Shown here: positions 1 to 34,752 of the stretch, piece after piece
Layout: the number at the start of each line of letters is the position of its first letter
Numbering within the stretch: the first letter of the stretch is position 1
Origin: Promethearchaeota archaeon
GTDB taxonomy: Archaea; Asgardarchaeota; Lokiarchaeia; Sigyniarchaeales; SOKP01
Length of the DNA stretch: 34,752 nt
Reading direction: 5' to 3'
Assembly: GCA_020344955.1 (NCBI GenBank)
Contig: CP070831.1
Coordinates: forward strand, 743,540-778,291
Made by a program: the position numbers and the translations under genes
The notes under the pieces: generated by a model
Database searches by the model: none
Told to the model about the DNA's origin: nothing
Seen by the model: only the letters and a program-made list of their open reading frames with translations

Positions 1-1
1 A

Positions 2-757
2 AAAGTTTTAAAAAATCATCCATATGTTTTAAAAACAGGAGCGAAAAATTTCGATGAAACCTTAGGTGGTGGGTTTTATAACAGAAAAAAATATTTAATT
101 TTTGGAGCGAATAAAACAGGTAAAACTCAATTATGTCATCAATTGTGTGTTCAAGCTTATATTCAATTCTCAAATATTATTAAAAAACATGGAATAATGA
201 AAAACCAATTTATATTTTATTTTGATACAGAAAATACTTTCCGCCCTGAGCGCTTAAAGGAATTATTGATAAATCACAAACTTGAATATTCTGAACTTCT
301 TAAAAGTATTTTAGTATCAAAAATCATGAGTAATTCTGCTCTTTTTATGTCTTTACAGGAACTTGAAGACCTTTTAGAAAAGAATTATATAAATGTCCTT
401 ATTATCGATACTTTAAATAATCATTATAATTCTGAGTTAGCTAATAAAAACATTTCTCTAATCAAAACTAAAGGTAAATTCTTAAAGATATTAGATAAGA
501 TTAATAAACTTACGAAAAAGTATAATCTAATTACTGTAACAACTGCTCAAGTAATCACTAATAGAGTTCGAGATACTACACTTCGAGTACTCCCCGTTGG
601 TAATCACTTATTGAATCAATACTTTTCAGAATATGTATATTTGGATTATAAGGAACAAGATAGGAGATATGTTCACCTAATTAACTCGATGAGTTTTCCT
701 GAAAAAAGAATACTATACAAAATAACTCCTTCAGGAATTCAAGATTATAAAATTTGA
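2..757 (+). CDS. RadA/RadB-family recombinase, 5' end missing
   Basis: The reading frame is open from base 2, so the gene begins before the window. The visible part is the RecA/Rad51 ATPase core. A Walker A motif (GANKTGKT) lies at about bases 104-127 and is followed by the LCHQLCVQ helix typical of archaeal RadA and eukaryotic Rad51. The Walker B strand is VLIIDT at about 392-412. The C-terminal part follows Rad51 order: a strand ending in TTAQV, then LPVGNHL in place of the usual PAGGN, a short strand pair, and a closing ITPSGIQD that matches the family's ITEEGIxD. Such proteins bind DNA and use ATP in homologous recombination. The match fits either RadA itself or a RadB-like paralogue; the missing N terminus (helix-hairpin-helix domain in RadA) would decide. 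A TTG at 143 is not the true start, because it would remove Walker A. Confidence 0.85.
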   Translation, partial: KVLKNHPYVLKTGAKNFDETLGGGFYNRKKYLIFGANKTGKTQLCHQLCVQAYIQFSNIIKKHGIMKNQFIFYFDTENTFRPERLKELLINHKLEYSELLKSILVSKIMSNSALFMSLQELEDLLEKNYINVLIIDTLNNHYNSELANKNISLIKTKGKFLKILDKINKLTKKYNLITVTTAQVITNRVRDTTLRVLPVGNHLLNQYFSEYVYLDYKEQDRRYVHLINSMSFPEKRILYKITPSGIQDYKI

Positions 758-767
758 TTTTTGTTTT

Positions 768-1595
768 TTATAAAACCAAAAATTCCTCAATTGAAAGATT
801 TATAAAATCTCTACTAACGAAATTAGAATTAACAAAGTATATTTTATTTGTAATCTTATCTTTTAACCACTTAATCAATTTGAATGCATAATCGAGTTTT
901 TTTCGTTTGATTGGATTTGCTTCTCTATTATTTTTCATATTTAGTTTTGAATATTTACCTATCTTATTCCCAAAATCCATTCCAATAAGATATATATCTT
1001 GTAATGGCGATAATATGTTTTTTAAAAAGTAAAGTATTCGATCTCCATCTGTGAACCCTCCTGGATTTATCAATCTGGCATTGGGTTCAACTTGAGTTGT
1101 TCCTATAACATTTTTAAACTTTATAATATCATCTTTAAATTCTTTTAGCTTTTTAATATTATCTCCATGTGCATGAACTATATTAAAACTTGCATAATGA
1201 AATTCATTCTTAGTAATACCATCTAAATCAGTAAAAATTGCGTCTATCGGAATACCCTTTTTCTTCAATAAGATTGAAGCACCATCTGCTGTTAGATTAA
1301 TAAAATTTTTGAAAAAATTTACTTCCTCTTTCTTCAAAATGATTTCAATTGTTTTTTCTAAGGATGGTCCACAACCATATACAATAAGCTTCTCTTTTGA
1401 TAGAATTGTTTCTTTAAATAAAATTAATACATTTTCTAAATTCCAATGTTGACCTTTCTTTGAAAATATCTTTGACAAATAATTACGAGCGTTCTTTTCT
1501 TTCTTACTGTTAAATTTAAAATCATCTCTTATTTGAGAATACCATACCTTAAATGGCTTAAAAAAATTTAATTGATCCTTTATATTCGAATCCAT
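768..1595 (-). CDS. mptE: MptE-like 6-hydroxymethyl-7,8-dihydropterin pyrophosphokinase (DUF115)
   Basis: This 275-residue protein looks like the archaeal MptE/DUF115 family, which transfers pyrophosphate from ATP to 6-hydroxymethyl-7,8-dihydropterin in folate or tetrahydromethanopterin synthesis. Visible signatures are YGCGPSLE (about residue 73), the DGA near 103, a TDLDG near 122, VHAHGDN near 139 and GGFTDGDR near 179. All are in the order known for DUF115 proteins. It has no signal peptide or membrane segment, so it should be cytosolic. It is convergent with the recombinase, with 10 bases between the stops, and divergent from gcvH. The N-terminal 60 residues are basic and less characteristic. 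The family is confident; the substrate is by family only. Confidence 0.85.
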   Translation of the reverse strand: MDSNIKDQLNFFKPFKVWYSQIRDDFKFNSKKEKNARNYLSKIFSKKGQHWNLENVLILFKETILSKEKLIVYGCGPSLEKTIEIILKKEEVNFFKNFINLTADGASILLKKKGIPIDAIFTDLDGITKNEFHYASFNIVHAHGDNIKKLKEFKDDIIKFKNVIGTTQVEPNARLINPGGFTDGDRILYFLKNILSPLQDIYLIGMDFGNKIGKYSKLNMKNNREANPIKRKKLDYAFKLIKWLKDKITNKIYFVNSNFVSRDFINLSIEEFLVL

Positions 1596-1719
1596 TTTTT
1601 TAAATCTAATTGAAAATCTTAATAATAAAATTTTAAATTATTTTCTTAATTAATAAAAACATAATATTTAATTCAATATTATTATAATTCATAAATCAAA
1701 TATAGAGTAATTGATAAAA

Positions 1720-2112
1720 ATGACTAAATGGTTTACTAAAACTCATCAATGGTTTGATGATGAAACAAAAATGGTTGGGATTACCCCTTATGCAGCAGAT
1801 CAACTTGGAGAAATTAGCTTTGTGGATGTAGAAGGTCTTGAAGGCGCTACACTAGAGCAAGTAAAAATGGATGGAGATGAGCCTTCAAGTGATCCAATAG
1901 ATTGCACAGTTGAGTCAAGTAAAGCAGTAGGTGATATATATTCACCAGTAAGCGGTAATGTAATTGAAATTAATTCTGATTTAATGGATGAACCAGAAAA
2001 AATTAATGAAGATGCATTTAAAGCTTGGTTATTTAAAATTGAACCTTCAAATTGGGAAGCTGAGAAAGGCAACTTAATAGATGAAGGAGCATATAATGCA
2101 TTTGTTGCGTAA
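1720..2112 (+). CDS. gcvH: Glycine cleavage system H protein
   Basis: This 130-residue protein is the lipoyl carrier of the glycine cleavage complex; it shuttles the aminomethyl group from P protein to T protein. The lipoylation lysine is K68 in VESSKAVGD, followed by the hallmark YSPVSGNV strand. The N terminus has the family's KTHQWF. Compared with bacterial H proteins there is an acidic insertion around residues 50-60 (MDGDEPSSDP) before the lipoyl hairpin. I prefer the ATG at 1720 over an in-frame TTG at 1711, because family proteins begin close to this point. No P, T or L protein gene is next to it, so partners must be elsewhere; the protein may also serve as a lipoate carrier for other enzymes. 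Confidence 0.95.
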   Translation: MTKWFTKTHQWFDDETKMVGITPYAADQLGEISFVDVEGLEGATLEQVKMDGDEPSSDPIDCTVESSKAVGDIYSPVSGNVIEINSDLMDEPEKINEDAFKAWLFKIEPSNWEAEKGNLIDEGAYNAFVA

Positions 2113-2253
2113 TAAATATTTTATTGACTGAGAACAATTATATTAGTTTTTAACTTTTTTTTCTTTTTTTTATCTTAAGAATTATCTTATAACTAGAATT
2201 CTCATAATGGATTTAATAAAAAAATAGAGTAGGATATGAAAATCTAATTGAAT

Positions 2254-2754
2254 TTAAATGGTACGCATTTTCACCGCTATCATATACTGAAGTAGTAGAA
2301 ATGTAATAATAATCATCAAAGCTCCAATTGTTAAAATTGAGACAGCCATCTTTTTATTATAAACATATTTAGATGCTTGATACAATAAAACAAAACCAGT
2401 CGAACAAAAAATAATTAATACAGATGCAACAATGCCTTCAATAATAAAACTTTCATTAATATCAAGATAAATAAATATAGGATTTTGATTAGCATCAGCA
2501 CCTAAAGCTGGAGGATCTCTAACTATTAGATAGACAACTCCGGTTTGAAGAACAAACAATACAATTAAAATGATTATAACACTTAAAGATCTTGATGGCA
2601 TCGGAAGAGAAATTCTCATCCGTCTTAATTTAGGAAAATTAATTTTGGGTTTCCTCAACTTCTTACCAAAAATCCAAGGTGTTTTGGTTTTGATTTTTTC
2701 TAAAATCGTTTCAGAACCAATAATTTCCTCTTTTTTTGTGGTATCTTTCTGCAT
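2254..2754 (-). CDS. OST3/OST6-like membrane subunit of oligosaccharyltransferase
   Basis: This 166-residue protein has a basic cytosolic N terminus (residues 1-55) and three predicted membrane helices (about 57-78, 102-125 and 136-160). The loop after helix 1 reads VRDPPALG and continues to NESFIIEG at helix 2. From memory of eukaryotic OST3/OST6 (N33/TUSC3, MAGT1), the same region reads IRGPPY, a loop, then a polar entry to a helix that ends in LLxEA; here it ends LLYQA. Helix 3 is preceded by a basic NKK, as KRK in the human protein. The thioredoxin domain of the eukaryotic subunit is absent. The likely role is to assist STT3/AglB in N-glycosylation. The match is by eye and the assignment is an inference; a generic three-helix protein is the alternative. 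Confidence 0.6.
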   Translation of the reverse strand: MQKDTTKKEEIIGSETILEKIKTKTPWIFGKKLRKPKINFPKLRRMRISLPMPSRSLSVIIILIVLFVLQTGVVYLIVRDPPALGADANQNPIFIYLDINESFIIEGIVASVLIIFCSTGFVLLYQASKYVYNKKMAVSILTIGALMIIITFLLLQYMIAVKMRTI

Positions 2755-2823
2755 AAACTATAGAATAATTATTAAATTAAATTTATTAAGTTTTTCAATT
2801 CATTTTTGACTAAATCTAATTTT

Positions 2824-4323
2824 CTAACTTAATTTTTTTAGTAAGTTAATTAATAATTTCCAAACCTTTTCAACGGATTTAACTTTCAATTTTTCATCTG
2901 GTGAATGAGCCCCATCGTTAGTAGGACCAATTGAAATCATTTCCATCTTAGGGAACTTTTCTTTTAAAATACCGCACTCCAAACCAGCATGAATAGCCTT
3001 AATCTTAATATTATCATTAAATATTTCATTATACGTGTCTTTACAATTTGTTAAAAGTTTAGATTGAAAATTTGGAGTCCATCCAGGATAATCAGAATCT
3101 TTTTTTATTTTTACTTCTAAACCACATAATTCTACTAAAGATTTAGTTTGTTCCCAGATTACATATTTAAAGTATTTACTTAAACTTCTTTGACTAATTT
3201 TGATTTCAATATTATTTTCTCTAGTAAATATTGCTGCAAAATTAGATGATGTAAATACTAAACCCTTAATTCTAGGATGCATTGATATTGGACCACAAGG
3301 CATCAAGTATATTATATCTAATAACTTCTCCTGAAGATGGCTTTCTAATACACTTGTATCACTATAATCCTCTAATTTTTTTATTGATAAATTCAAATTA
3401 GGCTCTATTCCATCAAATATTGTCCTTATATCTTTAAATGTTGAATTAATGAAATCAAAAATCTCAGATTCTTTCATTTCTTCAATATAAAATGTTGTTG
3501 TCGCTTCTCTGGGGATTACATTAGTTCTATCTCCGCCCCCATCTATTGAAATGATATTAATTGAATATTTATTTTTCAATTTCCATAGGAGTTCTCCAAT
3601 TATTTTTATCGCATTTCCTCGTCCTAGATGAATATCTACTCCAGAATGACCTCCCATTAATCCAGATATAAAAACTTTTATTGGTATGAATTCTTTTTTA
3701 TCTAAATTTAAACTTTCTGTATCTTTATTTATTTCTATGAAATGAACGAGGCCACCAGCACAACCTATTGTAACAGCATCATCTTCTTCTGAATCAAGGT
3801 TTATCAGATAGTTCCCTTCTATAAAATCATTTTCAATTTTAAAGGCACCTCTTAAACCTTGTTCCTCATCAATAGTAAATAATAAATCCAAACCTAATGA
3901 ATCAAAATTTAATTCTCCTTGCTGTATTTTTTTCATTATAGTTAAAATATAACATATTCCAACACCATTATCTGCACCTAAAGTTGTTCCTTCAGCTGTA
4001 AGCCATTTTTCATTATTGATCTCCTCAATTTTTAATTTTAATGGATCCTTTGAAAAATCATGAATCGTAGACTCATTCTTTTCACAAACCATATCCATAT
4101 GACACTGTAAAACACATTTTGATTTTTGTCCTCCTTTGGCAGGAATTCTTATTACTAGATTCCCTGTAGCATCAGTCCTACTCTCAAAACCCAATCTCTC
4201 TGATTCTTCTTTTATATAAGCTCTAATTTTCTCTTCATGCTCAGAGCATCGAGGAATTTTAGAAACTTTTTCAAAATATTCCCAAAATTCAGAAGGCTCT
4301 CCTAAATCTTTTAAATTTAGCAA
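2824..4323 (-). CDS. pepD: M20 aminoacyl-histidine dipeptidase (PepD-like)
   Basis: This is a 499-residue zinc dipeptidase of the M20C group (carnosinase-like / cytosol nonspecific dipeptidase), which cleaves Xaa-His and other dipeptides. Metal ligands are visible in order: H75 and D77 in LQCHMDMV, the bridging D118 in GADNG, E153/E154 in IDEEQGL (catalytic Glu and ligand), D177 in NLDSEE, and H445 in IHAGLECG. The lid-domain GGHSG is at 224-228. The family's IGPTNDGAHSPDE box is present near 465-477. Length is close to the usual 480-490 residues. It is cytosolic with no signal peptide. Its start is 96 bases from the divergent next gene, so the two may share an intergenic control region. Confidence 0.93.
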   Translation of the reverse strand: MLNLKDLGEPSEFWEYFEKVSKIPRCSEHEEKIRAYIKEESERLGFESRTDATGNLVIRIPAKGGQKSKCVLQCHMDMVCEKNESTIHDFSKDPLKLKIEEINNEKWLTAEGTTLGADNGVGICYILTIMKKIQQGELNFDSLGLDLLFTIDEEQGLRGAFKIENDFIEGNYLINLDSEEDDAVTIGCAGGLVHFIEINKDTESLNLDKKEFIPIKVFISGLMGGHSGVDIHLGRGNAIKIIGELLWKLKNKYSINIISIDGGGDRTNVIPREATTTFYIEEMKESEIFDFINSTFKDIRTIFDGIEPNLNLSIKKLEDYSDTSVLESHLQEKLLDIIYLMPCGPISMHPRIKGLVFTSSNFAAIFTRENNIEIKISQRSLSKYFKYVIWEQTKSLVELCGLEVKIKKDSDYPGWTPNFQSKLLTNCKDTYNEIFNDNIKIKAIHAGLECGILKEKFPKMEMISIGPTNDGAHSPDEKLKVKSVEKVWKLLINLLKKLS

Positions 4324-4419
4324 TATTATCCCATTTAATCAAGATATATATATTAATTCATTTATAATAATTATAAAATAACACTAAATTCCTTATAACT
4401 TTATTTAAAGGCGGATTAA

Positions 4420-5553
4420 ATGAGTTGGAAAGATCTTTATTCAGAGGTAAAGAAACGTAAAATGGAAGCATTGAATAAAAAAGATATTGTTCAAGCTGTA
4501 GAAAAGCATGGAAAAATTTTAGCAATTAGTGGACGATATGAAAAACCAAAAAAAGTTATTGAGTATATGTATGCATCTTTAAAGAAAGTAATAAAAGAAA
4601 AAGAAATTATGAAAGAAGATTTATCTCATTTCGATGTATTACTCATTGGATGTCCAGGTAGTGATGTTCCTTATGCTTCTCATCCTAAAGTGAGAGATTT
4701 TGTGATGAGTGGTGGGTGGTTAATTACAACCGATTGGGCATTAAAAAGTATTATTGAAAATATTTTTCCTGGATTTATTCGATGGAACAGGGCAAAAACG
4801 GCTGATGCTGTAGTTGCATGTCAAATTAATGATCCTAATCATCCGTTTTTGGATGGAGTTCTAAGTGAAATCAAACAGAGTAAATGGCAAAAGCAAACTG
4901 CCAAAAATACAAAAAAAAGTGAATTTCGTTGGTGGTTAGAGACACGTTCATTTCCAATACAAATTTTAAACCATCAAGCAGTTAGAGTCCTTATTAGTTC
5001 ATGGGAAATTCAAAATAAATGGGGTGAATCACCGGTACTAGTAGAATTTGATATTGGTAAATTAGGTGGGCGAGTTATCCACATGATTAGTCACACTCAT
5101 TTACAAAAAGGTGGAGCTAAAGGTAAATATGCATCGGCTTTAATTCTAACTAATATCTTAGATGAGAAAGTGTCTCAAAAAATGGGGATTTCGAAAACTC
5201 CAACGTCTCAATATATTTCTGAGTACCAAAGTAATCAAGTTTCACCTCATCAACATTACTCTCAACCTCCCTTAGAAGAACAGTGGGTAACACCACCTCA
5301 ACAAACCGAATACTTAACTCCTTCCACAGGGGGAAGTGAGCTAACGGAAACTTCTCAAATAGTTGAAGCAAATATAAATAGCTCAGATTTTTCCTATACT
5401 AGCAAATGTATTTATTGTGATTATGATTTTACAGAATATAAAGGTAAAATATATCTTTGTAAAGCCTGCAATGCACCATATCATGAAAACTGTATTAATA
5501 ATCAAATCAATGAGGGTATTTGTAAAAAGTGCAGTAGAATATTATTATGGTAA
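4420..5553 (+). CDS. ThuA/amidotransferase-like domain fused to a C-terminal PHD/RING-like zinc finger
   Basis: This 377-residue protein has two parts. Residues 28-250 look like a class I amidotransferase-like (ThuA-type) fold: a first strand ILAISGRY, DVLLIGCPGSD near 72-82, a strand and turn with FVMSGGWLITTDWA near 94-107, and VIHMISHTHL near 219-228. A linker rich in Pro, Gln and Ser follows (about 256-325). The C terminus carries eight zinc ligands: C330, C333, C347, C350, H355, C358, C368 and C371. The order is C4HC3 with CxxC-x4-H-xx-C spacing, as in PHD fingers and related RING variants. No canonical catalytic Cys nucleophile elbow is obvious, so the first domain may bind rather than catalyse. 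The AGGCGG-like site just before the ATG supports the start. Function unknown. Confidence 0.7.
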   Translation: MSWKDLYSEVKKRKMEALNKKDIVQAVEKHGKILAISGRYEKPKKVIEYMYASLKKVIKEKEIMKEDLSHFDVLLIGCPGSDVPYASHPKVRDFVMSGGWLITTDWALKSIIENIFPGFIRWNRAKTADAVVACQINDPNHPFLDGVLSEIKQSKWQKQTAKNTKKSEFRWWLETRSFPIQILNHQAVRVLISSWEIQNKWGESPVLVEFDIGKLGGRVIHMISHTHLQKGGAKGKYASALILTNILDEKVSQKMGISKTPTSQYISEYQSNQVSPHQHYSQPPLEEQWVTPPQQTEYLTPSTGGSELTETSQIVEANINSSDFSYTSKCIYCDYDFTEYKGKIYLCKACNAPYHENCINNQINEGICKKCSRILLW

Positions 5554-5671
5554 ATATAATCCAAATTCCAATGTAAACTCCATAAAATATCCTCTTAAGG
5601 CTTAATATTAAAGAAAATTTTATTAAATCAAGCTTGAATTTAATAATAAATTAGAAAACCTAGTAAGAAAA

Positions 5672-6955
5672 ATGTCTAATTTTGATAATATTAATAAAGC
5701 GGTTGAAAATTTAGATATAGAGCATATCATGAATTTAATGAGAAGTCTTATAAGAATTGATACATCTGTTCCTCCAGGCAGTTCATATCGAGAATATGTT
5801 GATACAATTTCTCCATATTTCGGAGAATTGGGGTTTTCAATCGAGCAAGTAATAATTCCAGAAGAAATAATTAAAAATATGCCTTATCCTCTAGAAGGCC
5901 CTCGAATAAATCTTGTTGCTACTAAAGACTATGATAGGAATAAATATATCACTTTCTATGGACATATGGATGTTGTTCCAGCAATAAATAATGGGAAGAA
6001 AAAATGGCGATTTCCTCCTTTTGAAGCAACTTTGACAAAAAATGGAAGAATTTATGGAAGAGGTACCGCTGATATGAAAGGGAGCATGGTATGTTTAATA
6101 TTGGCAATGCAATTGATAAATAAATTAAATTTTATACCGAAATACAATATCCGAATATTAAATTGCACTGATGAAGAAGTTGGAATGAACCCAGGAGTTC
6201 GTTACCTAGCGGAAAAAGGATATATTAAGGGAACTATGTTTTGTATGGATGGTGTAATAATTCCTTTAATTCCTATTGGTACTGCAGGTGATTTAAATAT
6301 TGTTATTGAAACAATAGGAAAAAGTTGTCATTCTGGAAGGAATTTCCTTGGCATCAATGCCTTAGAAGAATTGATTCCAATCTTAAATGAACTAATAAAA
6401 TTGAAAAAAAAAGTTGAAAAACGGAGAAGTAAAGATATACCGGGCGATCCTAGAGATGTAACTGGTAAAAATTTAAGACCAATGTTCAGTCTTGTTATTA
6501 TAAAATCGGGGGAAAAGGAAAATATTATTCCTGGACATTGCCAACTTATCATAAATCGTCGTATTATTCCCGATGAGAATTATGAACATGTTAAGCAAGA
6601 AATATTAGAAGCTATTGAAAAAGGAAAATCTTTAAGTAAGGCTCTACAAGTTAATACAACATTTAATTACGATACTCCACCTTTAAAAGTAAACCCTCAT
6701 GCCCCAGCGATAAAACGATGGAAAAAAACTATAGCTTTAGTAGAAAATATAGATGAAGATAACATCCAAGTAATTGGAAGTTCTGAATCAACAGATATGG
6801 GCTTTATAGCTCAAAACTTAAATATAGATGATATTATAATTACTGGAGTAGAATCTGCAATTTCGAATACACATGGGATAAATGAATTTGTTCGATTAAG
6901 AGATATTAAGACTCTTATCAAAGAAATTATAGTTTTCCTATGTTATGATTTCTAA
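5672..6955 (+). CDS. M20 family metallopeptidase (ArgE/DapE/carboxypeptidase-like)
   Basis: A 427-residue M20A-type amidohydrolase. Zinc ligands visible are H98 and D100 in YGHMDVVP, bridging D134 in GRGTADMKG, catalytic E168 and ligand E169 in CTDEEVG, D193 in CMDG, and the late histidine in NTHGINEFV near the C terminus. The lid domain has GKSCHSG near 216-222. Relatives include acetylornithine deacetylase, succinyl-diaminopimelate desuccinylase and carboxypeptidase G2. The motifs do not tell these apart, and there is no arginine or lysine biosynthesis gene nearby, so the substrate is left open. It is unlike the M20C dipeptidase 1.3 kb away and not a tandem duplicate. A cytosolic protein with a clear ATG start. 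Confidence 0.9.
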   Translation: MSNFDNINKAVENLDIEHIMNLMRSLIRIDTSVPPGSSYREYVDTISPYFGELGFSIEQVIIPEEIIKNMPYPLEGPRINLVATKDYDRNKYITFYGHMDVVPAINNGKKKWRFPPFEATLTKNGRIYGRGTADMKGSMVCLILAMQLINKLNFIPKYNIRILNCTDEEVGMNPGVRYLAEKGYIKGTMFCMDGVIIPLIPIGTAGDLNIVIETIGKSCHSGRNFLGINALEELIPILNELIKLKKKVEKRRSKDIPGDPRDVTGKNLRPMFSLVIIKSGEKENIIPGHCQLIINRRIIPDENYEHVKQEILEAIEKGKSLSKALQVNTTFNYDTPPLKVNPHAPAIKRWKKTIALVENIDEDNIQVIGSSESTDMGFIAQNLNIDDIIITGVESAISNTHGINEFVRLRDIKTLIKEIIVFLCYDF

Positions 6956-7029
6956 AATAATAAATTAATATGAAATGCAAATATCCAATAAAAATAAAAA
7001 AAAGAAAATTGATTTAACCATTTTAAAAA

Positions 7030-7227
7030 TTAGTTTTCAATTATTTCTATTGCCTCTTCGGGACATTGAGTTTCACAAGCTCTGCAACCTACACAGTCTT
7101 CTCTATTTTCCTCAAGCACATTCACTTTCCCACCTTCAGGTTCACCAAAGCATTCAGAAGGGCATACTTCATAGCATGTACCACATCCAGTACAAGCATC
7201 CATATCTAGTTTTATATCAAAAGACAT
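7030..7227 (-). CDS. 2[4Fe-4S] ferredoxin
   Basis: A 65-residue electron carrier with two complete cluster motifs: C12-C15-C18-C22 (CTGCGTCYEVCP) and C45-C48-C51-C55 (CVGCRACETQCP). The acidic character and length fit archaeal and clostridial-type ferredoxins that serve pyruvate and other 2-oxoacid oxidoreductases or hydrogenases. An extra cysteine, C26, follows the first motif. It stands alone, convergent with the M20 peptidase and divergent from the beta-propeller gene, so its redox partner is not shown by context. Confidence 0.95.
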   Translation of the reverse strand: MSFDIKLDMDACTGCGTCYEVCPSECFGEPEGGKVNVLEENREDCVGCRACETQCPEEAIEIIEN

Positions 7228-7411
7228 TATTTCTTGACTCCTAAAAGTTCTTATATCTTTATTCTATATTTTTAATTATTAATTTTATAATCCTAACTTA
7301 GATAATAATATAAAAAATATAAATTTCGTTTTTATTGAGAAAAGTTATCAGAGAATTATTATTTTTAAAATTAAAACTATATCTATTAATATCAAATTTT
7401 ATCATTTCACC

Positions 7412-8527
7412 TTGAAAATTAAAGAACTTTGGAATTTCAAATATAGTGAACCGATTCTTGGAATTGAAATAGCTGATATCAATCATAATGGGCAAGTAGA
7501 AATCATAGCACATACTAAAACTGGTACTTTATTATTCATATCTCAAAGTGGTAAAATATTACATCAAGAACTAATCCTTAAGGAATCCCCCATTTGGCAT
7601 TTAAAAATATATGACATCAATGCTGATGGTCATAAGGAACTAATTTTAGGTGGAATGGATGGTGTTTTAAAAATATATAAATGTAATATAATATATCATT
7701 TGGAGTTAATTTGGTCTCATAAATTAGGTTCTTCAATAAGTGGATTTTTCATTGAAGATATAAATAAAAACAATTTAGATGAGATAATAGTATTTTCTTT
7801 AGATAGAACTTTAAGAGTATTAGATATAATAGATGGAAAATTAATATGGGGACAAATTTTTGAAGATGGCATAGGTGACGCTATGGTTTATACAAATAAA
7901 CAAAATGCAAACAATAAAGAAATAGCTGCATGCGGAAATGATGGAACTATAAGAATCTTTGAGGGGACAACAGGTAAGCTATTATGGTTTAAGAAATACT
8001 CTAATAAGTTACGGTGTGTAAATATATTAAATTCCAATAAAGGTTCGTTGTTACTATTTGGTGGAGATGACAAAAAACTGCATTTTATTGATATAAATTC
8101 TCAAAATGAAATTAAAACTATTAAATTCAATGATTATTTATGGAAATGTAAAACATATCCTTTTACATATAGGAATAATGCTATTGTTAGTTCATATTCC
8201 TTTTCTTATTTTGATAAAGCAATACCAATTCAAAATATTGAATTTACATCAAAATTGATTAGTTTAAATGAATTTCTCAACATAAATTGGGAATTAACAG
8301 GATTCAATATTGAAAGTTTCAAGATAAAAGAATTTGATAAAAGAACTCTCATTATTGCTGGGACTACTAAAGGGAAGCTTTTAATAATTGAAGAAAAATC
8401 AGGAAGAATTTTATTTAATAAAAATTATAATTCTTGTATAAACGACATTCAAATTTTTATGGAAAAGAGAATTCTTTATAGTTGCCATGATGATGGGAGA
8501 ATTATTTGTCATGAGATAGATTATTAG
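7412..8527 (+). CDS. Beta-propeller repeat protein (FG-GAP/PQQ-like)
   Basis: A 371-residue protein made of repeated four-strand blades. Successive repeats carry calcium-loop-like DINHNGQVEII, DINADGHKELILGG and DINKNNLDEIIV (about residues 22, 66 and 117), then WD40/PQQ-like blades with GNDGTIRIFEGTTGKLLW, GGDDKKLHFID and GTTKGKLLIIEEKSGRILF. I count about seven blades. There is no signal peptide or membrane helix, so it is probably a cytosolic scaffold. The only start that covers the first blade is a TTG, and no Shine-Dalgarno motif precedes it; the transcript may be leaderless. The function cannot be told from sequence; such proteins are common in Asgard archaea. Confidence 0.75.
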   Translation: MKIKELWNFKYSEPILGIEIADINHNGQVEIIAHTKTGTLLFISQSGKILHQELILKESPIWHLKIYDINADGHKELILGGMDGVLKIYKCNIIYHLELIWSHKLGSSISGFFIEDINKNNLDEIIVFSLDRTLRVLDIIDGKLIWGQIFEDGIGDAMVYTNKQNANNKEIAACGNDGTIRIFEGTTGKLLWFKKYSNKLRCVNILNSNKGSLLLFGGDDKKLHFIDINSQNEIKTIKFNDYLWKCKTYPFTYRNNAIVSSYSFSYFDKAIPIQNIEFTSKLISLNEFLNINWELTGFNIESFKIKEFDKRTLIIAGTTKGKLLIIEEKSGRILFNKNYNSCINDIQIFMEKRILYSCHDDGRIICHEIDY

Positions 8528-8705
8528 TTCAATTAAAAGATCTATAAAGAATGAGTAATTTGTTCAAGTTTTAGACTTTTTATTTTGCTTTCAATAGAAT
8601 GGTTTTAATTTAATAATTTTTTAAAATTTATATCAACAAAAAATATTAACATAACTTTTGTAAATATTTAATCAAAATTTAATAAATCAAAAATTAAAAT
8701 AAATT

Positions 8706-8711
8706 AAGGAG
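8706..8711 (+). promoter_or_regulatory. Shine-Dalgarno AAGGAG before an ATA start
   Basis: AAGGAG ends 10 bases before the ATA at 8722 and 40 bases before the first GTG (8752). This placement favours the ATA as the start of the small membrane protein. Confidence 0.5.
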
Positions 8712-8721
8712 TTGACTCACA

Positions 8722-9030
8722 ATAGCAAAAGATAAGGTCATTGGGGCTATAGTGATGATCGTGGGCATTCTAATCGCTGTTGTTTATACAATGGGTTCTC
8801 TAGTTGATCTTATAATGGAAGGAATCTTTAATACACCTGGTTGGGATAATTGGGCTAGGATCTTTGGTATTGATTGGCTTAGTTGGGAGTTGTTTGTCGT
8901 TGCTCCTATCTGGCTATTAGTATTATTAATTTGTATTATTGCGATATGGATTGGCTACAGCATGTTAACCACGCCCGCACCTGTTCCATTGGAAGAATTG
9001 GAAGAGGAATTGGCTGCTGAAGAAGACTAA
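8722..9030 (+). CDS. Small two-helix membrane protein, probable ATA start
   Basis: The gene is open in this frame from the TGA at 8713-8715 onwards. The first usual start codon is GTG at 8752, which leaves 92 residues but cuts into the first membrane helix. Starting at the ATA at 8722 adds ten residues (MAKDKVIGAI...), gives a short charged leader before the helix, and uses the AAGGAG at 8706-8711. Predicted helices are at about residues 5-30 and 54-79, separated by a loop rich in Trp (GWDNW, DWLSWE). The C terminus is acidic (EELEEELAAEED). I do not recognise the family. It stands alone between the propeller and the ribokinase genes. The ATA start is an inference from spacing and protein logic. 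Confidence 0.6.
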   Translation: MAKDKVIGAIVMIVGILIAVVYTMGSLVDLIMEGIFNTPGWDNWARIFGIDWLSWELFVVAPIWLLVLLICIIAIWIGYSMLTTPAPVPLEELEEELAAEED

Positions 9031-9225
9031 AATATATTTAAATTAATATTTTTTTTTAATATTTTTTTTAGACTTTATATTTGAACTAATTTTTTTATTT
9101 CTAGATTAATTAAAACAATTCGATTAACAATATTGGATCGTAAATAAAATATGCTGATGAACCATAAATAAACAATATAGAAATTAATAATATTTTAAAA
9201 TAAATGAAAATTAAGTGCCTTTTTT

Positions 9226-10194
9226 ATGTCAAAGGAAGATGATTATGTACTAATTATCGGTTCTAGTAATATGGACTTGAATATTTATTCTAAACGATTT
9301 CCTAATCCAGGAGAAACTGTTACTGGGGGCATTTTCAGACAATTTCTAGGAGGTAAAGGAGCAAATCAAGCAGTTGCGTCAGTGAGATCAGGAGCTAAAA
9401 CTGTTTTTATTGGAAAAATTGGAACTGATTTATTTGGAGATCAAATGATCTCTAGCTTGACAAAAGAGGGTATAATTATGGATTTTGTAGTCAGGGATGC
9501 ACAAAATTCAAGTGGTGTTGCATTCATATTGATTGATGAGAATGGAGAGAATATGATAAGTGTAGCTCCTGGTGCTAATTCAAAACTAAAATCAGAAGAT
9601 ATAAACATTAAAGCCGAAGTTATAAGAAATGCCAGGGTAATTGTTGTTCAGATGGAAATTCCAATCGATACTATTCGAGAAATATTCAATATCGCAGTAA
9701 AAGGCGATGCTATTAAGATTTTAAATCCCGCACCATTAAAACCTATTCCAATTGATATTCTAGAAAAGATAGATGTTATAATCCCTAATAAAGGAGAACT
9801 TTTTCGATTATATTCACTTTTAGGTTTCAAGAATTTGAATAAAAATGATCATCAGAAGATTATTGATGCATCAAAAGATATTGCCACTTTAGGAATAGAA
9901 TATATAATTACAACCCTAGGAAATAAAGGTTGCTTAATTTTCAATGGCAAAAATAATAGTCTTAAACAAATATCCGCACCCGTGGTTAATGCAATAGATA
10001 CTGTAGGTGCAGGAGACTGTTTTATTGGAGTATTGGCGAGTATGTTAAGTCAAGGCATACCAATATTAAGTGCTGCTGAATTTGCGACTGTAGCTGCTTC
10101 TATAGCTGTTACCCGAAAAGGTGCTCAAGAATCGATGCCTTTTTTGGATGAAATTACGAATCAAATGAATACCCTAAATATTTATAAAAATTAA
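9226..10194 (+). CDS. rbsK: Ribokinase, PfkB family
   Basis: A 322-residue sugar kinase of the ribokinase/PfkB family, which phosphorylates D-ribose or a related sugar with ATP. Visible signatures are the N-terminal IIGSSNMDL, the PfkB-1 motif GGKGANQAVA near residue 43, a NPAPLKP strand near 166, PNKGELF near 185, and the PfkB-2 motif DTVGAGDCFIG near 258-268, with the catalytic Asp in DTVGAGD. GGKGANQA is the ribokinase version of the motif. The following cupin gene starts 13 bases downstream and is preceded by AAAGGAG, so the two form an operon. The exact sugar is not provable here; ribose is the family default. Confidence 0.88.
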   Translation: MSKEDDYVLIIGSSNMDLNIYSKRFPNPGETVTGGIFRQFLGGKGANQAVASVRSGAKTVFIGKIGTDLFGDQMISSLTKEGIIMDFVVRDAQNSSGVAFILIDENGENMISVAPGANSKLKSEDINIKAEVIRNARVIVVQMEIPIDTIREIFNIAVKGDAIKILNPAPLKPIPIDILEKIDVIIPNKGELFRLYSLLGFKNLNKNDHQKIIDASKDIATLGIEYIITTLGNKGCLIFNGKNNSLKQISAPVVNAIDTVGAGDCFIGVLASMLSQGIPILSAAEFATVAASIAVTRKGAQESMPFLDEITNQMNTLNIYKN

Positions 10195-10207
10195 AGGAGC
10201 AATAAAT

Positions 10208-10882
10208 TTGGAAAGTGAAATAGTTAATGTGAAAAGAGGTACAACATTAAGACAGAATAAATCTCAGAAATTACATTTAGATATAAATGAAAATAAATTT
10301 AATGATATTTTTCTAATTAATGGAAATTTTTTTCTCACTAAAGGAATCTCAAATTCAGATTTAATAATTCAACCTGAATCCTATTACATGATCATAAATA
10401 ATGGTAAAACTCCACTTGAAATCTATTATAACCAAAACATATCAAGCCATAAAATAATTTATGATCCTTATAAGTTTGAATCTTCAATGAGAATAAATCT
10501 TACAGCAAATTATTTTATAGAAAAGTATAATATCCCTGATGGATATATAGATACACTTCCAAAATGGTATAGCTTTAAATTTTCCTACGCTAATTTTAAT
10601 TTGATTTTCCTTAGGCCAGAGTTTGGTCTTTCGATTCAAATCCATAATCATAGAAACGAATACTGGGAAATATTAGATGGTAAACCAATAGTTCTTAATG
10701 GGAATAATTTATATTATTTTGCTAAAAATGGAACGAAATTCCAAAATGTCAAAAATACATTCCATTCAGTTATTAACCCCAATAAAGAAAAAGGTCAATT
10801 TATTCTAATAAAAGAACGCTGGGATGGCTTTTTTGATGAGAATGATATTACACGTGTTTTTAATCCAAATCATTATGAATAA
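10208..10882 (+). CDS. Cupin protein, mannose-6-phosphate isomerase type II-like
   Basis: A 224-residue protein with a TTG start preceded by AAAGGAG (10193-10199). Residues about 135-220 resemble the C-terminal cupin of bifunctional mannose-6-phosphate isomerase/GDP-mannose pyrophosphorylase. There is a metal-loop-like IHNHRNEYWEILDG, a later FHSVINP, and the closing KERWDGFFDENDITRVFNP, which matches the family pattern EVQxGxYLxEDDIxR. The N-terminal half (1-95) is also beta-rich and may be a second, degenerate cupin. It follows a ribokinase in the same operon, so a sugar or sugar-phosphate is the likely ligand. Activity as an isomerase is not shown; the usual nucleotidyltransferase domain is absent. 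Confidence 0.6.
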   Translation: MESEIVNVKRGTTLRQNKSQKLHLDINENKFNDIFLINGNFFLTKGISNSDLIIQPESYYMIINNGKTPLEIYYNQNISSHKIIYDPYKFESSMRINLTANYFIEKYNIPDGYIDTLPKWYSFKFSYANFNLIFLRPEFGLSIQIHNHRNEYWEILDGKPIVLNGNNLYYFAKNGTKFQNVKNTFHSVINPNKEKGQFILIKERWDGFFDENDITRVFNPNHYE

Positions 10883-11110
10883 TAATATTTTTGTTATGTA
10901 AAAAGTAAACAAAAAGCTATTTCTTCTTTAAAGGATAAATGTAGGTAAGATTCTCCTCAAAATTACATCTAAGACTTATAAGTTTTATGATTTTTACAAG
11001 TATTACCTAAAAGTTAAAATTTAATATAATACTACAAACCTTACGGTAATAAATTATTTAAGAAAAAATTGAAAGAATATAATAAATGGAATAAGTAGAT
11101 TGGTTAAAAA

Positions 11111-11686
11111 ATGGCTCCGGATGAACAATCTGATGATAAAGAATCAGAAGAAATGGAAGAAGAAATCAAAGATGATTTAGAAAAAGATTTAGATTCAGAT
11201 AAAGAGACTGAGATTGAGACTGAGGAAGATCTGGAAGAAAATCTAGAAGAAGAAGGAGAATTAGATACAGAAGCAGAGTTAGATAGGCTAAGGTTCAAAT
11301 ATAGAGGTTATACACTGGAAGAATTGAAGAGAATGAATATGGATCAATTCATTCAATTATTACCAGCAAGAGCGAGACGATCTTTAAAACGAGGACTACC
11401 TCCAAGACAGAAAAAATTACTTGAAAGGTTACGAAGAGCATATAGAGCAAAAAAAAGAGGTAAAGATTTACTCACTCGAACGCATGTACGAGATATGCTC
11501 ATATTTCCTGAAATGGTTGGGCTTAAGATCGGTGTATATAATGGTAGAATCTTTGAAATTGTTGACATAAAACCAGAGATGATTGGTCATTATTTAGGTG
11601 AATTTTCATTGACTAGGAAAAGAGTCCAGCATGGATCTCCTGGAATTGGAGCCACAAGAAGCTCAAAATATGTTCCATTAAAATAA
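11111..11686 (+). CDS. rps19: Ribosomal protein uS19 with acidic N-terminal extension
   Basis: This is the first gene of the ribosomal operon. Residues about 60-191 are a standard archaeal/eukaryotic uS19: [55 protein letters not shown] and the closing [14 protein letters not shown]. It binds the 30S head near uS13. The first 57 residues are an unusual tail of mostly Glu and Asp, which normal archaeal uS19 (about 130-150 residues) lacks. The ATG at 11111 is preceded by ATTGGT with no strong Shine-Dalgarno. No alternative start lies between the tail and the core except internal ATGs that would cut the conserved domain's start, so the tail seems real. Confidence 0.97.
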
Positions 11687-11711
11687 TGTTAATAAAGTGA
11701 GTTGATAATTA

Positions 11712-12191
11712 ATGCCAACTTGGGGTTATTCATTTACAGAACAGAAATATGATGCAGATAGATTAGCGAAAGCATCAGGACGGGATATTAGGATTAAGCC
11801 AAAAAGTGCAAGAGAAATTTGCGCAGTAATAAAAGGAATGAAAGTAGATCAAGCAAAAACGTTTTTGGAAAGGGTTATTCGCCTAGAACAATCAGTACCT
11901 TTTCGAAGGCATAAGAAAAAAGTTGCTCATAGACATGATTTAAAGCAATTTAAATGGTATGCTGGAAGGTACCCTCGAAAAGCAGCTGCTCGAATATATG
12001 AAATTCTGGCATCCGTAGAATCAAATGCAGAATATAAAGGATTAGATATTGATTTATGTAGAATTATTCATGCTGCAACTCATAGAGGTAGAATAATAAA
12101 ACGCTATATCCCAAGAGCCAGAGGGCGTAGTACTGCTAGATATAAACATCTTTCCCACGTTGAAATTGTTATATATGAATTCCCAAGTTAA
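11712..12191 (+). CDS. rpl22: Ribosomal protein uL22
   Basis: A 159-residue archaeal uL22, whose extended hairpin lines the 50S exit tunnel. Diagnostic stretches are SGRDIRIKPKSAREIC near residue 22, the RHKKKVAHRH loop near 71, GRYPRKAAARI near 88, and the closing PRARGRSTARYKHLSHVEI that forms the tunnel hairpin. The archaeal length and the early WGYSF motif are as expected. It lies 25 bases after uS19 and 41 before uS3 in the same operon. Confidence 0.98.
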   Translation: MPTWGYSFTEQKYDADRLAKASGRDIRIKPKSAREICAVIKGMKVDQAKTFLERVIRLEQSVPFRRHKKKVAHRHDLKQFKWYAGRYPRKAAARIYEILASVESNAEYKGLDIDLCRIIHAATHRGRIIKRYIPRARGRSTARYKHLSHVEIVIYEFPS

Positions 12192-12232
12192 ATACAATTA
12201 ATGATATTAATAATATAAAAAAGATATAAAAA

Positions 12233-13024
12233 ATGAGTCCACTAGTAAAAAATTTCATTGAACAAGGGATTAAACTAATGCAAATAAACGAATATCTGCG
12301 TTCAGAGTTAATTCGGGCTGGATTCGCTGGTGTTGAATTACAACGTACTCCACTCGGAGTGAGGATAACTTTAAAAACCTCACGCCCAGGTTTGGTAATT
12401 GGTAAGGGAGGCAAAAGGATTCAAGAGATAACTGATGTACTTCAAGAACAATTCGGATTGGAAATGCCTCAAATTGAGGTAGAAGAGGTCTCTGAGCCAG
12501 ATTTGGATGCACAAATCATGGCAGAAAGGTTAGCTTATTCATTAGACCGAGGGAGGCATTATCGTAGAGCGGGATATTACATTCTAAGAAAAGTGATGGA
12601 CGCAGGTGCACGTGGAGTTGAGATTATTATTTCAGGAAAAGTTACTTCTCAAAGAGCAAGAACACAAATCTTTCGTGCAGGTACTATGTCTAAAAGTGGT
12701 CAACCAGCACAAGAAGGTGTTGATAAAGGTGTTGCTCAATGTATACAGAAATCAGGGGTTTTAGGAGTAATAGTGAAAATAATGCGAGCAAATACAAAAA
12801 TGGGGGATGATATTAAAATCAAGGACGATCTTTTAGCTAAAAAACAACTAGAAAAAGAGGCAAAATTAGCAAAAACTCGAGCAGATTACGTGATTGAAGC
12901 CGAAGAGAGTGTTTTAAGCGAGGAAGATCAAAAATTACTTGATGAAGTTGATGAGGAAGAAATTTCTGAGATATCTTTAACGCCTAGCAAAGAAAGTAAG
13001 AAAAAGGACTCAAAAAAAAAATAA
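12233..13024 (+). CDS. rps3: Ribosomal protein uS3
   Basis: A 263-residue uS3, part of the mRNA entry channel of the small subunit. The KH domain motif GLVIGKGGKRI is at about residues 53-63, and the C-terminal domain shows DRGRHYRRAGYY, AGARGVEIIISGK and RARTQIFRAG. The last 60 residues are a charged tail, acidic first (EAEESVLSEEDQ) and then lysine-rich (ESKKKDSKKK), longer than in many archaea. The ATG at 12233 is the sensible start because family proteins begin with a few residues before FIEQG. It precedes uL29 by 27 bases. Confidence 0.98.
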   Translation: MSPLVKNFIEQGIKLMQINEYLRSELIRAGFAGVELQRTPLGVRITLKTSRPGLVIGKGGKRIQEITDVLQEQFGLEMPQIEVEEVSEPDLDAQIMAERLAYSLDRGRHYRRAGYYILRKVMDAGARGVEIIISGKVTSQRARTQIFRAGTMSKSGQPAQEGVDKGVAQCIQKSGVLGVIVKIMRANTKMGDDIKIKDDLLAKKQLEKEAKLAKTRADYVIEAEESVLSEEDQKLLDEVDEEEISEISLTPSKESKKKDSKKK

Positions 13025-13051
13025 TTTAATGAAATAAATTAGTGATGGTAT

Positions 13052-13252
13052 ATGGATATTTTAACAGCAGAGAAAATACGTGAAATGGATGATAGAGAAA
13101 GAGAAAGAGCTTTACTAAGTTTGCGAGAGGAATTAATGATGCTTTACTCTATGCAAACTGGTGGAGGACTTGCTGATAATCCAGCCAAAGCAAAATTATT
13201 AAGAAAGCAAATAGCAAGAATACTTACCATAATTAATGAAGAGAAGCAATGA
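13052..13252 (+). CDS. rpl29: Ribosomal protein uL29
   Basis: A 66-residue two-helix protein of the large subunit near the tunnel exit. It has the family's EIREMDDRERE start helix, LRxEL in the middle, and the KAKLLRKQIARILTIINE second helix. A GTGATGG motif lies just before the ATG. Its stop overlaps the start of the Rpp29 gene by ATGA (13249-13252), which shows translational coupling. In many archaea the eIF1 (SUI1) gene lies between these two; here it does not. Confidence 0.96.
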   Translation: MDILTAEKIREMDDRERERALLSLREELMMLYSMQTGGGLADNPAKAKLLRKQIARILTIINEEKQ

Positions 13253-13563
13253 TAAATCCAAAATTTCTGATATACCATGACTTGATAGGGATTTTTGCAT
13301 ATGCTAAACCCTTATCAAAATGTAATAATGATAATTTCTCCCCAATAGGCGTTGTTATCGATGAAACAAGAAATATGTTAATAACCGAATACAATACTAA
13401 AGTTAAGAAATATATTAAAAAAGATTATATATTAAGGTTTAAAATTCCAAATTACATGAATGATAGAGTAGATTGTTTTTTAGAAGTACAAGGCAATAAG
13501 ATTATCGGTTCTCCCATAAATAGATTAAGAAGTTTAAAAAAGAAGAGATGGTTAAAAAAATGA
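13249..13563 (+). CDS. rnp1: RNase P protein component 1 (Rpp29/Pop4)
   Basis: A 104-residue archaeal Rpp29, one of the protein subunits that support the RNase P RNA in trimming tRNA 5' ends. It has HDLIGIFAYA at residue 10, an Sm-like barrel with IGVVIDETRNMLITE near 34, and the closing EVQGNKIIGSPINRLR seen in Rpp29. Its place between uL29 and uS17 is the classic archaeal location. The start overlaps the uL29 stop and its stop overlaps the preferred uS17 start, again as ATGA. Confidence 0.95.
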   Translation: MINPKFLIYHDLIGIFAYAKPLSKCNNDNFSPIGVVIDETRNMLITEYNTKVKKYIKKDYILRFKIPNYMNDRVDCFLEVQGNKIIGSPINRLRSLKKKRWLKK

Positions 13564-13913
13564 GTAGAAATATTGGTATTCCTGGAGTAATACCTCCTAA
13601 GGTCAAAGAAGAAGAATGTCAAGATCAATCATGTCCATTTCATGGTACTACACGAATTAGGGGAAAAATAACACAAGGGGTTATTGTTAGTAAAAAATCT
13701 AAAAATACAATAATTATTAGACGTGATTATGTTCAATTTATTAAAAAATTCCAAAGATACGAGCGTCGAAATACGAGACTTGCCTGTCATTTACCCGATT
13801 GTTTAGTTCCTGAGATTCAAATTGGAGATTTAGTAAAAGTAGGGGAATCTCGAAAAATTTCGAAAACAAAAGCTTTTATTGTATTGGGAAAAATTTCAGG
13901 GGGGGCAGCGTAG
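13560..13913 (+). CDS. rps17: Ribosomal protein uS17
   Basis: A 117-residue uS17 of the small-subunit body. It carries RNIGIPG at the N terminus, DQSCPFHG typical of archaeal uS17, then the OB-fold strands RGKITQGVIVSKKSKNTIII, and the closing GDLVKVGESRKISKTKAFIVLGK. Two in-frame ATGs exist. I chose 13560, which overlaps the Rpp29 stop as ATGA and gives the family-like MSRNIG start; the upstream ATG at 13548 would add four residues. The stop is directly followed by the uL14 ATG. Confidence 0.96.
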   Translation: MSRNIGIPGVIPPKVKEEECQDQSCPFHGTTRIRGKITQGVIVSKKSKNTIIIRRDYVQFIKKFQRYERRNTRLACHLPDCLVPEIQIGDLVKVGESRKISKTKAFIVLGKISGGAA

Positions 13914-14339
13914 ATGGGAACAAGAAGAAAATTAGGAAGAAAAACATATGCTAAGCCACGTACCAGTTATGGATTATGTAATGGATCAAGAATTGTTATT
14001 ACTGATAATTCAGGGGCTAAAATAGCTCAAATCATTAATGTTGACGGATTTAAAACTCGATTAAGAAGATTACCAAAAGCCTCAGTTGGTAGTGTATGCA
14101 CAGTAACTATAAAAAAAGGAAAACCTGAACTGCGAGGGAACATTGTAAAAGCGGTGATTGTTAGACAGAAAATGATATATAGAAGATTAGACGGAACAAG
14201 ACTTTGTTTTGAAGATAATGCTGGTGTTATCGTAACAAAAGAAGGTGATCCCAAAGCCAGTGAGATCAGAGGTCCAATCGCCCGCGAAGCAGCTGAAATG
14301 TTTCCAAGATTAGCATCAATTTCATCACTAATAATTTAG
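13914..14339 (+). CDS. rpl14: Ribosomal protein uL14
   Basis: A 141-residue archaeal uL14 that sits at the subunit interface. Motifs are the early VITDNSGAKIAQIINV, SVGSVCTVTIKKGKP, VKAVIVRQK, CFEDNAGVIV and the closing EIRGPIAREAAEMFPRLAS. Length and order are standard. Its ATG follows the uS17 stop with no gap, so translation is likely coupled. Confidence 0.98.
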   Translation: MGTRRKLGRKTYAKPRTSYGLCNGSRIVITDNSGAKIAQIINVDGFKTRLRRLPKASVGSVCTVTIKKGKPELRGNIVKAVIVRQKMIYRRLDGTRLCFEDNAGVIVTKEGDPKASEIRGPIAREAAEMFPRLASISSLII

Positions 14340-14352
14340 AAGAGGTATAAAA

Positions 14353-14781
14353 ATGAAAGTTAAATCAGAAAAACCAAGAAAGCAAAGAAAAGCTTTATAT
14401 AACTATAGTAATCATCAACGATCAAAATTACTTAGTACTCGGGTGGCCGATTTTCTTCGTGATGAATATGGCATTAAGAGACTCCCTCTTAGAGTTGGAG
14501 ACCATGTAAGGATAACACGTGGTGAATTTGCTGATTTCGAAGGTGAGGTGCTTGAAATTACAAAAAATCAGCGAGCGAAAATTAAAGAAGCTCAACTCGA
14601 AAAAACAGATGGTACACAATTCCATCCTCCAATTCATATATCAAAATTAATTATAACCAAGTTTGCAAAAGAAAAAAAAATGGATCCTTGGCGTGCAAAT
14701 ATGATTGAAAGAAAAGCTTTATATGGATTTTATGATGAAGAATTAATGGCTCCAAAGAAAGAAAAGGAGGTGGAGAAATAA
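14353..14781 (+). CDS. rpl24: Ribosomal protein uL24
   Basis: A 142-residue uL24, an early assembly protein with a KOW motif. It shows the archaeal start SEKPRKQRKALY, then SxxLRxxYG-like RDEYGIKRLPLRVGDHVRI, the KOW segment RGEFADFEGEVLEI, and the archaeal tail after PIHISKLIITK, ending in a charged helix with KKEKEVEK. GAGGTAT before the ATG is the ribosome binding site. An internal AAGGAGG at its end serves the following eS4 gene. Confidence 0.97.
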   Translation: MKVKSEKPRKQRKALYNYSNHQRSKLLSTRVADFLRDEYGIKRLPLRVGDHVRITRGEFADFEGEVLEITKNQRAKIKEAQLEKTDGTQFHPPIHISKLIITKFAKEKKMDPWRANMIERKALYGFYDEELMAPKKEKEVEK

Positions 14782-14783
14782 CA

Positions 14784-15539
14784 GTGACTAGACATGGGGG
14801 CCAAAAAGTCTTAAAAAGACTTAATACTCCTGCACATTTACAAATAAAAAGAAAACATGGAACTTTCTTTGTAAAGTCAACTCCAGGACCTCATCCTAAC
14901 AGATTTTGTTTGCCCCTCCTTCATATTATAAGAGATTTACTTACTATAGTTGATAATCACAAAGAAGCAAAGAAGTTAATTGGCTTAGGGTATATTAAGA
15001 TCGATGGAAAAATTATTAGAAAAAAATCATATCCCGTAGGTTTAATGGATGTAATTTCTATAGATAAAATAAATAAATATTATAGAATATTACCTGATTC
15101 TCATCATGGTTTGATTCTACATGAAATCTCTGAAGCAGAGAGTAATTTCAAATTATGTAGGATAAATAATAAAACAACTGTAAAGGGAGGCCATCTTCAG
15201 TTAAATCTTCACGATGGGAGAAATTTTTTAATTAAAATTCAAGATCCAAGAACACCAAAGGAAGATATATACAAAAGAATGGATGTTTTGAAAATTTCCA
15301 TTCCTGAACAAGAAATCAATAAAATTTTGAGATTTAAAGAAAATAATATTGCCATTATTATGTCTGGAAAAAATATTGGGCAAGTTGGAAAGATTGTTAA
15401 TATATTGAAAAGATTTGGTCCAAAAGCAAGTACAGTATCAATTCAGCATAATGGTGAGCATACTGAAACCCTATATGATTATACTTTTATTATAGGAGAG
15501 GAAAATCCTGAAATAGATTTACCAAAATTTGAAAATTAA
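14784..15539 (+). CDS. rps4e: Ribosomal protein eS4
   Basis: A 251-residue eS4, present only in archaea and eukaryotes. It begins TRHGGQKVLKRLNTPAH, has the KSTPGPHPN motif near residue 31, the S4-like RNA-binding region around KKLIGLGYIKIDGK, and a later KOW-like MSGKNIGQVGKI. The GTG start at 14784 is preceded by AAGGAGGTGGAG at 14764-14775, a strong ribosome binding site, and lies two bases past the uL24 stop. Confidence 0.97.
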   Translation: MTRHGGQKVLKRLNTPAHLQIKRKHGTFFVKSTPGPHPNRFCLPLLHIIRDLLTIVDNHKEAKKLIGLGYIKIDGKIIRKKSYPVGLMDVISIDKINKYYRILPDSHHGLILHEISEAESNFKLCRINNKTTVKGGHLQLNLHDGRNFLIKIQDPRTPKEDIYKRMDVLKISIPEQEINKILRFKENNIAIIMSGKNIGQVGKIVNILKRFGPKASTVSIQHNGEHTETLYDYTFIIGEENPEIDLPKFEN

Positions 15540-15571
15540 TAGTCTTTTGAAATATAATAGATGAATGAATA

Positions 15572-16165
15572 ATGTCGAGTAAAACAAGGAAAAAAACCCA
15601 AGAAGTTCTCTCTAAAGAATTTGAAGAGAAATGGAAAAACCCAATGAAAAAGCCTTATTTAGAGAAGATTGTTTTAAATATCGGTGTTGGAGTTGGCGGA
15701 GAAGAGCTAGAAAAAGCAATAAATGTTTTAGAAACAATATCAGGTCAAAAAGCTGTTAAAACGCTTTCAAAAACAAATGTAAAAGAATTTAATCTAAGAA
15801 AAGGGCGTCCGATTGGTACAAAGGTAACTATTAGAGGTTCTAAATCAGAAAAGTTGTTAAAAAGATTATTAATTGTCAATAACAATAAAATTTTGAGAAG
15901 AAGTTTTGATGATTATGGTAATTTTGGTTTTGGAATAACTGAGCATATATCTATCCCAGGCATCGAATATGATAATACAATTGGTATATGGGGATTAGAT
16001 TGCGTAGGGAGGGTAGTAAGACCTGGGATGAGAGTAAGAGTTAGAAGAAAAGCTCGAACTAAAGTTCCTAACCATCATTATGTGTCCCGTGATGAGACCC
16101 AATATTTTTTAAAAAAAAATTTTGGGGTTGAAATTGTAAAGAAATTAGATTTAGAATTTATATAA
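15572..16165 (+). CDS. rpl5: Ribosomal protein uL5
   Basis: A 197-residue uL5 that binds 5S rRNA and contacts the P-site tRNA. Visible motifs are KPYLEKIVLNIGVGVGGE near residue 27, a long basic stretch FNLRKGRPIGTKVTIRG near 72, SFDDYGNFGFGITEHISIPGIEYD near 110, and VRVRRKARTKVPNHHYVSRDE near 150. There is a 15-residue lysine-rich N-terminal tail before the conserved start. It is followed by uS14 after 19 bases. Confidence 0.97.
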   Translation: MSSKTRKKTQEVLSKEFEEKWKNPMKKPYLEKIVLNIGVGVGGEELEKAINVLETISGQKAVKTLSKTNVKEFNLRKGRPIGTKVTIRGSKSEKLLKRLLIVNNNKILRRSFDDYGNFGFGITEHISIPGIEYDNTIGIWGLDCVGRVVRPGMRVRVRRKARTKVPNHHYVSRDETQYFLKKNFGVEIVKKLDLEFI

Positions 16166-16172
16166 ATAAGTA

Positions 16173-16178
16173 AGGTGA
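16173..16178 (+). promoter_or_regulatory. Shine-Dalgarno AGGTGA before the uS14 ATT start
   Basis: AGGTGA ends 6 bases before the ATT at 16185. Its TGA is also the stop codon that closes the uS14 frame upstream, so no start further back is possible. Confidence 0.75.
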
Positions 16179-16184
16179 AAAGAT

Positions 16185-16334
16185 ATTCCACAGGGAAAAC
16201 ACTATGGTAAAGGTGTACGTGAATGCAGACGCTGCCATACACATAGAGGAATTATAAGACGTTATGGATTGTATATTTGCAGAAGATGTTTTTATGAAAT
16301 TGGAAAGGAGATTGGATTTAAAAGATTTGAATAA
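16185..16334 (+). CDS. rps14: Ribosomal protein uS14 with an ATT start codon
   Basis: A 49-residue zinc-binding uS14, decoded by hand because no standard start opens it. From the ATT the product reads as archaeal uS14: GKHYGKG, then zinc ligands C14 and C17 in [19 protein letters not shown] with ligands C32 and C35, and the closing IGFKRFE. The frame is closed upstream by a TGA at 16176-16178. Between that stop and the conserved region there is no ATG, GTG or TTG. The ATT at 16185 has an ideal AGGTGA six bases before it and gives a family-typical short N terminus. It sits in its usual place between uL5 and uS8. A sequencing error that removed an ATG is the alternative. Confidence 0.92.
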
Positions 16335-16371
16335 GAAATGTATGAAAAAGAATAGAAAGGAGTGAAAAATA

Positions 16372-16755
16372 ATGCCAAATACAATAGCAGATGCATGTTG
16401 TGCTCTTAAAAACGCTGAAAGAGCACGTAAGAAAGAAGTTATAATAAGTCCAGCTTCTAAACTGCTACAACAAATTCTTCGTATATTTCAGAGAAATGCC
16501 TATATTGGAGAATTTGAAAGATATGATGATGGAAGGCAGGGTAAATTCAAAATTGCTTTATTAGGTAAAATAAATGAATGTTCAGGGTTAATGAGGTTAA
16601 ATTATAAAACTTCTCAATTTGAAATGTTGGAAAGGAAATTATTACCTGCTCCTGGTTTAGGCATAATAGTCTTGACAACAAATAAAGGGATATTAACATT
16701 GAGTGAAGCAGAAGAGATGAATATTGGTGGTCATACTTTATGTTATATCTATTAA
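16372..16755 (+). CDS. rps8: Ribosomal protein uS8
   Basis: A 127-residue uS8, a primary 16S rRNA binder. It has the archaeal start with NTIADACCALKNAE, the IGEFERYDDGRQGKFKIAL segment, and the closing PAPGLGIIVLTTNKGILTLSEAEE. The AAGGAGTG at about 16358-16365 is its ribosome binding site. Length is standard for archaea. Confidence 0.97.
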   Translation: MPNTIADACCALKNAERARKKEVIISPASKLLQQILRIFQRNAYIGEFERYDDGRQGKFKIALLGKINECSGLMRLNYKTSQFEMLERKLLPAPGLGIIVLTTNKGILTLSEAEEMNIGGHTLCYIY

Positions 16756-16775
16756 ATCACTGAGGTAAATAACAA

Positions 16776-17354
16776 ATGGTAAAAATAGCGTTTTTTAAAG
16801 AAGAATTGGAAATTCCTAAAGAAGTAAAAGTTACTCTAGAAGGTGGTCATCATATCCGAGTAAAAGGACCAAATGGAGATATAACAAAAGACTTCTCACA
16901 TGTGAGAGGTATAAAAGTCTCTATTAAAGGTAATAAAGTAATATTTTCCACTAACTTTCCAAAAAGTGGCACTCTCGCTTTGATCAAAACTGTAGTGAGT
17001 ATAATTAATAATTTAATTATTGGCGTTCAAACAAATTATAAATATATCTCCAAAATATGTTATTCACATTTTCCCTGTAATTGTGAGGTTAAAAAAGAAG
17101 TGCAAGAGATTCATATAGTTAATTTCTTAGGTGAAAGAGCACCTAGAAAAGCAAAATATCCTGAAAATGTCATTGTGGAAGTAAAAGGAGATGATGTTTA
17201 TTTTATAGGACCTGATAAAGAGTCCTTAGGACAAGCAGCTGCCAATGTTAAAAGAGCTTGTCGTATTAGGAAAAAAGACCCACGAGTCTTTCAAGATGGA
17301 GTGTATTTATATAAAAAAATGATAGGAGAAGAAATTATCTGGGAAATTCTTTAG
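16776..17354 (+). CDS. rpl6: Ribosomal protein uL6
   Basis: A 192-residue uL6 with the two repeated domains of the family. It begins with EELEIPKEVKVTLEG and shows RVKGPNGDITKDF in repeat 1, VNFLGERAPRKAKYPENVIVEVKGDDVYFIGPDKESLGQAAANV in repeat 2 (given here only as landmarks at about 114-160), and RIRKKDPRVFQDGVYL near the C terminus. It lies near the factor-binding site of the large subunit. GAGGTAA before the ATG is the ribosome binding site. Confidence 0.97.
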   Translation: MVKIAFFKEELEIPKEVKVTLEGGHHIRVKGPNGDITKDFSHVRGIKVSIKGNKVIFSTNFPKSGTLALIKTVVSIINNLIIGVQTNYKYISKICYSHFPCNCEVKKEVQEIHIVNFLGERAPRKAKYPENVIVEVKGDDVYFIGPDKESLGQAAANVKRACRIRKKDPRVFQDGVYLYKKMIGEEIIWEIL

Positions 17355-17369
17355 ATCGAGGTATTTAAA

Positions 17370-17861
17370 ATGGTACATGATAAACGTTTATTAGAACTCA
17401 GGAAAAAAATGCACAAAAAAAAGCCTTCATTTAGGAGGGTTGAATCTTGGAGATATAAAAGGGTAAAAGATCCTTGGAGGAAGGCAAGGGGCATTGATTC
17501 ACAAACTAGAAAAAAAACGAAAACAGGTGTAAAATCTCCTTCTGTAGGTTATAGGACCCCAAAAAAAATAAGAGGTTTACATCCATCTGGCTATGAAGAA
17601 GTCAGAGTTGTTAACATACAAGAAATAAATGATTTAAATAAAAATCGTCATGCTATTAAAATTTCTGGCAAATTAGGGGCAAAAAAACGCATTACTCTAA
17701 TTGATTATTGTCAAAAAAGGGGTTTTAAAATATTAAACCTTGGTATATCACAAAAGGAAATTGAAAGTCTAGAAGCAATGGCAGAAGCTCCAATTTCAGA
17801 GATAGAAGACCAAGATTTCATAGATATTGATGAATTAGAAGATTCTTTAGAGGGAGATTAA
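17370..17861 (+). CDS. rpl32e: Ribosomal protein eL32
   Basis: A 163-residue eL32, specific to archaea and eukaryotes. Landmarks are KKKPSFRRVESWRYKRV near residue 13, the basic WRKARGIDSQTRKKTKTG loop, SVGYRTPKKIRGLHPSGYEE near 55, and KLGAKKRITLIDYCQKRG near 105. The last 40 residues are an acidic tail (PISEIEDQDFIDIDELEDSLEGD), longer than usual. GAGGTAT lies before the ATG. It abuts eL19 with one base between stop and start. Confidence 0.97.
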   Translation: MVHDKRLLELRKKMHKKKPSFRRVESWRYKRVKDPWRKARGIDSQTRKKTKTGVKSPSVGYRTPKKIRGLHPSGYEEVRVVNIQEINDLNKNRHAIKISGKLGAKKRITLIDYCQKRGFKILNLGISQKEIESLEAMAEAPISEIEDQDFIDIDELEDSLEGD

Positions 17862-17862
17862 G

Positions 17863-18321
17863 ATGAATTTAAAACCACAAAAAAGAATGGCTGCTGAGAT
17901 TCTCAAATGTGGCGAGAATCGAGTCTATTTTGATCCTTATTTAATTGAAGATATATCATTAGCTATAACTCGTGAAGACATCCGTAATTTAATAAAGCAA
18001 GGAGTAATTCAAAAAAGATATAAAAAGGGAGTCTCAAAATATCGTAAAAATGTTAATCATGAAAGAAAGAAAAAAGGAAGAGGAAGAGGATTAGGTAAGA
18101 GAAAGGGAACAAAACATGCAAGAACTCCTAAAAAAAGAGCATGGATTAAAAGAATTCGCCCACTTCGAAGAGAATTGAAGAAATTAAGAGATCGCAAATT
18201 AATTACGACAACTAACTACCGGAAATTATATAAAAATGCTAAAGGTGGTATGTTCACTAGTGTAGCTCAGTTAAATAGGTATATTAAAGAAAAAGATTTA
18301 ATTAGAAGAGGAAGAAGGTGA
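17863..18321 (+). CDS. rpl19e: Ribosomal protein eL19
   Basis: A 152-residue eL19, mostly helical and very basic. It starts with LKPQKRMAAEILKCGENRVYFDP, then DIRNLIKQGVI, the basic hinge GRGRGLGKRKGTKHARTPKK near residue 66, and a long C-terminal helix. GGGAG lies before the ATG, inside the end of eL32. Its stop (TGA at 18319) overlaps a GTG that could start the next gene. Confidence 0.97.
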   Translation: MNLKPQKRMAAEILKCGENRVYFDPYLIEDISLAITREDIRNLIKQGVIQKRYKKGVSKYRKNVNHERKKKGRGRGLGKRKGTKHARTPKKRAWIKRIRPLRRELKKLRDRKLITTTNYRKLYKNAKGGMFTSVAQLNRYIKEKDLIRRGRR

Positions 18322-18326
18322 TAAAA

Positions 18327-18920
18327 TTGGGTAAAGGTCCAAGGTATAAAAGATCATTCCGACGCCGCTTTGAGGGTAAAACTGATTACCATAGAAGGCA
18401 AAAATTGTTAAAATCTAGAAAATTAAGAATAACTATTCGAGCTTCAAATAATCATTTGAGAGTACAACTAATTCAATCAAAACTCGGAGGAGATAAAGTA
18501 CTAGTATCTGCCTTTTCTAAAGAACTAACATTAAAATATGGGTGGAATGCTAATTGTGGAAACATTCCAGCAGCATATCTCACTGGATATTTAGCAGGAA
18601 TGAGAGCAAAAACTAAAAATATAAAAGAAGCTATTTTTGATTTGGGTGTATTTTATCATAGAAATCGAGCACTAGCTGCTTGTAAAGGAATAGTTGACGC
18701 AGGAATTAATATTCCTCATCGTAAAGAATTTTTTCCTGAAAATTTTGAAGATAGAATTAAAGGCACTCATATTGAAACATATGCAAAAACTCTGAAAACA
18801 AAGGAACCAGAAAGATATGATCAAATGTTTTCTGGCTATTTAAATAAGAAAAAAGTTGATCCTCTTAAAATTAGCCAACTTTTTTCAAATTCATTAAAAT
18901 CAATTGAAAATAAAATATAA
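18327..18920 (+). CDS. rpl18: Ribosomal protein uL18
   Basis: A 197-residue archaeal/eukaryotic uL18, a 5S rRNA binder. It reads GKGPRYKRSFRRRFEGKTDYHRR at its N terminus (landmark only), then LGVFYHRNRALAACKGIVDAG near residue 110 and NIPHRKEFFPENFEDRIKG near 130. Two starts compete. I chose the TTG at 18327, because archaeal uL18 begins with xxGPRYK and a GGTGAT motif (18317-18322) precedes it by four bases. The GTG at 18318 would add three residues and overlap the eL19 stop. Confidence 0.96.
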   Translation: MGKGPRYKRSFRRRFEGKTDYHRRQKLLKSRKLRITIRASNNHLRVQLIQSKLGGDKVLVSAFSKELTLKYGWNANCGNIPAAYLTGYLAGMRAKTKNIKEAIFDLGVFYHRNRALAACKGIVDAGINIPHRKEFFPENFEDRIKGTHIETYAKTLKTKEPERYDQMFSGYLNKKKVDPLKISQLFSNSLKSIENKI

Positions 18921-18934
18921 ACAAAGGATGATAA

Positions 18935-19549
18935 ATGAGCCGTTTAAGAAATATTGACGAAGAATGGATACCCAAGACTCGTTTGGGTGAACTTGTCCAA
19001 CAAGGGTTAATCACATTAGATAAAATATATCAAAATAATTTAGTTGTCAAAGAAAAAGAAATTATCAATATACTCTTACCACAATTACGAGAAGATGTAA
19101 TCACTATAAAAATGGTCCAACAGATGACTGCTAGTGGTCAAAGATCTAAATTTAAAGCAGTAGTAATTGTAGGAGCTGATGGATTTATTGGAGTTGGTTC
19201 AGCAAAAAGCAGAGAGGTTGGTCCAGCAATACGAAAAGCAATTGATAAAGCAAAACTCTCCGTAATTCCTGTTTTAAGAGGGTGTGGGAGTGGGGAATGT
19301 GGATGCGGAGGAACTCATAGTGTCCCATTTAAAGTAGAAGGAAAATGTGGTTCTGTCAAGATACGACTTATTCCTTCACCGGTAGGAGTTGGATTAGCAT
19401 GTGCAGATAAAGTCAAACAAGTATTAAAATTATGTGGTATTGAAGATATTTGGAGTAAAACTTTTGGTGATACAAGAACAAGTGAAAATTTAGTGAAGGC
19501 TACATTTGATGCTCTAAAAAATGCTCATAAATTTAACTTTAACTTATAA
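18935..19549 (+). CDS. rps5: Ribosomal protein uS5
   Basis: A 204-residue archaeal uS5 involved in decoding accuracy. It has the archaeal start EEWIPKTRLGELVQQG, the double-stranded RNA-binding S5 domain with QMTASGQRSKFKAVVIVG near residue 64, GSAKSREVGPAIRKAI, a cysteine-rich GCGSGECGCGGTHSVPF loop near 118, and the C-terminal SPVGVGLACADKVKQVL. The loop's CxCG residues are common in archaeal uS5. An AAAGGATG precedes the ATG. Confidence 0.97.
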   Translation: MSRLRNIDEEWIPKTRLGELVQQGLITLDKIYQNNLVVKEKEIINILLPQLREDVITIKMVQQMTASGQRSKFKAVVIVGADGFIGVGSAKSREVGPAIRKAIDKAKLSVIPVLRGCGSGECGCGGTHSVPFKVEGKCGSVKIRLIPSPVGVGLACADKVKQVLKLCGIEDIWSKTFGDTRTSENLVKATFDALKNAHKFNFNL

Positions 19550-19566
19550 GAGAAAGTGGTGTATAG

Positions 19567-20091
19567 ATGTCTATGGCAAAAAAGAAAACAAGATTAAACG
19601 AAACTGGGGTTACAACTAAATTGTATTTTGCAGTACGTATTAGAGGTGCTCCAGGGATGAGAAGAAAAATAATGGATACATTGAAAATGCTTAAAATGCA
19701 TAAAATCAACCATGGTGTTCTTATCTGGGGTACTCCTTCATATAAAGGAATGCTTGTGAAGTGTAAAGACTATATTTCTTTTGGAGAAATTGACGAAAAA
19801 ACATTGGTTAGACTCTTGAGAGTTCGAGGAAGAGTTGAGGGTAATCACCCATTAACAGAGGAACATATTAAAAATCTAACAAATTACAAAACTTTTAAAG
19901 ATTTGGCAAAAGCGTTGCTAAATGGAGAAATTCAATATAAAGAAAAAGATATTTATAAAATTAAACCGGTGTTCCGATTACACCCCCCTAAAAAGGGTCA
20001 TAGAGGAACTATCAAGAAACATTACAAGGAAGGAGGAACTCTTGGTAATGTTGGGATTTATATTAATGAATTAATTCATAAAATGCTATAA
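19567..20091 (+). CDS. rpl30: Ribosomal protein uL30
   Basis: A 174-residue archaeal/eukaryotic uL30, longer than the bacterial protein of about 60. The core AVRIRGAPGMRRKIMDTL is at about residue 20, then HGVLIWGTPSYKGMLVKCKDYISFGEI (landmark region 47-73), LRVRGRVEGNHPLTEEHI near 96, and the eukaryote-like end RLHPPKKGHRGTIKKHYKEGG. A second ATG lies two codons in. GTGGTG precedes the first ATG. Confidence 0.96.
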   Translation: MSMAKKKTRLNETGVTTKLYFAVRIRGAPGMRRKIMDTLKMLKMHKINHGVLIWGTPSYKGMLVKCKDYISFGEIDEKTLVRLLRVRGRVEGNHPLTEEHIKNLTNYKTFKDLAKALLNGEIQYKEKDIYKIKPVFRLHPPKKGHRGTIKKHYKEGGTLGNVGIYINELIHKML

Positions 20092-20097
20092 TATTAT

Positions 20098-20103
20098 GGT
20101 GAG
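20098..20103 (+). promoter_or_regulatory. Shine-Dalgarno GGTGAG before the uL15 ATT start
   Basis: GGTGAG ends 5 bases before the ATT at 20109. The in-frame stop TGA at 20100-20102 lies within it and closes the frame upstream. Confidence 0.7.
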
Positions 20104-20108
20104 TAATT

Positions 20109-20591
20109 ATTTCAAGAAAGTTTCCTAAAAAAGTCCAGAAAATGAGAGGTAGACGTACCCATGGCTATGGGAGAGTAGGACAGCATAGAAAAACTGGACA
20201 GCGAGCAGGAAGAGGAAAAACCACTCAATGGAAGAAGAGCAAAAAAAGTTATTATTTAAAACAAAAAGAACTTGGATTTCCAGACCCAGATTGGGATATA
20301 GGAAAAAAAGGGTTTAAACGACCTCAAGATATTGTCAGAATTTATAAAATCAATACAATTAATGTAAAAGATTTGGATCAAAAAATAGACAGCTTAGTTT
20401 TAGAAAAGAAAGCAACAAAATCTGGAAATACATACAATATCAACCTATCGACAATTAATATTCAGAAAGTATTAGGAAGAGGAGAGATTAACAAATTAAT
20501 TAATATAACTGTTAATAAAGCTTCTCAAAAAGCAATTGAGAAAATTGAAGCTGCTGGTGGTAAAATTACTTTATCAGCTCAAGCAAAATAA
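20109..20591 (+). CDS. rpl15: Ribosomal protein uL15 with a probable ATT start codon
   Basis: A 160-residue archaeal uL15, central to 50S assembly. Landmarks are KKVQKMRGRRTHGYGRVGQH at the start, the glycine-rich GQRAGRGKTT, and the C-terminal IEKIEAAGGKI. The first ATG is at 20142, but it begins inside the conserved basic segment and would remove 11 residues that match family proteins (archaeal uL15 has about a dozen residues before RGxxTHG). Upstream there is no ATG, GTG or TTG before the TGA at 20100. The ATT at 20109 has GGTGAG five bases before it and gives MSRKFPKKVQ. An adjacent ATT at 20106 is closer to the motif. secY, which usually follows in archaea, does not. Confidence 0.93.
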   Translation: MSRKFPKKVQKMRGRRTHGYGRVGQHRKTGQRAGRGKTTQWKKSKKSYYLKQKELGFPDPDWDIGKKGFKRPQDIVRIYKINTINVKDLDQKIDSLVLEKKATKSGNTYNINLSTINIQKVLGRGEINKLINITVNKASQKAIEKIEAAGGKITLSAQAK

Positions 20592-20654
20592 ATCATAAAT
20601 TGTTTCTAATTCTATATTATCAATTTTAGTAGAGAATATTCTAGAGATGATAAG

Positions 20655-20789
20655 ATGGAAATAGAAGATTTAAACAATAATGAAAATTCTGAAGAGCAGA
20701 AAAAAAAAAGTAAGTGTTTTTTGATTTGTATTATTATTATATTAATTATGATGCTCCCAGCTTCATTAGCGTTATTAAGTATTTTTTAA
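20655..20789 (+). CDS. Small C-terminally anchored membrane protein (44 residues)
   Basis: This short gene begins 63 bases after uL15 on the same strand. The product has a polar acidic first half (EDLNNNENSEEQ), a lysine cluster (KKKSK) and then one hydrophobic helix (about residues 23-43) that reaches the C terminus, the layout of a tail-anchored protein. It may be the last gene of the ribosomal operon, where secY usually lies. I considered a Sec61-beta-like subunit because of size and topology, but the family's conserved residues before the helix are not seen. The function is unknown. Confidence 0.55.
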   Translation: MEIEDLNNNENSEEQKKKSKCFLICIIIILIMMLPASLALLSIF

Positions 20790-20803
20790 GTTTTTAATTC
20801 TTC

Positions 20804-21448
20804 TTAATAAAGCATCTTATTTATCAATTGGATTAATCCTGGTAATATAAAAATAAATCCAAGTGTGTTTCCGATAATATGTATAGCCGTAAATACCGCT
20901 CCTGTAAGAAAATGAGTTATAAATTGACTAAAAGAATTATAAAATGATAATGTATAAACTAACGAAGCAAAAATTTGAAAACTTGTTGTAATTAATGCAC
21001 CAATACATCCAAATATCGCCATCAAAGAAAATTGATATAAATCTTTATCTTTATTTAATATTCCCTTCTTTGATAAAAAACCACTCAACAAAGCCCCTAT
21101 TAACCCTGTTAAAGTATAATGGACTAGTTGAAAAATCAGAAGCGGAAACGGAGAGGGGCTTAAAGGATTAAAAAAACAGAAAATAAATGAACTAAAAAAT
21201 CCTACTATCATTCCGTCTCTTTTACCTAATATAAATCCTGATAAGAAAATAGTAAGAGTAAATAACTCAATATTAATAAATTGGTGTAGCAAATAACCTA
21301 AAACTATAGCTAGAGCAGTAAAAATGCTGATTAACGTAATTCGAAAAGAAGGTCTTTCTAACCAACCTGAATGACGCATAAATTCTTGTTCAACCTCTAT
21401 CGTATCAACTGTTTCACTGGCCTCTTTAGTTTCAGATTTTAATTCCAA
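20804..21448 (-). CDS. Membrane protein resembling an ECF transporter S component
   Basis: A 214-residue protein with an acidic cytosolic N terminus (1-35) and about six membrane helices. Helix 2 is followed by LSGFILGKRDGMIVGFFSS near residue 68, and the next loop is rich in Pro (FNPLSPSPFPLL) before FQLVHYTLTGLIGALLSGFL. This pattern of a gate loop, a Gly-rich helix and a Pro-rich loop is typical of substrate-binding S components of energy-coupling factor vitamin transporters. The ATPase and T component genes are not near, so it would be a group II type that shares them. The substrate cannot be told. It is convergent with the operon end. Confidence 0.6.
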   Translation of the reverse strand: MELKSETKEASETVDTIEVEQEFMRHSGWLERPSFRITLISIFTALAIVLGYLLHQFINIELFTLTIFLSGFILGKRDGMIVGFFSSFIFCFFNPLSPSPFPLLIFQLVHYTLTGLIGALLSGFLSKKGILNKDKDLYQFSLMAIFGCIGALITTSFQIFASLVYTLSFYNSFSQFITHFLTGAVFTAIHIIGNTLGFIFILPGLIQLINKMLY

Positions 21449-21644
21449 CTTTATTCTCTCTATATAAAATTTTTATATATTATGTTCTATAATTCATTAA
21501 TTCTTTTAAATATGTAGGTCAAGTTACCAGCCCCCCTTCTATTGCGTTCTGAGACTGTCTAAATAAGGATTTTGTATATTAAGTTTTTAATATTGAATTA
21601 GTTAAGTGAAAAAGAAAAGAGAAAATATTAGGAAGAAATTCAAA

Positions 21645-22259
21645 TTATTTCTTAGCTTTAGAATTAAAGAATTTAAGCCACTCTATACAGAAATAGCAGG
21701 CTTTAAAAATGGAATCTATTACACTACAAAGATGTTCCCATCCCTTTTCAGTTAGTTCAATTGTATAAAAAGGTCCATTTGTCTTCTTCTCAAAATTTAC
21801 AGGTTGCGAAAAAATTGGACGTTTGCATTGAAAGCATAGCTTTTGTAGACGCTGTCTTCTTGTCCCATAATCATAATTACAATAGGGACATTTTCTGTGT
21901 ATCTCAATGAGATCCTTCTTCTTTAATTGCTTAATTTTTTGATCCACATAATTATTTTTCGAATTATTCTCTCTCCCATGGTTATTTGGTTTAAAGAGCA
22001 GTAATTGCTGTTCAATTATTTTACTATATACTGTAGTGTTATTTAAAGATTCCTTTGCAATGATAAATAAGATTTTATCCAGATCAGGTAATTTATTAAC
22101 AAAATGATATAAATTTTCAAACGAATATCTATGGCTTGGTAATAAAGATTCAATTTGAGTTAAGGAATTGAGTTTCTCCCTTAAATTTCGATATTTAGCA
22201 ATTTCAAAATCTCTATTTTTGGGTAAGTGATTCTTATAATTTGTCATTAATGATTTCAT
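21645..22259 (-). CDS. Winged-helix-like protein with inserted zinc ribbon
   Basis: A 204-residue protein that I do not recognise as a named family. Residues 60-120 look like a winged-helix DNA-binding domain (DKILFIIAKES, then a recognition-helix-like VDQKIKQLKKKDLIEI). Where the wing should be, there is a zinc ribbon with C124, C127, C142 and C145. The second wing strand and last helix follow as YTIELTEKGWEHL. The C terminus is a Cys-containing amphipathic segment. A role in transcription regulation is inferred from the fold only. It is upstream of, and divergent from, a ribbon-helix-helix gene. Confidence 0.55.
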   Translation of the reverse strand: MKSLMTNYKNHLPKNRDFEIAKYRNLREKLNSLTQIESLLPSHRYSFENLYHFVNKLPDLDKILFIIAKESLNNTTVYSKIIEQQLLLFKPNNHGRENNSKNNYVDQKIKQLKKKDLIEIHRKCPYCNYDYGTRRQRLQKLCFQCKRPIFSQPVNFEKKTNGPFYTIELTEKGWEHLCSVIDSIFKACYFCIEWLKFFNSKAKK

Positions 22260-22470
22260 ACTATATTTTTATACTGGGGATATTTAAAGGAAAAAAATCC
22301 TCTTAATTCTGTCTTATAATTTTTGATAACATGATCATTTATAAATATTCGTCTATTTATCGTATGATTAAGATCTAAATATATGCAAAACATCGGATAA
22401 AAGTATACTTAAAAAGTTGAACAGATAATTATAATATAATTAAACCCATTTTGTAGTAAATTGAGATACG

Positions 22471-22653
22471 ATGTCAGATATAACTGAAAAATATTCCATG
22501 AAAATCCCCAAAAAATTGAAAGACTTATTCCAAGCATATATCGATAAGAATCCTGGTCTAGGCTTCACTAAAGTCTCGCAATTTATTCTATTCACCTTAC
22601 AGGAAAAAGCAGTCCAAATAAAAAAAGAAATCGATGAGAAAAGTAAGAAATAA
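22471..22653 (+). CDS. Ribbon-helix-helix-type small DNA-binding protein
   Basis: A 60-residue protein whose YSMKIPKKLKDLFQAY start (strand then helix) and GFTKVSQFILFTLQEKA second helix fit the ribbon-helix-helix (CopG/MetJ-like) layout with a helix-helix connection near residues 30-35. Such proteins bind DNA as dimers and often repress nearby genes, including toxin-antitoxin pairs, but no toxin is recognised here. Its stop abuts the stop of the convergent next gene. The call rests on pattern only. Confidence 0.6.
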   Translation: MSDITEKYSMKIPKKLKDLFQAYIDKNPGLGFTKVSQFILFTLQEKAVQIKKEIDEKSKK

Positions 22654-22911
22654 CTACTTAATATGCTTAGTTAAGAAGCGTTTAATCATCTTTAGTATAG
22701 AATCTCTACAATTTGGGCTGTTCCATTCCTCTGAATTGAATAATCCTTCCTTTTGTGCTATGATATGAAGCCAAAATTTTCCTAACACACAATAGACCTT
22801 ACTTTTTAATCTGTCAAATTCCTTTTCTTCGCAAATCTCGTCATAAGCTTGTTGAATTAGCTCTTTTCTTGCTCGTATCACAGCTTCACTTTTTTCATAC
22901 ATTTCACTCAT
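22654..22911 (-). CDS. Hypothetical helical protein (85 residues)
   Basis: A mostly helical, charged protein with no recognised family. It has a start helix EKSEAVIRARKELIQQAYDEI, two cysteines at 26 and 41, then CRDSILKMIKRFLTKH near the end. It is tail to tail with the ribbon-helix-helix gene with no base between the two stop codons. That arrangement fits a compact pair, but the strands are opposite, so a shared operon is excluded. Confidence 0.4.
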   Translation of the reverse strand: MSEMYEKSEAVIRARKELIQQAYDEICEEKEFDRLKSKVYCVLGKFWLHIIAQKEGLFNSEEWNSPNCRDSILKMIKRFLTKHIK

Positions 22912-23184
22912 GAAATGGATATATCGTTCATAAAGAAAAAGAGAGTCAGAAATTTTAAATTACGGATGTGTCATTTATTCGTGATTTGAAATTTTATCTC
23001 AAAAGATGTGTAAAAAATAGGGCTTTGATAACAAAAAATTTCTCTATTCCTTATTTCCATCTTCAAGAAATATATTTCTTCGGGAAATATACTAAAAGAT
23101 TAAATAGTTTAATCGCTTGTTATGACATAAATGTAACTCGGGTCCATAATCATCGAACAATTAAATAATAGGGACTATTGAGAA

Positions 23185-23670
23185 TTGACTTATTCACATA
23201 AGACAAATCATAGTTTTAATCCATCAAAAGAGTTTTGGAGAACAATTGAAAATTTAATATCCTCATTCCCATTCTGGGAGGGAGGAAGCAAATGGGCTTC
23301 TCAGTCTGCTTTAATTCAATTTTATGAAGCTCAAACAAAGGAAGCATTTGATGTAGCTAATACTGACACTGATATATATGGGAATTTGATACAAGATAGG
23401 TATATTATAGAGAATATGCGAAATATTTCAATAAAAGATATTCCAGAAGTAGATAGAAAGTCTATTCCATCAGAAAGAACCTCTTATAGAGTAAATGAGA
23501 CTGGGAAAATAATTAAGTTTCTATCTAATCATATAACTACCACAAATACTGTACATAAATTTCAACACTTCTTTGAGGCCATGTATAAATACCTTAAAGA
23601 GATCCATGCCTTTACTTCTAAGAGGTTCAAAATTCGAAATGCATTCTCAGAACATAAGACAGATTTATAG
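23185..23670 (+). CDS. Hypothetical protein (161 residues)
   Basis: An unrecognised soluble protein with a TTG start. It is rich in aromatic and polar residues, without membrane segments or cysteine motifs. Landmarks are PSKEFWRTIENLISSFPFWEGG near residue 13 and a helical C-terminal part with HKFQHFFEAMYKYLKEIH. No clear ribosome binding site is seen and the start is uncertain. It is in a stretch of small unknown genes between 21.6 and 23.7 kb, which looks like accessory DNA, though no transposase or repeat marks an element. Confidence 0.45.
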   Translation: MTYSHKTNHSFNPSKEFWRTIENLISSFPFWEGGSKWASQSALIQFYEAQTKEAFDVANTDTDIYGNLIQDRYIIENMRNISIKDIPEVDRKSIPSERTSYRVNETGKIIKFLSNHITTTNTVHKFQHFFEAMYKYLKEIHAFTSKRFKIRNAFSEHKTDL

Positions 23671-23714
23671 AAAGGAGCGCTAGTTGATTGTCTATTTATC
23701 AAACCAACATAGTC

Positions 23715-24119
23715 CTATTTAAAAAATTTTTTCAGATTCATTATATCTAATTCAGTTGATTCTGGGACTTCATGATATACTTCATTTGGATAATTTTTTA
23801 TGGAAAATTCTGCTAATTGAAAAAGTATTTCATTAAGAGCCTTCCCTTTTTTTGTTAATGTATATTCAATTTTTATTGGTGTGGTTGAGATAACTTTCTT
23901 CTGAATTAAATCCATTTCTTGTAATTTTGATAATCGTAATGAAAGCATCTTCGTACTTATTTGAGGATTTGTCTTCAAAAATTCCGAAAATCTTCTTTTC
24001 CCCTTAAATAAATCCCTAATTATTTGTAATGTCCATTTCTTTCCCAAATAATTAAGTGCTATTTCAATGGGGCAATTTTTCATATTGCCTATATCTTCCC
24101 ATACTTCCATTTTTACCAC
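23715..24119 (-). CDS. HxlR-family transcriptional regulator
   Basis: A 134-residue winged-helix regulator. The HxlR signature is clear: CPIEIALNYLGKKWTLQIIRDL from residue 16 (landmark), the RRFSEFLKTNPQISTKMLSLRLSKL recognition region near 42-66, and the wing PIKIEYTLTKKGKAL near 80. Family members respond to small electrophiles or metabolites, often through the N-terminal cysteine, which is present as C16. It is divergent from the SRPBCC gene with 114 bases between them, so that gene is a likely target along with itself. Confidence 0.9.
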   Translation of the reverse strand: MVKMEVWEDIGNMKNCPIEIALNYLGKKWTLQIIRDLFKGKRRFSEFLKTNPQISTKMLSLRLSKLQEMDLIQKKVISTTPIKIEYTLTKKGKALNEILFQLAEFSIKNYPNEVYHEVPESTELDIMNLKKFFK

Positions 24120-24165
24120 AAGATTACTTAATGGTTACTATTTAGTTTAAATAATATTAAAAATT

Positions 24166-24191
24166 TGTTACTTTTGTTACACTTTATAACA
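24166..24191. promoter_or_regulatory. Candidate HxlR operator: GTTAC repeats with an inverted TGTTA/TAACA
   Basis: Between the divergent HxlR and SRPBCC genes, the segment holds two GTTAC copies 9 bases apart and ends in ATAACA, so that TGTTA at the left end matches TAACA at the right end as an inverted repeat. This is the kind of spacing a dimeric winged-helix regulator could bind. Inferred from position and symmetry only. Confidence 0.35.
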
Positions 24192-24233
24192 TTTCTATAT
24201 AAAATAAATAATTAAAAAAAAAGGTAATTATAA

Positions 24234-24698
24234 TTGGAAAATATTGTTTTGATTAAAGAGGTAATAGATTGTAGTATAGATGTTGCATTTAGATGCTTCA
24301 CTATTAATGAACTATTAGAGAATTGGTTAACTGAAAAAGCTGATATAAATCCTAAAAAAGGAGGTAAGTATGAGCTTTTTTGGGACTTAAAGAATAAAGA
24401 AATCAATAGTACTCTAGGGTGTAAAATTACTGGAATTGAAAAGAATAAATATATCTCTTTTGATTGGAAAGGACCGATTGATTTTCAATCTTTTATGAAT
24501 TTTGCCGATCCATTGACACATGTTATTGTATTCTTTTCAAATAATAATAAAGATCCAAATATGACTATTATACATTTATTTCATACAGGTTGGAGAAATG
24601 ACACAGATTGGCAAAAAGCTCGTGACTATTTTGAAAATGCATGGTCAAAAGCATTAAGAAATTTAAAAGAAAAATTAGAAAATAAACTATTAGTTTAA
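24234..24698 (+). CDS. SRPBCC/AHSA1-like protein
   Basis: A 154-residue START-like (SRPBCC) protein of the Aha1/AHSA1 type. It begins with the family strand IVLIKEVIDCSIDVAFRCFT, then ELLENWLTEKADINPKKGGKYELFW, and a middle EKNKYISFDWKG, ending in the long C-terminal helix WQKARDYFENAWSKALRNLKEKL. Such proteins enclose a hydrophobic cavity and bind lipids or small ligands. The TTG start follows AAAAGGTAATTATAA. It is often paired with small transcription regulators, as here with HxlR, which hints at joint regulation. The ligand is unknown. Confidence 0.8.
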   Translation: MENIVLIKEVIDCSIDVAFRCFTINELLENWLTEKADINPKKGGKYELFWDLKNKEINSTLGCKITGIEKNKYISFDWKGPIDFQSFMNFADPLTHVIVFFSNNNKDPNMTIIHLFHTGWRNDTDWQKARDYFENAWSKALRNLKEKLENKLLV

Positions 24699-24732
24699 AA
24701 AAATAAAAAATAAGATTTTTTTTTACACTATT

Positions 24733-25272
24733 CTATATATCTATTTTTACTTTGCCTGACTTTACTGCATCGTATAGTTCTTTCCAAAGTTTTCGTTCTC
24801 CCTTTGATTTGTAATATACTCCCACTATTATTATAACATAAATTATTGTAATTACTAAACCAATAATCATAGATATAAATTGCGATTCTGGACCGAAATA
24901 AGTTGTTGCATCAAATGTTAAGAGTAGCCAATATTCATCTATAACAAATCCTAGACCCGCACCAAATAATATATGTTCTATTCTTACAAACCATGGTCCT
25001 TCAAAAAATGTAAGAACTAATCCAATTGCTAAAGCAATTATTCCGTAATGAAAATGGTGAAAATGAATATCATAACCACCGATTTGAAAAATTAAACTTG
25101 TACCTGGAGATAAGGCTGTAAACAATTTAGAACCCCATAGAGCAATGCTAAAAGCAATTAGTCCTATAAGAGGTGCTTCAAGTCTTTGGACAAGTTTATG
25201 CTCGTAACTTTCTTTAATTTCTTCAGTGATACGTTCTTTTCCAAATTTCTCTTTAATATCATTTGCTGACAT
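24733..25272 (-). CDS. Membrane protein with a His-rich HFHHFHYG motif
   Basis: A 179-residue protein with four to five membrane helices (about residues 33-55, 76-91, 99-120 and 132-153). A histidine cluster at 70-75 (H70, H72, H73, H75) sits just before the second helix, with H100 and D112/E113 in later segments. These polar residues could form a metal-binding site in or near the membrane. The second and third helices contain GLVLTFF and FGAGLGFVIDEYWLLL. The family seems to be an uncharacterised archaeal/bacterial one; I cannot name it. Convergent with the SRPBCC gene. Confidence 0.6.
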   Translation of the reverse strand: MSANDIKEKFGKERITEEIKESYEHKLVQRLEAPLIGLIAFSIALWGSKLFTALSPGTSLIFQIGGYDIHFHHFHYGIIALAIGLVLTFFEGPWFVRIEHILFGAGLGFVIDEYWLLLTFDATTYFGPESQFISMIIGLVITIIYVIIIVGVYYKSKGERKLWKELYDAVKSGKVKIDI

Positions 25273-25555
25273 AAATTAAATTTTCCCTCTAAAATTTTAA
25301 TTTCTAAATTTATATGAATTATTGATACTATTATTTAAAAATCTGGATCATTTTAAAAAATGTTTGTTAAACATGCTTAATGTATTAAAAAAGAGGAAGA
25401 TCTTTATAGTTCAGAATGTAATTTTATTACAATCTTACATCTGTTTTCCGCACCCAATTTACTCCAATAAAATTTATAAATGTTTGATTAATTTCTTGAA
25501 TATTATACTTGAATAATTTTAATGTTTTTGAATTTTAAATTAAGGAGATAATATT

Positions 25556-26350
25556 TTGAAATATAATCAATCAAAGAAGATTCTCATACCCATAATTATA
25601 GGGTTATTAGGCTTTATATCGATATTAATTTCAGAACTAATTAACCAGATCCAAGGCTCGAAGATTCTGATTATTACTTGGCTTGCCAGTATACTAATAA
25701 CAATATCAACTTTGATAATAAGGTTCTACTCTATTGATCCAGAGAATTTTGAAGAGTTAATCCAGAAATCAAATCCTGTAGAAAATCATAAATTAAATCC
25801 AAAACGCTTTTTAAATTGGATTGTTATTGCAATGGTCGTTGGTCTTACTGCTACAATTGTTATTGCTTATGATTTTATCATTGGAGTGTTGATATATCTC
25901 TTAATGCAGTTCTCATTAATCATTGCCTTTTCCGGAATAGTCTTTATTCGTCCATCAGTTCAAAAAGGTAATCCAAAACTTTATCGCGTCTTTCTAATAT
26001 CTATAATATTTTGGGCAATATCTATACCAACATTATTCTTCATATTTGTTTGGAATGGCACAGAATCACTTATAGTAATACCCTATGTTATAGCTATTGG
26101 AGTAATGGCATGCATCTCTTGGTTTGGGCTTGGATATAATCAAAGATCTAGAGTTTTTCGATATTTTATTGTTATCGCATCAGGACTTTTTGTTTTTTCT
26201 GATCTTTTGATAGGAAACTCAAGATACGGGATGTATCATATAGATATTTACTTTTTAATAGACATAACTTATGTACTTAACATTTTACTTATGTCACATG
26301 CCCAACTTTTCTTATCGGATGATTCTGGGCTACGTTCTATTAAAAAATAA
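25556..26350 (+). CDS. YhhN/TMEM86-like membrane protein
   Basis: A 264-residue protein with about eight membrane helices. The TTG start is preceded by AAGGAG (25542-25547). Residues 209-223, SGLFVFSDLLIGNSR, resemble the YhhN (TMEM86/lysoplasmalogenase) core pattern GxLLFxxSDxLLAxxRF, which carries the catalytic aspartate in SD. The last helix YVLNILLMSHAQLFL matches the family's closing YxxAQxLI. An acidic loop (61-80) lies after helix 2. Eukaryotic TMEM86 cleaves the vinyl-ether bond of lysoplasmalogens. The match is by eye; the enzyme activity in an archaeon is not assumed. Confidence 0.5.
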   Translation: MKYNQSKKILIPIIIGLLGFISILISELINQIQGSKILIITWLASILITISTLIIRFYSIDPENFEELIQKSNPVENHKLNPKRFLNWIVIAMVVGLTATIVIAYDFIIGVLIYLLMQFSLIIAFSGIVFIRPSVQKGNPKLYRVFLISIIFWAISIPTLFFIFVWNGTESLIVIPYVIAIGVMACISWFGLGYNQRSRVFRYFIVIASGLFVFSDLLIGNSRYGMYHIDIYFLIDITYVLNILLMSHAQLFLSDDSGLRSIKK

Positions 26351-26471
26351 CCTAATTAAATTATTCTTATATTAATTATGAATTTTTGAGTTTTAGATAA
26401 TTTTCTTTTTAATTTTTTGAATTATTTATAAATAGAAACATTAAAAAATAAAATTATATTTTTACTTATTA

Positions 26472-26502
26472 TAGGAAAGTTCACCTAGGCTAGCTTTCCA
26501 TA
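26472..26502. repeat. Inverted repeat GGAAAG / CTTTCC
   Basis: A 6-bp inverted repeat with a 14-base spacer that itself holds the palindrome CCTAGG lies about 45-75 bases before the secreted protein gene. It could be a transcript hairpin or a regulator site. Position suggests an upstream control element, but there is no further support. Confidence 0.3.
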
Positions 26503-26545
26503 CAAAAATGTAAAAGATACATTAAATAATCAAAACTGATAAAGA

Positions 26546-27376
26546 ATGAGTATAAATCTAAAGAAAAATACATCTATTACTTTTTTATTAATTTTTATAC
26601 AATTATTCCTGATTTTTTCAATTCCAATCGCTAAAGCCGAAACAAATATTCCTAATAACTTCAATCAAAATCTGGATTTAGGAGAAATTTATATATATAA
26701 TGTAACAGCATTTAATACTACAAAACCTCTTGAATGGAGAGATGTGAATTTTACAGCTCCACTTAGAGGTTTTGCTAATACTACTCCTGGGGGACAGATA
26801 AAAATTAACTTTACAGGATTCTATGATAAGCATCCTAGTGATATTTTTAATATTTTTAGTAGTCCAATGCCTTATATGAATGTTGAATTCTATGAAAATA
26901 GATTTGGAAATTTAGTTCACAACAACACATTCTATAATGTTTCAAACGGAGAAGCTGATCTCAATCTATTATTTGGTTATAATAACTTTAAATCCGGTTT
27001 CTTAATTCCAAATAAAGATTTTACTTGGTTAAAGCAACAAGCTTATCTTCAAGATGAACCACCTTGGATGAATGCTAGTATTACTATTCAAGAAACCTCT
27101 ACACGAATATCGTTCATTTTTCATCAACTAACATCTCTACAGCAAAGAACTAATTCTACCTATGATAAAATTTCAGGACTATTAGTATATACTAATACTA
27201 GTTTTGGCAATTATACTCTTGAAATGACACTGACAAATCTTCCTAATCTTCCCTCTGAAATAGAATCCATAAGTTCGTTTTATATATACATAATCTGTGG
27301 AATACTTGTATTTATATCAATAATATTCATTATCAAACTACAAAAAGGGAAATTTATATTTAGAGAAAAATCATAA
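26546..27376 (+). CDS. Secreted, membrane-anchored protein rich in N-glycosylation sequons
   Basis: A 276-residue exported protein. Residues 1-31 form a signal peptide ending near IAKA. The body to about residue 245 is extracellular, and a C-terminal helix (about 247-267) is followed by basic KGKFIFREKS, so it is anchored with the tail inside. The extracellular part has eleven N-X-S/T sequons (NVT, NTT, NFT, NTT, NFT, NNT, NVS, NAS, NST, NTS, NYT), an unusually dense set. The domain itself is beta-rich and not recognised. It lies 28 bases from the DUF4430-like gene in the same direction, which suggests co-expression at the cell surface. Confidence 0.7.
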   Translation: MSINLKKNTSITFLLIFIQLFLIFSIPIAKAETNIPNNFNQNLDLGEIYIYNVTAFNTTKPLEWRDVNFTAPLRGFANTTPGGQIKINFTGFYDKHPSDIFNIFSSPMPYMNVEFYENRFGNLVHNNTFYNVSNGEADLNLLFGYNNFKSGFLIPNKDFTWLKQQAYLQDEPPWMNASITIQETSTRISFIFHQLTSLQQRTNSTYDKISGLLVYTNTSFGNYTLEMTLTNLPNLPSEIESISSFYIYIICGILVFISIIFIIKLQKGKFIFREKS

Positions 27377-27404
27377 ATTAAAATTTTTTAATTTTTTTTA
27401 AGCG

Positions 27405-27824
27405 ATGAAGAAAAGTATCAAATATCTTTTTATAGGAATCATAGGAATTTCAAGCATTACAGTATTAGTAATATTTAATTTTGTTATTCTCCCTAATTTA
27501 AATCAATCAATATATAATAATAGAGAAAAACAATACACAGTAACAAATATCTCTGTATATATAGATTATTCTGGAGTTAAAGAGAACGAACTTTTTAAAA
27601 ATATAACCTTAAATAATTATGAAACAACCGCGTTTCATGCTTTATCGAATTGTTGTGAAATTAAAATTAAATATTCTGGCTCGGACGTATATGTTCAAGA
27701 GATAAATGAGGTAGGAATAGGGTGGATTTATTGGATAAATAATGATCCTTTACCAGGTATAGCCTCTAATCATTTCTATTTGATAGATAATGAAACAGTT
27801 AATTGGAAATATGTTGGATCATGA
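27405..27824 (+). CDS. Anchored extracellular protein with a DUF4430-like domain
   Basis: A 139-residue protein with an N-terminal helix (residues 8-30) that acts as signal anchor. The extracellular part resembles the DUF4430 / transcobalamin-like fold: NISVYIDYSG with NITLNNYETTAFHAL, then GIGWIYWINNDPLP and the last strand NETVNWKYV. The pattern of a repeated strand and a YWxYWxN loop is typical of that domain, which is often found in surface proteins and may bind cobalamin-like or peptide ligands. Four sequons are present. It follows the sequon-rich protein in the same orientation. Confidence 0.6.
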   Translation: MKKSIKYLFIGIIGISSITVLVIFNFVILPNLNQSIYNNREKQYTVTNISVYIDYSGVKENELFKNITLNNYETTAFHALSNCCEIKIKYSGSDVYVQEINEVGIGWIYWINNDPLPGIASNHFYLIDNETVNWKYVGS

Positions 27825-27858
27825 TCTTAGTAATTGACACTTTAATATTTTAGGATGG

Positions 27859-28302
27859 TTAATATTTCATATCTTTCGTCTCTATTTTCTTTAGGACAGG
27901 TTCCATTTCCCTAAAAGCTTTCCGAATCTTATGAAAATAATACCCTAATTTATACCCTTTTTTACAATTAGTAAATAACATGAAATTATTATCAGCAGAT
28001 CCAACAAGAATAATTGTATATCCTTTAGTGCCCCTAATTACAATATCTCTTAATTCTCCTTGTTCTAATCCTTGGCTAATCTTTTCTCCTAAAGAGATTA
28101 ATGTGGCCGGGCTTGCACTATAAATGTCCCATACAACGTCAGCAGTTTCAGAACTTGCAATCCTTAATCCAGTTTTTGAAACGACAGCTGTTCCCTCTAA
28201 ATCTGTTGATGCTTCTAAATTTTCTAAATTACGCATTAACTCATCTAATATTTCTTGGCTGATATTAATTTCAGACTCTTTAGCTTTTTCCAATTCAAAC
28301 AC
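27859..28302 (-). CDS. Roadblock/LC7 (MglB-like) domain protein
   Basis: A 147-residue protein with a Roadblock/LC7 fold from about residue 17 to 125: a first helix ILDELMRNLENLE, the TAVVSKTGLRIASS strand pair, a middle helix SPATLISLGEKISQGLE, then strands DIVIRGTKGYTIILVG and NFMLFTNC and a final helix. Such domains bind small GTPases of the Ras/Mgl/Rag kind and are much expanded in Asgard archaea. No GTPase of that type is in the window. It lies next to the eEFSec gene and shares strand; 31 bases separate the stop of eEFSec from its start, so they may be in one transcript. Confidence 0.85.
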   Translation of the reverse strand: MFELEKAKESEINISQEILDELMRNLENLEASTDLEGTAVVSKTGLRIASSETADVVWDIYSASPATLISLGEKISQGLEQGELRDIVIRGTKGYTIILVGSADNNFMLFTNCKKGYKLGYYFHKIRKAFREMEPVLKKIETKDMKY

Positions 28303-28333
28303 CTATATTAAGTTAATATTAATTTTCAAAAAT

Positions 28334-29755
28334 TTAAATGTTTTTTAGTTGAAAACTTCTTAATTCTTTAAGAAATACTGAATCTCCTTTCTTTGCCAGC
28401 CTATTTTTATCTTTAATCCCTACTATTACAGCGCCTTTAGTGCCAAATGGATTTAATATCTTGGTGAAGGGAGGTTCTAGCACCTTTCCAATTATCTTTT
28501 TTGCCCCAACTGCGCTTTGAGCTAATCCTGTACATATAATACCCTCGGGATGATTTGGATTCTTAATAATTCCTTGTTTTATCTTATATTTATAAAATGT
28601 TGGTGGCTCGTTATGGATTTTTAATAACTCTGCTGATCCTAGTATTCTTAAAGTGGTTGGAGGTAAATCTAATCGACTTAATAATATGATTAAATTTTCC
28701 TTTCTAATCAAAACTTTTTCTTTAAATAATATTACTGCGTTAAATCCTCGATCTTTACTTGAAACTTCTGCTTGAATTCTTTTTCCATCCATTTCATTGT
28801 AAGGATAAATTTGACCAGTAGTAGTAAACATTCCTATAGTAACATGAATTTGGGTACCAAAACTAGTTTTAGGTTTAAAGAGTTTATTATTATTCACTTT
28901 CACTTCAATAACTTTACATTGTTCGAAAGCATTAGGATTGGACGTAGCATAGCAACCACGATAAACTTTTTTCAAATCAATACCTTTTATATTAATACCG
29001 ACTCTATCACCAGCTTTAGCTGAATCAACATTTTGGTGAAATATTTGAATATTTTTAACTCTACCGGAAGTCTTAATAGGTAAGATTTCTAAGACTTGAT
29101 TTAATTTTAGCATTCCTTTCAATACAGTACCAGTTAAAATTGCACCCATACCTTTTATAGGAAAATGATGATCGATAGGAATTATTATATCTCCTTTTAC
29201 ATTCCTGTTAATTTTTAAACTCTTTATAATTTTTAATATTCCTTCTTTTAATTCTTCAAAACCTTTCTTATCTTTTGCAGAAATGGCAAAAATCGGTATA
29301 TCAGAGCCAAAAGAGGTTGATCGAAAAAATTCTCTTGTTTTTTCAATCTCGTCTTTAACATTTCCCGAGAAAAGATCAATCTTATTAAGAACAACAATAA
29401 TTTTATCGATCTTTAGAGATTCTATCATGATGAGATGTTCCCCAGTTTGAACTTGCGGACCTTTATTAATATCAATAACAATTAAGGCACAATCAATGAT
29501 TTCTACTGATGATGCGCTAATTTTAATTAAATCAGCATGGCCAGGACCATCTACTAATGTAATTAGATATTTGTCAATTAGAAAACTAGTAAAACCTAAA
29601 TCTATGGTAATACCTCGTTCTTTACTTTGCGGATGTGCATCAATACCTGCTGTAGATATTATTTCACTAAGTACATCCGCTATAGCAGTTTTACCAGAAT
29701 CAATATGACCGAATAATCCTAAATGTATAGGAATTTTATCTCTTATTGCCATCAT
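28334..29755 (-). CDS. selB: Selenocysteine-specific elongation factor (SelB/eEFSec)
   Basis: A 473-residue translational GTPase that delivers Sec-tRNA to UGA codons. G motifs are complete: G1 GHIDSGKT (16-23), G2 GITIDLGF (48-55), G3 DGPGH (69-73), G4 NKID (124-127) and G5 ISAKD. GITIDLGF with the short variant after it is typical of eEFSec/SelB and not EF-1alpha, which reads GITID in a different context. Domains 2 and 3 follow, with GMGAILTGTVLKG near 207, and the C terminus ends with GTKGAVIVGIKDKNRLAKKGD, close to archaeal SelB length (about 470) and without the bacterial winged-helix tail. It is consistent with the tRNA-Sec and SepSecS genes 4.6 kb downstream on the other strand. A first ATG is followed directly by a second. 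Confidence 0.93.
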   Translation of the reverse strand: MMAIRDKIPIHLGLFGHIDSGKTAIADVLSEIISTAGIDAHPQSKERGITIDLGFTSFLIDKYLITLVDGPGHADLIKISASSVEIIDCALIVIDINKGPQVQTGEHLIMIESLKIDKIIVVLNKIDLFSGNVKDEIEKTREFFRSTSFGSDIPIFAISAKDKKGFEELKEGILKIIKSLKINRNVKGDIIIPIDHHFPIKGMGAILTGTVLKGMLKLNQVLEILPIKTSGRVKNIQIFHQNVDSAKAGDRVGINIKGIDLKKVYRGCYATSNPNAFEQCKVIEVKVNNNKLFKPKTSFGTQIHVTIGMFTTTGQIYPYNEMDGKRIQAEVSSKDRGFNAVILFKEKVLIRKENLIILLSRLDLPPTTLRILGSAELLKIHNEPPTFYKYKIKQGIIKNPNHPEGIICTGLAQSAVGAKKIIGKVLEPPFTKILNPFGTKGAVIVGIKDKNRLAKKGDSVFLKELRSFQLKNI

Positions 29756-29780
29756 TTCTTATACTTTTTTTTTTAACAAT

Positions 29781-30173
29781 TTATTTCTTTTTCATGTTTT
29801 TTAATAAATTAATTAAGTGATCATTTCTTTCTTGATGGATTTTTTTAAATTCTTCACGAATAAACATGCCTAATTTTCTTAATCGTGATTTTAACTTTTC
29901 ACTTTTTTTTTTCAATCGTTCTAATTCAACTATTCTCGCATTATGTTCTTCCCGTTGTTTATACAAATAATCAACACTTGAACCTGGTTTGAAAGATCTC
30001 TCCCATTCTCTTATTATTTTAAGGAATGCCTCGTCATCAGTACACCATTCAGGTGCTAGAGGTGTTTGTGTTTCAAGTATTTTAATTTGAAAGTAATAGT
30101 CACCCCCAATTTTATTTTTCCATTGGTGGTGAATGAAACTTAATTTATTTAATATAGCTATTTTTCTTTTCAT
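29781..30173 (-). CDS. Hypothetical coiled-coil protein (130 residues)
   Basis: A charged protein with an N-terminal part (1-60) of mixed composition, containing APEWCTDDEAFLKIIREWERSF near residue 39, and a C-terminal coiled coil (about 70-125) with KQREEHNARIVELERLKKKSEKL. I do not recognise the family. It sits 25 bases upstream of eEFSec on the same strand, so it may be co-transcribed with it. A short copy of the eEFSec 5' end is immediately upstream, so this gene may have been inserted at the eEFSec start. Confidence 0.5.
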   Translation of the reverse strand: MKRKIAILNKLSFIHHQWKNKIGGDYYFQIKILETQTPLAPEWCTDDEAFLKIIREWERSFKPGSSVDYLYKQREEHNARIVELERLKKKSEKLKSRLRKLGMFIREEFKKIHQERNDHLINLLKNMKKK

Positions 30174-30187
30174 TTCATCAGTGTATA

Positions 30188-30268
30188 TTATGTTATAATC
30201 ACCATTTCTCTAGAATCAATATGATAGAATAATCCTAAATGAACTGGGATTAGCTTTTCAAATTCCAT
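30188..30268 (-). pseudogene. Degenerate copy of the eEFSec 5' end
   Basis: On the minus strand from the ATG at 30268, 26 codons run to a TAA. The peptide includes IPVHLGLFYHIDS, which matches IPIHLGLFGHIDS at the start of eEFSec at 11 of 13 positions. The G1 motif GHIDSGKT is broken here to YHIDSREM, so this cannot bind GTP. At the DNA level 30210-30241 matches 29694-29725 at 29 of 32 bases. The similarity ends sharply after the G1 motif. This looks like a truncated duplication that remained when the 130-residue gene was inserted between the two copies, or a remnant of an old second eEFSec. Confidence 0.75.
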
Positions 30269-30436
30269 ATTTAATTACTTAAAATATAAAAATAATTTAT
30301 ATCTTGTTATAGGACATGAATTATAAATTTATATAAAGTTAAAAATTTCAAAAATCGGACTCAATTAATTTTAATTATAATTTTAATTTAGTAGATCATA
30401 TAAGTAATTAACTATAATATCTTAAACGTGGAATTT

Positions 30437-31306
30437 ATGGCTAAATTTTGTCCCTATTGTGGAAATCCGGTAAAACAAACTGATAAATACTGTATTATAT
30501 GCGGTAAACCAATGCTCACCGATATCTCTAAAACAGAAAAAAAATCTGATAGAAAAGAATCTAAAATAAGAGAAGAGATAAGAGATGAAGGAAAAATTGA
30601 AGAAGCTGAAGAATTAAAAGAAGAAAAGAAAGAAGAAATTTTAGATATTGAACTAAAGGTGGAAAAAAAATCTAAAAAATCTAAGGAAAAAAGAGAAATA
30701 AAATCTCTTCCTGAAGATGTAAAAGAACAAATGGTTTATTACATTGAATATAATGACATTCAACTTAATAAAAAAGTTTTATCAGATCGATTAAATGAAA
30801 TTTCAAAATCCACGAAGGATCCACGATATGAATATGATATTGCTTTTAAGAAGGAAATAACTATAAAATTAGAAGCAATCAAAACCTTAATAGGGGAATT
30901 GAAGCAAAAAGAAAGTGTTATTAAGCAGAATTTAGAGGAACCCTTTATTGTTCAAAGGATAACAAATGATATCGATACAAAAATTTTTCAACTTGAAAAT
31001 TTAGCGAGAGAACATAAATTACATAAAGTTGACAGAGAATCTTTTGAAAAATTAAGAGACAAATATAAGCAGGAAAAATTGGATTTAGAAAATCAGAGAG
31101 ATGATCTGACAGAAGGAATGAAATTATGGATTCAAGATTTGAAATTAGAAAAAGCAGAATTATCAGGAGATCGAAAGCTCAACAAGGGTAGATTCCATGC
31201 AAAAGAGATTTCAGAAGAGGAGTTTAAGGCAAATGATAAAGATTTTGATTTGAAACTTAAAAAGATTAAGATAAAAATCGAAACATTAGAAAAATTGACA
31301 AAATAA
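30437..31306 (+). CDS. Zinc-ribbon protein with long coiled coil
   Basis: A 289-residue protein. The N terminus is a zinc ribbon with C5, C8, C19 and C22 (FCPYCGNPV and YCIICGKPM). A highly charged linker, rich in Lys and Glu (about 30-85), follows, and residues 90-289 form a long coiled coil with heptads of Leu and Ile. Such zinc-ribbon and coiled-coil proteins are common in Asgard genomes and their roles are unknown. I chose the ATG at 30437, as it begins at the zinc ribbon; a GTG at 30428 would add three residues. Confidence 0.6.
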   Translation: MAKFCPYCGNPVKQTDKYCIICGKPMLTDISKTEKKSDRKESKIREEIRDEGKIEEAEELKEEKKEEILDIELKVEKKSKKSKEKREIKSLPEDVKEQMVYYIEYNDIQLNKKVLSDRLNEISKSTKDPRYEYDIAFKKEITIKLEAIKTLIGELKQKESVIKQNLEEPFIVQRITNDIDTKIFQLENLAREHKLHKVDRESFEKLRDKYKQEKLDLENQRDDLTEGMKLWIQDLKLEKAELSGDRKLNKGRFHAKEISEEEFKANDKDFDLKLKKIKIKIETLEKLTK

Positions 31307-31358
31307 GCCTATTTAAAAAAATATTTTTATAAAGAAAAATTAAAACAATTGATTAATT

Positions 31359-31484
31359 ATGAGAAATAAAATGATTGCAATTATAATTTTGTTAATAGGG
31401 TTATCCCTTATAGCAATTGGAATTATCCATGGGCAACATCTTGATTTAGTTTCAATTTATGAACAAATGATTGCATTACCTTAA
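31359..31484 (+). CDS. Small single-helix membrane protein (41 residues)
   Basis: Decoded by hand. The product has one hydrophobic helix from about residue 5 to 24 (IAIIILLIGLSLIAIGIIHG) and a short polar tail ending in EQMIALP. It follows the zinc-ribbon gene by 52 bases on the same strand. Its stop overlaps the end of the convergent zinc-finger gene by four bases. Short, but the hydrophobic pattern and the clean ATG support it. No family recognised. Confidence 0.4.
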   Translation: MRNKMIAIIILLIGLSLIAIGIIHGQHLDLVSIYEQMIALP

Positions 31485-31780
31485 TATTCCCATTTTCCTT
31501 TTTTTGCTCCAATTGAATCATCTAAAAATCCTTTCTTCTGAAATATCTTTTCTTGTGACTTTTTGTATTTATTGGATTGATTATAGTGGATTTTACATAA
31601 ATAAATCTTATGAAGGGAATTTTTGTTATATTTTAAACCCGCCTTTTCAACAAATTTTTTCCAAGAATTTTCTGAAAGCGAACGAATAGCAATTTCATTA
31701 CAATCTATTATAGAACATCGTTTTTCTTTTCCTACTCTGATTAAATCTTTTTTATCTCTAAGTTCCTTTGGAAGTTTCAA
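31481..31780 (-). CDS. Small zinc-finger protein (99 residues)
   Basis: A basic protein with two cysteine/histidine pairs: C22 and C27 in RCSIIDCNEIAIRSL, and C62 and H65 in YLCKIHYNQ. Between them is a helix with SWKKFVEKAGLKY. The spacing suggests one zinc site of C-x4-C and C-x2-H type. The LCKIHY motif is the sort seen in several archaeal short proteins of unknown function. It may bind nucleic acid, given its basic character. The gene stands convergent to the 41-residue membrane protein. Confidence 0.6.
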   Translation of the reverse strand: MKLPKELRDKKDLIRVGKEKRCSIIDCNEIAIRSLSENSWKKFVEKAGLKYNKNSLHKIYLCKIHYNQSNKYKKSQEKIFQKKGFLDDSIGAKKGKWEY

Positions 31781-31864
31781 TGCTAAACACTTGCTAAAAA
31801 CTTTATTAGAATAAAATATTATGTTTTTTAAATAATCTATATCTTAAAATTTTTGCTAAAACAA

Positions 31865-32575
31865 ATGGATACAAGAAACTGGGTATTTAATATCAATTTG
31901 ATTAAAGAGAGTTTATATCCTTGTGATTCACCATTACGTATTACTATTAAAGATGATTTTTTTACTAAGGCAGCTGTTCTTTTTTCAATCATTCCATATG
32001 AAGAAAAACCATATGAATTAATATTGATCCATAGATCAAATAAGGGAACCAGACATAGAGGGGAAATGTCGTTTCCAGGAGGAAAATTTGACCCTTCTTT
32101 AGACAAATCCATTAAAGATACAGCATTAAGAGAAACAGAAGAAGAAATAGGTGTACCTCGAGAGAATATTAACATTTTGGGATGTTTAGATGACTTTCCA
32201 ACTATGACACGATATATTATCACACCTTTTTTAGGAATTATAAATAAAAATCAAACCTTAGTAAAAGATGCTCGAGAGGTTCAAAGAATATTGAAAATAC
32301 CTATTAGTTTTTTTACAAGCAAGATTAATTTTAGAGAACAAGCCGTTGATATCGAAGATAGAAAATTTCCTATCTTTTATTTTAACTATATAGATGACAT
32401 AAGTAAACAAAACTATACAATTTGGGGCGCTACAGCTTTCTTAATAGTGACATTTATTGAGAAGATCTATGGATTTACAATGTCAGCATTAGGATTAAAA
32501 CGTTTTAAACTCGAGAAGATCAAGCATTTAAAAGAATACATTAAATACAGAGATAAGATTACCAGCAAATTCTAG
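31865..32575 (+). CDS. Nudix hydrolase, CoA pyrophosphatase (NudL)-like
   Basis: A 236-residue Nudix enzyme. The Nudix box runs from about residue 72 to 97, with GGKFDP at its start and REtEEEiG (R89, E90, E93, E94) as the metal-binding core. The preceding RHRGEMSFPGGK, with an upstream IHRS, is the special signature of the CoA-pyrophosphatase subgroup (UPF0035, NudL), which hydrolyses CoA to 4'-phosphopantetheine and 3',5'-ADP. The C-terminal WGATAFLIVTF helix agrees with that group. The ATG at 31865 was chosen over a TTG at 31853; no ribosome binding site favours either. Confidence 0.82.
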   Translation: MDTRNWVFNINLIKESLYPCDSPLRITIKDDFFTKAAVLFSIIPYEEKPYELILIHRSNKGTRHRGEMSFPGGKFDPSLDKSIKDTALRETEEEIGVPRENINILGCLDDFPTMTRYIITPFLGIINKNQTLVKDAREVQRILKIPISFFTSKINFREQAVDIEDRKFPIFYFNYIDDISKQNYTIWGATAFLIVTFIEKIYGFTMSALGLKRFKLEKIKHLKEYIKYRDKITSKF

Positions 32576-32579
32576 ATGG

Positions 32580-32735
32580 TTATTTTCTTATCTTTTCTGA
32601 TTTAGAAATATAGTCAGGGCAGTTTTTACAATTTGGAATTTTACATAAAAATTGTATTTTTGGTATCGTACATGATGGAAAAAAAGGGCATTCTATTAAA
32701 TTCAAGCTAATAGATAATTCTACTTCACCACTCAT
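32580..32735 (-). CDS. Small cysteine-rich protein (51 residues)
   Basis: Found by reading the minus strand. The ATG at 32735 opens 51 codons to a TAA at 32580-32582. The product has two Cys groups: C16 and C22 (CPFFPSC) and C31, C36 and C39 (CKIPNCKNC), followed by PDYISKSEKIRK. The five Cys could form a zinc site or an iron-sulfur site. It is convergent with the Nudix gene by a 4-base gap. The regular Cys spacing and polar ends argue that it is a real gene, but no family is recognised. Confidence 0.5.
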   Translation of the reverse strand: MSGEVELSISLNLIECPFFPSCTIPKIQFLCKIPNCKNCPDYISKSEKIRK

Positions 32736-32994
32736 ATATAATCAATATCTTTTATAAAATTCTTTTAAGAAAACTAACAGTTACATGTTTATAAAGAAAA
32801 AAACAGTCCTAATTTAGTAATTCTCTTTGTAAATTATTTTTATTTTGAATAAGTTATTTTTAAAAAGTTAATAATATCTACGTGATATAACTATATCCAA
32901 ATTTATAAAAAATTAATAATAATAGTTATGGTAAACTTCAATTATAATCTGAAATTGAATATTATAAATATTCTAAAAAAATTGAGTATGTACA
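32736..32994. other. Intergenic region before the aldo/keto reductase
   Basis: A 259-base stretch without genes. It is very AT-rich, with a TTTATAAA element at about 32901-32908, which could serve as a TATA-box for the plus-strand reductase gene. No repeat, tRNA or other structure was seen. Confidence 0.4.
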
Positions 32995-34209
32995 ATGAAA
33001 TATAGAAAAATGGGCTCTCTTGATTGGGATGTGTCTGTTCTAGGATTTGGTGCCATGCGGCTTCCTATGATTGATCAAACAACTGTTAATGAAGTGGAAG
33101 CTATTAAAATGATTCGTTATGCGATTGATAATGGAGTAAATTATATTGATACTGCATATACTTATCATAACGGAGAAAGTGAGGTAATAGTGGGAAAAGC
33201 GCTCAAAAATGGTTATCGCGAAAAAGTTCATCTCACTACAAAATTACCTATGTGGTTAGTAAAGAAAAGTGAGGATTTTGATAGATTCCTTAGTGAACAA
33301 ATCGAAAGATTACAAACCACTCCTGATATTTATTTTTTTCATGGTTTAAACAAGGATAGATTAGAAAAAGTGAAAAAACTTAAATTAATCGATAAAATGG
33401 AAGAAGCCAAAGCAAATGGATTGATAAAACATATTGGTTTTTCATTTCATGACGATTATAGTGTTTTTAAGGAGATAATTGATTATTATAACTGGGATTG
33501 CTGTCAAATTCAATATAATTATTTGGATGTTAACTATCAAGCAGGGACTAAAGGAGTTGAATATGCAGGTTCAAAAAATATTGCTTTAATAATTATGGAA
33601 CCAATTCGAGGTGGCAAGTTAGCGATTCCAGAAAACAAGTTGGATGAAAAGCCAGAAATTAAAGCTGTGTTAAATGAATCAAAAGTTAAAAGAACGATGG
33701 CAGATTGGGCTTTACAATTTGTTTGGAACTACCCTGAAGTTTCAGTTGCATTAAGTGGTATGAGTTCCATGCAACATGTAAAAGAAAATATAGAATCTGC
33801 TAATAAATCAGATAGTAATAATTTAAGTGGAAATGATTTAAAAACTATTTCTGAATTACGCCAAGCATATAAAAAATATGATCTCGTGTCTTGTACTAGT
33901 TGCAGATACTGTATGCCGTGTCCTAATGGAGTTTCTATCCCATGGGTTTTTATGTACTTGAATGAATTGGGATATTGGGGAGAAAAACGTAAACCCAGAA
34001 TTAAATTTTTCTATGATAGGATGGCAAAATCAGCTGAAGACTTAGAAAAAAGATTAGCTGAGGAAGAAGAGGTAGAAGGAGCAGCAAGTCTATGTATTCA
34101 ATGCGGTGAGTGTATTGAAAAATGTCCTCAAAATATCGATATTCCTGACGTTATGGAGAAAGTTAATGGCATCTTTGAAGATGATAAAGAGGTTTCAGAG
34201 TTTTTTTAG
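32995..34209 (+). CDS. Aldo/keto reductase with C-terminal 4Fe-4S domain
   Basis: A 404-residue oxidoreductase. The TIM-barrel aldo/keto reductase part (1-280) has the catalytic tetrad D52 and Y57 (DTAYTY), K83 (TTKLP) and H116 (FFHGLN). NADPH-binding features include EPIRGGKL near 202. The C terminus holds iron-sulfur sites: C300, C303, C306 and C309 (CTSCRYCMPCP), then C367, C370, C373 and C377 (CIQCGECIEKCP). This domain set is the archaeal/bacterial 'predicted oxidoreductase of the aldo/keto reductase family' that is fused to ferredoxin-like domains. The substrate is unknown. The gene has its own start and no operon partner upstream. Confidence 0.9.
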   Translation: MKYRKMGSLDWDVSVLGFGAMRLPMIDQTTVNEVEAIKMIRYAIDNGVNYIDTAYTYHNGESEVIVGKALKNGYREKVHLTTKLPMWLVKKSEDFDRFLSEQIERLQTTPDIYFFHGLNKDRLEKVKKLKLIDKMEEAKANGLIKHIGFSFHDDYSVFKEIIDYYNWDCCQIQYNYLDVNYQAGTKGVEYAGSKNIALIIMEPIRGGKLAIPENKLDEKPEIKAVLNESKVKRTMADWALQFVWNYPEVSVALSGMSSMQHVKENIESANKSDSNNLSGNDLKTISELRQAYKKYDLVSCTSCRYCMPCPNGVSIPWVFMYLNELGYWGEKRKPRIKFFYDRMAKSAEDLEKRLAEEEEVEGAASLCIQCGECIEKCPQNIDIPDVMEKVNGIFEDDKEVSEFF

Positions 34210-34289
34210 TTTTTTATACTAATTGAATACAATATTTACTGACTATACCATTAAATATAACCAAAAACTTCTTTTAAAAAGATAAATAA

Positions 34290-34311
34290 TTTGAATTGAA
34301 GTTTGAATTGA
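34290..34311 (+). repeat. Direct repeat TTTGAATTGA upstream of tRNA-Sec
   Basis: Two copies of the 10-base repeat, at 34290-34299 and 34302-34311, lie about 20-42 bases before the tRNA-Sec gene, followed by ATTTAAAAAAC. They overlap the expected promoter position and could be regulator sites, though AT-rich chance repeats are common here. Confidence 0.3.
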
Positions 34312-34331
34312 TTTAAAAAACTTAAATAATT

Positions 34332-34456
34332 GGCTCTTGACGGTTAGAATCTTATATCACTAAAGATATAGATAACCACAGTGGTCTCTGACGCTGGGCT
34401 TCAAACCCAGTTATCCTGTGGAGGGATAGGGGTTCGATTCCCCTCGAGGGCCGCCA
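34332..34456 (+). tRNA. selC: tRNA-Sec (UCA), with a D-arm intron and encoded CCA
   Basis: The gene fits archaeal/eukaryotic tRNA-Sec. The acceptor stem has nine pairs (34332-34340 with 34444-34452, two of them G-U), the discriminator is G34453, and CCA is encoded (34454-34456). The T stem has four pairs (34429-34432 with 34440-34443) and a TTCGATT loop: the 9/4 layout. The anticodon stem is 34394-34398 with 34406-34410 and the loop CTTCAAA holds TCA at 34401-34403. The long variable arm is 34412-34416 with 34424-34428. The D arm is normal only if 34348-34379 is removed: the D stem then reads GTTAGAG with CTCTGAC, seven pairs, around a TGGT loop. The mature RNA is 93 bases. It lies 33 bases before SepSecS, which supports the identity. 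Confidence 0.95.
34348..34379 (+). other. Predicted intron in the D arm of tRNA-Sec
   Basis: The 32-base insert makes the D loop much too long. Its borders fold into a bulge-helix-bulge-like element: exon GGTT (34342-34345) pairs with AACC (34374-34377) as a 4-bp central helix, flanked by two 3-base bulges, AGA (34346-34348) and ACA (34378-34380). Cutting after the second base of each bulge gives exactly the borders stated. The inner helix is ATC with GAT, one bulged T, then TATATC with GATATA around ACTAAA. The outer helix is weak (C34341-G34381 and A34340-T34382), as in relaxed motifs. After removal the D stem pairs perfectly. Splicing has not been shown. Confidence 0.85.
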
Positions 34457-34489
34457 ATTTATCATTGAAATTAAAATGATGTGTTTTAA

Positions 34490-34752
34490 ATGGTTGATTT
34501 TAATAAAATTATCGATTTTTTTGAGCATTCAACCATTCCCGAAAACATGCTAAATAGAGGACAACTCGTTTTAAATAACTTTTTAAAACCTCTTAAAATA
34601 TTATTTGAACAGAAAAATGTTCCTAAGGAGCCTTGGAGTGATGAACAAATAGAATTCTTATTACAAACCCTTTCTAATATGGACACTGATAAAGATGATC
34701 AAGCTGCAAGGGTTGGTGAAAGAGAAGCCCGTATCGCTTCAAAATTACATTT
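34490..34752 (+). CDS. spcS: SepSecS (O-phosphoseryl-tRNA:Sec-tRNA synthase), 3' end missing
   Basis: The first 87 codons of a gene that runs off the window. The product would convert Sep-tRNA-Sec to Sec-tRNA-Sec with selenophosphate, using pyridoxal phosphate. The N terminus matches SepSecS: a first helix VDFNKIIDFFEHS, then IPENMLNRGQ, the PKEPWSDEQIEFLLQTL segment that aligns with human PENGWDESTLELFLHEL, a following NMD, and VGEREARIASKL, which aligns with VGEREGRVASAL. The last motif helps bind the phosphate and tRNA. Next to tRNA-Sec and near eEFSec, the assignment is strong in spite of truncation. The remaining catalytic lysine lies outside the window. Confidence 0.93.
   Translation, partial: MVDFNKIIDFFEHSTIPENMLNRGQLVLNNFLKPLKILFEQKNVPKEPWSDEQIEFLLQTLSNMDTDKDDQAARVGEREARIASKLH

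Follow-up and report, generated by a model that had tools for sequence, protein, structure and literature searches.

We propose that the tRNA-Sec(UCA) gene in the DNA analysed here (the window, 34,752 nt in full) is a working gene of a Lokiarchaeota-like archaeon whose D arm is interrupted by a bulge-helix-bulge (BHB) intron of 32 nt, a reading to which we give a probability of about 0.94; the Asgard setting assumed in a preliminary description of this DNA is supported by comparative evidence. The gene, its parts and the basis of each assignment are listed below.

34268-34281, plus strand: probable promoter element CTTCTTTTAAAAAG (BRE/TATA-like), from sequence comparison
34332-34456, plus strand: tRNA-Sec(UCA) gene with one intron and an encoded 3' CCA, from the sequence and from R1, a covariance model made from the tRNA-Sec of 19 intronless relatives (81.1 bits)
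34332-34347, plus strand: 5' exon, mature positions 1-16, equal to intronless congeners apart from scattered substitutions
34332-34340, plus strand: 5' strand of the acceptor, followed within the 5' exon by the first five D-stem bases
34348-34379, plus strand: intron, 32 nt, absent from intronless congeners, with a BHB at cut 16/17
34380-34453, plus strand: remainder of the tRNA between intron and CCA, from the sequence, the R1 alignment and the fold
34382-34385, plus strand: mature D loop UGGU, invariant in 19/19 intronless reference sequences
34401-34403, plus strand: anticodon TCA (UCA), from the R1 alignment
34454-34456, plus strand: encoded CCA, present in nearly all relatives too

ARAGORN reported no tRNA across the window, and no Rfam family matched in the window at its gathering score. 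At a relaxed threshold RF01852 gave a partial match (34383-34452, 38.2 bits against a cut-off of 47), whose alignment takes D-arm bases of the 3' exon as a false acceptor strand; a higher-scoring RF01852 match in the genome (43 bits, 3045343) is a tRNA-Gly and not a tRNA-Sec. R1 aligns all of 34332-34452 (E=1e-16), the extra bases falling within the D arm, and an intron at that place explains why ARAGORN and Rfam miss or misalign tRNA-Sec here. The identity features of tRNA-Sec are all present, namely the UCA anticodon, G73, a 9-bp acceptor and a 4-bp T stem. By sequence comparison, several congeners have an element resembling CTTCTTTTAAAAAG ahead of their tRNA-Sec, as does a second locus of the same assembly. 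The encoded CCA found in nearly all these genes is at odds with a published statement according to which archaeal tRNA-Sec genes do not encode it (PMC9499178).

Joined, the two exons fold into a 9/4 cloverleaf with a 7-bp D stem and a UGGU loop, the MFE structure being identical to the centroid (-44.2 kcal/mol). Across the 19 intronless sequences of R1, 24 of the 31 pairs of this fold have changed in both partners, with 98% of cells paired, so that both joined-exon folding and covariation in relatives agree with the earlier claim that removal of 34348-34379 yields the standard archaeal tRNA-Sec. The accompanying claim that the D arm cannot form in the unspliced RNA is right for the 7-bp stem with its 4-nt loop, which needs splicing, but too strong otherwise, since six of the seven D-stem pairs are possible in the precursor with the first A of the intron replacing A17. 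In the precursor this partial D stem and the BHB are mutually exclusive and close in energy: the MFE fold combines the six pairs with an extra hairpin (-47.5 kcal/mol), the BHB fold comes to -44.3 kcal/mol, and pair probabilities are about 0.40-0.44 for the six-pair D stem versus about 0.36 for the BHB helix. A partial D stem as the precursor MFE counts against the splicing model, as do an outer BHB helix of one or two pairs and the origin of the sequence in a scaffolded MAG.

The borders were located by a strict 3-4-3 BHB test, in which a cut counts as splice-compatible only if it does not alter the mature sequence, and the intron hairpin by folding.

34342-34345, plus strand: 5' strand of the BHB central helix, GGTT, pairing with AACC at 34374-34377 (strict BHB test)
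34346-34348, plus strand: 5' bulge AGA, cut at 34347/34348 (strict BHB test)
34349-34373, plus strand: intron hairpin, 34349-34358 paired with 34365-34373 with one bulged T (folding); at the second locus the stem is conserved but made of different pairs
34374-34377, plus strand: 3' strand of the BHB central helix, AACC, identical in the second locus (strict BHB test)
34378-34380, plus strand: 3' bulge ACA, cut at 34379/34380 (strict BHB test)

These are, to the base, the cuts, bulges and GGTT/AACC helix given in the preliminary description. Among the 23 distinct D introns, 21 have 4/4 central pairs at splice-compatible cuts, versus 2 of 252 other slides. The combination of cut 16/17 with GGTT/AACC is confined to the window gene and the second locus of its assembly; the remaining D introns are cut at 17/18, with GTYG pairing to CRAT and one mismatch in two cases. 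The 17/18 register of most relatives was tried on the window and is unpaired there, while the 16/17 register pairs. Exon and intron have changed together within the central helix, as in GTCG/CGAT versus GTTG/CAAT. The outer helix consists of two pairs only in all 23 D introns; a stable canonical hBHBh' structure is thus lacking and the motif is of the relaxed kind, which is an accepted part of the archaeal tRNA intron family (PMC6379350). The second outer pair of the window BHB takes acceptor base 9 (34340), and the outer helix may be down to one pair in the otherwise folded precursor; its weakness had been predicted from the outset.

The segment is missing from the 89-nt tRNA-Sec of nine genomes of the same genus. 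Six intronless genes (five from the same genus, one from the same family) differ from the spliced window sequence by 2-5 substitutions and no gap, and because they match the joined exons in this way the segment is a clean 32-nt insertion. The preliminary description had named, as the contrary case, an enlarged D arm conserved with covariation; this was looked for in relatives, and the segment is altogether absent there. At the second tRNA-Sec locus (G000:C1:1145211-1145331, minus strand) 32 nt are inserted at this very site; their sequence has diverged, but the BHB is the same and the stem is rebuilt from other pairs. The gapless orthologues, the second locus and the BHB together provide comparative evidence that 34348-34379 is an intron.

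A different outcome would be that the segment is retained, giving a mature tRNA-Sec with an enlarged D arm and an extra hairpin. Six D-stem pairs plus a hairpin are indeed the predicted MFE of the unspliced RNA, and Sun et al. 2021 noted unusual insertions in the tRNA-Sec of certain Lokiarchaeia, the word intron being absent from the main text of that paper (PMC9723677). However, many relatives do without the segment, the BHB is kept at the exact junction while loop and stem sequences drift, apart from the insertion the mature 7-bp stem and UGGU loop are preserved, and the further insertions of related genes show BHB pairing at known sites (T loop, anticodon loop). We regard retention as very improbable, and favour removal of the segment by splicing.

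Whether the window gene might be a decayed, inactive copy, with the working tRNA-Sec encoded elsewhere, turns on the second locus, whose presence is the point in favour of such a copy. It lies in a block that repeats the SelB-to-SepSecS region of the window at 76-80% nucleotide identity and encodes a roadblock-like protein, SelB, a zinc-ribbon protein, a NUDIX protein, an aldo/keto reductase (AKR), tRNA-Sec and SepSecS, the names other than SelB and SepSecS being assigned by eye or from weak family matches. A single full SepSecS is present in each congener, G004 and G017 having an additional weak partial match. Because the flanks are 76-80% identical, the congeners have one SepSecS and the assembly is scaffolded, the second locus may belong to another species present in the bin, which is at least as likely as a functional two-copy duplication; whether paralogue or second species, it is another diverged sequence bearing the same intron. 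The second locus has the same kind of intron, the window exons retain all pairs and identity bases, the gene lies directly upstream of SepSecS as in congeners, and no intronless tRNA-Sec copy was found in the assembly, all of which makes an inactive copy a most unlikely explanation. The assembly is a MAG (5.6% contamination) whose scaffolds contain N gaps, and one such gap, of 100 N, closely precedes the window. That the insertion is an assembly artefact or a strain mix is scarcely credible, for although the assembly contains 100-N gaps and the duplicated SelB/AKR/tRNA-Sec/SepSecS block (about 76-80% nucleotide identity) suggests a second species in the bin, D-arm introns occur at this place in 28 family genomes, mostly separate assemblies, and a misassembly would not be expected to produce BHB geometry at the border.

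The intron-bearing gene comes from an archaeal family in which such introns are frequent. R1 matched in 64 of 65 family genomes, the weakest matches resembling other tRNAs; 59 genomes have a complete tRNA-Sec, and in three more the gene is cut by contig ends. A D-arm intron is present in 28/59 complete genes, either alone (7, the window's genome included) or together with a T intron (21). No intron is found in 19, a T intron only in 1, an anticodon-loop intron only in 2, and anticodon-loop and T introns together in 9, while the combination of D and anticodon-loop introns was not seen among the 59. T-loop and/or anticodon-loop introns occur, for example, in L071, L081, L090 and L105, with up to two introns per gene. 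In G013 contig ends meet inside tRNA-Sec (L139, L153), one without the T intron and the other stopping at its start, hinting at a T-intron polymorphism or two copies. The two identical matches of G005 were set aside: they come from two contig ends that overlap by exactly 127 bases, which probably reflects an assembler k-mer effect. In the rest of the phylum most tRNA-Sec genes found are intronless and 87-89 nt long. One gene from another family of the order (L037) has an anticodon-loop intron, and in a distant Asgard family (L215, L216 and L217 from G160, G057 and G159) there are a D-loop insertion elsewhere and an anticodon-loop insertion, with a T-loop insertion as well in G160. Named records matching the conserved 3' half of tRNA-Sec are almost all Lokiarchaeota MAGs. 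The same 3' half occurs in LJUH01000039.1 (L130), filed as Chlamydiae bacterium SM23_39 and probably a misbinned Asgard contig.

Mapped on a SepSecS tree, a quick one with many weak forks, the intron states require at least 11 changes for the D, 12 for the T and 2 for the anticodon intron. The ratio of C14 to T14 is 24:4 in D-intron genes and 11:18 in the others (Fisher p=3e-4, kinship ignored), and a GGAG/CTCC T stem is common to 13 D+T genes. It is conceivable, though we hold it only tentatively, that the tRNA-Sec of this family forms a hot spot for intron turnover at three sites, in which intron state tracks exon haplotype across genera and whole alleles are replaced or transferred between species; such whole-allele replacement is one possible reading of the sequences compared. 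The family offers a natural series of close relatives with 0, 1 or 2 introns at three sites for studying intron gain and loss.

As for the enzyme that would remove the intron, the genome has two EndA-type genes, as do 55 of the 59 Asgard genomes searched. One subunit has an intact Tyr/His/Lys triad and finds its best PDB match in the A. pernix alpha chain; in the second, Tyr and Lys are kept, His is replaced by Ser, and the alpha4 enzyme of M. jannaschii is the closest PDB match. The ORFs of the two subunits lie at 634-1230 of L201 and 629-1246 of L200. Two paralogous subunits, one of them without an intact triad, are the mark of the (alpha-beta)2 type, and this pair would fit that broad-specificity class. 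Relaxed BHB motifs are cut efficiently by (alpha-beta)2 and epsilon2 enzymes (PMC6379350), and the early expectation that a broad-specificity endonuclease would be needed agrees with a two-subunit EndA in the genome. The Aeropyrum pernix (alpha-beta)2 endonuclease likewise combines a catalytic alpha subunit with a structural paralogue and has broad specificity for relaxed BHB motifs (PMC6379350), but the second subunit here differs in having lost only the His and in resembling the M. jannaschii alpha4 enzyme. We propose that the tRNA splicing endonuclease, probably an EndA of the (alpha-beta)2 type, cleaves the transcript behind the second base of both 3-nt bulges (34347/34348 and 34379/34380), and that the exons would then be ligated. 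Splicing would make the 7-bp D stem and UGGU loop recognised by archaeal PSTK, and the spliced tRNA would enter the SerRS-PSTK-SepSecS-SelB pathway. We infer from the sequence that cleavage and ligation take place in the cell and that EndA assembles as (alpha-beta)2, and likewise that Sec charging depends on splicing.

Two genes of the selenocysteine machinery lie in the window.

28334-29755, minus strand: SelB/EF-Sec (TIGR00475, E=7.8e-71, 239.5 bits, cut-off 242.25)
34490-34752, plus strand: SepSecS (O-phosphoseryl-tRNA(Sec) selenium transferase), N-terminal 87 codons (TIGR03531, E=2.9e-19)

SepSecS is directly downstream of tRNA-Sec, the same order as in congeners, and breaks off at the end of the window (34752), where the assembly has a 100-N gap. 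The genome also has a gene for a PSTK-like kinase, which at 144 bits falls short of the family cut-off (290.5), and a tandem pair of selD genes (G000:C1:1406684-1408816; L261, L262), both with an in-frame TGA at the Sec position of G-U-x-C-K. SelB, SepSecS, the PSTK-like kinase and the UGA-containing selD point to a Sec-using organism, in which a Sec system with a D-arm tRNA-Sec intron appears functional. PSTK reads the D arm of archaeal tRNA-Sec, so that the complete Sec-specific shape would become a product of splicing. If splicing is limiting, tRNA-Sec introns could gate UGA decoding, and in this family, which belongs to an Asgard lineage close to eukaryotes, one can ask whether Sec use is held back by splicing.

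Other archaeal tRNAs are known to carry introns in the D arm; for tRNA-Sec, none came up in a text search of the main texts of open-access papers. Noncanonical tRNA introns have been described, including in Atabeyarchaeia and Freyarchaeia, as have intron-rich tRNAs in other Asgard lineages (PMC11291895); the searched main-text passages of that paper yielded no D-arm tRNA-Sec intron. Its introns likewise occupy noncanonical positions but concern other tRNAs in general, tRNA-Sec being predicted separately in those passages. In archaea, BHB or relaxed BHB motifs mark the sites where noncanonical introns are excised (PMC6379350). D-arm introns may possibly lie behind the unusual insertions reported for Lokiarchaeia tRNA-Sec in the main text of PMC9723677. 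The remark in the preliminary description that introns in tRNA-Sec are unusual stands only in part: a 31-nt T-arm intron of Lokiarchaeota tRNA-Sec has already been reported (Mariotti 2016, as cited in PMC5330540 and PMC9499178), and the novelty is the D-arm position and the family-wide pattern, not a tRNA-Sec intron as such. The tRNA-Sec of Daphnia pulex, with two introns of 16 and 25 nt, is intron-containing too, but is eukaryotic and interrupted at the canonical anticodon-loop position (PMC5330540). Among the closest known systems, the Lokiarchaeota T-arm case, as PMC5330540 and PMC9499178 cite it, shares with the window gene the tRNA, the lineage, an intron of about 30 nt and a 7-bp D stem after splicing, and a T-loop intron of the size reported there (31 nt) recurs among the relatives analysed here; unlike that case, the window gene has its intron in the D stem, cut at 16/17, and its T arm is uninterrupted.
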